Assembly: GCF_014217875.1 (NCBI RefSeq)
Contig: NZ_CP059060.1
Span: 682,001 to 746,000 of the forward strand
Reading direction: 5' to 3'
DNA from: Synechococcus sp. LTW-R
GTDB taxonomy: Bacteria; Cyanobacteriota; Cyanobacteriia; PCC-6307; Cyanobiaceae
Length of the DNA stretch: 64,000 nt
The number at the start of each line of letters is the position of its first letter. The first letter of the stretch is position 1. The notes beneath the pieces are model-generated. The model had not been told where the DNA came from and ran no database searches. It worked only from the letters and a program-made list of their open reading frames with translations. Made by a program: the position numbers and the translations under genes. Shown in pieces: positions 1 through 64,000 of the stretch.

Positions 1-248
1 TGGTTGGTGATCCCGCAGGCACGCACCGCTTGGCGCTGCTCTGGGCTTAAGCGCTGCTCCAGCAACGCCATGGCCTCCAGTTGGCTTTGCCAGATCGCGG
101 CGGCGTCCTGTTCGACCCAGCCATCACTGGGGTACTGAATCGCGAGGGAGACCTGGGCGGAGGTAACCGGCACACCGCGGACGTCGAAGAGAACCGCGCG
201 GGAGCTGCTGGTGCCCTGATCGAGGGCTAAGAGATAGGACTCGGACAC
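1..248 (-). CDS. glpK: Glycerol kinase, N-terminal part (cut by window edge)
   Basis: Phosphorylates glycerol to glycerol 3-phosphate in the cytoplasm. The visible 82 residues begin from a GTG at 248 and carry the FGGY-kinase N-terminal ATP-binding motif LALDQGTSSSRAVLFD, then a GWVEQDA segment and CGITNQ, which matches the glycerol kinase 'GITNQRE' motif at the window edge. The remainder lies outside the window. It is divergent from the MscS gene at 350, so the 100 bases between them should hold both promoters. Other FGGY kinases share the first motif, but the GITNQ segment favours glycerol kinase. Confidence 0.85.
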   Translation of the reverse strand, partial: MSESYLLALDQGTSSSRAVLFDVRGVPVTSAQVSLAIQYPSDGWVEQDAAAIWQSQLEAMALLEQRLSPEQRQAVRACGITN

Positions 249-349
249 AGGCAAAAGGGTTTCCCCACTCTTACGGGTATCCCCTGGATCTGTCAGGGCC
301 TTGACGCAGCACGAGACAGTGGAGGCCTCTGAGGCAATTTCGGCTGGTC

Positions 350-1381
350 ATGGTCTCGATGTCAACGCTCCTGCCGGCCCTGTTGGCCTTGATCGGTGGG
401 GGGTTGCTTTCGCTTCTCGTCGCGCGGGTGTTTGGGGTTGTCTTTGGTCGCCTGACCCGGAGGACCAGGAGTGATACCGACGACTTCATCGTTCAGGTCA
501 TCGTCGAGACGATCCCGATCCTGGGTTGGGTGGTCAGCGCGAGCTGGGCCTGGTGGCTCGTCCCAACGCCGCCTGAGTTGGATCGGGTGGTCTTCACCAT
601 CGCCAAGCTGATCCTGGTGGTCTTCCTGGTGCGGCTCGTGAACCGCATCAGCCTGCGTCTGTTGCAACGCTCCGCGGTCCACAGCGGTGACCCCGCCGTG
701 GGGAGCATGCTGCGGGCCCTCGCCCCGATGTTGCGCGCCCTGGTCTGGTCTGTGGGCGCGGTTCTCTATCTCCAGAACATCGGCGTCCAGATGGCGGCGA
801 TCTGGGCCCTCCTTAGCGCCGGTGGAATTGGCGCGGGCTTGGCGTTGAAACAGCCGGTCTCTGAATTTTTTGAATACATCACGATCCTGCTGGACAAGCC
901 CTTCCAAACCGGGCAATTCATCAACGTCGGCGAGGTCTGGGGCACGGTGGAACGGGTCGGCGTGCGCACCACCCGTCTACGCAGCGTCAACGGTGAGGCG
1001 ATCGTGATGAGCAACAGCGCCCTCACCAGCTCCGTGGTGGCGAATTACGGAGAAATGCAAGAAAGGCGGCTGATCTACCGCTTGGGGGTGACCTATGACA
1101 CCAGCCACGCCGTGCTGGAGCGGATACCGGGGCTGCTGAAGGCGATCGTTGAACGGGGCGGGGACACCCGCTTTGACCGGGCCCATTTCGTGGCCTTCAA
1201 CAGCAGCAGCCTCGACTTTGAGCTGGTCTATTTCGTTCCCTCCAACAACTACATCCAAGCCATGGAGGCCCAGCAACGGATCAATCTCGACATCGTTCAA
1301 CGCTTCGCGCAGGAGGGGATTGAGTTCGCCTTCCCAACCCAGACCCTGCACGTGCACAACGCCTTGGAGACTGGGGTCTAA
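350..1381 (+). CDS. MscS-family mechanosensitive ion channel
   Basis: A 343-residue membrane protein of the small-conductance mechanosensitive channel family, expected to release solutes across the inner membrane on osmotic downshock. Hydrophobic segments occupy roughly residues 5-28, 55-75, 80-100 and 120-165. The last is the glycine/alanine-rich pore helix (LLSAGGIGAGLALKQP), followed by the family's beta domain (GQFINVGEVWGTVERVGVRT and NSAL). Length is close to E. coli MscS with one extra helix. A second ATG lies at 359, so the exact start is uncertain by three codons. Confidence 0.9.
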   Translation: MVSMSTLLPALLALIGGGLLSLLVARVFGVVFGRLTRRTRSDTDDFIVQVIVETIPILGWVVSASWAWWLVPTPPELDRVVFTIAKLILVVFLVRLVNRISLRLLQRSAVHSGDPAVGSMLRALAPMLRALVWSVGAVLYLQNIGVQMAAIWALLSAGGIGAGLALKQPVSEFFEYITILLDKPFQTGQFINVGEVWGTVERVGVRTTRLRSVNGEAIVMSNSALTSSVVANYGEMQERRLIYRLGVTYDTSHAVLERIPGLLKAIVERGGDTRFDRAHFVAFNSSSLDFELVYFVPSNNYIQAMEAQQRINLDIVQRFAQEGIEFAFPTQTLHVHNALETGV

Positions 1382-1388
1382 CACCACT

Positions 1389-1420
1389 TGCTATGGTGGG
1401 CACTTGGGCGAAATGCCCAA
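1389..1420 (+). promoter_or_regulatory. Possible extended -10 promoter and leader hairpin of rpmB
   Basis: Just after the MscS stop there is an extended -10-like TGCTATGGT (1389-1397). A hairpin follows with perfect 6-base arms, TTGGGC (1404-1409) and GCCCAA (1415-1420), then a T-rich stretch before the rpmB start at 1444. It could be a promoter with a structured leader, or the hairpin could weakly terminate the upstream gene. The assignment is inference from sequence only. Confidence 0.3.
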
Positions 1421-1443
1421 TGTTGTGTTTTTAGAAGACGGTC

Positions 1444-1680
1444 ATGTCCCGGGTCTGCCAACTCACCGGCAAGCGCGCCAACAACGGCATGGCCGTCTCG
1501 CACTCCCACATCCGCACCAAGAAGCTCCAGCAGGTCAACCTGCAAGAGCGCCGTCTGTGGTGGGCTGAGGGCAACCGCTACGTCAAGCTGCGCGTCTCCA
1601 CCCGCGCCCTGAAGACCATCCAGAAGAAGGGTCTGGGCGCCTACGCCAAGCAACTCGGCATCAACCTGGCCAAGATCTGA
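1444..1680 (+). CDS. rpmB: 50S ribosomal protein L28
   Basis: A 78-residue basic protein of the large ribosomal subunit. It begins [20 protein letters not shown] and continues with the L28 core ([34 protein letters not shown]). Length and full-length motif pattern match bacterial L28. It stands alone between the MscS channel and a peroxiredoxin, which starts 32 bases downstream. Confidence 0.97.
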
Positions 1681-1712
1681 GCTTCAATCCTGGGAGTACC
1701 TCAGGATTCCTT

Positions 1713-2273
1713 TTGAACCGCCGCGATCTGCTCCTCTCTGTTGGCGCTGCGGCCCTCGGCCTGCTGGGACTTCCCCGGCAGGCTTTTTCAATGGGCGGCA
1801 CCCTGCCCGAGCTCAACCTGCCTGCACCGCCATTCACGCTCCCGGGCGTTGTTCCCAGCCCCGATGGCGCCATCGAAGCCGAGCGCAGCCTGAGTGACTT
1901 TCAAGGGCAGTGGCTGGTCCTCTATTTCTATCCGCGCGATTTCACCGAAGGCTGCACGATCGAGGCCAAGGGCTTTCAACGGGACCTGGAGCGCTTCCAT
2001 GCCCTCAATGCCGAGGTCGTAGGGATCAGCGCCGACGACACGGACTCCCACAAAGAGTTCTGCGGCAGTGAAGCGCTCAGCTACCCACTGCTCTCGGATC
2101 CTGGCGGGCAAACAAGCAAGCTCTACGGCAGCTGGATCCCCCCCTTCTCCCAACGGCACACCTTCCTCATTGACCCAGAGGGGGTGCTCCGAGAGACCTG
2201 GCTCGGCGTCCGGCCGTTAGGCCACAGCCAGGAGATCCTCAAGCGTCTGGGGGAACTCCAGGCCGCGGGCTAA
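1713..2273 (+). CDS. Peroxiredoxin of the PrxQ/BCP type with export signal
   Basis: A thiol peroxidase of the AhpC/TSA superfamily, 186 residues from a TTG start. The first 28 residues form a twin-arginine-like or Sec signal (MNRRDLLLSVGAAALGLLGL), suggesting export to the periplasm or thylakoid lumen. The core contains YFYPRDFTEGCT with the peroxidatic Cys. The usual PrxQ resolving Cys five residues later is Lys here (GCTIEAK), so it may work as a one-Cys enzyme, although another Cys follows at HKEFC. The GTW-like substrate end and the RHTFLIDPEG segment fit the family. The start codon is inferred from the signal peptide. Confidence 0.85.
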   Translation: MNRRDLLLSVGAAALGLLGLPRQAFSMGGTLPELNLPAPPFTLPGVVPSPDGAIEAERSLSDFQGQWLVLYFYPRDFTEGCTIEAKGFQRDLERFHALNAEVVGISADDTDSHKEFCGSEALSYPLLSDPGGQTSKLYGSWIPPFSQRHTFLIDPEGVLRETWLGVRPLGHSQEILKRLGELQAAG

Positions 2274-2283
2274 CCGATCAGCC

Positions 2284-2463
2284 TCAGCCGAGCCGTTGGC
2301 GAAGCCGCTGTTCCATGAGACGCAGGTGGGCCTCTCCAGCCGGAAGGCTGTCGCAGAACAGGCAGCTGCCTTCAAAGCACACCTGGAACAATTCGCCCTC
2401 ACTGGAGCGCAGTTGGTAGATGGCTCCACCTTGGGGATCAACCAACACAGGGGACTGGGCCAT
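2284..2463 (-). CDS. Small hypothetical protein
   Basis: A 59-residue protein starting MAQSPVLVDPQGG, with a FEGSCLFCDSL Cys pair near the middle and a basic Leu/Arg-rich tail (LRLMEQRLRQRLG). The Cys-x2-Cys could bind metal or form a disulfide. No family is recognised. Start chosen at ATG 2463, which leaves about 200 bases as a shared promoter region with the ATP-grasp gene at 2662. Longer upstream readings look non-coding. Confidence 0.5.
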   Translation of the reverse strand: MAQSPVLVDPQGGAIYQLRSSEGELFQVCFEGSCLFCDSLPAGEAHLRLMEQRLRQRLG

Positions 2464-2661
2464 GGGTGTGCGGGAGGAACGAGCAGAGGCTGGCGCGGCG
2501 AGACAGCCGTTGCCATAGGTGCTTCGACTCACGTCCATAACTGGATGAAAACTGGCCCGTAGCAAGCGCTACCGGCCGTCTTCAGGCTGATTTGTTCGGT
2601 AGCAATCACAACCCGGAGGGGCCAGACAGCTCTGCATGATCGGCCCAACTCTGGTCCGGCA

Positions 2662-4101
2662 ATGTTTACCGAGTACAGGCCAAAGAAGGGGTACGACGAA
2701 TACTTCAACGCCGCCGATGGACCGCGTTCGGCACTCAAGCCACTGGTCCATTCCTTGGGAGCCCTGGGGCTGGATCATCTCAACCGCAACCATGCGGCCG
2801 CTGGAGTTCTGCTGAAGCGCTTGGGTGCAACCTTCCGCTTGAACGATTCCGGTGGACAGGTAGGTGAACGGATCCTTCCGTTTGACCCCCTGCCGCGCCT
2901 GATTCCGGCAGGGGAGTGGGAGCAGCTGGAACGGGGCCTGGCCCAACGCTTGGAGGCGATCGATCTGTTCTTGGCCGATGTCTATGGCCCGCAGCGGATC
3001 ATCCAGGACGGAATCATCCCTCGGGAGGATGTCGAGAGCTCGCAGGGCTGGAGACCGGTCCTGCAGGGGTTCAAACCCCCTCTTGATAAGTGGTGCCAGA
3101 TCTCGGGCCTGGACCTGATCCGGGACGGAGAAGGCACCTGGCGCGTGCTCGAAGACAACCTGCGCTGCCCGTCCGGAGTCGCCTACTTCCTTGAGAACAG
3201 GCGGGTGATGAAGCGGATGTTCCCGAGTCTGTTCAGCGGGCGGGTCGTGCAGCCGATCGATCGCTATCCATCACAACTCCTGAAAACCCTGCGGGAATTG
3301 GCGCCCTGGACGGAGACACCGCGGGTGGTCCTGCTCACCCCAGGGGTTCTCAACAGTGCCTATTTCGAGCACAGCTATCTCGCCCAACAGATGGGCATTC
3401 CGCTGGTGGAAGGACGGGATCTGGCCTGTGAAGACGGCAGGGTCTGGATGCGGACAACGCGTGGATTGGAAGCGGTCGATGTGATCTATCGGCGCATCGA
3501 TGACGACTTCCTCGATCCCGCGGTCTTCCGTAGCGATTCGATGTTGGGCGTTCGCGGCTTGATGGAGGTTTACGCCCAGGGACGTGTCGCCATTGCCAAT
3601 GCCCCCGGCACCGGTATTGCGGACGACAAGTTGATCTACGCCTATGTCCCCGACATGGTGCGCTACTACCTCGGCGAAGAGCCGATCATTGAGAACGTCC
3701 CCACCTATCTCTGCTCCAGGCCCCAGGATCAGGCTTATGTCCTGGCCCATCTCCGGGAACTCGTGGTCAAGGCCGTCTCTGAAGCCGGAGGCTATGGAAT
3801 GCTGATCGGACCCCACGCCAGCAGCGACGAGATCGAGGCGTTCGCCGCCAAGATCCAGGCCAACCCCCGGAACTTCATCGCCCAACCGACGCTGGAGCTC
3901 TCGACAGTCCCCTCGCTGAGTGACGGGGAGTTGTATCCCTGCCACGTGGATCTCAGGCCCTACATCCTCCGTGGCAAAAGCAGCTGGGTCACACCCGGTG
4001 GCTTGACCCGCGTCGCCCTCAAGCGCGGATCACTGGTGGTGAACTCCTCCCAGGGGGGTGGATGCAAGGACACCTGGATCGTGGAGGACGGCCAATGCTG
4101 A
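2662..4101 (+). CDS. Circularly permuted ATP-grasp protein (DUF404/DUF407)
   Basis: A 479-residue member of the circularly permuted ATP-grasp family, predicted to form amide or ester bonds to a peptide-like substrate. It starts MFTEYRPKKGYDEYF. Characteristic stretches are DLFLADVYGPQRII, WRVLEDNLRCPSGVAYFLENR (residues about 155-175), DVIYRRIDDDFLDP and the C-terminal FIAQPTLELSTVP. Its stop overlaps the alpha-E gene by seven bases (ATGCTGA), and a transglutaminase follows. This three-gene arrangement is widely conserved in bacteria. Its substrate is not established to my knowledge. Confidence 0.88.
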   Translation: MFTEYRPKKGYDEYFNAADGPRSALKPLVHSLGALGLDHLNRNHAAAGVLLKRLGATFRLNDSGGQVGERILPFDPLPRLIPAGEWEQLERGLAQRLEAIDLFLADVYGPQRIIQDGIIPREDVESSQGWRPVLQGFKPPLDKWCQISGLDLIRDGEGTWRVLEDNLRCPSGVAYFLENRRVMKRMFPSLFSGRVVQPIDRYPSQLLKTLRELAPWTETPRVVLLTPGVLNSAYFEHSYLAQQMGIPLVEGRDLACEDGRVWMRTTRGLEAVDVIYRRIDDDFLDPAVFRSDSMLGVRGLMEVYAQGRVAIANAPGTGIADDKLIYAYVPDMVRYYLGEEPIIENVPTYLCSRPQDQAYVLAHLRELVVKAVSEAGGYGMLIGPHASSDEIEAFAAKIQANPRNFIAQPTLELSTVPSLSDGELYPCHVDLRPYILRGKSSWVTPGGLTRVALKRGSLVVNSSQGGGCKDTWIVEDGQC

Positions 4102-5132
4102 GCCGTGTTGCCGACTCCCTGTATTGGATTAACCGCTATATCGAGCGGGCGGAGAACATCTCCCGCTTTGTCGAGGTCAGTGAGGCGATGGCCCTGGACT
4201 GTCCTCCGGGGAGTGCAGAACCTTGGCAACCCCTGATCGATGCCAGTGGAGATCGCACCCTCTTTGATGCGGTGTACCCCGGTGGTGGGGCTCGGGAGGT
4301 GGTCGAGTTCCTGGTGCGGGCGGAGGCCAACCCGAGCAGCATCGTCAACTGCATCGCCATGGCCCGGGAGAACGCCCGGCAGATCAGGGATGTGATCACC
4401 AGCGAGATGTGGGAGCACCTCAACGGTCTCTACTGGACCCTGGTGGAAAACGAGGAGTTCTGGGAGGAACCAACCCAGGAGCAGCTGCGGGAGATTCGAC
4501 GTGGTTGTCAGCTCTTCTATGGCATCACGGATGCCACGTTGAGCCGGGACCTTTCCTGGCAATTCAGCCGACTTGGCCGTCTGATTGAGCGGGCGGACAA
4601 GACGACACGCATCCTCGATGTGAAGTACTTCCTACTGCTTCCCAGTCCCGATGACGTCGGTGGCGTGCTCGACGAACTGCAGTGGATGTCTCTGTTGCGC
4701 AGTGCCGGCGCCTATCAGATGTTCCGCCAATCCAATGTCGGTGACATCTCGCCAGAGGGGGTGGCAGCGTTTCTGCTGCTGAACCCGCTCTTCCCGCGCT
4801 CGGTTCGCTACTGCCTGGAGCGAATCCACGAGACCCTCCAGCTGATCGGCCGCGAATCCGCTCCGGGAACCCCCGATGACCTGGAGTGCAGGGTGGGACT
4901 GACCCAGGCCCGCTGGAGTTACACCAAAATCGACAAGCTGATCGCCGGAGGGCTGCATGAAGCCATTGACGGGTTGCAGCAGGACTTGAACGAGCTGCAC
5001 AACCTGATTCACGACCGCTACTTCGTTCTCCCCGGAGGCCTCAGCCCGGAGGATGACACGGTGATCCCGATGAATCAGAGCGCTTTACCCACCACGGCTT
5101 CCGATCAAGATCTGGCATGCACGCCCGCTTAA
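4095..5132 (+). CDS. Alpha-E domain protein (DUF403)
   Basis: An all-helical 345-residue protein, usual partner of the permuted ATP-grasp enzyme upstream. It begins MLSRVADSLYWINRYIERAE, the family signature; the second signature region is FSRLGRLIERADKTTRILDVKY near residue 155. The ATG at 4095 overlaps the upstream stop, and the gene itself overlaps the transglutaminase by 16 bases, so translation is probably coupled. Its role is inferred from genomic association with amide-bond chemistry; no catalytic motif is evident. Confidence 0.88.
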   Translation: MLSRVADSLYWINRYIERAENISRFVEVSEAMALDCPPGSAEPWQPLIDASGDRTLFDAVYPGGGAREVVEFLVRAEANPSSIVNCIAMARENARQIRDVITSEMWEHLNGLYWTLVENEEFWEEPTQEQLREIRRGCQLFYGITDATLSRDLSWQFSRLGRLIERADKTTRILDVKYFLLLPSPDDVGGVLDELQWMSLLRSAGAYQMFRQSNVGDISPEGVAAFLLLNPLFPRSVRYCLERIHETLQLIGRESAPGTPDDLECRVGLTQARWSYTKIDKLIAGGLHEAIDGLQQDLNELHNLIHDRYFVLPGGLSPEDDTVIPMNQSALPTTASDQDLACTPA

Positions 5133-5989
5133 TCCACCGCTTCAACTACAGCTACAGCCAACCCGTCCTGCTGGGCCCCCATCGCTTTTGCCTGCGGCCC
5201 AGGCCCCACGGCTTCCAGCGCCTGATTGATTTCAAGTTGGAGATCAGCCCCGAACCCAGTCAGCTCTACGAGCTCATGGCTGCAGGGGGGGACACGATTA
5301 CGCGGGCGCGCTTCCTTCAGGAAACAGAGGCCTTTCAGGTGGTCGCCACCAGTGAGGTGGAAACCTTCACGCCACCACTGATTGAGGCGTGCTTGGACGA
5401 GAGCATGCTGCAGTTGCCACTCGCCATCGGCAGGCTCAATCCCGATTTGATGAGCAACCTCCAAGGCTGGTTGCCCAATGGCCAACACGATGCCGCCGCC
5501 GTCGATCTCGCCCAGGAAGCGCTCACGGGAAGCGACGGGAGTTGCCTGAGCTTTCTGCAACAACTCATCGAAATCATTCAGGACCGGGTGAAGTACACCC
5601 AACGGCATCAAGGACCCGCTTGGCCGGCAGGTCGCACCCTCAAGGAGCGCATCGGCTCCTGCCGTGATCTGGCGATGCTGATGATCGAGTGCTGCCGCAG
5701 TCTCGGGCTGCCCGCTCGTTTCGTCAGCGGCTATCACCTGGTGGAGCCCAAGCCGGACCGCTACGACCTCCATGCCTGGACGGAGGTCTACCTGCAGGGA
5801 GCCGGTTGGCGTGGATTTGATGCCAGCGGACAAGGGGCGGTGGATGACCGCTACATCCCCGTGGTGACCTCCTCCAAATCAGACTTGACTGCGGCAGTGA
5901 GCGGAACCTTCTCCGGCCCGACCGGGGTGCAGAGCAGCTTGAGCTGGGAGATCGAGGCCGAACTGCTCAGTCCAGCCGCTCGCCATTAG
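5117..5989 (+). CDS. Transglutaminase-like cysteine protease family protein
   Basis: A 290-residue protein with the bacterial transglutaminase N-terminal beta region (MHARLIHRFNYSYSQPVLLGPH) and a papain-like transglutaminase core. The catalytic triad is visible as Cys in IGSCRDLAMLMIE, His in YDLHAWTEVYL and Asp in WRGFDASGQG. It may cleave or transfer peptide amides. Third gene of the ATP-grasp/alpha-E/transglutaminase set; start ATG 5117 lies inside the preceding gene's last codons. Confidence 0.9.
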   Translation: MHARLIHRFNYSYSQPVLLGPHRFCLRPRPHGFQRLIDFKLEISPEPSQLYELMAAGGDTITRARFLQETEAFQVVATSEVETFTPPLIEACLDESMLQLPLAIGRLNPDLMSNLQGWLPNGQHDAAAVDLAQEALTGSDGSCLSFLQQLIEIIQDRVKYTQRHQGPAWPAGRTLKERIGSCRDLAMLMIECCRSLGLPARFVSGYHLVEPKPDRYDLHAWTEVYLQGAGWRGFDASGQGAVDDRYIPVVTSSKSDLTAAVSGTFSGPTGVQSSLSWEIEAELLSPAARH

Positions 5990-5994
5990 CGGCT

Positions 5995-6492
5995 CTACCA
6001 GCTGACGCCGTGCAGCTTGGGTAGGGGAGCCGTGCGATGGGTTGTCGCGAACAGCCGAGGAATCAGCCTGCTGTTGTACACACGGAATTCACGGGCCACG
6101 CAGGCGCCAGGCTCACGAATGGCCTGGTTGAGGACGACCGAACCCTCCTCATCGGAGATCGAACGATGAAACGTTCCCGGTGGAATCCGCAGGATGTCGC
6201 CACCGGTGTCCAGACGAACAATGTGATACGGATAACTCCAAGCGAAATTGACCAGATAAAAAACGCGCCCGCCCGTGAGGGCCAGCAGGTTGTCCTCCTG
6301 GTGCGGGTGCAAATAAAACTGCCAGGCCCCCGTGTTGGCCTCATCGGGTGGGCTCACGGCTGGCCCGCTGTGGATGACCAAATCGCGGGCGTTGGACTCA
6401 GCGACCGTGATGTCGAAGAAACGAACAGCCGGCGTATCGCGGAATTTCTCGTAGGGAATCAGCTCAAACATTTGAGCTTGGGATGACGCCAT
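5995..6492 (-). CDS. Cupin-fold protein
   Basis: A 165-residue single-domain beta-barrel (cupin) protein. Metal-ligand positions are suggested by FYLHPHQEDNLLALTG and the later PPGTFHRSISDEEGSVVLNQ. Function is unknown. It runs convergently to the transglutaminase gene with only five bases between stops, and about 85 bases separate it from the glycosyltransferase gene that ends at 6578. Confidence 0.7.
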   Translation of the reverse strand: MASSQAQMFELIPYEKFRDTPAVRFFDITVAESNARDLVIHSGPAVSPPDEANTGAWQFYLHPHQEDNLLALTGGRVFYLVNFAWSYPYHIVRLDTGGDILRIPPGTFHRSISDEEGSVVLNQAIREPGACVAREFRVYNSRLIPRLFATTHRTAPLPKLHGVSW

Positions 6493-6577
6493 TGGGCTGC
6501 CGAGCTATGCCCTAATGAACCGCACACCGTGATCGACGAGCCGTGTGCTGGGCTACCCAATGGCGAATTTCTGGAGA

Positions 6578-7780
6578 TCAGCCCTCGAGCTGCCTGCCCC
6601 GCCAGGTCCAGCCACGGCCCGTGGTCGTCTTCCAGATGCTGGCTGGAACAATCGCGGCGATGAGCAGTGCACCAAGCCAGCTCAACCACCAATACCGAAT
6701 CGGTGTGCCAAAGCGCCAGGCACTCCAAAGACGGATGGCCAGGACAAGGACCAACGACGCCAGTACAGCGGCCAGGGTGGGCCTCAGTACAGAACCCAGC
6801 AGCAACCACTGCAGCAGCACAACCGCTGCGGAGAGCCAAGGTGCCGCAAAGAGCAGGAGGACAACACCAACACTCCCAACCGCTTTGAACCCGTTGCGAT
6901 CCACCCCAAGAAACCAATTTTTGGTCCAGCCTTCCCAGAGGGCGGCGAGGCTGCGATACATCTGCAGATCGACCAAATCTATGCCAAGCAGGTAACGCAA
7001 TCGCAACTGGGATTGCTTGATCTTGCGCGCCAAGGCGAGATCTTCGACGACCTCCGAAGCGACGCCGCGGTGACCGCCGATGGCTAAATAACTGGAGTAG
7101 CGAAACAGCATGAACGGCCCCGCCGCAAACGCCGTTGGGTCATCCGGATCGTTGCTGCGGCGAATTGGGAAACCAAGGCCAAGCAACGTGGCCACAATCG
7201 GTTGCACCAACCACTCCGCCAGACAGCTGCACTCCAGGCGGGGAGCCAGGGTCAACAGATCACTCTGCTGCGCGCACGCCTCCTGCAGGGCCGCTTCAAT
7301 CACCCCTGGCCGCAGACGCACATCGGCATCCAAGAAGAGCAGCCACTGACATGCGGGATCAGCCTCGGGCCAGGACAGGGCAGCGCCGACGCTGGCGGGC
7401 CAGTTCTTGCCTGACCAACGCTCGCCATGCGGACGGGGACCGGCCTGCAGGATTCTCCAACGCACATCCGTGCGCGGGCAGGCTTCGCGCATGGCCTCGG
7501 CCAGGGCTTGGGTGTCGTCGCTGGAGGCATCGTCGATCACCACGAGCTCAATCGGCCAGTCCGTCGGTGCCGCAGCGACGATGGCCTGGAGACAGTCCGC
7601 GATGTTGTCGTGTTCGTTGTAGGCCGGCACGAGGATCCGCAGCCAGCTGCAACCCTCGGGCCGTTCGCGCGAGTCACTCGCCCGCAGCCGCGGCGCACGC
7701 CCCAGCTGCAGCTCAAGGGCCAACAACAACAGCAGCAAACAGGCACTGCTGGCGCTGGCCAGCCAGAGGATCAGCGGCAT
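6578..7780 (-). CDS. Family 2 glycosyltransferase, membrane-anchored
   Basis: A 400-residue inverting glycosyltransferase. After an N-terminal hydrophobic anchor (LILWLASASSACLLLLLL) comes the GT-A fold: LVPAYNEHDN, VVIDDASSDD, LFLDADVRLRPG (the DxD metal site) and VVEDLALARKI. It then has two to three C-terminal membrane segments. It resembles hopanoid-associated HpnB-type transferases, but the substrate cannot be read from sequence. Start chosen at ATG 7780, which overlaps the end of the pyruvyl transferase gene by ten bases, indicating a shared transcript. Confidence 0.85.
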   Translation of the reverse strand: MPLILWLASASSACLLLLLLALELQLGRAPRLRASDSRERPEGCSWLRILVPAYNEHDNIADCLQAIVAAAPTDWPIELVVIDDASSDDTQALAEAMREACPRTDVRWRILQAGPRPHGERWSGKNWPASVGAALSWPEADPACQWLLFLDADVRLRPGVIEAALQEACAQQSDLLTLAPRLECSCLAEWLVQPIVATLLGLGFPIRRSNDPDDPTAFAAGPFMLFRYSSYLAIGGHRGVASEVVEDLALARKIKQSQLRLRYLLGIDLVDLQMYRSLAALWEGWTKNWFLGVDRNGFKAVGSVGVVLLLFAAPWLSAAVVLLQWLLLGSVLRPTLAAVLASLVLVLAIRLWSAWRFGTPIRYWWLSWLGALLIAAIVPASIWKTTTGRGWTWRGRQLEG

Positions 7781-8814
7781 AGGGCGCTGGTCAAGACCCG
7801 ACGGTGCAGTTCCAAGGTCGAGCGAATCGAGGCGATCACCGCGCTCTGCGGTGGCTGGTCCAGGCTTCGGCTCCACTGCTGCAAGCAGTCGGATGCCGCC
7901 GAGCGAGAGGCGAGATCCAAGGCATCACAGCGCAACTGATCGGCGCAGGCCTTGACCTTCGGGTCATAACTCAAGGCCGAGACCGGCGCACCAGACAGTG
8001 CCGCCAGGATCAGGGCGTGCAGACGCATCGCCAGGACCAGCCCAGAGGAACGGAAGACCGCCATCGCCTCCCTGGGGTTCTCTGCCTGGAGTTGACGGCT
8101 ACGGCGGGATAAAGCCTCAGGGATCAGGCCCTCGTTGCGGAACTGCTCGAGAAGGGAACGGTCCTGCTCACGGTGGAAGGGAAGCCAGAGCACCTCGCGA
8201 TCGGTCTGGGCTGCCAATTGATCGAGCGCTTCGAGGTAGGGGCTCCAATCGGACCCTTGGAGCAACGGCGTCGGACGCCAGCAGACCACAATCGGGCCTC
8301 CACGGCCCAGCCACTGCTGTTGGGGCAGGAGCCAGACCGCATCACCGGCATCCTCGCCATCACAGCCCAGACGCCGAGCCAAGGTTGCCGATTCCGGGTC
8401 ACGCCAACTGACGGCCGTGGTCAACGACAACAGGAGACGGACGAAGGCACGGCTGCGCCGGCGTTGCAACGGGCCCAAGCCCTGAGCCCAAAGCACGACC
8501 GGTTTGCCCTGCAGGCGCGCCGCCGTGATCAGAGCGCCGTAATAGAGCAGGCTCTTGAAACTCGTGCTGTCCTGCAACAGGCTGCCGCCACCCAGCACCA
8601 AGGCCTGACAGGAGCGCAGGCGAGCGAGAACCGCCTTCAGGTCCCGCCGTTGCACCGTCTCAACGCCATGCAGCCGTTGCACTTGGCTCTCGTCAAAGGC
8701 CGTCACCACAGGGGTGAGGGACTGGGGGAGTTCCCCAAGAAACGCCTGCAGCAGGGCGTCATCCCCGAGGTTGTGTTCGCCGTAGTAGCCGCAGAGCAGA
8801 ACGGACTGGGGCAC
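7771..8814 (-). CDS. csaB: Polysaccharide pyruvyl transferase CsaB
   Basis: A 347-residue enzyme expected to add ketal pyruvate to a cell-wall or surface polysaccharide. It opens with LCGYYGEHNLGDDALLQAFL, the CsaB signature, followed by ALVLGGGSLLQDSTS, VLWAQGLGPL and the MRLHALILAALSG motif near residue 265. It is translationally coupled to the glycosyltransferase downstream, so the pair probably builds or decorates one surface glycan. Start at ATG 8814. Confidence 0.88.
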   Translation of the reverse strand: MPQSVLLCGYYGEHNLGDDALLQAFLGELPQSLTPVVTAFDESQVQRLHGVETVQRRDLKAVLARLRSCQALVLGGGSLLQDSTSFKSLLYYGALITAARLQGKPVVLWAQGLGPLQRRRSRAFVRLLLSLTTAVSWRDPESATLARRLGCDGEDAGDAVWLLPQQQWLGRGGPIVVCWRPTPLLQGSDWSPYLEALDQLAAQTDREVLWLPFHREQDRSLLEQFRNEGLIPEALSRRSRQLQAENPREAMAVFRSSGLVLAMRLHALILAALSGAPVSALSYDPKVKACADQLRCDALDLASRSAASDCLQQWSRSLDQPPQSAVIASIRSTLELHRRVLTSALCR

Positions 8815-8857
8815 AGCACGGCCACACGCGAACCCCAGTTTCGCATCGATGCCAGGG

Positions 8858-9058
8858 CTAGGCAGCGGCCACCAGGCGCTGCCTCAGCAGCGGCAATTCC
8901 TCATCGATCCGCTCCCGGGCTGAATCAAGGGAGGAACAGGTGCCAAGGGAGAGACCACTGCGGTGGCGAATCTCAAAACAGTGACGCTGATCGGGGTGAT
9001 CCAACAGCGCAATGCGGCAACCGCGATGAATCCAGGCCGGAGGCTGCTGTGATGTCAC
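8858..9058 (-). CDS. Small hypothetical protein
   Basis: A 66-residue soluble protein beginning MTSQQPPAWIHRGCRIALLD, with a His/Cys-containing N-terminal half and a helical charged C-terminal half (SARERIDEELPLLRQRL). No family is recognised. It lies 43 bases upstream of csaB on the same strand. Just beyond its start is a hairpin with 7-base arms (9069-9075 and 9079-9085, loop CGA) that could influence expression. Confidence 0.5.
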   Translation of the reverse strand: MTSQQPPAWIHRGCRIALLDHPDQRHCFEIRHRSGLSLGTCSSLDSARERIDEELPLLRQRLVAAA

Positions 9059-9131
9059 GGATGAATCCAGTGGATCGAATCCACTAGAGCGTTCTCAGGA
9101 CCAGTGATCAAGTTAAGGCCCGGAAGAAATC

Positions 9132-9443
9132 TCAAAGATTGGGAAGCAGTGCCGAGAGTTTGGTCCTGAAATCGCCCTTCGGCATGCCGCCTTTGATCTC
9201 CCCCTTAATGCTGAACTCGCCTTCTGGGTCTTCGACAACTAGGTAGGTCGGCCAGCCCATTCCTTCTTTATTGGGGTACTGCGCCAAGAGAACTTTGCGG
9301 TATTTCCGGTAGGCCTCCGTGTCCTGCAGCATCACACTGACAAAGGTGCACCCCAGCTCTTCGGCGACCTTGCTGTCGTAATGACTCATCCGATGGCAGG
9401 TGCCGCAATCCTCGGAGCTGAACTTGAGGACCGTGAGTGTCAT
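9132..9443 (-). CDS. Thioredoxin-fold protein
   Basis: A 103-residue thioredoxin-like protein. It starts MTLTVLKFSSEDCGTCHRMS, giving a CGTC redox site near residue 13-16 with the usual beta strand before it. GMGWPTYLVVEDPEG supplies the cis-Pro region. No signal peptide is seen, so it should act in the cytoplasm. Shorter and more divergent than TrxA. A ribbon-helix-helix-like gene ends 24 bases upstream on the same strand. Confidence 0.85.
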   Translation of the reverse strand: MTLTVLKFSSEDCGTCHRMSHYDSKVAEELGCTFVSVMLQDTEAYRKYRKVLLAQYPNKEGMGWPTYLVVEDPEGEFSIKGEIKGGMPKGDFRTKLSALLPNL

Positions 9444-9467
9444 GCCAGGAGATGCAGCAGGCGCAAC

Positions 9468-9650
9468 CTAGTGGCACTGATCCAGGCTGATGTCACCTAA
9501 GAAACAAACATCGAGAAGACGTTGCAAAGCCGCAGCACGGGAGGGCAAGCCCCACTGCTCTTTGAGGGCATCCAAACGAGCTAGATGAACGCGGCGGATG
9601 TCGCAGGTGACCTTGACGCGCTCGTCACCCAAAAAAGGAAGGCTGTGCAT
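9468..9650 (-). CDS. Small ribbon-helix-helix-like protein
   Basis: A 60-residue protein with a short strand and two helices (VKVTCDIRRVHLARLDALKE then PSRAAALQRLLDVCF), the pattern of a ribbon-helix-helix DNA-binding domain. Start taken at ATG 9650 because GAGGGAG lies directly upstream; a TTG at 9677 would add nine residues. It precedes the thioredoxin-like gene on the same strand. A regulatory function is inference only. The 240 bases upstream of it hold no gene I can support. Confidence 0.5.
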   Translation of the reverse strand: MHSLPFLGDERVKVTCDIRRVHLARLDALKEQWGLPSRAAALQRLLDVCFLGDISLDQCH

Positions 9651-9894
9651 CTCCCTCGCGAATCGCTGCCGCAACAATGGCCGCGATCAGGGGGATGTCA
9701 ACGCCGGCAGGTAGGCAGGCGCGAAGCTGCAGGCGAGGACGAGCTGCCTGAGGGGCACACCAAAGACGGTGCTCACAACATCGATGGCAACGCGGGACAG
9801 CAACCGATCAAGCCCAGTGCGTCAATTGTAAAGAGACGTAAAGCAGCGCTCAGGTTGCGGGTGTCAGGTCCGCAATCGGTCCAACGGGCGCGGC

Positions 9895-10719
9895 CTAGGG
9901 CGAAGACGCAACGTTGAAGCCGGTGACCTCCTGCTTGCTGTCCAATCGGTCGGCCAGGGACCTCGCTTCTTGGGCGAGCTGGCGTTTGAGTAGAACCCGG
10001 TCGGTGACATCCCGTTGGACGGACACCCAATGGGTGAACCAGCCCGAGGAATCGGACAGGGGTGACACCTTGAGCTCAATCCAACAGGTGGATTGATCAC
10101 GCCGGTAGTTGATGACCTGCATCGTCGCGGGCTTCCACTGGTCCATCGCCGCCCGCAGCGCGGCCGTGCTCTCCTTTGAGGTTTCAGGCCCTTGGAACAA
10201 ACGCGGACTGCGGCCCAACACCTCATGCAGGGCGTAGCCGGTCTGCTCCAACAGGGATTTGTTGGCGTAAACAATGATTGGACCAGGGGCGTCCAAGGGT
10301 TCAGCCAGGGTCACCAGAACAGCGTCCTGGGCGGTATCCAGCACCCCTTCCAGCAGGCGCCGATAGGCGTCTTCGTTGGTTTCCTCCGGCGCAGCATCCA
10401 GGCGCTGGGCCCGGCGCCGCAACACACCGACCCCAAAGCCAGAGTCCGAGGCAAAGAGCCGGATGCGCGTGGCCAACTCCACACCAGTGGGGTGAGGAAG
10501 GGGCAGGACATGGTCCCTGGCCCCTTCGGCGAGGCGCCGGTGCTCTTGAACAATCAGGTCCGCCAGCTCGGGCCAGCAGTCGCGGATGGGTTGCCCGCAC
10601 CACTCCTGGGCATGGTGGCCCAACCGCTGCTGGGCGCTTCGATCCACATGGGTGATCTGACCGCTCGCACCGCAGAGCACCAAACCATCACCGGGCTCCA
10701 GCAGGAAGAACGGGTGCAC
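9895..10719 (-). CDS. PAS-domain protein, LOV-like without the flavin cysteine
   Basis: A 274-residue soluble protein with two PAS-like regions: residues about 1-90 (VLCGASGQITHVDRSAQQRLG) and about 120-245. The second resembles a LOV domain: VYANKSLLEQTGYALHEVLGRSPRLFQGPETS, closing with SVQRDVTDRVLLKRQL. LOV photoreceptors have Cys in the GRNCRFLQGP motif; here that position is Pro (GRSPRLFQGP), so the photoadduct cannot form. No kinase or output domain is attached. It may bind flavin or another ligand and signal through a partner. Divergent from the ABC ATPase gene at 10761. Confidence 0.8.
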   Translation of the reverse strand: MHPFFLLEPGDGLVLCGASGQITHVDRSAQQRLGHHAQEWCGQPIRDCWPELADLIVQEHRRLAEGARDHVLPLPHPTGVELATRIRLFASDSGFGVGVLRRRAQRLDAAPEETNEDAYRRLLEGVLDTAQDAVLVTLAEPLDAPGPIIVYANKSLLEQTGYALHEVLGRSPRLFQGPETSKESTAALRAAMDQWKPATMQVINYRRDQSTCWIELKVSPLSDSSGWFTHWVSVQRDVTDRVLLKRQLAQEARSLADRLDSKQEVTGFNVASSP

Positions 10720-10760
10720 CCCATCAACCTATCCGCCTTGAAAACGCCGATGCTGGTGGG

Positions 10761-11558
10761 ATGAGCGCGACCCCCTATTTCGAAGCCATAGCCGTTGAGG
10801 CCTGGCTCGGCTCAAGGCCCGTCTTCCAGGACTTAAGCCTGACGTTGCGGCTCGGTGAACCCACGGTGCTGCTGGGTCCCAACGGCGCCGGCAAAAGCGC
10901 CTTGATCCACTTGATCAGTCGCAGCCTCTACCCGGTTGTGAAACCAGACTCAGCCCTCCGGCTCTTCGGGAACAGCACCGTCAACCTCTGGGATCTACGT
11001 CAACGGATTGGCTTTGTCTCGAGCGCGCTTCAAGCCAGCTACATCCCAAGCGTCCCTGCGGAAGACGTGGTTCTCTCGGGAGTCTTTGGCTCAGTCGGCC
11101 TAGGGCGTCCCCAACAGCCCACAGGCCAACAGCGCGCTCAAGCCCTTGAGCAACTCGAGCAATTCGGACTGACCCATCTGCAAGGACGCCCGTTTGGCGA
11201 ATGTTCCGATGGACAACGCCGGCGGTTGCTGCTCGGTCGTGCCCTGATTCACCAGCCGGAGGTTCTCGTTCTCGACGAACCGATCAACGGCCTGGACTTC
11301 AAGGCCAAACACGAACTGCTCGCCAGCCTGCGGCAGCTCAGCCAGCAGGGGACCACGGTGCTGCTGGTGACCCACCAATTGGATGCGGTAATTCCCGAGA
11401 TCGAACGCGCCGTTCTGATCAAAGAGGGGAGCATCGTGGGCGACGGCTCCGTCGCGGACGTGCTCACCAGCGACACGCTGAGTGCCTGCTTTGAGACCCC
11501 CATGGCCGTGCTGGAGCAGGGGGGCTGGCGGCAGGCCATACCGCTGCTGAAGCCATAA
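10761..11558 (+). CDS. ABC transporter ATP-binding protein, standalone
   Basis: A 265-residue ABC ATPase with Walker A GPNGAGKSAL (residues about 40-49), Q-loop region GFVSSALQ, signature-like CSDGQRRRLLLGRAL, Walker B VLVLDEPINGLD and the switch His in LLVTHQLD. The signature begins SDGQ rather than SGGQ. No permease or binding protein is adjacent, so its transporter partner and substrate are unknown; it resembles iron/molybdate-type importer ATPases in general form. Confidence 0.88.
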   Translation: MSATPYFEAIAVEAWLGSRPVFQDLSLTLRLGEPTVLLGPNGAGKSALIHLISRSLYPVVKPDSALRLFGNSTVNLWDLRQRIGFVSSALQASYIPSVPAEDVVLSGVFGSVGLGRPQQPTGQQRAQALEQLEQFGLTHLQGRPFGECSDGQRRRLLLGRALIHQPEVLVLDEPINGLDFKAKHELLASLRQLSQQGTTVLLVTHQLDAVIPEIERAVLIKEGSIVGDGSVADVLTSDTLSACFETPMAVLEQGGWRQAIPLLKP

Positions 11559-11579
11559 AAACAGCCCGGGTCGGGCTGT
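11555..11579 (-). terminator. Rho-independent terminator between convergent genes
   Basis: Perfect 8-base arms ACAGCCCG (11561-11568) and CGGGCTGT (11572-11579) with a 3-base loop. The T-run lies on the minus-strand exit side (five A's at 11557-11561 on the plus strand), so it should mainly stop the hydrolase transcript coming from 13177. It sits just after the ABC gene's stop and may act on that transcript too. Confidence 0.6.
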
Positions 11580-11644
11580 GTGAGGAGGCTTCGACGCCAT
11601 CCAACCGAAGCCGGCGGGAGGACGCGATAGGTCAATCGACTCAA

Positions 11645-13177
11645 TCAGCGCAGCGTGGGGCTCACATCCTTGAGCGGGATCAAGGCATTGCCCCAAGGGC
11701 CAACCGCCAGGAGCGGCTCGGCGCCTTGACGCGGCGGAAGTGCGTCCCCCGCGCCATAGGCCGCATCGACCCAGGCCAACAGCAACGGACCAAGAACACC
11801 GCCGTTGCTCTGGCCACCGGGGCGCAGATTGAAGTGGTCACCGCCCTTCGCCAGGACGAGCTGGTGACCAAAGGGAATGGCCTGACGCATGGGGTTGATC
11901 GCCTCAGGATCGGGTGGCACCACCCAGTCATGGGTGCCACTGACCACGAGCAAGCGAGCACTGCTGGCCTGGAGTTCCGGCAGTGCGAACAGCAGCGAAA
12001 TCGGCGGTGAGATGGCTGCTGCGGCCACCACCCGCTGATCGTGGAGAGCGGCCTGCTTGACACCCTCCAACCAGCTGCACTGGAGGGTCCAGCTCACGTT
12101 GCGCTGGGGGTTGTCGATTTGGGGGCAACGGCTCTTCAAGGTTGCGGACTGGGGAACCAAGCCGGCCTGCTGCAGCGCTGTCGTCGCCCCCCAGGAGTGG
12201 CCGATGACGACGACGGCATCCGCATTGACGCCGGACACCCCAGCGAGTTGGCCGTTTTGAACCGCGTCGGTGACCGCGCTGAGATCACGAAAACGCAGGG
12301 CCAGCTCGACGGGCTTCGGGGGCGGCACCGCACCGGTCAACATCTTCATCTGCTCCCGGTTGTCGCTGCCGGGATGGCGCGGCAACGCGACCGTGTAACC
12401 ACGGGAGGCCAGCAGCGTTGCCCAGGAGACAAAGTTTTTGGGGCTGTCCCACAGCCCGTGGGAGATCAGGACCAACCGCCCATTGCCGCCGTGAGCCGGT
12501 TGCAGCAGAACCACCTCCAGGGGGGAGGAGCGATGGCGGACCGACAGACGCGCCTGGCGTTGATGGGTGGGCAGGGCTTGCGTCGCCGGAACTGGCGCGA
12601 CGGGGAGCACCTCAGGGGACGCCTCGGCAAAGAGGCGGTTGGCCTGGGTGCGCTGGGCCAGCATGCGGCCGAGGATCGTGCGCACCTGGCCGAAGTTGAA
12701 GCGAACCCGTCGACCGGGGAGAGCTTCGATCAGTTCCACCAGGGTGGGGGCACCGGTTGTGGAGTGGGCCATCGCCTGATGCAAGGCAGCCCGAAAGGTC
12801 TGACCGGATAGATCCGGACTCCGCCCCTCGATCGTGCCCAGGGAGGAGACCACCAGCAGGGCCTGCTCCAACAACGGTGACCCCACCGAACCATCCGCCA
12901 GACGGTTCAGGGACATCGGGATGGGCCGCTGCAGCAGCTGAAGCAGGACCTGACTGACGGCCCCATTGGAGGCACGATCCAGTTCAGCGAGGTCACTCCG
13001 GCCCGCCATCAGGGCCTGGGGACTCTTCAGCTCACTCACCCGAACACTGAAGCTCGAGTCCAAGAGCGGCAGCTCGATCAGAACCTCTTCAATGGCCCGC
13101 GCAGGGAACGCCGTAGCAGCGGCCACGAGGCACCCCAGTCCGAGCCGCTGAAACCACTGGAGACTCGGCACAGGCAC
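11645..13177 (-). CDS. Secreted alpha/beta hydrolase with DUF1400 domain
   Basis: A 510-residue exported protein. A signal peptide (residues 1-28, ending FPARA) is followed by the cyanobacterial DUF1400 region (about 30-160), then an alpha/beta hydrolase fold. The fold shows VLISHGLWDSPKNF (oxyanion region), the nucleophile elbow VIGHSWGA near residue 325, VVSGTHDWVVPP (acid) and KGGDHFNL (catalytic His). Probably a lipase/esterase of the periplasm; substrate unknown. The gene ends at the terminator at 11555-11579. Confidence 0.87.
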   Translation of the reverse strand: MPVPSLQWFQRLGLGCLVAAATAFPARAIEEVLIELPLLDSSFSVRVSELKSPQALMAGRSDLAELDRASNGAVSQVLLQLLQRPIPMSLNRLADGSVGSPLLEQALLVVSSLGTIEGRSPDLSGQTFRAALHQAMAHSTTGAPTLVELIEALPGRRVRFNFGQVRTILGRMLAQRTQANRLFAEASPEVLPVAPVPATQALPTHQRQARLSVRHRSSPLEVVLLQPAHGGNGRLVLISHGLWDSPKNFVSWATLLASRGYTVALPRHPGSDNREQMKMLTGAVPPPKPVELALRFRDLSAVTDAVQNGQLAGVSGVNADAVVVIGHSWGATTALQQAGLVPQSATLKSRCPQIDNPQRNVSWTLQCSWLEGVKQAALHDQRVVAAAAISPPISLLFALPELQASSARLLVVSGTHDWVVPPDPEAINPMRQAIPFGHQLVLAKGGDHFNLRPGGQSNGGVLGPLLLAWVDAAYGAGDALPPRQGAEPLLAVGPWGNALIPLKDVSPTLR

Positions 13178-13207
13178 AGCCGCAACGATTTCATCATCAT
13201 CAGGGGC

Positions 13208-13672
13208 ATGACGCAGACCCAGGGCTCAACCCAGTCCCCCGCTCCAGTGGAGGTGGCCTTGGCGGTTCTTGAGCACGAAGGGCGCTGGTTACTGCAGTTG
13301 CGTGATGACATCGCTGGAATCGTTGCCCCTGGCTGCTGGGGCCTCTTTGGGGGCCACCTCGAACCCGGGGAGTCGCCGGAGGAGGCCCTACGCCGCGAAC
13401 TCTGGGAGGAAATTCGACTGCAGCTGGGCGCCGTTGAGCCCTGGTACGTCTCGCGCAGTCCCGAGAAGATTCGCCATGTGTTCCGAGCCCAACTCCAGAC
13501 ACCGCTCCACGCGCTTGAACTGATGGAAGGGCAAGACCTGGCGCTCTTCCCAGCCAACGCGCTGGCCTCTGGCCAGGGGTTCAGCTCAGCACTACAGCAG
13601 TTCAGACCCCTGGCGGAATCAACGCTGGAAGCACTTCACCGGCATCAGGCGGACTGCTCGACGATGCGGTAG
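13208..13672 (+). CDS. Nudix hydrolase
   Basis: A 154-residue hydrolase of nucleoside diphosphates linked to other groups. The Nudix box spans residues 48-70, with GGHLEPGE, the REL and the catalytic EE pair all present. The N-terminal strand VEVALAVLEHEGRWLLQLRD is typical. Substrate cannot be predicted. The gene runs into the convergent gene at 13645 and shares 28 bases with it. Confidence 0.88.
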   Translation: MTQTQGSTQSPAPVEVALAVLEHEGRWLLQLRDDIAGIVAPGCWGLFGGHLEPGESPEEALRRELWEEIRLQLGAVEPWYVSRSPEKIRHVFRAQLQTPLHALELMEGQDLALFPANALASGQGFSSALQQFRPLAESTLEALHRHQADCSTMR

Positions 13673-14280
13673 TAGCTGCGCTCATCCGAGCAGCAGAGAT
13701 CGGCGTAGTAACGCTCCAAGACGTCGTAGGCCGCGTCATAACTCTCGAATTCCTGGCCGACCATCGGATCCGTGGACTTCGCCGTCGCCTCCTCCTCGTC
13801 GAGGACGATCCGAAACACCGGTCTTTGCGGTTGCAGTTGCTCCAGCAGGTCGCCAAAGCTGAGTCCCTCTCCAAAGGCGCGGATCAATGGGTTCAAACCA
13901 ATCGACTGGCGGTCGGGATGCAACTTGGCCATGGGAACCAGCCAGAACCACCACTGCTGCGGATCCAGGGGATGGGCCGGTGCAGCCGTGCTCTCTCCCA
14001 ACAAGCCAAACAACAGGGTGTTGGCCTCGCCGCGGGGGATCCGGAACTGCACGCTGTTCGGCGTGGCCTGGTCCGCGGCGCTGTAGAACCCGGCCGTACT
14101 GATCGAGAGCTGCCAATCCCTGATGGGCAGCACCAGGGACTGAAGATCAGCGCAGGGTTTGGACGGACCCGCCTCCAGACCGAGACCGTTTAAGAGCAAC
14201 CAATGGCAACTGGCTTCGCGGACTTCATCAGCCAGCAGATTCGGCGTGTTCCATTGCAAGAAGTCCGCGAGCTCAGACAT
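13645..14280 (-). CDS. Hypothetical protein of cyanobacterial type
   Basis: A 211-residue soluble, tryptophan-rich acidic protein, starting MSELADFLQWNTPNLLADEV. It has no signal peptide or membrane segment and a C-terminal region rich in aromatic and acidic residues (FESYDAAYDVLERYYADLC). No known family is recognised. Start ATG 14280 overlaps the stop of the WbuC-like cupin gene by eight bases, so the two are probably translated together. Confidence 0.65.
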   Translation of the reverse strand: MSELADFLQWNTPNLLADEVREASCHWLLLNGLGLEAGPSKPCADLQSLVLPIRDWQLSISTAGFYSAADQATPNSVQFRIPRGEANTLLFGLLGESTAAPAHPLDPQQWWFWLVPMAKLHPDRQSIGLNPLIRAFGEGLSFGDLLEQLQPQRPVFRIVLDEEEATAKSTDPMVGQEFESYDAAYDVLERYYADLCCSDERSYYRIVEQSA

Positions 14281-14764
14281 CAAACAAGCTCCTCCACTGC
14301 GCTTCTTGATGCACCGATTCAAGCTCCCCTTCCAGGGGAAAACCACTGAGGAAATCTTTATCCGCCAAGGGTTGGTAGGGACCTTGCTTGAGTTCAAAGA
14401 TCACGGAGTCGTCCGCCAAGGCGACCAGTGAATGGAAGGCGCCTTCAGCGAGTTGCAAACCGCGAACGGGTCCCGCCGCATCCAGTCGCTGCCGCTGAAT
14501 GCAGAGGCCGTTCTGGTCAAAGAGCAGAACGCCGATCGAGCCCTGCAGGACCACAAAGCATTCGAATCCCTCGCCGGTGCCCTGACGGCAGTGGCGATGG
14601 GGCCTGACGTAGGTCCCTGGCTGCATGACATTCAAGAAACGCTGCACCAAGTCACTCTCCTGATGCAGGTTGAAATTCATCCGTTGTCGTTCACTCTCGC
14701 GAGCCCGACCCGCCACCTGATCGAACAGGTCTTGATCAATCAGCTGCAGCACAGAAGCAGTCAT
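14273..14764 (-). CDS. WbuC-family cupin metalloprotein
   Basis: A 163-residue cupin-fold protein of the WbuC type. Motifs: RMNFNLHQESDLVQRFLN, PGTYVRPHRHCRQGTGEGFE with the metal-binding His cluster (residues about 50-66), FVVLQGSIGVLLFD and EGAFHSLVALADDS. WbuC proteins occur near surface-polysaccharide genes in other bacteria, but none adjoin here. Start ATG 14764 chosen because the 13 residues upstream look non-conserved. Confidence 0.8.
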   Translation of the reverse strand: MTASVLQLIDQDLFDQVAGRARESERQRMNFNLHQESDLVQRFLNVMQPGTYVRPHRHCRQGTGEGFECFVVLQGSIGVLLFDQNGLCIQRQRLDAAGPVRGLQLAEGAFHSLVALADDSVIFELKQGPYQPLADKDFLSGFPLEGELESVHQEAQWRSLFDV

Positions 14765-14857
14765 CGACAGGAGCGAGACATCAGCAACGGGTGGTAGCGA
14801 CACGCACCGACAACCCAGACAAGCTCAGCGACTCTGGTTTCAACAAGAGGAGCAACC

Positions 14858-14938
14858 ATGCCCGATTGGATCCGCCCCCTGATCGCCGTCAGCTTGACCA
14901 GCTGCAGTGTTGGCCTGTTCACGGCCCTCGCCGGCTAG
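14858..14938 (+). CDS. Possible 26-residue membrane peptide
   Basis: A short ORF encoding one hydrophobic helix (PDWIRPLIAVSLTSCSVGLF, residues 2-21). A good ribosome-binding site, AGAGGAG, lies six bases before the ATG. Its stop overlaps the stop of the TSUP transporter gene on the other strand. It could be a genuine small membrane protein or chance; the strong ribosome-binding site is the main support. Confidence 0.4.
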   Translation: MPDWIRPLIAVSLTSCSVGLFTALAG

Positions 14939-15690
14939 GCCGCCAAGGCCTTCACGAGCAACGACACCCCCATCAATAAACAGAGCACTTCGAAGGCCCG
15001 CTTGACCAGCTGAGATCCCTGCTTCAGCGCCAGGTGGGCCCCCAGGTAGCCACCGGCCAAGGAGCCCAGCAAGAGCATGGGCAACCAACTCCAGGCGATT
15101 TGCCCCTGCACCCCGAGTGTGAGTGCGCCGGTCCCGTTCCAGAACAACCCCACCAAAATCAAGGTGTGGGCCACGGCTTTGCCGTAGTCCAAACCAAACC
15201 AGCGGACGAGCCAGAGGGTGACAAAGAGCCCCGTCCCCGAGGTCAGCGAGCCGTTGAGGAAGCCAATGGACCACAGCACAACGGTTCCGAGCAGTGCGCG
15301 TCTGGGCGTCCAAGGGCACTCGCGAGCAGAGGCACCGAGCTGCGGTCGGCAGGCGGAATAGGCCCCCAGCGCGATGGTCAACAGGCCAAGCAGAAGCGTC
15401 GAGAGCTGGGCGGGCAATGCGAGGACCGTTCGAGCCCCGAGCCAGACCCCGGGTAAACCGCTCAGGAGAATCAGGGCCGAGAGGCGCGCATTGAGGCTGC
15501 TCTCACGGGCATGACGCAGGCTGGCGCCAACCCCGAGGGAGACACTCGCCACCTTGTGGGTGGTCAAGGCCACCGGGAAAGGGAGTCCCAACAGGATCAA
15601 GGCCGGCAACTGGACCAAGCCGGCACCCCCTCCAGCGAGGGCCGAAAGGGCATTGGCGACCAGGGCCACCGCCAACAGCCCCAGCTGCAT
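14935..15690 (-). CDS. TSUP (TauE/SafE) family transporter
   Basis: A 251-residue polytopic membrane protein, about eight helices in two repeats. The first repeat begins LVANALSALAGGGAGLVQLPALILLGLPF and includes HKVASVSLGVGA; the second has GFLNGSLTSGTGLFVTLWLV. The family exports sulfite or organosulfur compounds or transports small anions. Start ATG 15690 chosen because the preceding 65 codons overlap the SDR gene and lack conserved features. Confidence 0.87.
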   Translation of the reverse strand: MQLGLLAVALVANALSALAGGGAGLVQLPALILLGLPFPVALTTHKVASVSLGVGASLRHARESSLNARLSALILLSGLPGVWLGARTVLALPAQLSTLLLGLLTIALGAYSACRPQLGASARECPWTPRRALLGTVVLWSIGFLNGSLTSGTGLFVTLWLVRWFGLDYGKAVAHTLILVGLFWNGTGALTLGVQGQIAWSWLPMLLLGSLAGGYLGAHLALKQGSQLVKRAFEVLCLLMGVSLLVKALAA

Positions 15691-15707
15691 CCAAACCACA
15701 GCGAGGC

Positions 15708-16748
15708 TCAAGGCCGACTCCGAAAGCGCCTTGAGAATGCCGCACTCAGGGCATTCGCCCAGCGCAGAGGCAGGTACTGCGCGAGGGCCGCGATCACACG
15801 ATTGACCCGCCCTGGCACGAGAACAACACGGGACCCCTTGAGACCGCGCTCGGTCCACTGCACGAGTTGATCCACCGTCAACCAAAAGAGGCCAGGTAGC
15901 CGCTGCATGCGCTCTTCCACCCCAAGCACCGCATGAAATTCCGTATGGACATAGCCGGGACAGAGGGCCATGACCCGGATCCCAGAGCCGGCATTCTCGG
16001 CCGCCAGCGATTGGGAGAAACGGATCAAATAGGCCTTAACCGCGCTGTAGAGAGTGCTCCCGGGCAGCCCTGGGATCAGTCCCGCCAAGGACGCCACATT
16101 CAAGATGCAGCCTTGGCCGCGCCGCTGCATTTCAGGCAGCAGTTGCCGGGTCAGCTGCGTGGGAACGCGAACCATCAGTTGAAGCATCCCGTCCTGTTGA
16201 TCCCAGGAGGAGGCTTCAAAGGTCCCGCGCAGGCCAAAGCCGGCGTTGTTCACCAAGGTCTCCACCCAGAGACCCTGAGCCGCAAGACGGGCCAACAACT
16301 GATCGACGGCTTGCGGGGCATTGAGATCCAGGGCCATGGGTACGACCCGCAGGCCAAAACGCTCCTGCAAGGCCAAGGCCTGCGACTCCAAGCGGTCGCC
16401 GCGGCGAGCCACGAGCACCAGCACCTCACTGCGCTGGGCAAAGGAGGTGGCCAAGGCGGCACCGATGCCACTGGACGCCCCGGTGATCAACGTGCAGGGG
16501 CGGGCCGCCGGATCCGAAAGACGGTCCAGCGCGGGCTGGCGGGTTGGGCTGGCGGAGAGCTGATCGGCCAGCTGCAAACAGGCATCCATTTCCTGCCAGA
16601 GCAACTCCCGCCGATCGGAACTCACCGAAAAGGAGCGGTGGTGAAGATCGCGGCCGACGTAGCGCAGGGCGTCAATCACCCGGCGCCGGTCCTCGGGGGT
16701 GAGGGCCTCAACCGACCAGGAGTCATCGCTCGGTGAAGTCACACCCAT
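15708..16748 (-). CDS. Short-chain dehydrogenase/reductase with N-terminal extension
   Basis: A 346-residue NAD(P)-dependent oxidoreductase. The Rossmann glycine motif TGASSGIG is at residues 89-96, followed by LVNNAGFG, NVASLAGLIPG and the catalytic YSAVKAY pair. The first 85 residues, before the Rossmann fold, form a charged helical region not usual for SDRs. The C-terminal third (VNRVIAALAQYLPLRWANAL) is amphipathic and may touch the membrane, as in DltE/YqjQ-like SDRs. It precedes the TSUP gene by 17 bases on the same strand. Start ATG 16748 preferred; an upstream start would add 19 residues. Confidence 0.85.
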   Translation of the reverse strand: MGVTSPSDDSWSVEALTPEDRRRVIDALRYVGRDLHHRSFSVSSDRRELLWQEMDACLQLADQLSASPTRQPALDRLSDPAARPCTLITGASSGIGAALATSFAQRSEVLVLVARRGDRLESQALALQERFGLRVVPMALDLNAPQAVDQLLARLAAQGLWVETLVNNAGFGLRGTFEASSWDQQDGMLQLMVRVPTQLTRQLLPEMQRRGQGCILNVASLAGLIPGLPGSTLYSAVKAYLIRFSQSLAAENAGSGIRVMALCPGYVHTEFHAVLGVEERMQRLPGLFWLTVDQLVQWTERGLKGSRVVLVPGRVNRVIAALAQYLPLRWANALSAAFSRRFRSRP

Positions 16749-16830
16749 TGCATCTCGAGGACCTGTGCCACAGGACACGGTGCCGAACGGGGGACCCCTG
16801 TTCAACTAGGGGGATGACGCGCAAACAGCC

Positions 16831-16935
16831 GTGATCCCCACCGGTTTGGTCATCTTGGCCCAGGCCTGGCGGCAGCTGGCCTGGGTCAGCGGCGCCGCCC
16901 TGGTCCTCGCCCTTGGGGGAGAACTGTTGGCCTGA
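16831..16935 (+). CDS. Possible 34-residue membrane peptide
   Basis: A GTG-started ORF coding for an amphipathic then hydrophobic segment (LAWVSGAALVLALGGELLA at the C terminus). No convincing ribosome-binding site is visible. It ends five bases before the end of the small minus-strand membrane protein at 16940. Could be chance. Confidence 0.22.
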   Translation: MIPTGLVILAQAWRQLAWVSGAALVLALGGELLA

Positions 16936-16939
16936 TCCC

Positions 16940-17134
16940 CTACTCGTACATCCAGTCGAAGGATTCGGGGCTGGCGGACGGGGCCTGGGGCTGAGATCCA
17001 CCAGATCGCTGAAGGCTCAAGCGGGCCAGCAGGCTCAGCTCAATGCTCAAGGCCACAGCCAAGACCAGCAGGCCACCCGCCGCCGCAAAAGCCTGGGGAT
17101 GCGCCACAACAGAAAAGGCTTCTTCCATCTCCAC
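16940..17134 (-). CDS. Small single-helix membrane protein
   Basis: A 64-residue protein starting MEMEEAFSVVAHPQAFAAAG, with one membrane helix (GLLVLAVALSIELSLLARL, residues about 20-39) and a short Pro/Ser-rich tail ending FDWMYE. The GGAG of AAAGGAGCC lies eight bases before the start. No family is recognised. The size and topology recall small photosynthetic-membrane subunits, but no specific match can be claimed. Confidence 0.5.
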   Translation of the reverse strand: MEMEEAFSVVAHPQAFAAAGGLLVLAVALSIELSLLARLSLQRSGGSQPQAPSASPESFDWMYE

Positions 17135-17243
17135 GGGGCTCCTTTCGATAGGTCCACCCCATCACTAGCCACATCCGTCTCAAGGGGGACTAGCGCATCT
17201 CGCTCGAGACCCTTAAGATTGACTTTAGGTTTGAGTTCCTGGA

Positions 17244-17402
17244 GTGAACGAGAACAACCCCGTCCTGCAGTCCATGCGTCAGGAGCTGGACGAACTCAAG
17301 CTGCGCTACGGCAGCTCACCCACGGATTTCAACCGTTATCAGCTCGTTCGCCACGAGCAGCGGCTGGCCCAATGGGTCCCCAATGAAAAGATTGGCGCCT
17401 GA
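17244..17402 (+). CDS. Small hypothetical protein
   Basis: A 52-residue GTG-started protein, NENNPVLQSMRQELDELKLR, with a charged helical first half that could coil and a C-terminal RHEQRLAQWVPNEK. GGAG overlaps the region just before the start (TTCCTGGAGTG). It lies 17 bases upstream of the PPC-glutaredoxin fusion and probably shares its transcript. Function unknown. Confidence 0.55.
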   Translation: MNENNPVLQSMRQELDELKLRYGSSPTDFNRYQLVRHEQRLAQWVPNEKIGA

Positions 17403-17419
17403 GCGCAGTCTTCGACGGC

Positions 17420-17995
17420 ATGGAACCCAAAGCGATCCACCTGGGTCCAGGTGCCGACCTGCGCAAGAGCCTCGAGCAACTGGCCCAAGAGGAGCAGGCC
17501 GAGGGGTTTGTCCTGAGCGTTGTTGGCAACCTCAGCCAAGCCGCCTTTGCTTGCCCCGGCAAGGATCAACCGACCCTGCTCAGCGGTGAGCTGGAGATCA
17601 TCACCTTGCAGGGAACGGTTTCGCCCAAGGGCGTGCACCTCCACCTGAGCTTCTCCGATGCTGAATGCCAGGTTTGGGGAGGGCACCTCGAGCACGGCAG
17701 CACGGTGCTGAAAGGCGCAGATGTGCTGGTGGGGCTCCTGCATCACTCCAGCAGGGCGAGCCGCCCCATCGCGGACCATCAACCCCGCGTACGGCTCGCG
17801 GTGGCTGAAGGCTGTCCCTGGTCCAGCCGGGCCATGCGCATGCTGCGCAGTCTTGGGATTCCCTTCGAGCAGGCCACACCCGAAGCCGGTTCGCTGCCCC
17901 AAATCTGGATTGAGGGGACGATGATCGGCGGATACGAGGACCTGGCCGACTGGCACGGCCAAGGAAAACTTGAGCGCTTCCGCACTGGCTTCTGA
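17420..17995 (+). CDS. PPC (DUF296) domain fused to a glutaredoxin-like domain
   Basis: A 191-residue two-domain protein. Residues 1-125 form a PPC/DUF296 domain, with LEIITLQGTVSPKGVHLHLS and GGHLEHGSTVLKGADVLVG as family signatures. Residues 126-191 look like glutaredoxin: VRLAVAEGCPWSSRAMRMLR gives a CPWS active site, and LPQIWIEGTMIGGYEDL is the GSH-binding region. The fusion suggests a redox role for a fold otherwise linked to DNA binding or ligand sensing. Only one active-site Cys is present, so a monothiol mechanism is expected. A TTG-started gene overlaps its last 26 bases. Confidence 0.8.
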   Translation: MEPKAIHLGPGADLRKSLEQLAQEEQAEGFVLSVVGNLSQAAFACPGKDQPTLLSGELEIITLQGTVSPKGVHLHLSFSDAECQVWGGHLEHGSTVLKGADVLVGLLHHSSRASRPIADHQPRVRLAVAEGCPWSSRAMRMLRSLGIPFEQATPEAGSLPQIWIEGTMIGGYEDLADWHGQGKLERFRTGF

Positions 17996-18560
17996 CACCG
18001 GCACCTGGCAGCTCCGTACGGGAGCCGGCTGCCAACTCGTGATCGGGTGCTTTCCCCCCTTTGCCTACGACGCCTCCAGGGGCGGGGGGCCTGTTGTCCA
18101 CGCCCCAACGAACGGACAGGGGTTGGTCCCGCTGAAGGTTCCCTGTGACAGGCTCACGATTCCCCCCCTCGATGGGCAAACCGCCCGTCTCTTCGGCCTG
18201 CCCCTACCCCCAGGGATCAGCGTCCAGATCGAGCCGGACTTGTTGGAGGGGTGCCTCAACCCCAGCAGTGGCGAGCTGCAGTTGAGCTTCCGCTCACGCT
18301 TTCGCTTCACCTTGGGAGCGGCCAAGGCACCCCTCTACCAAGCATCCGATCTGGTCGTCGAGACGGCCTTGACCAGCGGCCGTGTTCAGGGCCAACGGCA
18401 CCGTGGACAGGGCCAAGCCCTCAATGGTGAGGGCCGCGGACGTCTGGTGGGGGTCGCCACGATTGCGCCCTGCCAGGACAGCTGGCTGAATGTCTTTCTG
18501 GGCCTCCCCGATGAAGCCCTGGCCGTCATGGACGTCCACCTGATTGGACCATGGTCCTGA
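17970..18560 (+). CDS. Hypothetical beta-rich protein
   Basis: A 196-residue protein that starts at TTG 17970 inside the end of the PPC-glutaredoxin gene and ends ten bases into the rhomboid gene, so the three are likely co-translated. It has no membrane segments. Alternating hydrophobic strands and conserved-looking blocks (CDRLTIPPLDGQTARLFGLP, GELQLSFRSRFRF) suggest a beta-sandwich, possibly lipid-binding as in other cyanobacterial DUFs. No family is confidently assigned. Confidence 0.6.
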   Translation: MSASALASDTGTWQLRTGAGCQLVIGCFPPFAYDASRGGGPVVHAPTNGQGLVPLKVPCDRLTIPPLDGQTARLFGLPLPPGISVQIEPDLLEGCLNPSSGELQLSFRSRFRFTLGAAKAPLYQASDLVVETALTSGRVQGQRHRGQGQALNGEGRGRLVGVATIAPCQDSWLNVFLGLPDEALAVMDVHLIGPWS

Positions 18561-19102
18561 AATCAGAGCTCAAGGCGACCCTGCTGATCCCGGTCGTCGT
18601 CCTGGGAATCGCCTGGCTGCAGGAGGGGATCGATCAGCTCCTGTTCCGGGGGCAGTGGAATCTGCCGATGGTTCCCGGGGGGTCCGCGCTGGGAATCCTG
18701 ACGGCTCCCTTCAGCCACGGCGGCTGGGGCCATTTGCTGGCCAACAGCACCCTGTTTCTGCCGCTGTCTTGGATGGTTTGCTTCAAAAGCAAACGGGACT
18801 ACCTCGCGATCTGGCTGGGGGTCTTCATCACCGCCATTCCCGTCTGGCTCTGGTGGCCGAACGGCAGCCACGGCCTCTCGGGTGTGGTCTACGGCTTGCT
18901 CGGTTATCTCCTTCTGATTGGCTGGCTCGAGCGCCGGCCCTTCAGTCTGGTCCTCTCCCTGAGCGCCCTGCTGCTCTATGGCGGAGTCCTGCCGAGCTTG
19001 CTGCCGGTCTTCACCCCGGCGGGGGTGAGCTGGATCGGCCACGCCAGCGGCTTTGCCGGTGGCCTGCTCGCCGCTGCTGCGGTCTCACGATCACGACCAT
19101 GA
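18551..19102 (+). CDS. Rhomboid-family intramembrane serine protease
   Basis: A 183-residue six-helix membrane protein. Family motifs are HGGWGHLLANSTLFLPLSW (helix 2), GSHGLSGVVYGLLGY with the catalytic Ser in GLSG (helix 4), and WIGHASGFAGGLLAA with the catalytic His (helix 6). It should cleave substrates within the membrane. Its stop overlaps the metallopeptidase start (ATGA), suggesting the two proteases work together or at least are expressed together. Confidence 0.87.
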   Translation: MVLKSELKATLLIPVVVLGIAWLQEGIDQLLFRGQWNLPMVPGGSALGILTAPFSHGGWGHLLANSTLFLPLSWMVCFKSKRDYLAIWLGVFITAIPVWLWWPNGSHGLSGVVYGLLGYLLLIGWLERRPFSLVLSLSALLLYGGVLPSLLPVFTPAGVSWIGHASGFAGGLLAAAAVSRSRP

Positions 19103-20193
19103 CGGGATCCAAACACCAACGCTCCTGGCTCAAGACTCTGGGCCTCGCCACCCTGCTGAGCGGGTTCGGCCTGGCCGCAGCAGCAGAACCCTGGGCGCCG
19201 GGAATGGAGCCACCACCGGTGCTGGAAGCCTCCAGTGCAAAAGAAGCCCAGGCCCTGGATGGCCTGCGCGCTCCCGGCCAGCGCAAGCCCTATCTCAACG
19301 CGGCCCACGATCTGCTGCATCGCCACTGGGGCACCCAGGTCAAGCCACAGCTGCTCTTTGCCGGAGACACCGCCAACGGCTGCGGGGTCAAGCGGGTGCA
19401 ACATCCGATGGCCTTCTATTGCCCGCCCAGCAAACAGATCGCCATGGCCCTGGACCTGCGCAAGAGCGTCAGGGCCGCCAAAGGGCTCAGTGATCGCTCG
19501 CTGCTCCTGCTTGACCTCGCCGTCCTCGCCCACGAATGGGGGCATCACGTCAATCGAGAGAAGGGGCTCGGTCCCTTCAGTGGAGGGATGGGTCTAACCG
19601 TCAAACAAGAGGAGTTGGCCGCCGACTGGCGGACGGGGGTCTTTCTCGGCTGGTTGATGCGTGTTGGCGCCCTCAAGGTTGACGACTTCTCGCAGACGGC
19701 GAATCTCCTGTTTGAGATGGGCGATTACGAACGGATCTCCCGTCAACACCACGGTTATCCCAAGGACCGCTTCCAAGCATTAACCCGCGGCTTGAGCTCC
19801 CAGCTGGAACCCGGGCAAACCATTGGCGACTGGACGGTCGACACCGCGGAGACCTTCAGCCGGCGCCTCCCCGAGGAGCCGAGAGATGCCTTGCTCGGTG
19901 CCCGCCGCTACGAAGTCCGGCGCTTTGAGATCGAACGGGGCCAACAGATCGCAACCAACCTGATCGGCGGGCTGCTGGGGGCCGCGAGTTGCGTCTGGGG
20001 AACGCAGGACCAGTGCGTCGGGATGGCGATGCAGCAGGGGAAAGGACGGGCCTTGGGGAGTTACACCGAGCGTCAGCTGACCCTCTGGTGCAACAGCCGA
20101 ACCTTTGATGTCAGCGCCGATGACTTCGATCCCCAACCGATCGAGCGCGACGGCAAAGGTCAGGCGCGCATCTTGGCCTCGAGGGACTGCTGA
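19099..20193 (+). CDS. Secreted zinc metallopeptidase-like protein
   Basis: A 364-residue exported protein with a signal peptide (about residues 1-28, ending LAAAAE). A neutral zinc metallopeptidase motif, VLAHEWGHHVN, is at residues 142-152, followed 26 residues later by QEELAADWRTG, a typical third-ligand EE..AD block. TANGCGVKRVQHPMAFYCPP resembles the propeptide-like Cys pair of YpfJ-type proteins. It likely acts in the periplasm. It is coupled by a four-base overlap to the rhomboid gene. A longer in-frame reading upstream is only an overlap with the rhomboid. Confidence 0.85.
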   Translation: MTGSKHQRSWLKTLGLATLLSGFGLAAAAEPWAPGMEPPPVLEASSAKEAQALDGLRAPGQRKPYLNAAHDLLHRHWGTQVKPQLLFAGDTANGCGVKRVQHPMAFYCPPSKQIAMALDLRKSVRAAKGLSDRSLLLLDLAVLAHEWGHHVNREKGLGPFSGGMGLTVKQEELAADWRTGVFLGWLMRVGALKVDDFSQTANLLFEMGDYERISRQHHGYPKDRFQALTRGLSSQLEPGQTIGDWTVDTAETFSRRLPEEPRDALLGARRYEVRRFEIERGQQIATNLIGGLLGAASCVWGTQDQCVGMAMQQGKGRALGSYTERQLTLWCNSRTFDVSADDFDPQPIERDGKGQARILASRDC

Positions 20194-20196
20194 GGG

Positions 20197-20355
20197 TTAG
20201 TTAGATAGCCAGAGGAGCTCTAAGGCGAGCTTGTCGGCCAAGGCGGAGTCGATGGCTCGCAGATGGTGAAGCGCCAAGGCCCGGTGCTGGCTGGGCAAAT
20301 GTCTGAGGTCGGCAACCGCCAGTTCCAGACAGCGTTGATCGAGCTCGAGATTCAC
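20197..20355 (-). CDS. Small hypothetical protein
   Basis: A 52-residue GTG-started protein (NLELDQRCLELAVADLRHLP) with high helical and leucine content, ending ALELLWLSN. It begins at GTG 20355 and runs convergently into the metallopeptidase gene with three bases between stops. No family recognised; amino-acid composition and heptad-like leucines support it being real. Confidence 0.45.
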   Translation of the reverse strand: MNLELDQRCLELAVADLRHLPSQHRALALHHLRAIDSALADKLALELLWLSN

Positions 20356-20435
20356 GCAGGTTGAGCAGCGATCGGATCGAACCGTGGGGCGCCACCGGCT
20401 TCCAGCGGGGGAGGCCAGATCCGCAGCTAGCCCCC

Positions 20436-20636
20436 TCAGCCTTGCAGCGCGTTCAGCTCTTCGTCTTGGCGGTGCTGCAGCCAGGCCTGCTGCAGATCGA
20501 CACGGGTGATGCGATAGCCCAAGAGTCGAGCCTGGAGCAGCAGCGCGTTGTCATCGCTGCAGCGGCGCAGGAGTCGCCGCAGGTGCGGACGGTCTTCGGC
20601 GTCAACGACCAAGCGCTCGAGTTCGTTCCAGCTCAT
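20436..20636 (-). CDS. Nif11-like small protein
   Basis: A 66-residue protein starting MSWNELERLVVDAEDRPHLR, then LLRRCSDDNALLLQARLLGY and ITRVDLQQAWLQH. The pattern of an acidic helix, a central D/N-L-L block and a 'GY.IT..DL..A' segment matches the Nif11 domain found in cyanobacterial small proteins and in some RiPP leader peptides. There is no Gly-Gly cleavage site followed by a Cys-rich core, so it is probably a standalone Nif11 protein rather than a lanthipeptide precursor. Confidence 0.55.
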   Translation of the reverse strand: MSWNELERLVVDAEDRPHLRRLLRRCSDDNALLLQARLLGYRITRVDLQQAWLQHRQDEELNALQG

Positions 20637-20880
20637 GGGGCTTGACCGGGTTCCAAACCATCGCAAAGGCGAAGGGGTGAAGCCAGGGCTTAGCGACGAG
20701 TCTCGCGAGCCTCCTGAGGCTCAATCGCGTGACCGCTGTCGGTGGAGGACCTTTGCCGTCCAGGGCGGGCAACGCCCCTGTTGGGGACATGAGACTGCCG
20801 CGCGTTTGCAACGAGCTGTGTCATGCCCTTTCCCTGGACGCCACTGATCCTTTAACAACGTCTCAAGCCGCCAGCGGGCG

Positions 20881-22356
20881 ATGGGCTTCTTCGTTCAACT
20901 CACTGAAGCCATCGCAGAGCGCCAGTCCCTGCTGATGACGGGACTGGACCCCAACCCGGAGATGCTGCAGAGCTGGGCTCAGCGCCGCGGGATGGGAAAC
21001 CGGTCGTTCCTCAGTCAGGCCCGCCATTGGATCAAGGCCGTCGTCGAGGAAACCAGTCCCCACGTCTGCGCCATCAAAGCGAGCCTGGGCTTCTATCAAG
21101 CCCTCGGCCCCCTCGGTCTGGAGCTGCTGCTGGAGGTGCGGGATCTGGTGCCGCGGGACCTCCCTTTGATCATTGATGCCAAGCACGGTGATCTGAATTC
21201 CTCCACGGCCCTCGCCCATTACCTGTTCAAGGACCTCGGCGTCGATGCGGTCACCCTCTCGCCGATGGCGGGACAGGACATCGCCGCTCCGTTCCTGCTC
21301 TACCGGGATAAGGCCGTGGTGATCACCTGCCGCAGCTCCAACCCGGCGGCGAAACGCATCCAGTACCACCCCAACGCGGACGACCCGCTGTTCCTGCAGA
21401 TCGTTCGCGAGAGCCAGCTCTGGGGCACTCCGGATCAGGTCTTGCTCGAGGTCGGCACCAGCGACCCCAAGGTGCTCTCCCTGGTCAGGCAGGCTGCACC
21501 CGAGCGGGTCTTGATGTTGCGCTCGATCTGGAGTGAAGAAGAGCGGGTGGACGGGCTGCTGGAGGCCGGCCTGAGCCATTCAGCAGACGGGCTCCTGATC
21601 CCGATGCCGCAGAACCTGCTGGTTGAAGACGATCTCGCCGAGCAAGCCGCGGCGTTAAAGGAACGCATCAACCGCAGACGGACCAGCTGGATGGAGCAGC
21701 ACCGCTCCGAGGAAGCCGAGACCTGTGACCTCTGGTTGGCGGATCAGACGGACAGACCGAGCACGGCGGATCCGATGGCGGCCCTGATCGTTGAACTCTT
21801 CGACATCGGATGCCTGCTCTTTGGCGAGTACGTCCAAGCGTCAGGAGCCGTTTTCAACTACTACATCGACCTGCGGCAGATCATCTCGGATCCCAACCTC
21901 TTCCACCGGGTCCTGCATGGCTACGCCCAACGAATGGAGGGGCTGGAGTTTGACCGAATCGCGGGTATTCCATACGGAGCGCTGCCCACGGCGACCGGTC
22001 TGGCCCTGCAGCTGCACAAACCACTGATCTACCCCCGCAAGGAAGTCAAAGCCCATGGGGCCCGTCGCCTGATCGAAGGGGACTTCCAGGAGGCTGATCG
22101 CGTCGTCGTGGTCGATGACATCTTGATCAGCGGCGGCAGCGTGCTCGAGGGGATCGCCAAGCTGGAGCGCTCTGGACTAGAGGTCAACGATGTCGTCGTC
22201 TTCATCGACCATGGCGGCAACCGCGACCAAAGTGCGCGGGAGCGACTCAAGGCCAAGGGCTACGACTTCCACGCCGTGATGGACATCGAGCAGATCACGA
22301 AGGCGTTGCTGGCAGCCGGACGCCTCACGGCGGAGCAAGCCAAGGTGTTGGGATAG
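20881..22356 (+). CDS. pyrF-pyrE: Bifunctional OMP decarboxylase / orotate phosphoribosyltransferase
   Basis: A 491-residue fusion for the last two steps of UMP synthesis. Residues 1-270 are orotidine 5'-phosphate decarboxylase, with the catalytic IIDAKHGDL at 97-105 and SPMAGQDIAAPFL. Residues about 290-491 are orotate phosphoribosyltransferase, with the PRPP motif VVVVDDILISGGSV near 407 and the flexible loop RKEVKAHGARR. The order is decarboxylase then transferase, the reverse of the animal UMP synthase. Such fusions are known in cyanobacteria. Start ATG 20881 preferred; no candidate lies upstream in frame with conserved residues. Confidence 0.93.
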   Translation: MGFFVQLTEAIAERQSLLMTGLDPNPEMLQSWAQRRGMGNRSFLSQARHWIKAVVEETSPHVCAIKASLGFYQALGPLGLELLLEVRDLVPRDLPLIIDAKHGDLNSSTALAHYLFKDLGVDAVTLSPMAGQDIAAPFLLYRDKAVVITCRSSNPAAKRIQYHPNADDPLFLQIVRESQLWGTPDQVLLEVGTSDPKVLSLVRQAAPERVLMLRSIWSEEERVDGLLEAGLSHSADGLLIPMPQNLLVEDDLAEQAAALKERINRRRTSWMEQHRSEEAETCDLWLADQTDRPSTADPMAALIVELFDIGCLLFGEYVQASGAVFNYYIDLRQIISDPNLFHRVLHGYAQRMEGLEFDRIAGIPYGALPTATGLALQLHKPLIYPRKEVKAHGARRLIEGDFQEADRVVVVDDILISGGSVLEGIAKLERSGLEVNDVVVFIDHGGNRDQSARERLKAKGYDFHAVMDIEQITKALLAAGRLTAEQAKVLG

Positions 22357-22364
22357 GTGCAGTC

Positions 22365-22697
22365 ATGACGACTTCGGTGGGCAAGCTCCTGAGCACAGCC
22401 CTTGGGCTCATCGCTCTCGGTGTCCTGGTCGTGAGCTGCGCTCCAGCCAACAGACCGAGCCGTCCCAACGGGGAGCCATCACCGACCGAATCCAACGCGC
22501 GCAAAGAAGAGCGGTTGGAGAAGGAGCGCCAACTGCAGGCCCTAAGCGCGGACGCTGAAGATTTGTTCAACCGCGGTGAAAACGACCTGGCCTGTGATCG
22601 CGTTCGCCAGGCTCAGGAGCTCCAGACGGAGCTCGGCATTGCGCCTAGCGATCAAGGCCTCGAGCAAGCCCAAGCCTGCATCAGCGACGCACCTTGA
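22365..22697 (+). CDS. Small lipoprotein
   Basis: A 110-residue lipoprotein with a signal helix and lipobox LVVSC, the Cys being residue 25. It is followed by a disordered Pro/Ser stretch and a charged helical region (ARKEERLEKERQLQALSADA). Two later Cys residues (DLACDRV, QACISDA) could pair. It starts eight bases after pyrF-pyrE, and its stop overlaps the TTG start of the ABC ATPase, so it belongs to the exporter operon. Its role is unknown. Confidence 0.7.
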   Translation: MTTSVGKLLSTALGLIALGVLVVSCAPANRPSRPNGEPSPTESNARKEERLEKERQLQALSADAEDLFNRGENDLACDRVRQAQELQTELGIAPSDQGLEQAQACISDAP

Positions 22698-23698
22698 GCG
22701 CGCAGTCCACACCCATCGTCCTGGCCCAAGGCCTGAGCAAGACCTACCGGATCGCTGAAAAACAACCGGGTCTGAAGGGCACGTTCCGGCATCTGCTGCG
22801 CCGGCGCTACCGCGATCTGGAGGCGGTCAAAGGAATCCACTTCGCCATCGAAGAAGGGGAAATGGTCGGCTTCCTTGGTCCCAACGGTGCCGGGAAAACC
22901 ACCACTTTGAAAATGCTGAGCGGGCTCATTCACCCGAGCGGCGGTGAGCTCTTGGTTGCCGGGGCCAAGCCCCAACGCCGTCAGGCACGGTTCCTGCAAG
23001 ACATCACCCTGGTGATGGGGAACAAGCAGCAGTTGATCTGGGATCTGCCGCCGTGGGACTCCATCCGGGTAAACGCTGCGGTGTATGGGATTCCCGAGGG
23101 AGTGATGCAGCGTCGGGTCCGCGAGCTTGCTGACCTCTTGGAACTTGGCGAAGAGCTGCATCGCCCGGTCCGCAAGCTTTCGCTGGGCCAACGGATGAAA
23201 GCGGAACTGCTGACCTCGTTGCTGCACGAGCCGCGCGTGCTGTTTCTGGATGAACCCACCCTGGGCCTCGATGTCACCGCCCAGGGACGGGTTCGCGATT
23301 TCCTCGCCACCTACAACCGGCGCACAGGCGCAACGATCCTGCTGACGAGCCATTACATGGGCGACATCACGGCCCTCTGCGAGCGCGTCCTGCTGATCCA
23401 CGAGGGCGCCCTCTTTCACGACGGTCCTTTGGGCGAGCTCACCAGCCGATTGGCCCCCCATCGCCAGGTGCGACTCGAACTCCAGCAGCCCCAGCCCCGG
23501 CAGGTATTTGAGGCCTTTGGCACCGTTGAATCCCATCAAGAGCATCAGGTGCAGCTGCTCGTGCCCAGGGAGCAGTTGACCGAGACCGTCGCGGCGCTCC
23601 TCGGGCGCTTTGACGTATTGGACCTGGAGGTCAGCGATCCACCGATCGAGGACCTGATGCGCAGCCTCTTTCAACAGGCGGGAGAGAACGAAGCGTGA
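22694..23698 (+). CDS. ABC-2 type exporter ATP-binding protein
   Basis: A 334-residue ATPase starting at TTG 22694 (overlapping TGA of the lipoprotein). Walker A GPNGAGKTTTLK at about residue 60, signature LSLGQRMKAE, Walker B VLFLDEPTLGLD and switch His in LLTSHYM. The long N-terminal TYRIAEKQPGLKGTFRHLL region and the C-terminal extension are typical of the ATPases paired with ABC-2/DUF990 permeases. Its stop overlaps the first permease (GTGA). The substrate cannot be inferred. Confidence 0.9.
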   Translation: MSAQSTPIVLAQGLSKTYRIAEKQPGLKGTFRHLLRRRYRDLEAVKGIHFAIEEGEMVGFLGPNGAGKTTTLKMLSGLIHPSGGELLVAGAKPQRRQARFLQDITLVMGNKQQLIWDLPPWDSIRVNAAVYGIPEGVMQRRVRELADLLELGEELHRPVRKLSLGQRMKAELLTSLLHEPRVLFLDEPTLGLDVTAQGRVRDFLATYNRRTGATILLTSHYMGDITALCERVLLIHEGALFHDGPLGELTSRLAPHRQVRLELQQPQPRQVFEAFGTVESHQEHQVQLLVPREQLTETVAALLGRFDVLDLEVSDPPIEDLMRSLFQQAGENEA

Positions 23699-24492
23699 CC
23701 TCCGCCCGAGCTGCGATCCGGATCGCCCGAACCTTGCTGAGTACGCAGTACGCGTACATGCTCGAGTACCGCGCCGAAATTGCCCTGTGGGCCCTCTCCG
23801 GTGTCTTGCCCCTGATCATGCTCGGGGTCTGGCAAAACAGTGGGGCCGCCAGCCAGGCCGGATGGAACCCTGGGCAGCTGCGTCACTACTTTGTGGCGGC
23901 CTTTCTGGTGCGGCAATTCAGCGTGGTCTGGCTGATCCATGTCTTCGAGGAGGACGTGGTCAGCGGCAAGTTGTCGCCGTTCCTGCTGCAACCGCTCCAA
24001 CCCCTGTGGCGTTACTTCGCAGCGCACCTCGCTGAACAGGCCACGCGCATTCCTTTCGTTGCCCTGATGCTCTTGGCCTTGGCCTGGGTGAACCCGGCCC
24101 TGCTTTGGGTGCCCACTCCCGAAAACCTGGCGCTGGGGATCGCCGCCATTTGGGGCGCGTTCCTGCTCCGCTTTCTGCTGCAGACCCTCAGCAGCATGCT
24201 GTGTTTTTGGAGCGAGCGCGCCGCGGCGCTGGATCGACTCCTGGTGATCCCCTATCTGTTTCTCTCGGGTTTGGTGGCGCCGCTCGACACCTTCCCGCCG
24301 GCCATCAAAACCGTCGCCCTGGCCACACCCTTTCCGGCCATGGTGGATTTCCCCGCCCGGCTCTTGGCGGGATTGCCCGTGGATATCGGCGCTGGCTTTC
24401 TCAGCTTGATGCTCTGGTGTGGGCTGCTGAGCCCCCTCTGCTGGCTGAGCTGGCGACGCGGACTCCGCCGCTACGGCGCGATGGGGGCATGA
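23695..24492 (+). CDS. ABC-2 type permease, first subunit
   Basis: A 265-residue, six-helix inner-membrane protein starting at GTG 23695 within the end of the ATPase gene. It begins SARAAIRIARTLLSTQYAYM and contains the EEDVVSGKLSPFLLQPL block typical of this permease family. It partners with the following gene, giving a heterodimeric exporter with the upstream ATPase. The ATGA overlap at 24489-24492 couples it to the next gene. Confidence 0.87.
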   Translation: MTSARAAIRIARTLLSTQYAYMLEYRAEIALWALSGVLPLIMLGVWQNSGAASQAGWNPGQLRHYFVAAFLVRQFSVVWLIHVFEEDVVSGKLSPFLLQPLQPLWRYFAAHLAEQATRIPFVALMLLALAWVNPALLWVPTPENLALGIAAIWGAFLLRFLLQTLSSMLCFWSERAAALDRLLVIPYLFLSGLVAPLDTFPPAIKTVALATPFPAMVDFPARLLAGLPVDIGAGFLSLMLWCGLLSPLCWLSWRRGLRRYGAMGA

Positions 24493-25283
24493 GACGCTCC
24501 CGCACCCTCAGCACCGTGCTGCAGTTCTGGCGCAGTTCGCTGGAGGCGGAGAGCGAATATCAGCTCAACCTGGTGCTGGAGTGTCTGGCCGTCAGCGGGA
24601 ATCTGGCGGGAAGCCTCTTTGTGCTCTCGTTGCTCTACACCGGGCAATCCACCCTGGGGGGATGGGGCTGGAATGAGGCCCTGATCGTCCTCGGGCTGTA
24701 CACCCTCCTGGATGGGTTCACGAGCTGCCTGCTGCAACCCAACCTCAGCAAGATCGTCAACCATGTGCAGCAAGGCACCCTCGATTTCGTGCTGCTGAAG
24801 CCGGTGGACAGCCAGCTCTGGCTCTCCCTCCGTTGTTTTTCGCCCTGGGGCATCCCCGCCCTGCTGGCCGGCGTCGTTTTGGTGGGGCTGGGTCTCCAAC
24901 GGAGTGGGACGGGCCTCCAAGGGGAGGCGCTGGTCTTGGGCTCCGTCCTGTTGTTGAGTGGCGCCGCGATCCTCTACAGCCTCTGGTTCTCGCTGGCGGC
25001 CCTCTCGATTTGGTTCGTGAAGGTCTGGAATGCAACCGAGGTGCTCCGCTACACCCTCGTCGCAGGGCGCTACCCGGTGAGCGCCTATCCGCCAGCGCTG
25101 CGGTTGGTGTTCGTCTTTGTTCTGCCGGTGGCCTTCATGACCACCGTTCCCTCCCAGGCCCTACTGGGCCAAGGATCCTGGCCCTGGGCCGCGGGCTCCT
25201 TGCTGATGGCGGTCGGGAGTCTGCTGGCGAGCCGCTGGTTCTGGCGCTTTGCCCTGCGGCACTACACATCGGCGAGTAGCTAG
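24489..25283 (+). CDS. ABC-2 type permease, second subunit (DUF990-like)
   Basis: A 264-residue, six-helix permease from ATG 24489. It starts MRRSRTLSTVLQFWRSSLEA and has the family block NHVQQGTLDFVLLKPVDSQLW and ETVRYTL-like ATEVLRYTLVAGRYPVSAYP. It pairs with the upstream permease. Similar three-gene sets in bacteria have been tied to drug, viologen or polysaccharide export; which applies here is unknown. Confidence 0.87.
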   Translation: MRRSRTLSTVLQFWRSSLEAESEYQLNLVLECLAVSGNLAGSLFVLSLLYTGQSTLGGWGWNEALIVLGLYTLLDGFTSCLLQPNLSKIVNHVQQGTLDFVLLKPVDSQLWLSLRCFSPWGIPALLAGVVLVGLGLQRSGTGLQGEALVLGSVLLLSGAAILYSLWFSLAALSIWFVKVWNATEVLRYTLVAGRYPVSAYPPALRLVFVFVLPVAFMTTVPSQALLGQGSWPWAAGSLLMAVGSLLASRWFWRFALRHYTSASS

Positions 25284-25347
25284 TCACGCAAATCCTCGCG
25301 ATAACTACACAGTCTGGGTAGGATTGCGAGTAGGGTCTCGGCGCAGA

Positions 25348-25596
25348 TTGGCCAGCGAACGCCACCAGGTCATCCTTAGCGAGAGCGCGGCGGCCTGGGT
25401 GCGCACGTTCTCCAAGGAGAAGCGGCACTCCATCTCCAAAGCGATCTCCATCCTTGTCGAGGAGGCGATTCGGCAACGGAGCCTTCCAGCGATGGACGCC
25501 GCAGCCGAGGGGATGTCTCAGGCCGATTTTTCCCTGTTCCTTCGCGAGAAGTTCTCGATGGACTTCGAGATCTGGCTGCGCAGCAAGCGCGGGTAG
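25348..25596 (+). CDS. Small hypothetical protein, possible DNA-binding fold
   Basis: An 82-residue protein from TTG 25348 (ASERHQVILSESAAAWVRTF). The helical SKAISILVEEAIRQR after a beta-like start recalls ribbon-helix-helix proteins. C-terminal LFLREKFSMDFEIWLRSK is charged. An upstream TTG at 25324 is possible. It lies 65 bases after the exporter permease. Function unknown; the composition supports coding. Confidence 0.5.
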   Translation: MASERHQVILSESAAAWVRTFSKEKRHSISKAISILVEEAIRQRSLPAMDAAAEGMSQADFSLFLREKFSMDFEIWLRSKRG

Positions 25597-25607
25597 GACC
25601 TACACAG

Positions 25608-26027
25608 ATGTTCGATCCAATGACTCCCTCCTTCTGCTCTGACGTCAGCCTGGAAGCCTGCATCCAGCTCGGGCTATGGCTGGATCAACGCTTCGGGCCA
25701 CCCCCCAGCCAGGAGAGTCCCCCCAGTGATCGGCTCGGGATCGAGGCCGGCCGCCTGGTGGCCCACGACCTGGTCGCCACAACCGAACGCGACCAGGTCA
25801 TGGTCGATGTCTTCGCCGCGATGCACAGCTGTATCGACGACTGGCTGGAAACGTCTCCAGTGCCCTGGTCCCAGCGCCGCCTGATCAAGCGTCGTGCGGT
25901 GCGAGCTGGCGTGATCCAGTGCTGGCGCACCGCCGCTGAGCTCCGGCCCGATGACCCCAGCTACCAGGACTTGATGGAGCGCACCTGCCAAGCGGTCATC
26001 GCAGCCGAGCTGGCCGAGGAGCGCTAG
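25608..26027 (+). CDS. Hypothetical protein
   Basis: A 139-residue soluble helical protein (MFDPMTPSFCSDVSLEACIQ), with the central SDRLGIEAGRLVAHDLVATT and SQRRLIKRRAVRAGVIQCWR. No family recognised. Its stop overlaps the stop of the SnoaL-like gene on the opposite strand by four bases. Probably co-transcribed with the preceding small gene. Confidence 0.6.
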   Translation: MFDPMTPSFCSDVSLEACIQLGLWLDQRFGPPPSQESPPSDRLGIEAGRLVAHDLVATTERDQVMVDVFAAMHSCIDDWLETSPVPWSQRRLIKRRAVRAGVIQCWRTAAELRPDDPSYQDLMERTCQAVIAAELAEER

Positions 26028-26500
26028 TCCACAAAGAGCTTGTAGAGCCAGCGCACGAAGCCGCCGATCAAAGGAACTGGAGCAAAGGTCGGACCGACGA
26101 AATCGAAATAATCACGGTGATCAACGATCAAGCCGTCGCCATTGAGGAGCAGACGCGTCGCTCCGGGGTAGACGAACTCGATGCCCTTGATCTTGAGGCC
26201 CATCGTCCATTCCACGAAGGCGGTTTGGCCGTTGATGACGACGGCATGGGGCGCCAGGTAGACGTCATCGCATCGCTTCACCAGCCCGTCTTGGGCCTCG
26301 AGGTAGGCCTGGAGCCCATCGCGCGATTGGGTCGGATCCTCAAAATGAACATCCGCTGCGTAGACCGCCTTCCACTGCTCATGGCTGGGGGCCGGTGCGC
26401 CGTAGGGCTTCGTGAAGAGGTCTCGCAGGGACTGCTCCGTTAAGGGCAGCTGGAATCCGGAGGCGGAGGCAGTCACAACGCGGGGCTCAAGCCCGGTCAT
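26024..26500 (-). CDS. SnoaL-like / NTF2-fold protein
   Basis: A 158-residue protein of the NTF2-like superfamily: EQWKAVYAADVHFEDPTQSR, LEAQDGLVKRC, WTMGLKIKGIEFVYPGATR and GLIVDHRDYFDFVGPTF. These are hallmarks of SnoaL-like polyketide cyclase/isomerase domains, though many members have unknown function. It starts four bases inside the end of the lytic transglycosylase gene, so the two share a transcript. Confidence 0.82.
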   Translation of the reverse strand: MTGLEPRVVTASASGFQLPLTEQSLRDLFTKPYGAPAPSHEQWKAVYAADVHFEDPTQSRDGLQAYLEAQDGLVKRCDDVYLAPHAVVINGQTAFVEWTMGLKIKGIEFVYPGATRLLLNGDGLIVDHRDYFDFVGPTFAPVPLIGGFVRWLYKLFVD

Positions 26501-27411
26501 CCTGGCGTCCGAGGCGGAGCGCTGCGTGGGTTCAACTGCAGGTAGCGCTCAACGGGCAGGGGCTGGAGTTGCTCATAGCCAACGGGAAGCCAGAGATCGC
26601 CCTGCTGGGCGTTGTAGTGAATTTCCCAGTGGTACAGACCGACGATCGCCTGGGGATCGTCCTTGAGCAGGGAGACATAGAGCAGGACCGCCTCGCCATA
26701 GAGGTCGCTGTTGTTGTATCCCCAGAGGCCGCGGCGAATGCTCTTGAGACCGCCCCGGCGAACCAGGTAGCGGGCCGCGGCTTGGATGGCGTCATGGGGA
26801 TTGCGAATGTCGCCCTTGCCGATCCCCGCCTCAGCCCAGGTGGTCGGCAAGAACTGCATCGGCCCTTGGGCATTGGCAACCGAGACACCATCAATGCGGC
26901 CCATCCCGGTTTCCACCAGGTTGACCGCCGCCAACACTTCCCAGTCAATGCCGGTGGCCGCCTCCGCTTTGCGGTAGTGGGATAGGAGCTGGGGAAGGGG
27001 TTCAGGCGGAATAATCCGCCAGGCAGGGACCCGCGTGGGGCGGCGCTTGCTCATGGCGAGAAACGCCCGCCTCGCGGCCAAATGCCGCTCCGCGACGGAA
27101 CGCCAACGGGAGGGGAGCTGTTGGATCACCGCTGCGCTGCGCTGCCGATCAGCAGACAACACCCGATAGATCACCTGCTGCTGGTGCCCCAAATCCGGTA
27201 AGTCAGCCGCCGGTGTTACCGGATCCCGCAACAACGTCTCCAGCTCAACCAAGCGACGGGCGATGGCGCTCGCATCCCCAGGGACCCGCGGGTAACTCCG
27301 CGGCGCGGGCTGCGCGATCGGTGCGCTCAGGGGGGAGCAGGCCACACCACCAGCAGCGACGCTGAATCCAGCCAACGCAACGGCAAGAACCAGGCCGGCG
27401 GGTCGGGTCAC
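26497..27411 (-). CDS. Lytic murein transglycosylase (SLT domain)
   Basis: A 304-residue exported enzyme that cleaves peptidoglycan glycan strands. A signal peptide with a possible lipobox (GGVACS, Cys near residue 25) leads into a helical region and then a C-terminal transglycosylase domain. Its catalytic Glu is in VNLVETGMGRIDG, followed by NAQGPMQFLPTTWAE and DAIQAAARYLVRRGG, ending in a YNNSDLYGEAVLLY block. It is divergent from the methyltransferase gene at 27433. Confidence 0.88.
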   Translation of the reverse strand: MTRPAGLVLAVALAGFSVAAGGVACSPLSAPIAQPAPRSYPRVPGDASAIARRLVELETLLRDPVTPAADLPDLGHQQQVIYRVLSADRQRSAAVIQQLPSRWRSVAERHLAARRAFLAMSKRRPTRVPAWRIIPPEPLPQLLSHYRKAEAATGIDWEVLAAVNLVETGMGRIDGVSVANAQGPMQFLPTTWAEAGIGKGDIRNPHDAIQAAARYLVRRGGLKSIRRGLWGYNNSDLYGEAVLLYVSLLKDDPQAIVGLYHWEIHYNAQQGDLWLPVGYEQLQPLPVERYLQLNPRSAPPRTPG

Positions 27412-27432
27412 GGAGGCAAGTCAGCTGCGCCC

Positions 27433-28137
27433 ATGCCTACAGCATTCGGACTGAAGTTGCAGACTGCACGCACCAATCAACGAGCCATGACCGTTCTGGT
27501 GCTGGAGGAGTCCCAGAGACGCAAGTGGGATGGTTCCGATGATGTCCTCTTTTATGCCGAACCGCGGCTCGTCCACCACCTCGATCCAGCCTTTCGGACG
27601 CGACTGACCGCCCTGTACGCCGAGCGCATTCCGAAGAACGCCGTCGTCCTGGATCTGATGTCCAGCTGGGTCTCCCACCTCCCCGAGGACAAGCCCCTCG
27701 AGCGGGTGATCGGGCACGGCCTCAACGAAAAGGAGCTCGCGACCAACCCTCGCCTCGATAGCTACTGGCTGCAGAACCTCAACCAGAACCAAGAGCTACC
27801 GCTGCCGGACGCGAGCGTTGACGCCACCTTGATCGTCGCCGGCTGGCAGTACCTCCAATACCCCGAAGCCATCGCCAGCGAGCTCCTGCGGGTGACCCGA
27901 CCCGGCGGCCAGGTGATCGTGGCCTTCTCCAATCGGATGTTTTTCACCAAGGCACCGCTGATCTGGACCGACAGCAGCGACCAAGACCACCTGGACTATG
28001 TCGCCAGTGTTCTGGAGGCCCAAGGCTGGTCGTCAGCCGAGCGAATCGCTGAAACGACAAAAGCCTCTGGCGTGATGGGGCTGCTCGGTCAGGCCGGAGA
28101 CCCCTTCTTTGCTGTCATCAGCACCAAGCCGACCTAA
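27433..28137 (+). CDS. SAM-dependent methyltransferase (type 11-like)
   Basis: A 234-residue class I methyltransferase. Motif I appears as AVVLDLMSSWVSHLP (unusual, lacking a GxGxG), followed by GHGLNEKEL, the acidic PDASVDATLIVAGWQYLQYP and LLRVTRPGGQVIVAFSNRMFF. The substrate is unknown. ATG 27433 is used; an ATG at 27487 would give a shorter protein starting MTVLVLEE. Its stop overlaps the convergent small gene by four bases. Confidence 0.82.
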   Translation: MPTAFGLKLQTARTNQRAMTVLVLEESQRRKWDGSDDVLFYAEPRLVHHLDPAFRTRLTALYAERIPKNAVVLDLMSSWVSHLPEDKPLERVIGHGLNEKELATNPRLDSYWLQNLNQNQELPLPDASVDATLIVAGWQYLQYPEAIASELLRVTRPGGQVIVAFSNRMFFTKAPLIWTDSSDQDHLDYVASVLEAQGWSSAERIAETTKASGVMGLLGQAGDPFFAVISTKPT

Positions 28138-28331
28138 GCGACGAGATCCCGGTCGCGGTCCTGGCGAAGGGGCTGATCGGCTCGCTCACCAACGGTGTAG
28201 GCCAATTCCAGAACGAGTCGTTTGGCCTTCTGGCGCAGGCGACGCCGATGGCTGATGAACGCCCGCACCATCTGAAGTCCGACGACTCCATAGAGCAAGA
28301 GCAGCGCGGCGTTGGCAACGGCAGCAAGCAT
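28134..28331 (-). CDS. Small single-helix membrane protein
   Basis: A 65-residue protein from ATG 28331: one N-terminal membrane helix (LAAVANAALLLLYGVVGLQM), then a very basic amphipathic stretch (HRRRLRQKAKRLVLE) and an acidic tail. No family is recognised. It overlaps the methyltransferase stop by four bases. The upstream longer reading is rejected as non-conserved. Confidence 0.5.
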   Translation of the reverse strand: MLAAVANAALLLLYGVVGLQMVRAFISHRRRLRQKAKRLVLELAYTVGERADQPLRQDRDRDLVA

Positions 28332-28479
28332 GCGGCAGCCCCAAAGTTGGGTCCATGAGAACCGCCCCCAGACGGTTCCACCAGAAATCCGCCAAAAACT
28401 TCCTGATTTGGCTCTGCAACGTTGTCGCCCGGAGCACCCAGGCATTCGCGTAGGTTGAAAGCTGGTACAGAGCCTTCAG

Positions 28480-28716
28480 ATGACAGCAAGTTCAGAAGGT
28501 CTCACCATCGGCGAACTGGAGTCCAAGTACTTCCTCTACCGCAAGGCACTCAAACAGCTGCTGCTGGAAGGCCGCTCAAAGGCTGGGATTGAAAAGACCC
28601 TTGTTTGGAGCCGGCTGGAAACCCTGCACAACTGTCTGCCCCGGCAGTACAAGGCACCGGATCAGATTCGCTATCAGCTGCAGCGCGAAATCCAGCGCGA
28701 GCGCACCGCGAGCTGA
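28480..28716 (+). CDS. Conserved-looking small hypothetical protein
   Basis: A 78-residue charged helical protein (MTASSEGLTIGELESKYFLY, then RKALKQLLLEGRSKAGIEKT and WSRLETLHNCLPRQYKAPDQ). No recognised domain. The amphipathic pattern and lack of hydrophobic core suggest a regulator or partner protein. The 86 bases after it hold no gene. Confidence 0.55.
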   Translation: MTASSEGLTIGELESKYFLYRKALKQLLLEGRSKAGIEKTLVWSRLETLHNCLPRQYKAPDQIRYQLQREIQRERTAS

Positions 28717-28802
28717 GCGCAACCTCTCGAGCAGCTGACCCTGACTCCCGTCTGTTGGTCCATTCCCGTGACAGCTTGATTTGAAGGCTGCTTGGGAGGG
28801 AG

Positions 28803-29909
28803 ATGGATCACGCCCCCTTGGCAGCGGCGGAAGCCTTTCATCCCCCAGGTGCGGTGCTGCGGGTCAGCCCCCTGGGGAGCGGGAATGTCAATGACACCTT
28901 CCTGGTGGAGACCCAAGCGGGGAGCGTTGTCCTGCAGCGGCTCAACACAGCCGTGTTCCCCTGCCCTGAGCAGGTGATGCGGAACCTCCAGACCGTGGAG
29001 GCCCACATTCAGCGCAAAGAACCCAGCCCCGGAGACAGCCGCTGGGAGCACCCACGCCTAGTCACCCCAGCGGACGGCCGGGACGAGCCTTGGTACTGCT
29101 GCGCAGAGGGTGGGGTCTGGCGCTGCATGAGCTTCATCGAGAACACCCGAAGCGTGGATCGGATCGAAGACGCAGCGCAGGCCTACCAACTCGGTCTGGG
29201 GCTCGGTCGGTTTCACCACCTCATCAGCGATCTTCCGCCAGGGGAGCTCCACGACACCCTCGAGGGGTTCCACATCACCCCGCACTATTTGGATCAATAC
29301 CGCCAGGCCCTGGTGCGCACGGAAGTCCAGCCAACAGCGGAGACGAGTGACTGCATCGCCTTCATTCGAGACCGGGAGTCCTTCTGCTCCGTGCTCGAGC
29401 AGGCCAAGGCCCGCGGCGAGCTGCAGGAACGCCCCATCCATGGCGACCCGAAAATCAACAACGTGATGCTCGACAGGGTCACTGGCGAAGCCGTCGCCCT
29501 AATTGACCTGGACACGGTGAAACCCGGGCTGGTGCACTACGACATCGGCGACTGCCTGCGCTCCTGCTGCAACCGGGCGGGTGAGGAGGCCACTGATTTG
29601 CGGGGCGTGCAGTTTGATCTAGAGCTGGCCGAGGCGATCTTGAGGGGGTATCTGGAAGCGGCTGGATCAATGCTGACCGCAATGGATTTGCGCTTCATCC
29701 CCGAGTCGGCACGCTTGATCAGTTTCGAGCTCGGTCTGCGCTTCTTCACCGATCACCTCAACGGTGATCGCTATTTCAAGGTCAGCGAAGACGGCCAGAA
29801 CCTCAGGCGCGCCCAAGTGCAATTTGCCCTGACCCAGAGCATCGAAGAGCAGTTGGAGCCGCTCCAAGCGCTGGTGCATCGCCTCACCTCCAGCGTGGAA
29901 GCCGCCTAA
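28803..29909 (+). CDS. Aminoglycoside-phosphotransferase-fold kinase (sugar/N-acetylhexosamine kinase-like)
   Basis: A 368-residue kinase of the APH/choline kinase superfamily: GSGNVNDTFLVETQAGSVVLQRLN (nucleotide loop and Lys-like position), catalytic loop ERPIHGDPKINNVMLD near residue 215 and metal Asp in ALIDLDTVKPGL. The closest family in my knowledge is NahK-type N-acetylhexosamine kinases; homoserine kinase-like members are an alternative. It is followed within three bases by the DOMON-like gene. Confidence 0.82.
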   Translation: MDHAPLAAAEAFHPPGAVLRVSPLGSGNVNDTFLVETQAGSVVLQRLNTAVFPCPEQVMRNLQTVEAHIQRKEPSPGDSRWEHPRLVTPADGRDEPWYCCAEGGVWRCMSFIENTRSVDRIEDAAQAYQLGLGLGRFHHLISDLPPGELHDTLEGFHITPHYLDQYRQALVRTEVQPTAETSDCIAFIRDRESFCSVLEQAKARGELQERPIHGDPKINNVMLDRVTGEAVALIDLDTVKPGLVHYDIGDCLRSCCNRAGEEATDLRGVQFDLELAEAILRGYLEAAGSMLTAMDLRFIPESARLISFELGLRFFTDHLNGDRYFKVSEDGQNLRRAQVQFALTQSIEEQLEPLQALVHRLTSSVEAA

Positions 29910-29911
29910 CG

Positions 29912-30472
29912 GTGCTGCGACTGCACCCCTTCCAACAGGATGCACGCCTCCAAGGGATTGTCCTGGAGGGCCATCTCCGCTGGGTCGGCGATCAGCTCCT
30001 GCTCCAATTCAGGCTCCAGGGCCCCCAAGAGGAGCTGGTCTGTCCGAGCCAAACGGCCACGCCCCAACGGCTCGATGGCCTCTGGCAATCCACCTGTTTG
30101 GAGGCCTTTTTTGCCGTCCCGGGTGAACCCCACTATTGGGAGTTCAACCTCAGTCCAAGTGGCGATTGGAATCTCTATCGCTTGGAGGAATACCGCCGGG
30201 GACTGCGGCAGGAGCAAGGGATGGGGATCAGCGCAATGAGCCTTGAGAGGGAGGTTTTGGGGAGCGCAGTCCAGCTGAAGGCAGAGGTCGCTCTGGATCT
30301 TGGGGAGACCTTGCGTGCCGAGAAGACGCTCGAAGGATCACTGACCGCGGTGATCGAACAGAAGGGCGTCGGTTGCAGTTTTTGGGCCCTCCAACACTGC
30401 GGCGAAGAAGCCGATTTTCACCGCCGTGAAAGCTTCACCCTTGGCCTTCAAAAAGAAGCACCATCGGCGTAA
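29912..30472 (+). CDS. DOMON-like domain protein
   Basis: A 186-residue GTG-started protein of the DOMON-like/carbohydrate-binding beta-sandwich type: LDGLWQSTCLEAFFAVPGE, HYWEFNLSPSGDWNLYRLEE and FWALQHCGEEADFHRRESFT. These blocks are shared with many cyanobacterial proteins. No signal peptide is evident. Likely co-transcribed with the upstream kinase; a role in sugar sensing is possible but only inferred from this pairing. Confidence 0.75.
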   Translation: MLRLHPFQQDARLQGIVLEGHLRWVGDQLLLQFRLQGPQEELVCPSQTATPQRLDGLWQSTCLEAFFAVPGEPHYWEFNLSPSGDWNLYRLEEYRRGLRQEQGMGISAMSLEREVLGSAVQLKAEVALDLGETLRAEKTLEGSLTAVIEQKGVGCSFWALQHCGEEADFHRRESFTLGLQKEAPSA

Positions 30473-30517
30473 CAAATCCGAAGAAATACTCGCGCTTTTC
30501 AGGGACAGTGAATACAT

Positions 30518-30537
30518 CTGTAGCCTGCGCTACAGAC
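30518..30537. promoter_or_regulatory. Inverted repeat, possible operator or promoter element
   Basis: Perfect 7-base arms TCTGTAG (30518-30524) and CTACAGA (30531-30537), six bases apart, 20 bases before the TTG start at 30557. Immediately upstream are TTTTCA and GAATACAT, which could be weak -35 and -10 elements. A dimeric regulator site is plausible; no known operator is recognised. Confidence 0.3.
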
Positions 30538-30556
30538 ACTTAGTAGGGCAGCAAGC

Positions 30557-30742
30557 TTGAACGTCACCCACTGCGGGGAAGAGCATCTGATCAGCCTGAC
30601 GACGGATGAAGCGTCTCAGCTGGTGGATGCCTGCGCGTTGCTGCTGCTGGCCTCCAAGACAACCCCCGATTGCCAGCTCAAGCCGGAGATGGCCCAGGTG
30701 TTGCATACGGTTTTCGAGCATCTGAGCACCCACGTCGTCTAA
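30557..30742 (+). CDS. Small hypothetical protein
   Basis: A 61-residue TTG-started soluble protein: NVTHCGEEHLISLTTDEASQ, LVDACALLLLASKTTPDCQL, then EMAQVLHTVFEHLSTHVV. Helical, three Cys. No family recognised. It follows the inverted repeat at 30518-30537 and precedes the DUF2499 gene by 22 bases, so it may head that operon. Confidence 0.5.
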   Translation: MNVTHCGEEHLISLTTDEASQLVDACALLLLASKTTPDCQLKPEMAQVLHTVFEHLSTHVV

Positions 30743-30764
30743 CGGGCGCCGCTAGAACCAGCGG

Positions 30765-31067
30765 ATGCACGCGCTCTCCCTACCCACCTGGTGGATCCAC
30801 TTGGCTTCCGTCCTGGAGTGGGGGCTCGCCATGCTGGCGATCCAACGCTGGGGGCTTCGGCGCGGCGAACCGGAATGGAGCTGGCTCGCCCTCGCCATGG
30901 TGCCAGCGCTCATCAGCGCCATGGCGGCCTGCACTTGGCATCTCTTTGATAACGCCGAGGAGCTCTACGGACTCGTGGTCCTGCAGGCGGGATGCACCGT
31001 CTTGGGCAACGGGACGATGGCTTGGGCGGCCTGGAATCTGCAGCGCAAACGGAGTGAGCTCGGATGA
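30765..31067 (+). CDS. DUF2499 membrane protein
   Basis: A 100-residue, three-helix membrane protein, a family tied to the chloroplast/cyanobacterial Ycf49-like group. It starts MHALSLPTWWIHLASVLEWG and includes AACTWHLFDNAEELYGLVVL, the family's most conserved region. Its stop overlaps the DUF3593 start (ATGA), the usual pairing in cyanobacteria. Function unknown; located in the same cluster as psaK. Confidence 0.88.
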   Translation: MHALSLPTWWIHLASVLEWGLAMLAIQRWGLRRGEPEWSWLALAMVPALISAMAACTWHLFDNAEELYGLVVLQAGCTVLGNGTMAWAAWNLQRKRSELG

Positions 31068-31396
31068 GCGGGCTGGTTCCGGCCATCAGTGAGTGGCTGC
31101 GCGCTCTCGGCAACGTGGATCCCGCGCCACTGTTTGCGGCATCCCTCTTCCCCTACCTGGCCTTTCTCTGGTGGGCCTGGAGGTCCAAGCGCTTTCCCCG
31201 CTTGGCCCTTTGGGGCTTTGGCTTCACCTTGGTCTTCGTCCTGATCACGATTGCGGCCGCCATCGCTGCTGAGGGCATTTATGGCCGCCAGCTCGCGGAT
31301 GTGGACCCGCTCCATGGCGGAGCGGAGCTGTTTTTGACCATCAGCAACGTGATGATCCTGCTCGGTTTTATGCAGAAGGGGGTGAACAAGTCTTAA
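31064..31396 (+). CDS. DUF3593 membrane protein
   Basis: A 110-residue, three-helix membrane protein: DPAPLFAASLFPYLAFLWWA, FTLVFVLITIAAAIAAEGIY and VDPLHGGAELFLTISNVMIL. These match DUF3593, which follows DUF2499 in many cyanobacteria and plants carry a homologue. Translation is coupled to the upstream gene by a four-base overlap. Function unknown. Confidence 0.88.
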   Translation: MSGLVPAISEWLRALGNVDPAPLFAASLFPYLAFLWWAWRSKRFPRLALWGFGFTLVFVLITIAAAIAAEGIYGRQLADVDPLHGGAELFLTISNVMILLGFMQKGVNKS

Positions 31397-31454
31397 GCGG
31401 AGGGCGCCATTGGCGAGAGGCCCTCTGACAATTAGATGTCACCCCAAGATTTCG

Positions 31455-31712
31455 ATGCTCGCTCCTCTGCTGGCTATCGCCCCCGCCTCCGTGGCCTGGT
31501 CTCCCAAGGTGGGCCTGGTGATGATCATCGCCAACGTGATCGCCATCGGCATCGGCAAGGCCACCATTAAGTACCCCAACGAGGGGGCCCAACTGCCCAA
31601 CGCAGCGATGTTCGGTGGCATGAGCCACGCCGCGCTGCTGGCCACCACTTCCTTCGGTCACATCCTCGGCATGGGCGCCATCCTCGGCCTGGCCGCTCGC
31701 GGCGTGGTCTGA
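31455..31712 (+). CDS. psaK: Photosystem I reaction centre subunit PsaK
   Basis: An 85-residue two-helix thylakoid protein at the edge of photosystem I. Features: VAWSPKVGLVMIIANVIAIG (first helix), the charged loop KATIKYPNEGAQLP, and FGGMSHAALLATTSFGHILG (second helix). Start ATG 31455 gives the usual length; an upstream ATG would add 15 basic residues with no counterpart in PsaK. A strong terminator follows at 31737. Confidence 0.95.
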   Translation: MLAPLLAIAPASVAWSPKVGLVMIIANVIAIGIGKATIKYPNEGAQLPNAAMFGGMSHAALLATTSFGHILGMGAILGLAARGVV

Positions 31713-31736
31713 TCCCTTCCTCACGGAACCGCTTGA

Positions 31737-31761
31737 GCCCCCCTGCTTCAGGGGGGCTTTT
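31737..31761 (+). terminator. Rho-independent terminator after psaK
   Basis: Perfect 9-base GC arms GCCCCCCTG (31737-31745) and CAGGGGGGC (31749-31757) with loop CTT, followed by TTTT. It lies 25 bases after the psaK stop and ends the plus-strand transcript before the convergent oxidoreductase gene. Confidence 0.85.
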
Positions 31762-31782
31762 CGCTGCCTGGAAACCAACTCC

Positions 31783-32994
31783 TCAGCGCAGTCCGATCAA
31801 ATAAGGAAGGGCCCGCAGGCCGTAGCGCTCAAAGCGGTACTCAAACAACAGCTGCGACAAGGCTTCGGCGCTGGCGGTGGCCTCGAGGCCAGCCAGCAAC
31901 CGGTCGATTCGGCCATCGGCCCGCTCATCCGAGAGTCCCAACCAGGTGCGCTTGGCGAGGCGACCGCTTAAGGACCAACGCCACCCCAGGCGACGACGCA
32001 AACGCTTCGGGTAGGACGCCAGCGCCCTGGGCCGGCCCGCCAAGGCGTCCATCAGCAGAGGCGCCAACACATCCGCACTGGCCAGGGCATGACGAATCCC
32101 CTCGCCACCCAGCAGGTTTCCCGTGCTGACCGCGTCCCCCAGGCCCAACAGCGCGCCCCGTTGATGGGATTCACGCCGCCGGATCGTGCTGCGAATCAGA
32201 CCGCCATGGCGGTCAAGAACCGCCTTGGGCTTGAGTTGGAGGCGCTCAAGCAGGGCTTGCTGCAGCTGATGCAGGGGCGGCTGAAGGCGCGTGCCGTCCT
32301 GCAACCGGCAAACGCCCAGCTTTAAAAGACCGGATTGCATAGGGAAGACCCAGCCATAGCCCTGGGGAACCCAGCGACTGCCCAACATGAAACTCAGTCG
32401 GCCCGCCCAGTCCTGCCACTGACCGGGGGAGACCCTGATCAACCACTCCACACCGGCACCGCTGATCAAGGCACCCTGGGCCGGGTCCGGATCGCCCAAC
32501 AAGACGCGCTTTTCGCCGGTGGCATCCACCACAAACCGGCTGGTCACGCTGGCCGTTTGTCCGCCGCTCCCGCGCAGTTCGGTTTGAGCCAACCCTGTGG
32601 GCAGCGTCTGGGAGGAGCAAACCCGCCAGCCCAACCGCAAGGCTGCACCAGAGGAGCAGGCTTCCTCGGCCAACCAGCGACGCAACGCCGCAAAGTCCAA
32701 GACCACCCCGAGGGGGGACGCGGCGGCCCAGTGCCGTTGGCGCTCTCCTGGTCCCAAGAGCTGCCACTGGTCCCAACGGGCCGCAATCACCCGCTCGGGC
32801 AACCGCCAGTGCTGGACGGCACTCAGGGGAAGGGCCGCACTGCTGAACGCGTTGACTGAGAAATCTGCGAGGGCTTCAACAACAAGAACGGAAGCCCCTG
32901 CTTCAGCAAGCTGCTGCGCCAAGCGAGACCCCGAGGGACCAGCCCCCGCGATCAGCACATCCCAGACTGTTTGAGCGGGGATCGACTCAGACAC
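31783..32994 (-). CDS. FAD-dependent oxidoreductase of the geranylgeranyl reductase family
   Basis: A 403-residue flavoprotein: [21 protein letters not shown] (dinucleotide motif, residues 13-33), [14 protein letters not shown] and [20 protein letters not shown], the second FAD motif. These fit the geranylgeranyl reductase/lycopene cyclase-like group. It is not ChlP itself as far as I can judge, since the conserved Chl P spacing differs. It overlaps dxs by eight bases; both may serve isoprenoid or pigment metabolism. Confidence 0.8.
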
Positions 32995-34894
32995 CCACGG
33001 CCTGACGCTTCAAGGTGCCGAAGCGATTCAGGATGGACTCGCTCATTTGAGCCGGGGTGAGCCCCAGGGCCTCCTTGCTTTGGGCCGGAGTGGCGTGGTC
33101 GACGAGAACGTCGGGAATGCCAATCCGATGCACCGGCACAAGGACGTCCTGGTCGTTGAGGATCTCCACAACGGCGGCACCAAAACCACCGGCGAGACAG
33201 CCTTCTTCCATGGTGACGACCTTGCCGATTCGGCGGGCCATGGGAAGGATCAGCGCCTCATCCAGGGGACGCAGGAAGCGGGCGTTGATCACGGCGGCGC
33301 GGACGCCTTGCTCCTGCAGCAAGCCAGCGGTGGCCATCGCCGGTGCCACCATCGATCCGTAGGCCACGATCAGCAGGTCGTCGCCATCGGTCAGCAGTTC
33401 TCCGCGACCGATTTCAAGGGGTTCCCAACCCTCCTCCATCAGGGGAGCGCCTTCCCCTTCACCGCGGGGGATGCGAAGGGCGGTTGGACCGTCGTGGTTG
33501 AGGCAGGTCACCATCATCCGCTGGAGCTCCGCTTCATCCTTGGGTGCCATCACCGTGAAGTTCGGCACACAGCGCAGATAGCTGATGTCGTACTGGCCTT
33601 GGTGGGTCGGACCATCAGCGCCGACGATGCCAGCGCGATCCAAGACGAAGGTGACGGGCAGGTTCTGAATGCCGACGTCGTGGATCAGTTGGTCGTAGGC
33701 GCGCTGCAGGAAGGTGCTGTAGATCGCGCAGACCGGACGGAGACCTTCACAGGCCATGCCCGCGGCCATCGTCACCGCGTGCTGTTCGGCGATGCCGACG
33801 TCGAAATACTGCTGGGGACGCGCCTTCTCGAGCAAGTCCAGACCGGTACCAGTGGCCATGGCCGCCGTAATACCCACCACCCGGGGGTCCTGTTCGCAGA
33901 GCTTGACCAGGGTCTGGCCAAACACCTTGCTGTAACTGGGGGGCTTCGGCTTGCTCGAGGGGTAGGCCTTGCCGGTGGCCAGATCGAAGGCGCTCTGGGC
34001 GTGGTAGCCCACTTGGTCTTCCTCGGCGAAGGCATAGCCCTTGCCCTTGGTCGTGGCCACATGGACCAGAACCGGGCCCTCATGGGCGTGGGCCTGCTGG
34101 AAGACCTCGATCAACCCGCCGATGTCATGGCCATCGACCGGCCCCATATAGGTGAAGCCCAGCTCTTCAAAGACCGCACCCAACTTGGGAACGGCAAGCC
34201 GCTTCATGCTCTCTTTGAGGTTCTTGAGCTCGGGCGGGAGCTCGCCGTGCATGAACGGCAGATGCTTGATCGCCTCCTCGGCGTTGTCCTGAAGGAACTG
34301 GAGCGGGCGGCTGTGCCGCATCCGATTCAGGTGGGTGGATAGGGCTCCGACCGGGGGGCTGATCGACATGTCGTTGTCGTTCAGAACCACCAACAGGCGG
34401 GTCTTGGGCAGATGGCCGGCGTGGTTGATGGCCTCCAGCGCCATGCCGCCGGTGAGGGAGCCATCGCCAATGACAGCAACACTCTTGAAGTCTTCGCCGC
34501 GCTGATCCCGGGCCAGGGCCATGCCGAGGGCCGCCGAGATCGAGGTGCTGGCGTGGCCCGCACCGAAGTGGTCGAAGGGGCTCTCGCAGCGCTTCAGATA
34601 ACCCGCAACACCGTCCTTCTGGCGCAGGGTGTGGAAGTCGTTGTAACGACCGGTGATCAGCTTGTGGGGATAGGCCTGGTGGCCCACATCCCAAACGACC
34701 CGATCCTTGTCGAGGTCAAGGGTTTGATAGAGGGCCAGGGTGAGTTCCACAACCCCCAGGCCTGGGCCGAGGTGGCCACCGCTCGTGCTCACCACGTCCA
34801 GGTGACGCTCGCGGATTTGGCGGGCAATGCCTTCGAGCTCAGCAACGCTGAGGCCATGCAGCTGATTGGGATGCGTCAGCTCGCTGAGATGCAT
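32987..34894 (-). CDS. dxs: 1-Deoxy-D-xylulose-5-phosphate synthase
   Basis: A 635-residue thiamine-diphosphate enzyme making the first committed metabolite of the MEP isoprenoid pathway. It starts [20 protein letters not shown]. Key blocks are [30 protein letters not shown] (ThDP/Mg binding, residues about 150), [14 protein letters not shown] and [20 protein letters not shown]. Start ATG 34894 chosen because the four residues before it are not conserved. It is upstream of the FAD oxidoreductase on the same strand and divergent from ilvA. Confidence 0.96.
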
Positions 34895-35012
34895 GCCTGC
34901 GGCCAAGATTGGGGTTCAGCCTACGCGCAGCAGGACGTCATCTGGGTCGAATTCGATACCCCCCTGGACCGATGTCAGGGGCTTGCGACACTGGTGTGAT
35001 CTTCCAATCGCG

Positions 35013-36605
35013 ATGACAGCCACCGGCTCTGCCCTGAACCCGAGCTCCGGCATGGAGATGCTGCAGCGAATCCTGCGGGCCAGGGTCTACGACGTGGCCA
35101 TTGAATCGCCGCTCGATGCCGCACCGAACCTCTCGCGGCGGCTGAAGAACAACGTGCTCCTGAAGCGCGAGGACCTGCAGCCGGTCTTCAGCTTCAAGCT
35201 GCGGGGCGCTTACAACAAGATGGTGAGCCTCAGCCCGTCGGAGCTGGAACGGGGCGTCATCGCCGCCAGCGCCGGTAACCACGCCCAAGGGGTGGCTCTC
35301 GGCGCCCAGCGACTCGGTTGCCGGGCGGTCATCGTCATGCCGGTGACCACGCCGGAGATGAAAGTCAGAGCCGTGGCGGCCCGCGGGGCGGAAGTGGTGC
35401 TGGAAGGCGACACCTACGACGCCGCCTGTGCTGAGGCCTATCGACTGGCCGATGAACGCGGTCTGACCTTTATCCACCCCTTCGATGACCCGGAGGTGAT
35501 CGCCGGCCAGGGGACCATCGGCCTCGAGATCCTCAGGCAGTGCTCGGAACCCCCTGACGCGATCTACATCGCCGTGGGTGGCGGCGGCCTCATCGCCGGT
35601 GTGGGCGCCTACGTCAAGAGCCTCTGGCCCAACGTCGAAGTGATCGGTGTTGAACCGGTCGATGCGGATGCCATGACCCGCTCGCTCGCCCTGGGGGAAC
35701 GGGTGAAGCTCGAGCAGGTGGGGCTCTTTGCCGACGGTGTCGCGGTGCGCGAAGTCGGTGTGCAGACCTTTGCGCTGGCCCGCGAGGTCGTTGACGCCAT
35801 GGTCACCGTCGACAACGACGCCATCTGCGCCGCCATCAAGGATGTCTTTGAAGACACCCGCTCCATCCTTGAGCCGGCAGGCGCTCTCGCGGTGGCGGGC
35901 ATGAAAGCGGACATCGCTCGCCGGAAGCTCGAGGGGAAGACCTTGGTGGCCGTGGCCTGCGGCGCCAACATGAACTTCGATCGCCTGCGCTTCGTCGCCG
36001 AACGCACCGAGATCAGCGAGGACCGCGAAGCGATGTTGGCGGTGGAGATTCCCGAGCAAGCCGGCAGCCTGCGCCAGTTCTGCACCCTGCTAGGGCAGCG
36101 CAGCTTGACTGAATTCAGTTATCGGCTCGCCGACCCCAGCCGCGCTCACATCTTCGTGGGGGTTCAAACCAGTGGCAGCTTCGACGAGGAAGCGCTGATC
36201 CACAGCCTGCGGGATGCCGGGTTCCCCTGCCTGGACCTCTCCAACGACGAGCTCTCCAAGCTGCACCTGCGTCACATGGTCGGCGGACGGCTTCCGGGTC
36301 GCATCGGTGAGGCCGCCGGCCATGGCCGGGAACTGCTCTATCGCTTCGAGTTCCCCGAGCGGCCAGGGGCACTCATGCGCTTCCTGACCAGCCTGCACCC
36401 GAACTGGAACATCAGCATCTTCCACTACCGGAACCATGGGGCGGATGTCGGCCGGATCGTCGTGGGCGTTCAGGTGCCCGAGGCAGAACTGAGCGAATGG
36501 CAGGGCTTCCTGGATGGCCTCGGTTACCAATACGCCGATGAGACCAACAACCCGGCCTACCGCCTCTTCCTGGGAGAGCTGGCCGGCAGCCTGAGCGTGG
36601 GATAA
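35013..36605 (+). CDS. ilvA: Threonine ammonia-lyase (biosynthetic)
   Basis: A 530-residue PLP enzyme converting threonine to 2-oxobutanoate for isoleucine synthesis. The PLP Lys is in PVFSFKLRGAYNKM (residue about 62), AASAGNHAQGVALG binds phosphate and YIAVGGGGLIAGVG is the glycine loop. From residue 330 there are two ACT-like regulatory modules (VEIPEQAGSLRQFC and FEFPERPGALMRFL), giving isoleucine feedback. Start ATG 35013 used; the in-frame reading upstream runs antisense over dxs. Confidence 0.95.
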   Translation: MTATGSALNPSSGMEMLQRILRARVYDVAIESPLDAAPNLSRRLKNNVLLKREDLQPVFSFKLRGAYNKMVSLSPSELERGVIAASAGNHAQGVALGAQRLGCRAVIVMPVTTPEMKVRAVAARGAEVVLEGDTYDAACAEAYRLADERGLTFIHPFDDPEVIAGQGTIGLEILRQCSEPPDAIYIAVGGGGLIAGVGAYVKSLWPNVEVIGVEPVDADAMTRSLALGERVKLEQVGLFADGVAVREVGVQTFALAREVVDAMVTVDNDAICAAIKDVFEDTRSILEPAGALAVAGMKADIARRKLEGKTLVAVACGANMNFDRLRFVAERTEISEDREAMLAVEIPEQAGSLRQFCTLLGQRSLTEFSYRLADPSRAHIFVGVQTSGSFDEEALIHSLRDAGFPCLDLSNDELSKLHLRHMVGGRLPGRIGEAAGHGRELLYRFEFPERPGALMRFLTSLHPNWNISIFHYRNHGADVGRIVVGVQVPEAELSEWQGFLDGLGYQYADETNNPAYRLFLGELAGSLSVG

Positions 36606-36636
36606 CTTGCCAGCGACGCGCTTTTCGGCACGGGGT

Positions 36637-37272
36637 ATGACAGGCGAAACCCAGGAGCCGACCCCCACGGATGCCGAAGCAATCGCGCTTCAACCGGTCA
36701 GCAGCTCCCTCTCTCTGCCCGCCCGGCTGGAGGCGATTCTTTATCTGAAGGGTCGAGCCATGACCCAAGGGGAGCTGGCGGAGATTGCGGGAGCCAGCCG
36801 CGATGAAGTCGAGGTGGGGCTGATCACCTTGATGGCCGACTACGCCCACCGGGAAACGGCCCTCGAGATCCGTCAGGAGGGCAAGCGCTACAGCCTGCAA
36901 CTGCGGGATGGGCTCGGGGACCTCGTTCAAAACCTGTTGCCGGTGGATCTCTCCACGGCGGCCCTTCGCACCCTGGCGACAATCGCGATCAAAAAACGGA
37001 TCTTGCAGTCCGATCTGGTCGATCTACGCGGTTCAGGGGCCTACGACCACATCAAGGAACTGCTCGCCCAGAACTTCATTGAGCGCAAACGCCAGAGCGA
37101 GGGCCGGTCGTTCTGGTTGAGCCTCAGCGAGAAGTTTCATCGCACCTTCTCGGTGAAAACCGACGAGCTAGTGGCCCAGCGCAAAACGGTCAAACCGGTG
37201 ACGAGCGCTGAGCCCGTTGAGGTCACTGGGGCGCCCGATGTCAGTGATGAGGAATGGGAGCAGGCCGCCTAG
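36637..37272 (+). CDS. scpB: Segregation and condensation protein B
   Basis: A 211-residue subunit of the SMC-ScpAB condensin. It has two winged-helix regions: LEAILYLKGRAMTQGELAEI (about residues 28-47) and LRTLATIAIKKRILQSDLVD then AYDHIKELLAQNFIERKRQS. The C terminus is an acidic extension. Start ATG 36637 preferred over TTG 36607. It follows ilvA by 31 bases. Confidence 0.9.
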   Translation: MTGETQEPTPTDAEAIALQPVSSSLSLPARLEAILYLKGRAMTQGELAEIAGASRDEVEVGLITLMADYAHRETALEIRQEGKRYSLQLRDGLGDLVQNLLPVDLSTAALRTLATIAIKKRILQSDLVDLRGSGAYDHIKELLAQNFIERKRQSEGRSFWLSLSEKFHRTFSVKTDELVAQRKTVKPVTSAEPVEVTGAPDVSDEEWEQAA

Positions 37273-37314
37273 ACCGCTCCAACTCCATAGAGTGACCTCA
37301 GCGCAGCTGTAGCC

Positions 37315-37602
37315 ATGTCCATCCTCGGCGACCTGATCGGCGTCCTGATCCAAACGCTCTCGATCTACACGCTGGTGTTGTTCGTGCGGGTGCTGCTCAG
37401 CTGGTTCCCCAATCTGGATTGGGGTAACCCGGTGCTCTCCACCGTGAGCGCCATCACCGACCCATACCTGAATGTCTTCCGGGGACTGATCCCCCCCCTG
37501 GGAGGCCTGGACCTCTCCGCGATCGTCGCCTTCCTGGCCCTGCAACTGATCCAGGGTCTGCTCGAGCAGAGCCGCGGCTACTTCTATCCCGCGTTCTTCT
37601 AA
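37315..37602 (+). CDS. YggT family membrane protein
   Basis: A 95-residue two-to-three-helix membrane protein: LIGVLIQTLSIYTLVLFVRV, LLSWFPNLDWGNPVLSTVSA and ITDPYLNVFRGLIPPLGGLD, the YggT signature. Chloroplast relatives are Ycf19/CCB3, which act in cytochrome b6 maturation. Its stop overlaps the stop of the convergent secreted protein by four bases. Confidence 0.9.
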   Translation: MSILGDLIGVLIQTLSIYTLVLFVRVLLSWFPNLDWGNPVLSTVSAITDPYLNVFRGLIPPLGGLDLSAIVAFLALQLIQGLLEQSRGYFYPAFF

Positions 37603-38108
37603 GCCGGATCGGCTTCGGCGACGGCCTGCTCCAAGGGGAGCAGATCATCGAATTCACCCGCCCGGGTGCGCACGGGGGCACTAAACCCTCGCGCTTTCAC
37701 GTTGGAGAAGGTGAATGGACCCGGGGTGCCCGCGGGGACCGCCAGGCGCAACGCGAACGTTGAGCGGCCCTGTTCCACGTCACCAATCGATCCGACCCGC
37801 GCCCGGTTCTGCAGCACCGGCTCGCCACTGGCATCAAGAATTTGGGCGAAGACGTCCGTGTCGAAGACCGTCTTGCGTCCAGGGTTCTCAACACTGCCCC
37901 GCAGCACAAAGCAGCTGGCCCCACTGGGGCGCTTGAGCTGGGGTTGTGCGCCAATGTCCTCTGCTGGACAGGGGTCGAGGCTGACGTCATGAACCGTCAG
38001 ACCAGCGGCCCACGCACCTGGTGCAGAGCCCAAGAGAACAAGCAGCGCTAGGGCCATGCCAGCCAGGGCAAGGCCAAAGCCGCTTGAAACCGCTCTACGC
38101 GTCTGCAT
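37599..38108 (-). CDS. Secreted hypothetical protein
   Basis: A 169-residue exported protein: signal peptide to about residue 34 (LALLVLLGSAPGAWA), then a beta-rich domain, LTVHDVSLDPCPAEDIGAQP, ASCFVLRGSVENPGRKTVFD and STFALRLAVPAGTPG. The FxLRGxVxN pattern with a Cys pair resembles immunoglobulin-like FxLYD domains. Function unknown. It lies 19 bases upstream of nothing else on its strand except mazG ends beyond it, so it may be co-transcribed with mazG. Confidence 0.65.
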   Translation of the reverse strand: MQTRRAVSSGFGLALAGMALALLVLLGSAPGAWAAGLTVHDVSLDPCPAEDIGAQPQLKRPSGASCFVLRGSVENPGRKTVFDTDVFAQILDASGEPVLQNRARVGSIGDVEQGRSTFALRLAVPAGTPGPFTFSNVKARGFSAPVRTRAGEFDDLLPLEQAVAEADPA

Positions 38109-38127
38109 CAGGCCCTGCTCCAGCTCT

Positions 38128-38457
38128 TTAGCGGTGGTCGCCGCTGCCAGCGATCACGTTACGGGCGGCGCGACTAGCCAACTTGTCCAGATTGGCCTGG
38201 GCGACCTCATCCAGGCTGAAGTCCAACTCGCTGGCCAGCTGGGCGACATACCAAAGGACATCCCCGAGCTCCAGCTTCAAGCTCGCGCGCACCTCAGCGG
38301 AGAATTCACCGCCGGAATCGCGGAGCACCTTCTTGACCTTGTCCGCCACTTCGCCGGACTCACCACAGAGCCCCAGGGTCGGGTAGATCGGGTTCTCGCC
38401 GACATTGGGATAGCGCGCTGTCTGCCTAGCGCCCTGCTGATAGGCGTTGAGATCCAT
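38128..38457 (-). CDS. MazG-like nucleotide pyrophosphohydrolase
   Basis: A 109-residue all-helical NTP pyrophosphatase. Metal-binding acidic motifs GESGEVADKVKK (EVADK) and LKLELGDVLWYVAQLASEL (ELGDV) are both present, with NPIYPTLGL upstream. It may remove aberrant nucleotides or affect (p)ppGpp, as for other MazG enzymes. Start ATG 38457; divergent from pyk. Confidence 0.88.
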   Translation of the reverse strand: MDLNAYQQGARQTARYPNVGENPIYPTLGLCGESGEVADKVKKVLRDSGGEFSAEVRASLKLELGDVLWYVAQLASELDFSLDEVAQANLDKLASRAARNVIAGSGDHR

Positions 38458-38518
38458 TGGTACAACAGCGCTGGAGGGCCTCGATGATAGTGTCGTTCCT
38501 CCCCTTTGGCGCCCCCGA

Positions 38519-39976
38519 ATGGCCCTGCCCGATCTCACGCGTCGCACCAAGATCGTGGCAACCATCGGTCCCGCGACCGAATCCCCGGAACAGCTCAGAC
38601 GTCTGATCGAGGCGGGTGCCTCCACGTTCCGCCTGAACTTCTCCCACGGTGACCACAGCGAGCATGCGGCTCGCATCACCACCATCCGCCAAGTGGCGGC
38701 CGACATGGGTGTTCACATCGGAATCCTGCAGGACCTCCAGGGACCCAAGATTCGCCTCGGTCGCTTCAAGGACGGTCCGATCACGGTCGCCAAGGGGGAC
38801 CCCTTCACCCTGACGTCCAGGGACGTCGAGTGCTGCCAAACGATCGCCACCGTCACCTACGACAAGCTTGCGGATGAAGTGGTGTCCGGGAGCCGAATCC
38901 TGCTGGATGACGGCCGCGTCGAAATGGTCGTCGACCGGGTTGAACAGTCCTCGCAAACCCTGCATTGCACAGTCACCGTTGGCGGTGTCCTCTCCAACAA
39001 CAAGGGCGTCAACTTCCCGGACGTGCAGCTCTCGGTCCGGGCCCTGACCGACAAAGACCGGGAAGACCTCGCCTTTGGCCTGAGCCAAGGCGTCGATTGG
39101 GTGGCCCTGAGCTTCGTGCGCAATCCCTCCGACATGGAGGAGATCAAGGCCCTGATTCGATCCCACGGCCACACCACTCCCGTGGTCGCCAAGATCGAAA
39201 AGTTTGAAGCCATCGACCAGATGGATGCGCTGCTGCCGATGTGCGACGGCGTCATGGTGGCCCGCGGCGACCTGGGTGTGGAGATGCCCGCCGAGGAAGT
39301 TCCCCTGCTGCAAAAGGAACTCATCCGCAAGTGCAACACCCTGGGCATCCCCGTGATCACGGCCACCCAGATGCTCGACTCGATGGTGAGCTGCCCAAGG
39401 CCCACCCGCGCAGAGGTGAGCGACGTCGCCAACGCCATTCTCGATGGCACCGACGCCGTGATGCTCTCCAACGAGAGTGCCGTGGGCGATTACCCGGTTG
39501 AGGCCGTCGCGACGATGAGCCAAATCGCCCGGCGGATTGAGCGGGATTACCCCAGCCGCAGCAGCGATGGTCAACTGGCCTCAACGGTGCCGAACGCCAT
39601 CTCCCACGCGGTCAGCTCCATTGCCAGCCAGCTGGAGGCGGCCGCGATCCTGCCGCTGACGAAGAGCGGATCCACCGCCCGCAACGTCAGCAAGTTCCGC
39701 CCCAGCACACCGATCCTGGCCATCACCAGCGACACCAAGGTGGCCTCTCAGCTGCAACTGGTCTGGGGTGTCACCCCCCTGCTGGTCTCCGACATGGACA
39801 ACGCAGCAGCAACCTTCAACCGGGCCATGGAAGTGGCGGCTGAGGCGAATCTGCTGAAGGAGGGGGATCTGGTGATCCAAACCGCGGGCACCTTTGCCGA
39901 CGTCAGTGGCTCAACCGACCTGGTCAAGGTCAGCGTCGTGGGCAAGGGCACCGTGCTGAACCCGAGCATCGTCTAA
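38519..39976 (+). CDS. pyk: Pyruvate kinase
   Basis: A 485-residue glycolytic enzyme converting phosphoenolpyruvate and ADP to pyruvate and ATP. Motifs: TRRTKIVATIGPATESPEQL, RLNFSHGDH (residues 39-47), GPKIRLG, VVAKIEKFEAIDQMD (catalytic Lys region) and MVARGDLGVEMPAEEVPLLQ (metal-binding). The C-terminal domain (LTKSGSTARNVSKFRP) is complete. Start ATG 38519; the two bases of spacing to any upstream alternative make others unlikely. Confidence 0.97.
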   Translation: MALPDLTRRTKIVATIGPATESPEQLRRLIEAGASTFRLNFSHGDHSEHAARITTIRQVAADMGVHIGILQDLQGPKIRLGRFKDGPITVAKGDPFTLTSRDVECCQTIATVTYDKLADEVVSGSRILLDDGRVEMVVDRVEQSSQTLHCTVTVGGVLSNNKGVNFPDVQLSVRALTDKDREDLAFGLSQGVDWVALSFVRNPSDMEEIKALIRSHGHTTPVVAKIEKFEAIDQMDALLPMCDGVMVARGDLGVEMPAEEVPLLQKELIRKCNTLGIPVITATQMLDSMVSCPRPTRAEVSDVANAILDGTDAVMLSNESAVGDYPVEAVATMSQIARRIERDYPSRSSDGQLASTVPNAISHAVSSIASQLEAAAILPLTKSGSTARNVSKFRPSTPILAITSDTKVASQLQLVWGVTPLLVSDMDNAAATFNRAMEVAAEANLLKEGDLVIQTAGTFADVSGSTDLVKVSVVGKGTVLNPSIV

Positions 39977-40003
39977 AACAGGCCAACGCTGGCCGACCCG
40001 GCA

Positions 40004-41233
40004 ATGCCCGCCAAGCTGCCCATGCGCGAGACCGTCGGGATGGCCTTGGCCACCCTGAAGGCGAATCGCCTGCGCTCAATGTTGACGATGCTGGGCATCG
40101 TCATCGGCAATGCGTCCGTCATCACCCTGGTGGGTGTGGGTCGCGGAGCCCAAAACCTCGCCGAAGGTCAGCTGAACACCCTGGGGGCCAATGTCCTCTT
40201 TGTCGTTCCGGGGAATAACGACAGCCGTCGCCGCGGGATCGACTTCCCCAAAACCTTGGTGCTCGAAGACGCGGAGGCCATCGCTGAGCAGGTCCCCAGT
40301 GTCCGCCAGGTCGTTCCCCAGATCACGCTGAGCGCCGTTCTTCAGGCTGGCGCCAAAAGCGCCAGTGCCACCGTCTCCGGCATCAACCCCGCCTTCCTGA
40401 CGGTCCGGCGTTTTGAAGTCGCCCGCGGTCGCTTCATCGACCAGCGGGACATGGACGGCGCCCGCAATGTCGTCGTCATTGGCCCTGACCTCAAGCAGAA
40501 ACTGCTGCCCTCAGGGTCCGCCATCGGGCAGCGGATCCGCATTCGCAACCAGGGCTTTGAAGTGATCGGTGTGATGGCGCCGAAGGGAGCCGTCTTCGGG
40601 CAGAACCAGGACGAGGCCGCCTACATCCCGTTGACCACGATGGTCAGCAAGCTCTCCGGGCGAGATCCCACCTATGGGGTCAGCCTGAATTTCATCAGCG
40701 TGGAGGCTGTCGATGAAGCCAGCACCGGCGCTGCCAAATTCCAGATCACGAACCTGCTGCGCCAGCGGCACAACATTCTTCGGGAGGACGACTTTGCGGT
40801 TCGCTCCCAAAAAGATGCCCTGTCCATCGTGGGCACGATTACCGGCGGCCTGACCTTGATGCTGGCGGCCATTGGAGCGATCTCGCTGCTCGTCGGCGGC
40901 ATCGGGATCATGAACATCATGTTGGTCTCGGTCAGTGAGCGCACCTCAGAAATCGGACTGCGCAAGGCGATTGGGGCCCGCAGCAGTGACGTCCTCAGTC
41001 AATTTCTCGTTGAAGCCCTGGTGCTCTCCACCCTTGGCGGACTGATTGGCAGTGGCTTGGGACTCTCCGCGATTGCGATCGTGGCGGCCGTCACGCCCCT
41101 GCCCGCCGCGATTGGTGGCAGCAGCGTGCTGGTCACCATGGGCCTGTCGGGCAGTATCGGCCTGGTGTTTGGTGTCTTGCCAGCCCGCAGGGCTGCACGG
41201 TTGGATCCGATCACGGCCCTGAGGAGCCTCTAG
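40004..41233 (+). CDS. MacB/DevC-type ABC transporter permease
   Basis: A 409-residue protein with an N-terminal helix (TLKANRLRSMLTMLGIVIGN), a periplasmic MacB-PCD-like domain (residues about 50-270) and three C-terminal helices in an FtsX region, with GGIGIMNIMLVSVSERTSEI as its signature. It should couple to an ATPase and an adaptor to export peptides, lipids or antibiotics across the envelope. The ATPase is not adjacent. Begins 27 bases after pyk. Confidence 0.88.
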   Translation: MPAKLPMRETVGMALATLKANRLRSMLTMLGIVIGNASVITLVGVGRGAQNLAEGQLNTLGANVLFVVPGNNDSRRRGIDFPKTLVLEDAEAIAEQVPSVRQVVPQITLSAVLQAGAKSASATVSGINPAFLTVRRFEVARGRFIDQRDMDGARNVVVIGPDLKQKLLPSGSAIGQRIRIRNQGFEVIGVMAPKGAVFGQNQDEAAYIPLTTMVSKLSGRDPTYGVSLNFISVEAVDEASTGAAKFQITNLLRQRHNILREDDFAVRSQKDALSIVGTITGGLTLMLAAIGAISLLVGGIGIMNIMLVSVSERTSEIGLRKAIGARSSDVLSQFLVEALVLSTLGGLIGSGLGLSAIAIVAAVTPLPAAIGGSSVLVTMGLSGSIGLVFGVLPARRAARLDPITALRSL

Positions 41234-41359
41234 GGCCCTGGCGTCCCGAACAATCCAAAGAGAATCGAAAGAAGAATCCTCAATCGCGTCGAAGGTCTCA
41301 TCGACAACACATCCCAGTGACGAAAGGGGCGTGAATGTTGATTCGAATATTTCGAAGCT

Positions 41360-41605
41360 TTGGATCAGCTCCAGTGTGGGTACCAGAATCGCAGCGATCG
41401 GATGGTGATCCTGCGCTGCATCGGACCCGACCAATTTTTCATGGAGCGGGTGGTGTTCCCGGTAGAAATCCTTGGTTTTGAAGCACCGGCAGCCTCGGAA
41501 GTGCAGATCTGGAGTCACTCCCTGGGCGGTCCCGAACTGATCGAGCGCTTCCAAGCGGAGCAACTCACCACCTCTCTCGAGGTGGAGTGGCCCCAATCCG
41601 CCTGA
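41360..41605 (+). CDS. DUF1830 protein
   Basis: An 81-residue small protein of the cyanobacterial DUF1830 family: DQLQCGYQNRSDRMVILRCI, FFMERVVFPVEILGFEAPAA. Start is TTG 41360, or ATG 41402 for a shorter form. A perfect TTCGAA-TAT-TTCGAA repeat (41342-41356) lies just upstream and could be an operator. Function unknown. The 125 bases before it otherwise hold no gene. Confidence 0.78.
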   Translation: MDQLQCGYQNRSDRMVILRCIGPDQFFMERVVFPVEILGFEAPAASEVQIWSHSLGGPELIERFQAEQLTTSLEVEWPQSA

Positions 41606-41716
41606 AATCCACCCTCGAATGAGAAGAAAAAAGCGCTGCACCGCAAAAGATCTGCTCAGAACAGGTCTCGCTCGCTTTACACTTGTTAAACATTCAGATC
41701 TGCACCTGAGGCGGCC

Positions 41717-43654
41717 ATGAATCAACGCTGGCGCACGATTGCCCTGTGGGTTCTCCCCATTGGCGTCGCCGTCTTCCTCGGCTGGCAAGTGCTGGGCGGC
41801 GGTTTCGGTGGCGTAAGCCCCTCCTCCAGCACCACCGTTGCCCCCCGTAACGCTGCGGTGGCCCGTATGAGCTACGGCCGGTTCATCGATTACGTCGATG
41901 CCGGCCGCGTGACCGCCGTTGACATTTTTGACGGCGGCCGCACGGCTGTCGTGGAAGCCGTTGATCCCGACCTCGACAACCGCGTTCAGCGCCTGCGGGT
42001 TGATCTCCCCGGCCTGGCTCCGGAACTGGTCAACAACCTCAAGGAGCAGGGCATCAGCTTTGACATCCACCCCCCGCGCACGGCACCTCCGGCCCTCGGA
42101 CTGCTGGGCAACCTGCTCTTCCCGCTCCTGCTGATCGGTGGCCTGGTGCTGCTCTCCCGCCGTGGCGGTGGCGGCATGCCCGGCGGCCCCGGTCAGGCCA
42201 TGCAGTTCGGTAAGACCAAGGCACGCTTCTTGATGGAAGCGGAGACCGGCGTGATGTTCGACGACGTCGCCGGCGTTGAAGAAGCCAAACAGGACCTGCA
42301 AGAGGTCGTCACCTTCCTGAAGACCCCCGAGCGCTTCACCTCGGTGGGCGCCAAGATCCCCAAGGGCGTGCTGCTGGTTGGCCCTCCTGGCACCGGTAAA
42401 ACCCTGCTCGCCAAAGCCATCGCGGGTGAAGCAGGTGTTCCCTTCTTCTCCCTCTCCGGTTCAGAGTTCGTCGAGATGTTCGTCGGCGTCGGCGCCAGCC
42501 GTGTCCGCGACCTCTTCAAACGCGCCAAGGAGAACAGCCCCTGCCTGATCTTCATTGACGAGATCGATGCCGTCGGCCGTCAACGCGGTGCCGGCGTCGG
42601 TGGCGGCAATGACGAGCGGGAGCAGACCCTCAACCAGCTGCTCACCGAAATGGACGGTTTTGAGGGCAACAGCGGGATCATCATCATCGCGGCCACGAAC
42701 CGCGCCGATGTGCTCGATTCCGCCCTGCTGCGCCCCGGTCGCTTCGACCGCCAGGTGCAGGTCGATGTGCCCGACATCAAGGGCCGTCTGGCTGTGCTCA
42801 AAGTGCACTGCCGCGACAAAAAACTCGCGGATGACGTCAGCCTTGAAGCCATTGCCCGCCGCACTCCTGGTTTCTCCGGAGCTGACCTGGCAAACCTGCT
42901 GAACGAAGCGGCCATCCTCACCGCCCGTCGCCGCAAGGAGGCCACCAGCCTGGCCGAAATCGATGACGCGGTGGATCGCATCATCGCGGGCATGGAGGGC
43001 AAGCCCCTCACCGACGGCCGCAGCAAGCGCCTGATCGCATACCACGAAGTGGGCCATGCCCTGGTGGGCACCCTCGTCAAGGCGCATGACCCCGTCCAGA
43101 AGGTCACCCTGATTCCCCGCGGTCAAGCCCAAGGCCTGACCTGGTTCTCCCCCGACGAGGAACAGATGCTCGTCAGCCGCGCCCAACTGCGCGCTCGGAT
43201 CATGGGTGCCCTGGGTGGTCGCGCTGCTGAGGATGTGGTCTTCGGTTATGCCGAAGTCACCACAGGTGCCGGCGGTGACATCCAACAGGTGGCCTCCATC
43301 GCCCGTCAGATGGTCACCCGCTTCGGCATGAGTGATCTCGGCCAGTGTTCCCTCGAAGCCGGCAACCAGGAGGTCTTCCTAGGCCGCGACCTGATGACCC
43401 GCAGCGATGGTTCTGATGCGACTGCAGCCCGCGTGGACGCAGCGGTGCGCAAGATAGTTCAGACCTGCTACGAAGACACCGTCAAACTGGTCGCCGAACA
43501 CCGGGCCTGCATGGATCGTGTTGTCGAACTCCTGATTGAAAAGGAGAGCCTTGATGGCGATGAGTTCCGCGCCATCGTCAGTGAATTCACGACGGTCCCG
43601 GAGAAGGAGCGCTTCTCTCCTCTGCTGAGCACTCCGGAAGCCGCCTCAGCCTGA
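41717..43654 (+). CDS. ftsH: ATP-dependent zinc metalloprotease FtsH
   Basis: A 645-residue thylakoid/plasma-membrane AAA protease. Two N-terminal membrane segments (about residues 8-28 and 120-145) enclose a periplasmic/luminal domain. AAA motifs: Walker [15 protein letters not shown], pore [16 protein letters not shown], Walker [36 protein letters not shown]. The protease site is [11 protein letters not shown] with the third ligand in [10 protein letters not shown]. In cyanobacteria this enzyme degrades damaged PsbA (D1), among others; the several paralogues cannot be told apart here. A strong terminator follows. Confidence 0.95.
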
Positions 43655-43670
43655 GGCTGAGCCTTACAAC

Positions 43671-43699
43671 AAAGCCCGCGGTCAACCCGCGGGCTTTTT
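43671..43699 (+). terminator. Rho-independent terminator after ftsH
   Basis: Eight-base GC arms GCCCGCGG (43674-43681) and CCGCGGGC (43687-43694) extended by AA/TT pairs, loop about five bases, then TTTTT. It ends the ftsH transcript and overlaps the 3' end of the convergent DUF2256 gene (stop at 43682). Confidence 0.85.
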
Positions 43700-43882
43700 G
43701 CTGTCTGGACCCTGGTTTCGACAACGATCTGAGCAGTAGATCACCTGCTCCCAAACCGTTGCCCACTTCTTACGCCACTGAAAGGGGCGCTGACAGACCG
43801 GGCAAAGTTTGCTGGGACGCTCACTCGGTGGGCGGCCTCGACCACCCACCGCACCGCTGCGTTGACCGCGACCGCGGGCCAT
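43682..43882 (-). CDS. DUF2256 zinc-ribbon-like protein
   Basis: A 66-residue basic protein. The DUF2256 signature is complete: [20 protein letters not shown] then VIYCSDRCR, giving two Cys pairs likely to bind zinc. The N terminus is Arg/Gly-rich ([18 protein letters not shown]). Found in many cyanobacteria with photolyase or nucleic-acid genes; function unknown. It is 15 bases downstream of clpP on the same strand. Confidence 0.87.
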
Positions 43883-43897
43883 GGAGTGATGAACCGA

Positions 43898-44488
43898 TCA
43901 GACGGGGCGAACGGGGCGCTTGTCGATCACCTTGTCGATCAGGCCGTACTCGACAGCTTCGGCGGGGGACATGAAGAAGTCACGGTCCGTGTCGTCCTCG
44001 ATCCGGCTCAGGGGTTGGCCGGTGCGGTCGGCGAGCTCCTGGTTGAGCTTCTTCTTGAGGTAGAGGATTTCGTCGGCCTGGATTCGGATGTCGCTGGCCT
44101 GACCCTGGGCACCGCCCAACGGCTGGTGGATCATGATCCGCGAGTGGGTCAGGCTGCTGCGCTTGCCTTTGGCCCCGGCACAGAGCAGAAAGGCACCCAT
44201 CGAGGCCGCAAGACCAACGCAGACGGTCTGCACATCCGGCTTGATGTGCTGCATCGTATCGAAGATGCCAAGGCCGTCGTAGACGGAACCACCGGGAGAG
44301 TTGATGTAGAGGAAGATGTCCTTCTCGGGGTCTTCGGCTTCCAGGAAGAGCAGCTGGGCGACGATCCGGTTGGCTGACTCGGCGGTCACAGGCTCACCCA
44401 GGAAGACGATGCGCTCGCGCAGAAGACGCGAATAGATATCGAACGCCCGCTCACCACGGCCCGACTCTTCGATCACGATCGGGATCAT
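43898..44488 (-). CDS. clpP: ATP-dependent Clp protease proteolytic subunit
   Basis: A 196-residue serine protease of the Clp complex, starting [20 protein letters not shown]. Catalytic residues: Ser in [11 protein letters not shown], His in [10 protein letters not shown] and Asp in the [20 protein letters not shown] region. ATG 44488 chosen over a GTG six bases earlier. One of several ClpP paralogues expected in cyanobacteria. Divergent from psb29, with about 100 bases between. Confidence 0.95.
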
Positions 44489-44590
44489 GGTCACTTGGAG
44501 CTTCTGCAGGTGGGCGGATCCTACTGAGCTTCAGCCAAATTCAGCGTTCTCAGCGAGCTAGGGTCGCGGGATCTTGATGGATGTTTCAGC

Positions 44591-45274
44591 GTGAGTGCGA
44601 GCCTCACCGTTGCCGATAGCAAGCGGGCGTTTCACCAGGCCTTTCCCCATGTCATCGCGCCGCTCTACCGCCGCCTGGTGGATGAGTTGCTGGTGGAGCT
44701 GCACTTGCTGAGCCACCAGAAGGGCTTCCAGGCCGATCAACTATTCGCCGTTGGTCTGACCCAGGTCTTCGACAGTTTCTCCAGCGGCTACAAGCCGGAG
44801 AACCAGCGCGAACAGCTCTTCCTGGCCCTGTGCAGCGCTAATGGTTTTGACGGTGCCGCCTTCCGCCAGATGGCAGCCGACGCGGCCACCCAAGTGGGTC
44901 ACCACAGCCTCGATGAGGTCAAAGGCTGGTTGAGCAACCGCGGCGAGGGTGCCCCCGCACCGATCGCCAGCCTGCTCCACGGCGTCCAGCGCGACGACTT
45001 CCACTACTCACGCTTGGTGGCCGTCGGACTGCTCAGCCTGCTGCAACGCGCCCAGGGCGCTGATGCCATCGATCCCCTGGCCCTGCGCAGTGCGGCCCAC
45101 GAGATCGGTGAGTCCATGGGCCTGATCAAGTCCCGCGTCGACAAGGACCTCAGCCTCTACGCCGGAAACATCGAAAAGATGACCCAGGCCGTGGAACTGA
45201 TGGAAGAAACCGTGGCCGCCGAGCGTCGGCGCCGCGAACGGGCTGCCGCCGAGCACGAAGCCAACAAGAGCTAG
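44591..45274 (+). CDS. psb29: Psb29/THF1 photosystem II biogenesis protein
   Basis: A 227-residue GTG-started protein of the THF1/Psb29 family, which supports photosystem II assembly and repair and controls FtsH levels. Typical blocks: VADSKRAFHQAFPHVIAPLY, RLVDELLVELHLLSHQKGFQ, FAVGLTQVFDSFSSGYKPE and FHYSRLVAVGLLSLL, with a charged coiled C terminus (ETVAAERRRRERAAAEHEA). Located near ftsH, consistent with a shared repair role. Its stop overlaps the next gene's stop by four bases on the opposite strand. Confidence 0.93.
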   Translation: MSASLTVADSKRAFHQAFPHVIAPLYRRLVDELLVELHLLSHQKGFQADQLFAVGLTQVFDSFSSGYKPENQREQLFLALCSANGFDGAAFRQMAADAATQVGHHSLDEVKGWLSNRGEGAPAPIASLLHGVQRDDFHYSRLVAVGLLSLLQRAQGADAIDPLALRSAAHEIGESMGLIKSRVDKDLSLYAGNIEKMTQAVELMEETVAAERRRRERAAAEHEANKS

Positions 45275-46503
45275 AGCATCAGCTCACCGCTCAGGGCGGT
45301 CTGGCCTCCCCGGCTCGGCACCCCTCGTAGCACCAGCTCCCGGGCACGGCAAACAACGACAGGCATCAGCGGCGGAAGCAAGCCCTGGGCCTTGAGCTTT
45401 TTGGGCTGGAGCCTCAGACTCCACGGTGACTCTTGCTCGAGGCGAGCGGGTTTGAGTGGTCCTGGCGCGGGCCCCAGGAAGAGCAGAAGTTGATCCTTGG
45501 ATAACCAACGCCAGCCGCCCTGGGCAATGCCATCGCGGCTCCAGAGCGATTGCTGCCCTGTCCCTCTGGAGTCGGCCAAGCCTTGATCAAGGAGGGGTTG
45601 CTCGAGGGCTTTGAGGCGTGGTGCCCAAAAGGCCTGGCCATCCCGCAGACGCAGCTGCAACTGCAAGCCCGCCAAGAATGCCCCCTGGTTCAGGACGGAC
45701 AGGCGCAGCACAAACGGGCTCTGGGAGAGTCGCTTGAGGGCATCAGGCTTGATGCCATAGCGATCGGCCAGGGCCTGCTTCAAGGCAGCGCTACTGAGCA
45801 GCCCGCGAAGCACGAGCTCCAGCCGGGGGCCCTGGAGTTCCAGCAACGTCGGGGCGACGAGGGGCTCAGGATCAGGGGCTGCGGCGGAGCGCGGAGCGGC
45901 GGCATGACTGCCGCGGGCCACATCGGCTTCTCCGCTCCAGAGCAGCCGTGATCCCTCACTGCTGAGGGACAGACAACCCTGCTGCAAGCTGCTCGCCAAT
46001 GGAGCTAAGGGGCCGAGCAACGAAGAGAGGCCGGCGGCGCTCCAATAGACCGCGTCACCCCGTTGGAGCTGCAGCGCGCAACGCCGCTCCAAGCCACGCA
46101 GGGAGGGGCGCTCGAGCTGCAATTGCTGCTCGAGCTGCTGACGCACCAGAGGATTGGGGGCCACCAGAGTGAACTGGTCCAGGCGGAACGCATTGGCAGG
46201 AAGGGGAGCCGAGGCCGGCGTCTCCAAGACCAGCACCGCACCCGCTGAGGCGTGGGAGCTCCAGAGTTGCCACCAGAGCTGCTGACGCGAAGACCAGAGC
46301 GGGGCCGCTTGGGAGCCAAGACGGTCCCTCCAAATGGACGGGGGCGGATCCGCTGGGCGCGAGCGATGGGTCTGGAGCAGGGCCGACTCCAGCAGAAGTC
46401 GGTCCACGCCGCGAGCCGATCCGCGAGGGAAGAGCCAGAGGGCGAGGACCGGCAAGGCCACCAGAAGGGCGACCAGTCCAGCGCTGCTGCGCAGGCCGCG
46501 CAT
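45271..46503 (-). CDS. Membrane-anchored hypothetical protein
   Basis: A 410-residue protein with one N-terminal membrane anchor (residues 8-27, LVALLVALPVLALWLFP) and a large periplasmic or luminal domain rich in Leu, Gln and Arg (ALPLPANAF, LEQQLQLERPSL, LKALEQPLLDQGL). It resembles DUF3352-type cyanobacterial proteins in layout, but I cannot assign the family. Its ATG overlaps the cofH stop (TGATG arrangement), so it is the last gene of the petN-cofH transcript. Confidence 0.65.
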   Translation of the reverse strand: MRGLRSSAGLVALLVALPVLALWLFPRGSARGVDRLLLESALLQTHRSRPADPPPSIWRDRLGSQAAPLWSSRQQLWWQLWSSHASAGAVLVLETPASAPLPANAFRLDQFTLVAPNPLVRQQLEQQLQLERPSLRGLERRCALQLQRGDAVYWSAAGLSSLLGPLAPLASSLQQGCLSLSSEGSRLLWSGEADVARGSHAAAPRSAAAPDPEPLVAPTLLELQGPRLELVLRGLLSSAALKQALADRYGIKPDALKRLSQSPFVLRLSVLNQGAFLAGLQLQLRLRDGQAFWAPRLKALEQPLLDQGLADSRGTGQQSLWSRDGIAQGGWRWLSKDQLLLFLGPAPGPLKPARLEQESPWSLRLQPKKLKAQGLLPPLMPVVVCRARELVLRGVPSRGGQTALSGELML

Positions 46504-47735
46504 CAGGCCACAGCTCCGTAGAGGGTGGTGCGTTCACGCACGGGCCGGCCCAGGGTCAGGGCTGCTGAGCGCAGGGCCTGCACCGATTGCGATGTGCCTC
46601 CCTGGGCGCCGGCCATACTCGTGATGCTCTCCTCCATCAGGGTGCCGCCCAAGTCATTGCAGCCCCAACGCAGGGCCTCGCTGGCGCCGGCCAGGGTGAG
46701 CTTGACCCAACTTGGCTGGTGATTGGTGAACCACTCCCCAAGGAGCAATCGAGCCTGGGCCGTCAAGCGCAACATCGCCTCTCGATCCGGTTGGTCGCGT
46801 CCCACGCGATGACGCAGGGCCGCGGGTGCTTGCGCACCAATAAAAGGAAGCAGGACAAACTCGGAAAAGCCAGCCTGAGCGGAGCGCTGAGCCTCTTGCT
46901 GGAGGGCCACCAGGGTGAGGAGATGCAGGGCCCGATCCCGGTTTGACTCGATGTGACCCGCCATCAGCGTGGCGGTGCTTGGGAGGCCCGTGCGATGGGC
47001 CTGAAGGATCACCGCGCACCACTGCCGGGCCGTGATCTTCTCGGGGCAGAGCTGACGGCGGACGTCCTCACTGAGCACTTCAGCCGCCGTGCCCGGGATC
47101 GAGGCCAGACCCGCCTGCTGCAGACGCTCGAGCACCCGCTGCAGCGGGATTCCATCCTGCTCAGCGATGAAGAGCAACTCCTGGGGTGAAAAGGCATGGA
47201 GGTGCAGGCCCGGGGCCGCCTCCGTGAGGGCCTCGAGGAGTTCCGCGTAGTAGGCGAGGGCCGAGCCCTGGCTTTTCGCCTCGGGATTCAGTCCCCCTTG
47301 AATGCACAGCTCGCTCGCCCCGAGGGAGGCCGCTTCTGCAGCTTTGCTCTGCAGCAGCTCAAAGCCGTGCCAATAGGCGCCCGCCGCTCCTGCATCACGG
47401 CGGAACGCACAAAAACTGCAGTGCTGAAGGCAGTGGTTCGTGAAATTCAGATTGCGGTTCACCACGTAGCTGACCGTCTCGCCAGCAAGAGACCGGCGCA
47501 GCGCATCGGCCTGCGCCTGGAGACTGGATGCGTCCGTGCAGTCCAGGAGGGACTCGGCCGCGCGGATGGAGTCGGGACTGCCTGGGTTCAAGCGAACGGC
47601 AGCCTGCAGATGCTGCTGCCGCTCAGGAGTCCAGGCCGGTGAAACGCGCGAGCCGGAAGAGTCCGGAGCTGACAGCAACAACTCCGCGGATCGGTTCCAG
47701 GCCCAAGGTTCAAAAACCCCCGGCTCGCGCGTCAC
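46503..47735 (-). CDS. cofH: FO synthase subunit CofH
   Basis: A 410-residue radical SAM enzyme that links 4-hydroxyphenylpyruvate/tyrosine-derived fragment to the ribityl uracil to build the deazaflavin FO, a photolyase antenna in cyanobacteria. The SAM cluster motif CLQHCSFC (C-x3-C-x2-C) is near residue 110, with NRNLNFTN before it; GASELCIQGGLNPE and TATLMAGHIESNRDR follow. The N-terminal 60 residues form an extension. GTG start overlaps the TGA of the small upstream gene. Confidence 0.92.
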   Translation of the reverse strand: MTREPGVFEPWAWNRSAELLLSAPDSSGSRVSPAWTPERQQHLQAAVRLNPGSPDSIRAAESLLDCTDASSLQAQADALRRSLAGETVSYVVNRNLNFTNHCLQHCSFCAFRRDAGAAGAYWHGFELLQSKAAEAASLGASELCIQGGLNPEAKSQGSALAYYAELLEALTEAAPGLHLHAFSPQELLFIAEQDGIPLQRVLERLQQAGLASIPGTAAEVLSEDVRRQLCPEKITARQWCAVILQAHRTGLPSTATLMAGHIESNRDRALHLLTLVALQQEAQRSAQAGFSEFVLLPFIGAQAPAALRHRVGRDQPDREAMLRLTAQARLLLGEWFTNHQPSWVKLTLAGASEALRWGCNDLGGTLMEESITSMAGAQGGTSQSVQALRSAALTLGRPVRERTTLYGAVA

Positions 47736-47890
47736 TTACGGGCGCGAGCAGAGGGTTGAACCGGTTGTTGGCGTCGACGACGGTCGCGCCACTCAATGGT
47801 GGAGAGATACAAGACTCCACCGCTGACAAAAACCAATAGTGCGGCGGTGGTCACCGCCAGCATACTGTTGAGGTTGATCGACTCAATCAC
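47732..47890 (-). CDS. Small single-helix membrane protein between petN and cofH
   Basis: A 52-residue protein from GTG 47890 (or a 43-residue form from the ATG at codon 10). One helix (MLAVTTAALLVFVSGGVLYL) is followed by STIEWRDRRRRQQ, a strongly basic stromal or cytoplasmic tail. Its TGA overlaps the cofH GTG. The petN stop lies 24 bases upstream, so petN, this gene and cofH form one cluster. The size and topology match small photosynthetic subunits, but I cannot name a family. Confidence 0.6.
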   Translation of the reverse strand: MIESINLNSMLAVTTAALLVFVSGGVLYLSTIEWRDRRRRQQPVQPSARARK

Positions 47891-47914
47891 GGTTGAGCAA
47901 ACCGAGGCTCAAGC

Positions 47915-48016
47915 TCAGAAGTTGAGGGTGCCGTCGCCGTTACGACCCCACACCACCATGGCGATCGAGAAGGTGAAAGTGGCAGCAAGAGCGGCCCAGC
48001 CCACGGTGATCAGCAT
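47915..48016 (-). CDS. petN: Cytochrome b6f complex subunit PetN
   Basis: A 33-residue single-helix subunit of the cytochrome b6f complex. It begins [20 protein letters not shown] and ends [13 protein letters not shown]; the C-terminal '[11 protein letters not shown]' is diagnostic. Start ATG at 48014-48016. Divergent from clpS, with 39 bases between the two start codons. Confidence 0.95.
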
Positions 48017-48055
48017 CGTTGTGCGGTAAGCGTTTCGGTGAGTTTAACCAGGGCC

Positions 48056-48406
48056 ATGGCCCAAACTGAGCACAGACCTGCTGGCTGTTTCGAGATGCAA
48101 CCCATCCGCTCCATCAGCTCCTCTCCCGGCGGACAGGCCGTCATGGAGCGACAACAGGTCCGAGCGCCCTATCCAACGGGTCGCGTGATCGTGCTGAACG
48201 ACGACCACAACACCTTTCAGCATGTCGTGGAGGTCCTGGTCAAATACATCCCCGACATGGTCTCCGATCGCGCCTGGGAGTTGGCCCATCAGATCGATTC
48301 CCAGGGTTCAGCCGTCGTCTGGAGCGGGCCGCTGGAGCAGGCCGAGCTCTACCACCAGCTCCTGGCCGCCGAGGGCTTGACGATGGCGCCCGTCGAGCGG
48401 GGCTGA
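48056..48406 (+). CDS. clpS: ATP-dependent Clp protease adaptor ClpS
   Basis: A 116-residue adaptor that delivers N-end-rule substrates to ClpAP/ClpCP. The core starts GRVIVLNDDHNTFQHVVEVL (residues about 44-63), the family signature, with IPDMVSDRAWELAHQIDSQG and SAVVWSGPLEQAELYHQLL following. N-terminal 35 residues are poorly conserved, so a start at the ATG of MERQQVRAPYP is possible. Divergent from petN. Confidence 0.9.
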   Translation: MAQTEHRPAGCFEMQPIRSISSSPGGQAVMERQQVRAPYPTGRVIVLNDDHNTFQHVVEVLVKYIPDMVSDRAWELAHQIDSQGSAVVWSGPLEQAELYHQLLAAEGLTMAPVERG

Positions 48407-48415
48407 GCCAGGGGC

Positions 48416-48640
48416 TCAGGCGAAGCGCCGCTGCAGCAGCTCAAACATCGGCAGGGTGCGCAGGCGCTCCTGCTCGGCGTCGAGGACAAAGCTCAAGATG
48501 CGACCGGAGCAGACCGCCACACCCTTCACGCTCTGGTCCGCACTGCGCTCCACACTCACCAACTGGGCGGCGCCACCGAGCTCGCTACTGAGCCGTTGAC
48601 GCAACTGCTCGCGCAACTCGGGAGCCTGCTGGCCTGCCAT
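48416..48640 (-). CDS. Small hypothetical protein
   Basis: A 74-residue soluble protein: AGQQAPELREQLRQRLSSEL, GGAAQLVSVERSADQSVKG and RILSFVLDAEQERLRTLPMF. The alternating helix-strand-helix pattern looks real. No family named. It ends ten bases after the clpS stop on the opposite strand. Confidence 0.55.
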   Translation of the reverse strand: MAGQQAPELREQLRQRLSSELGGAAQLVSVERSADQSVKGVAVCSGRILSFVLDAEQERLRTLPMFELLQRRFA

Positions 48641-48718
48641 GCGGCAAAACGAGGGGACAGCATCTTTAGCAGCGGCGGCAGCATCCGGCTACGGGCTCGC
48701 GTTTCTAGGATGCCCGCC

Positions 48719-48997
48719 ATGGGTCGGCTGGTCATCACCCACAGCACCTATCTCGAGGGTCTGATTCCCTGCCTGAAGAAGTTGTCGCGGGTGCCCGAGA
48801 TCGACACGATCACGCCGGCGGTGATTTCCCGGGTCAAGGGACGGGCCCCGGAGCTGCGCCTGAAGGTCTCGATTCCGATTCGCGGCGGATGGAAGCTCGT
48901 CGCGCGCAGGGGCAGCAGCGCCCAGGAGGTGTTTGTCGTGACCGGCCTGAGCGCACTCGAACTGGAAGAGCAGATTCAGAGCGTCCTCACGCGCTGA
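48719..48997 (+). CDS. DUF2103 protein
   Basis: A 92-residue protein of the DUF2103 family, thought to bind metal: GRLVITHSTYLEGLIPCLKK, LSRVPEIDTITPAVISRVKG and LRLKVSIPIRGGWKLVARRG. Start at ATG 48719, with an in-frame ATG at 48710 as alternative. It overlaps no other gene and ends one base before the DUF1651 stop on the opposite strand. Confidence 0.83.
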   Translation: MGRLVITHSTYLEGLIPCLKKLSRVPEIDTITPAVISRVKGRAPELRLKVSIPIRGGWKLVARRGSSAQEVFVVTGLSALELEEQIQSVLTR

Positions 48998-48998
48998 C

Positions 48999-49247
48999 TC
49001 AGACCTCAAGCTCAAGACCCCACTGGGGCCTGACTTCGGTCCAGCCGCGGATTAGAAGAGTCCGCCAAAGCTCAATTGCCTGGTCTCGGTGGAGGTGATC
49101 ACGGGACTGGAGCAAAGGGGGCTGCCCTGGAAGAGGTCGCCCTGAATCGACGAAGACCATCGGGTCTTGCGCCCAACTTTTTTCGTCGCAGTGGAAGCGC
49201 TTGGTCGCGTGCGTGGCGGGATCTTGGAGCCAACCGTGGCCTGACAT
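48999..49247 (-). CDS. DUF1651 protein
   Basis: An 82-residue protein of the marine-picocyanobacterial DUF1651 family: GWLQDPATHATKRFHCDEKS, WAQDPMVFVDSGRPLPGQPP and QAIELWRTLLIRGWTEVRPQ. Family members commonly cluster in variable regions and their function is unknown. ATG 49247 chosen. A longer reading to 49346 looks non-conserved. Confidence 0.8.
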   Translation of the reverse strand: MSGHGWLQDPATHATKRFHCDEKSWAQDPMVFVDSGRPLPGQPPLLQSRDHLHRDQAIELWRTLLIRGWTEVRPQWGLELEV

Positions 49248-49373
49248 GACGGCGATGGAGAGGACGCAGCCGGCCAGACCCAGTCGGAAGCCCGAAACGT
49301 GGCGTATGGGGAAGCAACAGGAGCCATCAGTCCGGCACAAGTACACCTGTACTAACAGCGGATTGTGGGCTTG

Positions 49374-49544
49374 TCAATCGGCCCGATCCCTCAGTGCGGC
49401 CATGACTTGTCTGCGCACGCGATTCATCTGCGTGCGTTCGGTCTCGTAGCGGGTCGTACGCGTGAAGCCGTAAAAGAGCACGACCCAGGTGGCACTGAGC
49501 CCAAGCGCGATCAGCGCCACGGACACGCCACTGACATCCACCAC
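49374..49544 (-). CDS. Possible small membrane protein
   Basis: A 56-residue GTG-started ORF with one helix (VSVALIALGLSATWVVLFYG) and a basic C-terminal half (TTRYETERTQMNRVRRQVMA). The charge pattern (N-out or N-in helix followed by Arg-rich tail) resembles other small cyanobacterial proteins. Start uncertain by one codon. It lies 21 bases downstream of the secreted 71-residue protein. Confidence 0.45.
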   Translation of the reverse strand: MVDVSGVSVALIALGLSATWVVLFYGFTRTTRYETERTQMNRVRRQVMAALRDRAD

Positions 49545-49565
49545 CCGAGATCCCCGATGCAGGGG

Positions 49566-49781
49566 TTAACGGTAGGAGCGGCTGCAAAGACCCAGGCGCC
49601 AGTCACTGATGCAGCGTCTCGCCTCCATCCGCTTGCGCTGTTGGCGTTCCAACTCCCTTCGCTGCCAATCCGTGAGCTGCTCCTGTGAATCAGCAGACGT
49701 GGACTGGCTGAATTGGGCGAAGACCGGGGACAGGAATAAACCAAGGTCAAAGATCAGGGCCAAAACCAGTCGCTGTGTCAT
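49566..49781 (-). CDS. Small secreted protein
   Basis: A 71-residue protein with a signal peptide (MTQRLVLALIFDLGLFLSPV, cleavage near AQA-like VFAQ) and a highly charged, basic mature part (TDWQRRELERQQRKRMEARR) with Cys near its end (RRCISDWRLGLCSRSYR). Could be a small disulfide-bonded exported peptide. No family recognised. Confidence 0.5.
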   Translation of the reverse strand: MTQRLVLALIFDLGLFLSPVFAQFSQSTSADSQEQLTDWQRRELERQQRKRMEARRCISDWRLGLCSRSYR

Positions 49782-50276
49782 CCATCGACCTCGATTGCGC
49801 CCCCTTCAATCTGCAAACAGCCCAGACCCTTGTCAGCTGATCTGGATCTGGCAGCCTTCGAAGAACCCTGGGATTCAACGATGACCCCAGATCACAGGCA
49901 CCACAACAAACCATCCCGGACTCCGCTCAAGCTCAAAGAGCTGAAGAAACCAACGAACCGAAAGCGCAGTGCCAAGGGGGCCCACTGCACGAGACCGGCC
50001 GCCCAACCGCGAACCGATCGACCGATCGCCAGTTGAATTGCAGAGGCCGTAGCAATCACAACGTCAGCTCGATCTGAGCTGCGGGACAACACCGGCGACG
50101 CGTCATTTCTGCGTGAAGTCCTGGGGCTTGCTGGCCATGATCAGCCTGCGGGTCGCCATGAACGATGAGATGTTCATCGAGCAAAGGCGCATGCCGATTC
50201 GCCAACCCTCGAGGGAACTGCGCGCCGCCATCATTCGGCCCTGGAAGCGAGGGAGTCGGCCGGTGATCCCTGGTCG
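49782..50276. other. Gene-poor stretch with one doubtful small ORF
   Basis: About 500 bases without a convincing gene. The best candidate is 50103-50234 on the minus strand: 43 residues beginning MMAARSSLEGWRIGMRLCSM and ending SKPQDFTQK, with no visible ribosome-binding site. Composition is still high-GC, so this is chromosomal rather than island sequence. I see no tRNA or obvious terminator. Confidence 0.3.
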
Positions 50277-50945
50277 TCAGGCCACGGCCTGGGAACGAAG
50301 CTGAGCGATCAACTTGGGGCCGATGCCGCGAATTCCACGCAGTTCGGCATCGGAAGCCGCTTGAACCATGGCCGGTGTCCGAAGGCCCGCATTCCAAAGA
50401 AGGTGAGCTTTTTGCAGACCAATCCCCCGCAGCTTGGTCAGCTCAGCAATAAAGACGTCATCTGGAAAGTGCTCACCCATCAGGCTGGAGGCGACCGCGC
50501 GAAAGCCGTCCTGATCCACCAGGGCATAGATCTGCATGAGTTTCTGATCCACGTGCAGGACCTTGCTCTCGAAGATCTCGCGGAAGCGAATCAAAAGCCT
50601 GAGCTTGGGCTCACGTTGGATGCCTGACTCGGCGGTCCAGGACTCCATCTGAGTGGAGCTGAGTTCAGCCACCGCGACAAAGCCATCGGATCGATAGGGA
50701 ATCCAATCGCCGCATCCCTTGCCACTGCGCTGCATCGGTTGGAACTCGGGCGGATGCTGTCTTCTGACCTCACCGTCTCGCTTCAGGCAGGTCAGGGGCG
50801 TCTGAAAACTGAGCCGGGCGTGATAACGCCAATAGGCAATGGTCTGCAACGACGTGACGGTTGTCTCGTCACTGGGCAACGGCGGCGCGTCGCGCTCCAG
50901 CCGGGGCGACGACGACAGAAGAGAGCGGATCCGCTGCCAAACCAT
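50277..50945 (-). CDS. Helix-hairpin-helix protein, DUF4332-like
   Basis: A 222-residue protein whose C-terminal third holds helix-hairpin-helix motifs: ELTKLRGIGLQKAHLLWNAG (residues about 167-186) and DAELRGIRGIGPKLIAQLRS near the end. The N-terminal part has HARLSFQTPLTCLKRDGEVR and a GDWIPYRSDGFVAVAEL block. HhH pairs usually bind DNA or RNA backbones without sequence specificity, or, in DUF4332, act in ribosome/tRNA-linked roles. Function not assigned. Confidence 0.72.
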   Translation of the reverse strand: MVWQRIRSLLSSSPRLERDAPPLPSDETTVTSLQTIAYWRYHARLSFQTPLTCLKRDGEVRRQHPPEFQPMQRSGKGCGDWIPYRSDGFVAVAELSSTQMESWTAESGIQREPKLRLLIRFREIFESKVLHVDQKLMQIYALVDQDGFRAVASSLMGEHFPDDVFIAELTKLRGIGLQKAHLLWNAGLRTPAMVQAASDAELRGIRGIGPKLIAQLRSQAVA

Positions 50946-51025
50946 GGCAGGAACCTAGGCAGACTTTCGCTCCCGCGCTGTAGCGCAGGACATCAAGAGA
51001 ACGCAGAGGGGCTCCCTGAGCCAAG

Positions 51026-51057
51026 AAAAAACCCCTGGTGTTCGACGCCCAGAGGTT
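51026..51057 (-). terminator. Terminator hairpin of the candidate RNA
   Basis: Minus-strand AACCTCTGG and CCAGGGGTT pair (one G.U) around a ten-base loop, then TTTTTT. Could end either the candidate RNA or a read-through from the glycine-zipper gene at 51703. Confidence 0.65.
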
Positions 51058-51260
51058 CAGCGGTCCCCGTCCCAGAGACGCCCCATTGGTCTATGCGGTC
51101 CTCCCCATCCGCAAAAGGTGGAGAACCGCCTCAATCCGTTCGGTTCAGCGAACGCTGCCCCGAGGAATGGAAGGCGTGGTGCTGATGACTATTGTTCGGA
51201 AGTGAGGGGGAGACCCGTTCTTGCGTGGTTGCTTGAACGGGTGGGTGGGGTCACGCTCAC
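51026..51260 (-). ncRNA. Candidate structured RNA ending in a terminator
   Basis: A gene-free stretch whose minus strand folds well. From 5' to 3': 8-base perfect arms at 51235-51242 and 51213-51220, a 10-base stem at 51120-51129 and 51095-51104, and a terminal 9-base hairpin at 51049-51057/51030-51038 followed by six T's (51031-51026). The last two stems have one G.U pair each on the minus strand but a C/A mismatch on the plus strand. That points to the minus strand as the transcript. It lies between the glycine-zipper gene and the HhH gene. No known family is recognised. Confidence 0.4.
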
Positions 51261-51286
51261 TGCCTCTCTCACACCTCATTTAGCCG

Positions 51287-51703
51287 TCAGCCGCCATCCA
51301 CTTGGCAGCCGACCAGGGCACCAGCCGCAGCTCCGACGGGAACGCCGATCCAGCGGCCATTGCCACGGGAGAGGGCCGCTCCAGCACCGGCACCCAGGAG
51401 GCCACCGATGACGGAGCCCTCAATGCAGCTGTTGTCGTCCACCTTTTTGGATGACGTCGGGTCTTGAATGGTGCCCTCGACTGCGGTCGGGGCGTCGCAG
51501 GGGATCTCGACCTTCTCGCTCCACTTCTTGAGGTAGCCCGGGGAGTCCTTAGTTCCAGGGACGTACTCCTCCCGGTATTCGTCCTTGAAACACTGGCTGG
51601 TCTTGGAATAACCAGGCTGCGAGACCTGCTGAGCCATGGCAGGGAACACCTGGGCTGAGCTCATCGCCAGCGAGAGCCCAACGACAGCGGAGAAGCGGTT
51701 CAT
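51287..51703 (-). CDS. Secreted glycine-zipper protein
   Basis: A 138-residue exported protein with a signal peptide (MNRFSAVVGLSLAMSSAQVF, mature from about residue 25), a mid region with Cys (TSQCFKDEYREEY, KVEIPCDAPTAVE) and a C-terminal glycine zipper (GGLLGAGAGAALSRGNGRWI then GVPVGAAAGALVGCQVDGG). The zipper resembles SlyB/Rick-17kDa-like two-helix membrane segments. Likely envelope-associated. Last chromosomal gene left of the island. Confidence 0.7.
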   Translation of the reverse strand: MNRFSAVVGLSLAMSSAQVFPAMAQQVSQPGYSKTSQCFKDEYREEYVPGTKDSPGYLKKWSEKVEIPCDAPTAVEGTIQDPTSSKKVDDNSCIEGSVIGGLLGAGAGAALSRGNGRWIGVPVGAAAGALVGCQVDGG

Positions 51704-51783
51704 GAGGCCTTAGGGCTGCACCAATCCAATGATCCCGCGTAAGCACGGGATGAACAGGGCGTGGGCCCGTTGGAGTTGCGACA

Positions 51784-51811
51784 GAGCGTGACCGGATCCG
51801 AGGTCACGCTC
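51784..51811. repeat. Ten-base inverted repeat beside the left island boundary
   Basis: Perfect arms GAGCGTGACC (51784-51793) and GGTCACGCTC (51802-51811), loop GGATCCGA, ending two bases before the left 50-base direct repeat. The second arm's ten bases recur at 51249-51258 in the candidate RNA region. It could be the 3' hairpin of the RNA gene split by the island. Confidence 0.6.
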
Positions 51812-51813
51812 GA

Positions 51814-51863
51814 TGCAAAGAGGGTGAACCGCTGTGCCGTTCTGCCCCAGATTCCGACCTGGA
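51814..51863 (+). repeat. Left copy of 50-base direct repeat (probable att site)
   Basis: Identical over all 50 bases to 58314-58363 and in the same orientation, exactly 6500 bases apart. It starts TGCAAAGAGGGTGAACCGCT and ends ATTCCGACCTGGA. To its left is high-GC chromosomal sequence, to its right AT-rich sequence. This is the pattern of an integrated element; the flank length argues against chance. Confidence 0.85.
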
Positions 51864-51904
51864 AAGACGAAAAACAACACAGAAGCCAGCAATAGCAAAT
51901 ACAA

Positions 51905-52879
51905 CTTACTCTGACTGGGTCTTATGAGTCGATAATACAGTCAGATTGTCAGTTAACAAACGGAGGAATCAGGTGAATTGAAGTCGGCAGAACTAGCGAA
52001 ACAATTCATTCAGCCGCCTCAAACCAGTAACTGGTCATCCATTCAGAGCGGCGACGAAGCAATGGAATCCCTTAACACAATAGTGATCACCATCAGCGAC
52101 ATGCCCGAGCCTTTTGATCAATGGAAGAACGCATCACAGTCATAAGCATGAATAAAAAGAGCCAAGATGCACACCAGCTTCCACGCATCCTCTATTGGGA
52201 GCACGGGCAAATCTCAGGCTCAATCGAAGAAGGAATCGGCATTCCACTGATGCGCCAATAGGGAAACAAAACAAGGTCGATGGCACCCGGATTAATCAAA
52301 AACATTGAGAAGCAGACCAGAAAAAAAAGAAAACGAAACAACCGTTGCAATCAACACTAATCCTTGAGACCAAGAATGAATCCATCCACGGTGAATAGTT
52401 CGTGTCGAATGCAACCAGCCTCACCAATCTCAACACATCGAATTCAACTTGAACCCGACGCCAAGCAATCAATAACCAACATAAAGCATAAAACGACATA
52501 TAGCCAATAAATAGCATTACCCGCACGAATGAGCATCTAGCAGCCGAAGGAAGTACAACGGGAACTAATCATTGAAGAAAAGGATTTCAGCGATGCTAGG
52601 TAAAGTTCACGGTGCCAGGCCACAGGACTAATAACGCTGGTAAGCCTAGCGCCAATAGTGACCATCAAATGGTGCAGTGACGCTCACGATCTGCTTAGCG
52701 CAGGCCGCCATCCCTCAGAGCCCGTAAGAAGGACCACTTTTCGCAAAGTGTCGAGCTGGTGATCTCCGATGGAAGGCGGCACAAGCTGGAACGCAAGAGA
52801 CAGCTCTGAAGCAGTGAAATATCAGGGATCAGAGATCGGATCATATGCGTATTAAAGTAGGTTCATCTTCAAGCATCTG
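51905..52879. other. Gene-poor left part of the island
   Basis: Nearly 1 kb without a gene I can defend. Short ORFs exist: 27 codons (52061-52144 region, plus; MESLNTIVITISDM) and 37 codons (52148-52261, plus; MNKKSQDAHQLPRILYWEHG). A 76-residue hydrophobic minus ORF lies at 52296-52526 (MRVMLFIGYMSFYALCWLLI). None has a clear ribosome-binding site or recognisable family. These look like decayed or chance ORFs. Confidence 0.4.
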
Positions 52880-55217
52880 GTGAGCGGGTTCGGACAGCAA
52901 AGAAACGAGAAGAATAAATCGGCCAACAAAAGCCTGATCAAGAAAAAGAGCCTACTTGAATCCGGCATAAGAAACCATACAAAAGGAGACCTGCGAAAGC
53001 TGAGGAGCTATACAGACAGGCCAGACTCATAGGGTGTAAAGATGACTCTCTTTTCATAAACCTGGGAATAATTTACACAAGCAGCCGGCGCTTCACCGAG
53101 GCAGCATCTCTACAACAAGATTAGATTAATGCAAACCCAAACAATCCCAATGCACACATAAGCCTAGGCAATAGATGCTTAATACAAGGCAACCTTGACC
53201 AGAGCTTAACCTCCACCCTTGAGTCACTGCGATTAAAAGCGGAAAACCCAGATGCTCATATGAACCTAGGCAATATCTGCCAACAGCTCGACGAAACCAA
53301 GAAAGCTCTTGAGCATACTCTTAAATCGCTCGAGTTAAAACCTAAGAACCCAAATGCTCTTTTAAATCTGGGTATCATCTTCCAGCACCTCGAGGAGCCC
53401 GGGAAAGCACTAGATTCAACTCGAAATCGCTAGCATTAAACCTGACAACCCCAACGCCCTGCTTCATCTGGGGATCATATACAAGCAACTCGGCAACCCG
53501 GATCAAGCACTGGATTCAACGCTTAGATCACTCGAACTTAAACCTGATAATCCTGACGCATATCTGAACCTCGGAATTATTTACCAAGATCTTAATGATA
53601 ATGACAAAGCTCTTGCCGTAACACTTCATTCCTTGGATCTAAGACAGAACTGGAAGAGTGGGATAACTAATTTAAAATCGATAATAGAGAAGCTGAACAT
53701 TCAGCCATCAAACATAAAGAATGCAGTGAAAGCATATGAATTGCCATTAAATCGCACAGATGTCTCGCATCAAGGTCTATCGGATGTATTCTTGAAGGCA
53801 TATCTACACATAATACGAGAAGCACTCATTCCAACCGAGATAGTCGCTGAAGGCAATGAACCTCTTTACAGGTCATCGATTGGAGATTCCGAAAATCTCT
53901 CACACTATCAATCCCTACGGACTCAGATGTCGAAAGATTCCTGACTCACTTAAGAAAAGAAATATTGAAATCAACATTTCGACAAGGATTTATCCCGCCA
54001 AGACTTAAATCCCTAACAGAGGCTCTAGCTGTTCAATGTTGTTTAAATGAATACGTATATTCGACGTCGGAAGAAGAGGACCACTTAATAGCGCTGCTGA
54101 CAAGCAAGATTACTGAGAGTCCTGAGGAGATAAATGAGTATCTTGCAGTGGTGGGCTGCTACAAACCATTACAGTTAGTCAATCTAGACTCGGCTAAAAT
54201 TAGCCACGACGTCCTTTCCGGGGCTGAAAGCAAAGATTTCGTTGCGACGCACCTTACAGAACCATTCAAAGAAAAAGAAATAAAAAGACTAATGCAACCA
54301 AGTGAAGTGATTAATGACATAGTCTCAAAGAGCGTACAAGAAATGTACGAAGAGAATCCATATCCAAGATATCATTACTCAGACTATACTACTTCTACAC
54401 TTTCAAAGTTAGCATCAGAGGTGATAAGACGAGAATCGACAAAGATGAGACTTTCCTTTAACCATGAACTACTTTCTCTGCAGGAAAGCCCAAAGATACT
54501 GATAGCCGAATGCGGTACGGGTGATCAAGTTATCAAGACAAGTCGTTATAAGAATGCCAAGGTGACAGCTATTGACCTAAGTGGTAGGAGCATCGCCTAC
54601 TCAATAAGGAAAACCGAAGAGTACAATATGACAAATGTATCGTTCAAAAGATTAGACATACTAAATGCAGAGATCCTTAATGAGACTTTTGATTTAAAAC
54701 AGTGTAGTGGCGTCCTGCTCCATATGGAAAAGCCCGCAAATGGACTGTCTGCACTAGTGCAACAGCTGCAGCCAGGTGGATACATAAAACTAGGATTGTA
54801 TAGTACTGCCGCACGTAAGACTATTTCAAGGGCACAGGAAACAATCAAGAGATTAGAGATAGAAAGTACTGCGAAGGGTATACGAGAGTTGAGAAGTAAA
54901 GTCATGCGAGGCGAGATTAATGAGTTGATAGATTTACCTAGGTGCGTAAGAGACTTTTCTCGCTGTCCGAATGCCGTGACTTGTGCTTCCATGTCCAAGA
55001 GCATTGTTTTACAACAATGGAACTAGATTCTCTTCTGGACAGCCAAAACCTAGTGTTTTGTGGTTTCATGCTCTCAGACAATATTGAAAGTCTCTACCGT
55101 GAGCGATATCCCGACGATGAGGGACTAATCTGCTTGAGAAATTGGGCTGATTTTGAAAAAGAATACCCTTCAACATTCATAGGCATGTACCAGTTCTGGG
55201 CAAAGAAGCCTTACTAA
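52880..55217 (+). pseudogene. Decayed TPR-repeat methyltransferase
   Basis: One ancestral gene can be followed across three frames. It starts at GTG 52880 (SGFGQQRNEKNKSANKSLIK). It has TPR units (LGIIYTSSRRFTEAASLQQD, LGNICQQLDETKKALEHTLK, LGIIFQHLEEPGKALDST, LGIIYKQLGNPDQALDSTLR, LGIIYQDLNDNDKALAVTLH). It ends in a class I methyltransferase with the marine-cyanobacterial signature MYEENPYPRY (54343-54372) and SAM motif ILIAECGTGDQ. Breaks: frameshifts near 52998, 53422, 53439, 53886 and 54956, and an in-frame TAG at 53122-53124. All five shifts lose one base. Similar TPR-methyltransferases are common in marine Synechococcus variable regions; function unknown. Confidence 0.85.
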
Positions 55218-55387
55218 TCTCTGCCTGGTTGAACCTCTACGGCTATCCTCAAGCTATAAGAACACAGAGTTGATAGCAGGACTTAGTTCTCACCCTGGAC
55301 GGTGCTTTGTGGGGTAAGCTTCCTAGACGGTTATGGCATAGTTGTACCGTCGTCTACAAGACCGTTTGCAAAAGAGTACTGCATAGC

Positions 55388-55714
55388 TTAGCGCCGATAG
55401 ACGACCGCATTGACACATCGGATCATATCTAGTCCAAGCGAATCAAAGGTCTTCAGGTAGATATCGGCCGCGGTCCTGCAATAGCGGTCAATGTTGAGAC
55501 GGCGAATCAAGAACTCCTTTCAGACCACCCTTTCGCAGAAATAGTTGTGATCAACCTTGGCCGGCACGACCTCAGCCTTGCTGCCACTCAGCTCCGGAGT
55601 ATCGATACAAGCCAGCCGAATGCTCTCCCCTTCAGTCGTGCTGCATGTGTCACCGTTGTAGCATGACGCAAACACCACGCTGAGTAGTGCGTTGGCCTGA
55701 CCGGAGCTGCCCAC
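55388..55714 (-). pseudogene. Decayed thermonuclease (SNase) family gene
   Basis: From GTG 55714 the reading is GQANALLSVVFASCYNGDTC then ESIRLACIDTPELSGSKAEV, the staphylococcal-nuclease-like core (DGDT..., RLxxIDxPE). A TGA at 55520-55522 interrupts it, after which the same frame continues with homologous sequence (LIRRLNIDRYCRTAADIYLK ... NAVVYRR) to TAA 55388. The DGDT Asp is Asn here (YNGDT). The C-terminal segment after VVYRR is lost. A secretion signal is not seen. Confidence 0.75.
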
Positions 55715-56003
55715 TTAACAGGATGATGAACCTTGCCATAGGGATCAGCTACTTAATGTTCGACTAATCATTGCGAGCGCAGCTCAAGGCCTTGAGTTAC
55801 ACAACTAGGTCTCCAGCCACATAGGCCAAAACTTCCCGATCCTAATCACCAAAGCTACCTCATAGAGTCAAAAAAACTAGATTGATCTTTATCTGTCTCA
55901 GAGGCTTCGGACAGTCCACTAGAAAACACAGAACACGTTGCGACATGCGTACCCTAAAAACCAGACAAGCCAGGTAGAATTGTGGTAATGGGTCTCAAAG
56001 CGA

Positions 56004-56324
56004 ATGGTATCTTTAATTTCTTTTACCCTTAGCCTTGTACTCGCTTATATCTTAGCTCGAAATATCAGTCGCCTAGTTCGACGATGGACCGTAAAGCCAG
56101 AATCCCAAACGATCGACCTAACGACAGATCAAAAAACTCAGCCACGGTTAAGTGCTGAAGAGATAAAGCAACGCAATCTTGCGCATGCCGCCAAAATGCT
56201 CTCTCTCAAACAAAGAGAAAAGGAATATGAACGAGACCCCAAAAAGTTACGTAGAGGCCCACGCGGTTCCGATACAAGGTTGAGAGTTTCTGCCTGGGAG
56301 TCATGGCGAAGGTATTTTTTTTAG
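56004..56324 (+). CDS. Hypothetical membrane-anchored protein in the island
   Basis: A 106-residue intact ORF: one N-terminal helix (VSLISFTLSLVLAYILARNI) then a charged region (LSAEEIKQRNLAHAAKMLSL, KQREKEYERDPKKLRRGPRG). AT-rich codon use like the island. No family recognised; a ribosome-binding site is not obvious. Larger and cleaner than the other island ORFs, so possibly functional. Confidence 0.5.
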   Translation: MVSLISFTLSLVLAYILARNISRLVRRWTVKPESQTIDLTTDQKTQPRLSAEEIKQRNLAHAAKMLSLKQREKEYERDPKKLRRGPRGSDTRLRVSAWESWRRYFF

Positions 56325-56609
56325 TGTCGCCACGTTCTAAACATACTATCTCCTCAAGAACTTTAACTCCATACTTAAGACTAAACTAAGCTTGATCCAA
56401 TTGGCTTGGACAAACAGATGCATAACTTGGTTTAAAGAAATCAATACTGAGCCATGCGTACATGGCACAAAGAAAGTGATTCAGTAACAACCTTGTACTG
56501 CTCCATGGCTGTTGCCATCACAAAGATGAAGCCTTCTACTCTTGCCAGAGTCAAAGATAGAGGTCAATACGTTTCCTGTTGAAGTCAAAAGAGAATTGTA
56601 CAGAGAGAG

Positions 56610-56807
56610 TTACTCCGAAGATTTTGAGTCATAACTAGAAGTTATTAGACTCTGAATGGCTGGGCCCATCATGAGTGTAATTTTAGCAGAAAACATCAGA
56701 AGGGAAATAATTGCAAAGCTCTTAACAAGCAAGTCCCTAGCAGAAAGTTTTTTCACGCAAGCAAACTCAAATCTATAGGATTCTACAACCAGCTTCGCGT
56801 CAGTCAT
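56610..56807 (-). CDS. Small hypothetical protein in the island
   Basis: A 65-residue ORF (TDAKLVVESYRFEFACVKKL then a hydrophobic SFAIISLLMFSAKITLMMGP). One possible membrane helix. No recognised family and no clear ribosome-binding site; could be chance in this AT-rich sequence. Confidence 0.3.
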   Translation of the reverse strand: MTDAKLVVESYRFEFACVKKLSARDLLVKSFAIISLLMFSAKITLMMGPAIQSLITSSYDSKSSE

Positions 56808-57007
56808 GTCAGAGCTTGGATTAAATAGCGGCAGCCCACTTAGTACAATCCAAGGAAGGACCTGAAGCGTATCTGTATTTAATCACTTTTCTTAATTCCC
56901 GCAAAACAGGATTGCTGTTTCTTGCCAGTTAACACAAGGGAATCTAGCTGGCCGTAGCTGAACACTTAAATGGTGCGATACCACTCCCTGCCCTTCAAAC
57001 TACCTCT

Positions 57008-57503
57008 TCAGATGGAACGATTCATGCGTTGCTGAAACTCTTGGTGCCAAACCAGCAAGGACTTTGAACCGGGTATTTGATTTACCATCAGTGCTGTTTG
57101 TTGACGGATCAGCTCCTCTGATTGATTCAAATCGTGACTTGTCGTGGCATGGGGTGGCACATACCAATCCGTTCTAACAAACAACTCAATTGTGCTGTCT
57201 TTGGGGTCTGGGATGTACAGGGACCAACTTCCACCATGCTTCATCGAGCGCATGCCAGATATGTCAAGTTCACTTAAGACACGAAACGTATCGATTAGAC
57301 CATAGAGTGTCTGTATTTCAAATGAGATCTGGTTAAGCGTCGATGCGCTCCCCTGCGCACGACCAGGGGCCAGTACGATTTGATCATGTTCCAGCAGAGA
57401 GCGGGATAGAGATACCAAGAACATCGCAATAAAAGTGCTCCATCTCTTTCATACTTTTCACATACAGCCCAAGATAAGAAAATGTCGGCTGGAAAGGCAA
57501 CAA
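57008..57503 (-). pseudogene. Decayed VOC (glyoxalase/dioxygenase-fold) gene
   Basis: N-terminal VOC strand-helix is readable from TTG 57503 (FSYLGLYVKSMKEMEHFYCD VLG). A frameshift with loss of about a dozen residues lies near 57424. Thereafter the core reads LSRSLLEHDQIVLAPGRAQG, STLNQISFEIQTLYGLIDTF, KHGGSWSLYIPDPKDSTIEL and FVRTDWYVPPH, with the usual C-terminal tail (LVWHQEFQQRMNR). The downstream part alone could be translated from 57424 but would lack the first metal-ligand His. Confidence 0.75.
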
Positions 57504-57534
57504 GGCAGAATTGACTTCGAAACTATGAGCAACT

Positions 57535-57888
57535 TTGAAAACAGCTTGGCACGATCATCTCGTTGTCACCGACCACCGAGGCACGCATCGGCGGCATCAG
57601 GTAAGGGGATCCTTAAGGCTTGCCAGCGCCGTCGCCTTGGCAGCTACCCACAAAGTGGGCTTGCTGAGTTGGATGGAGAAAGGCCTGCCTCCAGTCTTTG
57701 AAACAGAGACTGTTTTCACAGTTGAGATTACTGGCGAAGACTGGTTTCGAGTTTGCGATCCGGAGCGAGTCTGCGTGGAGGTAAATGGGCTGGGCCGCGC
57801 CTATCAAGCGATCAAAGAGCGTGAATTGGAGCTGTTGCTGCTTCGGACCGCACAGTGTGATGACAAGTTTTCAGGCTTGGGCCAATGA
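57535..57888 (+). CDS. Hypothetical protein near the right island end
   Basis: A 117-residue TTG-started ORF: KTAWHDHLVVTDHRGTHRRH, LASAVALAATHKVGLLSWME, VFTVEITGEDWFRVCDPERV. GC is higher here than in the island centre, closer to the chromosome. No family recognised. Start uncertain. Confidence 0.45.
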   Translation: MKTAWHDHLVVTDHRGTHRRHQVRGSLRLASAVALAATHKVGLLSWMEKGLPPVFETETVFTVEITGEDWFRVCDPERVCVEVNGLGRAYQAIKERELELLLLRTAQCDDKFSGLGQ

Positions 57889-58064
57889 CGGCAACTGGTA
57901 GGGCGATCCGATTCATCGTTCTGATCGTATTCATCGGCTGTTTGTCGCAGTGACTCGAAATGAACCGCGGGTTAGGCGCACCGTTCCATCTGCAAGTGGG
58001 GGACTCCCGGCGTCCGGGATAAGTAGCCCGAGACCCGGCATGAGATGCCTTGGTTTTTAGAGGG

Positions 58065-58090
58065 CTTAAAGAAAGGCCCCCTTGGGGGGC
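58065..58090 (-). terminator. Minus-strand terminator inside the right island end
   Basis: Arms GCCCCC (58076-58081) and GGGGGC (58085-58090) with a three-base loop; on the minus strand this is followed by CTTTCTTTAA. It would end a transcript coming leftwards from purK or the candidate RNA. Confidence 0.55.
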
Positions 58091-58247
58091 ACTCGCTCTC
58101 TGTTCTCTGTCGAAAATTTCCGAACCCCTATCTCGTCCGCCCAAGGACTCCAGACTCCCCCATGGCCCCTTCTGCGTTGAACGTCTCTGCTGGAAGAACT
58201 AAGGACCCACATGAGAGCCTCTGCAGCCCCTTGAGACGGCGCTCAGC

Positions 58248-58282
58248 TGTCAGTCAATGTGTCAGTGAGCTTGTCAGTCAAT
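58248..58282 (+). repeat. Three 12-base-spaced TGTCAGT repeats beside the right att site
   Basis: TGTCAGTCAAT at 58248-58258, TGTCAGTGA at 58260-58268 and TGTCAGTCAAT at 58272-58282, exactly 12 bases apart. They end 31 bases before the right 50-base repeat. A related TGTCAGTTAA lies at 51948-51957 inside the left end. The spacing (near one helical turn) suggests protein binding, for example recombinase or excisionase arm sites. Confidence 0.6.
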
Positions 58283-58313
58283 CGGATTCAATAAAACCCG
58301 AGATCAAATGTGC

Positions 58314-58363
58314 TGCAAAGAGGGTGAACCGCTGTGCCGTTCTGCCCCAGATTCCGACCTGGA
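58314..58363 (+). repeat. Right copy of 50-base direct repeat (probable att site)
   Basis: Perfect copy of 51814-51863. It lies 157 bases beyond the purK stop and overlaps one strand of the stems in the candidate RNA. The first base outside the match differs at both ends, so the identity is bounded. Confidence 0.85.
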
Positions 58364-58440
58364 TAAACCAGAAGGGGAGTCAAAGCGCAGATTCGTTTCC
58401 GGCTACGAGGCCGGTCTACGGCACTGTCGCGACAGACGCC
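58314..58440 (-). ncRNA. Candidate structured RNA downstream of purK, possibly 6S RNA
   Basis: On the minus strand, arms 58418-58424/58334-58340 (7 bases) and 58387-58391/58341-58345 (5 bases) stack on one side. A CCGG-loop-CCGG hairpin (58399-58414) bulges between them on the other. Hairpins 58424-58435 (CTGTCGCGACAG) and 58359-58371 (CTGG/CCAG) add to it. The 50-base att repeat supplies one arm set. My recollection is that cyanobacterial 6S RNA (ssaA) follows purK, which fits position, but I cannot confirm the consensus. True ends are unknown. Confidence 0.35.
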
Positions 58441-58519
58441 CCAAGTCGAAAAGGGAGTCAGATCAGAAAACTGTAAAAGGCAGTGACCAACACAGCAGTC
58501 CGCCCAAATCCTAGGCCCA

Positions 58520-59734
58520 CTAGGCCGCCGCCGTCCCGCCTGGCAGAGGCCAAATCGAGCGCACCTCTTGCAGCCGCTCCATGGCCTCGTGCCGGCGCTC
58601 CTGAGCGTCGGTCGAGCGAAGCAGGACGGTCAAATGACCCAATTTCCGGCCATGGGAAGAACCCCGTTTGCCGTACCAATGGAGATGGGCATCAGCCAGG
58701 GCCGCCAAGGCCTGACGCTTATCGCCGTAGTCCGCTTCAGGATCATCCGCGGAGCGCTGCTCAAAGCCCAACAGATTCACCATCAGGGCACCGGGAACCA
58801 CCAAGGAGGGCTCAACCGCAGCCTGACCACTCACGCAAAGGAGTTGGAGGTCGAACTGACTGCAGCTGCTGGCCTCAATCGAGTAGTGACCGGAATTGTG
58901 TGTCCGCGGGGCAAGCTCGTTGATCATCAGACCGCGGCGCCCATAGAAGAACTCCAGGGACAAGACGCCGACGTAGTCCAGGGATGTCAGAAGAGAAGCC
59001 GCGATGTTGCGGGCGGCCTGCTGCAGAGCGTGGCTGGCTTCTACCGGGGCCAACACCCAATCACAAACTTGCTCGTGTTGGTGTGTTTGAACCAACGGCA
59101 GGCAGACCACCTCGCCAAAGCGATCGCGAGCCGCCACCAGAGCCAGCTCCTGCTCGAACTCGACGAACTCCTCCACGATCCAATTGGCCGGATCAACCTG
59201 TGCGATCAATGCCACGAGATCCTCTGGGCCACGCAACACGGCGGTGCCCTTGCCGTCGTAACCGCCCGTGGCCGCCTTGGCCATCAGCGGGAACTGAAAC
59301 CCATCGGGGAGGGCAGGTTGGCCCGCGCTCGGCGGCGTGGTCTTGGACGGGGTCGGGCAGGCCGCCGTCAGGGGGAACCAACGGGGCGACGGCAGATTCA
59401 ACCGCTGCAGCAACTCCCGCTGGTTGCGCTTGCAGACCAGAGGTTGCAGGGCCTTCAGGCTGGGGACGAACTGGACCCCTTGGGCCGCCAAGGGCGCCAA
59501 GCCCTCCAGATCAATCCACTCGTTCTCAAAGCTGATGGCAGAGCAACGTGTCGCCAGCTCAGCCGTGCCCGCCACGTCGCGGACGGAGGCCTCCACCACT
59601 CCAGCGGCCAAGCCAACGGCCGGATCCTCAGGGGAGGGGGTCTGGACCTGCAGCGCGATCTGCCGGCGTTGGGCAGCTTCGGCAAGCATCCAGGCCAACT
59701 GGCCGCCGCCGACGATGCCGATCGCAGGGCCCAT
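58520..59734 (-). CDS. purK: N5-carboxyaminoimidazole ribonucleotide synthase
   Basis: A 404-residue ATP-grasp enzyme of purine synthesis that carboxylates aminoimidazole ribonucleotide. It starts MGPAIGIVGGGQLAWMLAEA. ATP-binding blocks: FQFPLMAKAATGGYDGKGTA, NWIVEEFVEFEQELALVAAR and EFFYGRRGLMINELAPRTHN SGHY. Start ATG 59734 preferred, with an in-frame ATG at 59770 as alternative. It is the first chromosomal gene right of the island and lies 39 bases after the MFS gene ends. Confidence 0.93.
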   Translation of the reverse strand: MGPAIGIVGGGQLAWMLAEAAQRRQIALQVQTPSPEDPAVGLAAGVVEASVRDVAGTAELATRCSAISFENEWIDLEGLAPLAAQGVQFVPSLKALQPLVCKRNQRELLQRLNLPSPRWFPLTAACPTPSKTTPPSAGQPALPDGFQFPLMAKAATGGYDGKGTAVLRGPEDLVALIAQVDPANWIVEEFVEFEQELALVAARDRFGEVVCLPLVQTHQHEQVCDWVLAPVEASHALQQAARNIAASLLTSLDYVGVLSLEFFYGRRGLMINELAPRTHNSGHYSIEASSCSQFDLQLLCVSGQAAVEPSLVVPGALMVNLLGFEQRSADDPEADYGDKRQALAALADAHLHWYGKRGSSHGRKLGHLTVLLRSTDAQERRHEAMERLQEVRSIWPLPGGTAAA

Positions 59735-59773
59735 GCGTCTTGAGCTCCAATCGTTCAATTTCGCATGCAAGGC

Positions 59774-61018
59774 CTAGCTCGGTCGAGGGTCCAGATAGGG
59801 CGGTTGGCGAGACCACGCCCACCAGGCCAACGCGGCCAGCAGCACCAGATACAGCAGCGGACCCGAGCTCCAGTGCACCGCATTGACCATCCAGCCCACC
59901 AGAAGAGGAGCGGATCCGCCAAAGAGGGCCACCGACAGGCTGTAGGAGAACGAGAAGGCACCGCAACGGGCTCCCCCAGGGAAGAACGAGGCGTGCAGGT
60001 AAGGGGTAATGCCGGAATAGAAGAAGGTCGGCAATAGCAACAGGGCCTGACCCCAAACAAATCCAGCGATGGAGCCAGATCCGAGCAAGAGGAAACCCGG
60101 CACCAGCGCCAGCATCAGGACGGCCAAGGAACAGCGAAGGAGGGGCAACGGTGCCCAGCGGTCGGCCAGGTAGCCCCCCAACAGGGAGAGCAGAAGGCTG
60201 AACACCTGAATGAGTGAGGTCAGGCCGTTCAGGAGAGCCGCCTGCTCGGGGTGGGCTGCCACCATCACATCGACGTAATAGACCGCCGCCAGATAAAAAA
60301 TCGCGGTCCCCAGAGCGACGCTGGCCACCAGGCGAACCATGGCTGGCCATTGCTGAAACAGCAATTGGAACTGCGCGCGCCATCCGCTCGCCGCATCGCC
60401 CGGCCGGCTGTCCTCCAGGCTGCGGCGCAACAGAAGAACAACGAACGACAGCAGGGCCCCGAACGCAAAGGGCAAGCGCCAGGCTCCGGCCTCAATCGCC
60501 TCCGCTGAGAAAGCCAGGCTGACCAGCGCCGCAGCAGCGGAACCAGCAATGAAGCCCACCGTGGCGCCGCTCGCGGTGATGCTGGAGAAGAACGCCCGCC
60601 GATGACCGGGTGCCGTTTCAACGCTCCAGGAAATCGCTCCGGAATATTCCGCCCCAACGGAGAGGCCCTGAAGCATCCGCAGCAGCACCAACAGCACGGC
60701 CGCACTGGGTCCGATCTGGGCCGTGGTTGGCAACAGGGCAATGGCCAAGCTGCAGCAGCCCATCACCAACACGCTGATCAACAAAAGGACGCGGCGCCCC
60801 CATTGATCGCCGATGGGCCCGAGCAGCAGGCCACCGACGGGTCGCATCAAGTAGCCGACGGCAAACACCCCGAAGGCGCTCACCATCTGCAGCGAGGGTC
60901 GATCCGTGGGGAAGAACGCCGCGCCAATGGCGTGGGCGAAGTAGCCATAGACAGCAAAATCAAACCACTCGACCGTGTTCCCAAGCGCCGCAGCGATGGG
61001 GAGGGCTGGGCGTCGCAT
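59774..61018 (-). CDS. MFS transporter of the metabolite:H+ symporter family
   Basis: A 414-residue, twelve-helix transporter of the MHS (ProP-like) family: ALGNTVEWFDFAVYGYFAHA, GYLMRPVGGLLLGPIGDQWG, RVLLLISVLVMGCCSLAIAL and LQGLSVGAEYSGAISWSVET. Family members import organic acids or osmolytes such as proline betaine. Start ATG 61018 lies exactly at the stop of the glutamine-synthetase-like gene (TGATG-type overlap), so the two were co-expressed. An ATG at 61051 is less likely. Confidence 0.87.
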   Translation of the reverse strand: MRRPALPIAAALGNTVEWFDFAVYGYFAHAIGAAFFPTDRPSLQMVSAFGVFAVGYLMRPVGGLLLGPIGDQWGRRVLLLISVLVMGCCSLAIALLPTTAQIGPSAAVLLVLLRMLQGLSVGAEYSGAISWSVETAPGHRRAFFSSITASGATVGFIAGSAAAALVSLAFSAEAIEAGAWRLPFAFGALLSFVVLLLRRSLEDSRPGDAASGWRAQFQLLFQQWPAMVRLVASVALGTAIFYLAAVYYVDVMVAAHPEQAALLNGLTSLIQVFSLLLSLLGGYLADRWAPLPLLRCSLAVLMLALVPGFLLLGSGSIAGFVWGQALLLLPTFFYSGITPYLHASFFPGGARCGAFSFSYSLSVALFGGSAPLLVGWMVNAVHWSSGPLLYLVLLAALAWWAWSRQPPYLDPRPS

Positions 61019-62370
61019 CAGGCCAAGCCTCCGACCAACGGCCACCAGCAACAGCCGCTGACCTGATCCTCCACTTGGAGCTGCTGCACCCTCTGAATTT
61101 CAGCGGCCAGGCTGTCCAACAGGGACCCATGCAGCAGTGGGCCCATGGCAGCCTCGAGCACGTGATCAGCCGCCAAGGCGTCACGGGCCTCGAGCAGGCT
61201 CGACGGCAGACGTCGCGCCGAGGATCCCGGAGCAGCAGCCGGATCACCGATCTGCGCTGGCGGCAGAACGCGAGGCCGCTCGAGGGCCGCCTTCACTTGG
61301 GCTTGCAGGGCCCCCAGCAGGAGATAGGGATTCGTCGTGGGATCGACCGCCTTGATCTCGAGATGCGCGTCACAACCGTCGGCAGCGCTCGGGACAAGAC
61401 GGAGGGCGGCTTCTCTGTTTTCCACACCCCAGACCTGAAAGGGAGCCGACCAACTGCTCGGGACCAAACGCAAATAGGACACCGGAGAAGGACTGGCCAG
61501 GGCCATCAGCGAGGGCAACTGCTCAAGCAAACCCGCGATTAACGCTTCACCCTCGGGTTTCAGGCCATGGATGCCCTGTCCCCCTTGAAGGATGGGGCCC
61601 TGGTCATGGAGAACGCTGAGGTGCAGGTGACCGCCGTTACCCACCCAATCCAGACGGGGTTTGGCACTGAAACTGCTGTACCAACCAAATCGCCTTGTCA
61701 CCCGTTGGATCACCAAGCGAGCGCGAATCAGATGGTCGGCAACGGTGAGGGAGCGATCGGGCGCAAACGACAACTCGAATTGGGAAGGGCCGTATTCGGG
61801 ATGGAACTGCAGCCAAGGAACTTCCGCTTCATCGAGGGCCTTCAGCAGAGCTGAGGCGTAATCCAAGCCCTCGATCAACCGATCGGCGCCGTAGGGCCCA
61901 CCCGGAAGAACGGCTTGGGGAGTTCCGTCTGCCCCGGGGACGACGACGACCCACTCGAGTTCAAAGCCGGCGCGAAGCCGCCAGCCGGAATCCGCGAGCG
62001 CCGCTTCCATCCGTCGGCAGAAGTGACGTTGATCCGCGGCATAGGGACCGCTCTTTCGATCCCAGCGCTCTCCCGCGGCTCAAGCCCAGCCGAACTGCGG
62101 TTCCAGCATCGCTAAGGTCTCCAGATCAGTCCGAAGCCGGAGGTCACCATCCGGACGCGCCAGGCGATGGGCCCCATCGATCACACCATCGGAGCGAAAG
62201 GCATCCGAGACCGGTGAGAAGCCGACACCCTTGGCGATGGCCTCCGGCAGGTGGCGCAACGGCACCACTTTCACCAAGGTCTCTCCAGCATGGTTATCCC
62301 AGGTCACGTCGACCTGCCGAACACCAGCCGCGCTCAGACGTTCCAGAACCGAGTCGACCGCAGCAACCAT
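61018..62370 (-). pseudogene. Glutamine-synthetase-family gene with in-frame stop
   Basis: Reading through, 450 residues of a glutamine-synthetase-family ligase: N-terminal beta-grasp (DVTWDNHAGETLVKVVPLRH), then catalytic blocks FHPEYGPSQFELSFAPDRS, VGNGGHLHLSVLHDQG and NREAALRL. A single TGA at 62080-62082 cuts it after QFGWA; the frame before and after is the same. The expected residue there is probably Trp (TGG), since downstream GERWDRKSGPYAAD fits the family. The rest is clean. It may be a one-mutation pseudogene, a sequencing error, or two pieces; restart at ATG 62010 would lose the N domain. It may be related to GlnA-like/PuuA enzymes rather than true GlnA. Confidence 0.82.
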
Positions 62371-62429
62371 GGCCCGCTCCGAACGCTCTCCAAGGATGTG
62401 TTCGATTGCGGCATTCGTCTGCGTCGCCC

Positions 62430-63326
62430 CTAGGTGAAGCCGCGGTCCCCTGCGAACAGGAAGCGAACGAGCGACAGCAGCAACACGATCACGAAAAGCG
62501 CCAAGCCGACCGTGCAGGCGTAGCTGAGCTCCAGCTCGGCAAAGGCCTGGTCGTAGACGTAATAGACCAGGGTCTTCGTGCTGTTCGCGGGTCCCCCCTG
62601 GGTCATCAGATAGACCTCCTCGAAGACCTTGGTGGCCGCAATCGCTGAGATCACCGCGACCAAGGTGACGTAGGGACGCAGCAGGGGCAGGGTGATGTCG
62701 AGGTGCTTACGCCAACCCTCACTGCCATCGAGCTCTGCCGCTTCGTAGAGGTCAGCCGGGATCCCCTGGAGACCGGCCAAAAAAATCACCATGTAGTATC
62801 CCAGGCCCTTCCACAGAGTCACGACCATCACGGCCGGAAGCGCCAGCAAGGGATTGGTGATGAAACCAATCGGCTCAAAACCGGGACCCAAGAGCGTGCC
62901 GAGCCATCCGTTGATCAAGCCGTTCTCGGCGTAGAGCCAACGAAAGGCAATCGCCGCCACAACGATCGAGACCAGCACCGGCGTGTAGAAAGCGGCCCGA
63001 AACCAGTGGATCCCCGGCAGCTGACGATTCACGATGACCGCCAGCGCCAGCGCCCCCAGAACCACCGGCGGCACCACTCCAAAGAGATACGCCAAGGTCG
63101 TCCCCAGGACCTTAAAGAACATCGGATCCGCCAGCAGGCGCCGCACATTCGCCAGGCCCACAAAGCGCAGGGGCTCCGACACATCCAAGCCGGTCTGGGT
63201 GAAGCTCATCACCAGGGCCATCGCCGCCGGGATGAGCACCGACAGGGAAATCAGCACCAGCGCCGGGGACAGGAAAGCCCAGGCGGTGGCAGAGGAGGCA
63301 CCGGTGCGGAGGGAACGCTCAGCCAT
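62430..63326 (-). CDS. ABC sugar-type transporter permease (MalF/UgpA-like)
   Basis: A 298-residue, six-helix inner-membrane permease of carbohydrate importers: AFLSPALVLISLSVLIPAAM, FFKVLGTTLAYLFGVVPPVV and the EAA loop YEAAELDGSEGWRKHLDITL PLL near residue 205. Cyanobacterial relatives include GgtC-type glucosylglycerol/sucrose permeases; the substrate here is unknown. No other subunit is adjacent in the window. Divergent from recQ. Confidence 0.88.
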   Translation of the reverse strand: MAERSLRTGASSATAWAFLSPALVLISLSVLIPAAMALVMSFTQTGLDVSEPLRFVGLANVRRLLADPMFFKVLGTTLAYLFGVVPPVVLGALALAVIVNRQLPGIHWFRAAFYTPVLVSIVVAAIAFRWLYAENGLINGWLGTLLGPGFEPIGFITNPLLALPAVMVVTLWKGLGYYMVIFLAGLQGIPADLYEAAELDGSEGWRKHLDITLPLLRPYVTLVAVISAIAATKVFEEVYLMTQGGPANSTKTLVYYVYDQAFAELELSYACTVGLALFVIVLLLSLVRFLFAGDRGFT

Positions 63327-63370
63327 ATCGCGCCATTGTGGTGGATCTTTTCTGATCAGCCAGTCGCCCC

Positions 63371-64000
63371 ATGCTGAGTAGCCCGGCCCAGCCCAACAGC
63401 GATCCGCTGGAGGTGCTGCAACGGGTCTTTGGCTACGCCTCCTTCCGCGGACCGCAGGAGGCGATCGTGCGCCATGTCATCGGCGGCGGTTCGGGGCTGG
63501 TGCTGATGCCGACCGGCGGCGGTAAATCGCTCTGCTATCAGGTCCCGGCCCTCTGCACACCAGGGCTGGCCGTGGTGATTTCACCGCTGATCGCCCTGAT
63601 GCAGGACCAGGTGGAAGCGCTGCAGCAACTTGGTGTTGCGGCCGCCGCCCTGCATTCCGGCCTGGAGGTCGGCGCCAGCCAAACCATCTGGCGTCAGCTC
63701 AGCAACGACGAACTGGATCTCCTCTACGTCTCACCCGAGCGGCTCTTCAGCGCGGATGTGCTGGAGCGGCTGGGCGCCATGCCACTGGCCCTCTTCGCCA
63801 TCGATGAAGCCCATTGCGTCTCGCAGTGGGGGCATGACTTCAGGCCGGAGTACCGGCAACTCGATCAGCTCGCGACGCGCTTTTCCGCGGTGCCGCGGCT
63901 AGCCCTCACCGCGACCGCCGATCCGCGCACCCAGCGGGATATCCGCGCCTGCCTGCAGTTGGAGCAGGACGAGGTCTTCCTGGCCAGCTTTGATCGGCCC
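63371..64000 (+). CDS. recQ: ATP-dependent DNA helicase RecQ, N-terminal part (cut by window edge)
   Basis: The first 210 residues of a superfamily 2 helicase that unwinds recombination and replication intermediates. Motif 0/I: FGYASFRGPQEAIV and LMPTGGGKSLCYQVP (Walker A); motif Ia VVISPLIALMQDQV; motif II FAIDEAHCVSQWGHDFRPEY (DEAH box); motif III ALTATADPRTQRDI. Start ATG 63371. The C-terminal RQC and HRDC regions lie outside the window. Confidence 0.93.
   Translation, partial: MLSSPAQPNSDPLEVLQRVFGYASFRGPQEAIVRHVIGGGSGLVLMPTGGGKSLCYQVPALCTPGLAVVISPLIALMQDQVEALQQLGVAAAALHSGLEVGASQTIWRQLSNDELDLLYVSPERLFSADVLERLGAMPLALFAIDEAHCVSQWGHDFRPEYRQLDQLATRFSAVPRLALTATADPRTQRDIRACLQLEQDEVFLASFDRP

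What the first reader, a model, noticed from the sequence alone, without database searches (positions are those of the whole stretch)
51814..58363. Perfect 50-base direct repeats bracket a 6.5-kb AT-rich island
The two copies are identical over 50 bases and exactly 6500 bases apart, each at the point where base composition changes. This is the signature of a site-specifically integrated element. No recombinase is visible inside, so it is either decayed or mobilised by an enzyme encoded elsewhere. It may be a small cargo element of a type not well described.
Basis: partly seen in the sequence, partly recalled or inferred. Interest (0 to 1): 0.8.

Follow-up and report, generated by a model that had tools for sequence, protein, structure and literature searches.

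The report
Island inserted in 6S RNA gene
A 6.5-kb foreign DNA island in a small cyanobacterium sits at the end of the gene for 6S RNA, a regulator of transcription, and related islands at the same spot in other cyanobacteria carry the enzyme that probably put it there, which this copy has lost.

Summary
In detail: two identical 50-base copies, 6500 bases apart, bracket an AT-rich segment, and the genome holds no other copy. The repeat is the 3' end of the 6S RNA gene: 42 bases of the Rfam-modelled RNA plus 8 beyond. The right copy belongs to the intact gene next to purK; the left copy is the displaced fragment. A relative (G003) has the empty site with one copy. Two other members of the genus carry different islands at the same place, both with a tyrosine recombinase gene just inside the left repeat (one frameshifted). 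The window island shares their end sequences, including 12-base-period arm-like repeats, but shows no trace of the recombinase. It is best read as an integrase-less (CIME-like) relic of a 6S-targeting island. Of 18 complete or nearly complete relatives of that recombinase in picocyanobacteria, 13 lie beside a 6S 3'-end fragment, 1 has a weak match, 1 could not be tested and 3 do not. Two sister islands encode a T7-like RNA polymerase. My literature searches showed no report of 6S RNA as an integration target. Recombination itself is inferred, not shown.

The parts
58322..58504 (-). Intact 6S RNA gene (Rfam RF00013), the target gene
   Evidence: 95.5 bits against a gathering score of 46.4, E 1.1e-18; fold z-score -4.11; matching DNA 94-98% identical in 21 of the other 24 genomes of the genus, 89% in one, no match in two
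58314..58363 (-). Repeat copy within the intact gene: last 42 nt of the modelled 6S RNA plus 8 nt downstream (attR-like)
51814..51863 (-). Displaced 6S 3'-end fragment (attL-like), 50/50 identical
51864..58313 (.). Island body, AT-rich, mostly decayed genes
   Evidence: GC profile; ORF coverage 42%; absent from G003
58248..58281 (+). Right-end arm-like repeats: TGTCAGT at 58248, 58260, 58272 (12-base period)
   Evidence: the same motif lies at both ends of the G017 and G015 islands
51927..51957 (+). Left-end arm-like segment, degenerate (one exact TGTCAGT at 51947)
   Evidence: 25 of 31 bases match the left end of the G017 island with the repeat itself left out; 0 of 1000 shuffles score as high. 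Against G015: 0 of 1000, but the best shuffle comes within one point
58113..58313 (+). Right-end segment shared with the G017 island, repeat excluded
   Evidence: 85.6% over 201 bases
53050..55217 (+). Broken gene: TPR-like repeats followed by a SAM methyltransferase domain; at least one in-frame stop and three frame changes
   Evidence: three-frame reading; PF13649 E 1.5e-11; PHROG methyltransferase 7.1e-7. The TPR label is read by eye, no call supports it
55520..55714 (-). 64-aa ORF with weak matches to a phage-protein family of unknown function (E 0.00027) and a nuclease family (E 0.0099)
   Evidence: no Pfam family
55378..55663 (.). Segment with a 77% similar copy elsewhere in the same genome (1255541-1255826)
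57008..57424 (-). 138-aa ORF, no Pfam, NCBIfam or PHROGs family; DNA about 68-75% similar to stretches in G234, G097, G122 and G249
58520..59770 (-). purK, conserved neighbour beside the 6S gene
   Evidence: ATP-grasp 1.2e-48 and PurK_C 7.3e-15; the right flank matches in all 14 regions compared
51287..51703 (-). Glycine-zipper protein, left chromosomal flank
   Evidence: PF05433 E 1e-9; leads to the single 6S copy in G003

Best explanation
The segment is the remnant of an integrative element that entered the 3' end of the 6S RNA gene by site-specific recombination catalysed by a tyrosine recombinase. The element carried a copy of the last ~50 bases of the target, so the 6S gene stayed whole on one side (right copy) while the displaced 3' end marks the other side (left copy). 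The recombinase gene, which in sister islands starts about 50-100 bases inside the left repeat, has since been lost, leaving both attachment sites and the arm-like repeats: a CIME-like element that cannot move unless a related integrase is supplied in trans. Shown by sequence: repeat identity, 6S gene, empty site, sister islands with recombinase, shared end sequences. Inferred: that the recombinase acts at this site, that the TGTCAGT repeats bind it, and that it was lost by deletion from this copy.
For: Repeat = 6S 3' end. Empty site in G003: single copy, 49 of 50 bases with one gap. Of 25 genomes of the genus, 23 have a 6S match and exactly 3 have a second, partial 6S copy; these 3 are the island carriers. 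G017 and G015 islands encode PF00589 recombinases just inside the left repeat (G015's is frameshifted). End sequences shared with G017, repeat excluded: 25 of 31 bases left, 85.6% over 201 bases right. Arm-like repeats, mostly 12-14 bases apart, shared by both ends in 8 of 10 elements at shuffle P of 0.002 or less. No integrase trace in the window island.
Against: No excision or recombination was observed. No same-species empty site was found; the nearest one, G003, is about 72-80% identical in the left flank. G213 shows no shared arm repeat (P 0.97) and G278 only P 0.056; the control shuffles single bases, not pairs. 3 of 18 related integrases are not beside 6S. At the left end only 31 bases outside the repeat match G017. 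The link of this island to that integrase family rests on shared target and shared ends, not on an integrase of its own.
Confidence: 0.87

Rival explanations
1. The element is not a dead relic but a naturally non-autonomous (MITE-like or satellite-like) element that travels by borrowing the integrase of a related 6S island.
For: Both repeats are still identical, 50/50, and the right arm array is intact with three sites at 12-base spacing, as a trans-mobilised element would need.
Against: The left arm array is degenerate, the cargo is broken, the own genome holds no close integrase of this kind (only match 25% identical), and no second copy of the island appeared among 300 family genomes. Zero changes in 50 bases is too short a clock to prove recency.
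Confidence: 0.1
2. The left copy is a leftover of an ordinary duplication of the 6S locus, and the AT-rich DNA between came in by homologous recombination or several unrelated insertions.
For: Two complete identical 6S copies 26 kb apart exist in another genome, G356, so the gene can be duplicated (or that is an assembly artefact).
Against: Only the 3' end is duplicated, and in islands of several genera such a fragment lies beside an integrase gene (13 of 18); a single copy joins the flanks in G003.
Confidence: 0.02
3. A transposon or IS-mediated insertion whose 50-base repeats are a target duplication.
For: An IS481-type transposase lies in the G015 island.
Against: A 50-base duplication that matches an RNA gene end and recurs at the same site in other genomes is not a transposon target duplication as generally known (recalled); no inverted repeats pair the two island ends.
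Confidence: 0.01

Closest known systems
Genomic islands in tRNA/tmRNA genes (Islander/TIGER sense)
   Same: Tyrosine recombinase in the sister islands, integration at the 3' end of a non-coding RNA gene, target gene kept whole, displaced fragment at the far end, empty site in a relative.
   Different: The target is the 6S RNA gene. The TIGER/Islander resource note reports sites as tRNA/tmRNA, protein-coding or intergenic (PMC12424338, whole text read); a 6S site would presumably fall under intergenic. The window copy has no integrase.
CIME (cis-mobilisable element: attachment sites without a recombination module; recalled)
   Same: Flanked by attL- and attR-like sites, no integrase, end sequences like those of integrase-bearing elements.
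   Different: The known examples derive from conjugative elements (recalled); conjugation genes were not looked for in the sister islands.
Tycheposons of Prochlorococcus (Hackl et al. 2023, recalled; the paper was not found in the held library)
   Same: Small integrative elements with tyrosine recombinases in picocyanobacteria.
   Different: As recalled they sit at tRNA genes; here it is 6S RNA and no tRNA lies in the window. Whether 6S sites were included there could not be checked.
Phage satellites and T7-like cyanophages
   Same: Two sister 6S islands (G278, G174) encode a T7-like RNA polymerase, one also a head-assembly/scaffold-like protein.
   Different: The polymerases are 26-28% identical to cyanophage ones in the ten rows shown for each. 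The eight window-island ORFs scanned show no phage hallmark gene; one has weak PHROGs matches.

Membership tests
Site-specifically integrated genomic island | Direct repeats at both ends, one being the 3' end of a gene kept intact | tested here: met
Site-specifically integrated genomic island | Empty site with one copy in a relative | tested here: met
   G003
Site-specifically integrated genomic island | Foreign base composition | tested here: met
   right boundary gradual
Site-specifically integrated genomic island | Integrase gene inside | tested here: not met
   none in the window island; present in the G017 and G015 islands at the same site
CIME | Attachment sites at both ends but no recombination module | tested here: met
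CIME | Ends homologous to an integrase-bearing element | tested here: met
   right end strongly, left end over 31 bases (G017)
CIME | Excision or accretion with help in trans | not testable with these tools
   needs an experiment
Island in a tRNA or tmRNA gene | Repeat is part of a tRNA/tmRNA gene | tested here: not met
   no tRNA or tmRNA found in the window; repeat is 6S RNA
Tycheposon (recalled definition) | tRNA-targeting tyrosine recombinase element | tested here: not met
   target is 6S RNA, no recombinase in this copy; the defining paper was not available
Phage satellite | Phage hallmark genes in the element | tested here: not met
   eight window-island ORFs: PHROGs gives a methyltransferase and two weak matches only, Pfam only the methyltransferase. 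A T7-like polymerase is present in sister islands G278 and G174

The most novel reading that the evidence does not exclude
The 6S RNA gene is a dedicated integration site for a deeply split family of tyrosine recombinases in Prochlorococcus, Synechococcus and relatives. The islands range from relics to phage-satellite-like elements with their own T7-like RNA polymerase, and living in the gene of the RNA that restrains the host RNA polymerase may let them sense or tune host transcription when they integrate, excise or replace the gene's 3' end and terminator.
Probability: 0.2. Interest if true: 0.78.

Novelty: new variant of a known kind. Interest (0 to 1): 0.58.

Why it matters
Integration into tRNA and tmRNA genes is textbook; a recurrent site in the 6S RNA gene, served by its own recombinase family in abundant marine phototrophs, appears not to have been described (searches with 6S or ssrS terms; held open-access papers only). 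It gives a precise rule for finding more islands that tRNA-based searches would miss, offers integrases with a conserved chromosomal landing site, and links mobile elements, some with their own RNA polymerase, to a global regulator of transcription. The window copy itself is a relic and modest; the interest lies in the site and the family.

Tried and rejected
Transposon or IS insertion: rejected because the repeat is a gene end that recurs as target in other genomes. Simple duplication of 6S: rejected because only the 3' end is copied and an integrase sits beside it in relatives. Integrase remnant in the island: searched by tblastn and by a profile from 13 integrases on six frames with all filters off; nothing (best window frame E 0.58). 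Integrase in trans from the same genome: 14 PF00589 matches exist, the only match to the 6S-type enzyme is 25% identical, so no obvious helper.

Viral origin of the integrase: two scans of viral contigs gave none and one weak partial match; 50,697 phage records gave no match for the G017 enzyme and one 22% match for the G174 one. That the T7-like polymerase goes with the 6S site: not shown. 27 of 400 family genomes, the window's own included, have such a polymerase at E 1e-20 or better; besides G000, G174 and G278 I looked up 6S in 12 of the other 24. Ten had a 6S match: in 5 it is on the polymerase's contig but more than 300 kb away, in 5 on another contig, which decides nothing. Recency from the perfect repeat: dropped, 50 bases is too short a clock.

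Two partial integrase matches were dropped before the count of 18: L102 (6S about 1.6 kb away in the usual layout, but no second 6S fragment in the held DNA) and L103 (no 6S in it). G122 was tested only against the window's 6S end; its own 6S lies over 500 kb away. Further second 6S matches in G139 and G339 were fetched in part but not analysed. The G046 island was read only at its two ends. The family searches are samples of a larger group, and the match list was cut.
Full report
Observation. Looser similarity reaches 76 bases at 86%. A search of the genome (2,415,533 bases, one contig) gave only these two places. GC falls to about 0.39-0.56 inside against mostly 0.59-0.69 outside.

What the repeat is. 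Rfam finds one RNA in 50.5-60 kb: 6S RNA (RF00013) on the minus strand at 58504-58322, 95.5 bits, folding better than shuffles (z -4.11), beside purK. A 6S gene (ssaA) with its start site in purK is also reported for the cyanobacterium Nodularia (PMC3610870, passages). The right repeat copy is the last 42 bases of the modelled RNA plus 8 bases downstream. The left copy is therefore a detached 6S 3' end. This is the anatomy of integration into the 3' end of an RNA gene, with the gene restored.

Empty site and sister islands. Of 25 genomes of the genus, 23 have a 6S match and exactly three (the window's genome G000, G017, G015) have a second, partial copy of its 3' end. In G003 the left-flank gene leads directly to a single 6S copy, and the window flanks joined across one repeat align to it (49 of 50 repeat bases, one gap). 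In G017 (9.7 kb) and G015 (6.3 kb) different islands sit at the same place. Each has a tyrosine recombinase gene just inside the left repeat: 433 aa in G017 (PF00589, 8.5e-8), two overlapping pieces in G015 (the longer one PF00589, 1.9e-10); G017 and the longer G015 piece are 65% identical. With the repeat left out, the window island matches the G017 island over 201 bases at the right end (85.6%) and over 31 bases at the left end (25 identical, 0 of 1000 shuffles as good), but not in the gene that follows. A profile of 13 such integrases finds nothing in its six frames.

Arm-like repeats. TGTCAGT repeats at 12-base spacing lie at 58248, 58260 and 58272, and at both ends of the G017 and G015 islands; the G003 region has none. 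In ten elements I asked for a 7-mer shared by the inner 250 bases of both ends: it is beyond 1000 single-base shuffles in eight (P 0.002 or less), borderline in G278 (0.056) and absent in G213 (0.97). The copies lie mostly 12-14 bases apart and 20-100 bases from the repeat, with a few outliers. The motif differs between lineages. I take these as arm-type recombinase sites; this is inference.

How general. The G017 recombinase has relatives (E 1e-30 or better) in 12 of 400 family genomes, 13 copies. A pattern-based scan of named genomes gave 11 loci, of which five complete and two partial integrases are new, all from Prochlorococcus. Of the 18 complete or nearly complete ones, 13 have a 6S 3'-end fragment beside the integrase start. 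In nine of these the intact 6S lies at the other end in the same layout: G017, G015, G278, G174 (Synechococcus sp. UW140), G046 (about 40 kb), G213 (an Aphanothece MAG, about 22 kb), G108, and Prochlorococcus L095 and L097. In four no intact 6S was found in the DNA examined (G164, L096, L098, L099). One match is weak (G389), one contig ends too soon although 6S lies 4.3 kb away (G130), and three are not at 6S (G186, G122, second copy in G174). In L095 and L097 the repeat is about 100 bases and reaches beyond the gene over what looks like its terminator hairpin. The tree shows several deep groups, most at 6S, with open branching at the base, so one ancient 6S specificity is plausible but not proved.

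Cargo. The window island is mostly decayed: a gene with a methyltransferase domain has at least one stop and three frame changes, and the other seven island ORFs scanned match no Pfam family. Pieces resemble stretches in 30 other genomes of 300 searched, but none of these holds the island. The sister islands differ: a Nif11-like peptide and an IS481-type transposase (G015), a GIY-YIG protein (L097) and, in G278 and G174, a full-length T7-like RNA polymerase, 26-28% identical to those of cyanophages in the rows shown.

Mechanism and verdict. Most likely an element of this family integrated at 6S and later lost its recombinase, leaving a CIME-like relic. Whether a related integrase could still move it is open. 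It is a new variant of a known kind: an RNA-gene island with an unusual target.

Literature. Searches with 6S or ssrS terms showed no paper on 6S RNA as an integration site; one search matched 548 papers on three of four terms, of which 15 were listed, none holding '6S RNA gene'. All seven papers listed were searched for 6S/ssrS terms and only passages seen (PMC2515195, PMC2245857, PMC3032704, PMC4809877, PMC3610870, PMC8978632, PMC2864571): 6S is named as an RNA, not as an integration site. PMC12424338 was read whole; PMC12884075, PMC10111431, PMC2784084, PMC3864950 and PMC3478194 hold no '6S RNA'. Searches asked about satellites and islands in cyanobacteria without 6S. Two key papers (PMC7192596, PMC100330) are not held, and the tycheposon paper did not appear in one search, so prior notice there cannot be excluded.

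After checking. 

Noticed in passing
G000 2044757-2055922 (L130:4758-15923): The window's own genome has another island-like segment: T7-like RNA polymerase (PF00940 2.7e-45), an integrase-like gene (PF00589 5.9e-6, just under the cut-off; 27.5 bits, just over it) and, at its ends, a 32-base repeat (81%) of the argJ 3' end plus TGGGTAAC repeats. It looks like an element integrated at the end of argJ.
   Followed up: partly
L072:9587-12034 and L073:7546-9975: Two 6S-integrated islands encode full-length T7-like RNA polymerases; L073 also a head-assembly/scaffold-like protein at 5102-5809. They may be satellites of T7-like cyanophages.
   Followed up: partly
27 of 400 family genomes: T7-like RNA polymerase genes or pieces at E 1e-20 or better are scattered through picocyanobacterial genomes, some with stops.
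   Followed up: no
G356 C9:1648-1830 and 27700-27882 (L091, L092): Two complete 6S genes, identical over the 253 bases compared, 26 kb apart on one contig; a real duplication or an assembly artefact.
   Followed up: no
L074 (G174 C2): A close relative of the 6S-linked G174 integrase in the same genome shows no 6S fragment beside it, perhaps a secondary or switched target.
   Followed up: no
L095 8986-9086 and L097 1762-1857: In Prochlorococcus the duplicated segment reaches past the 6S gene over a likely terminator hairpin (by eye), so integration would swap the gene's terminator.
   Followed up: no
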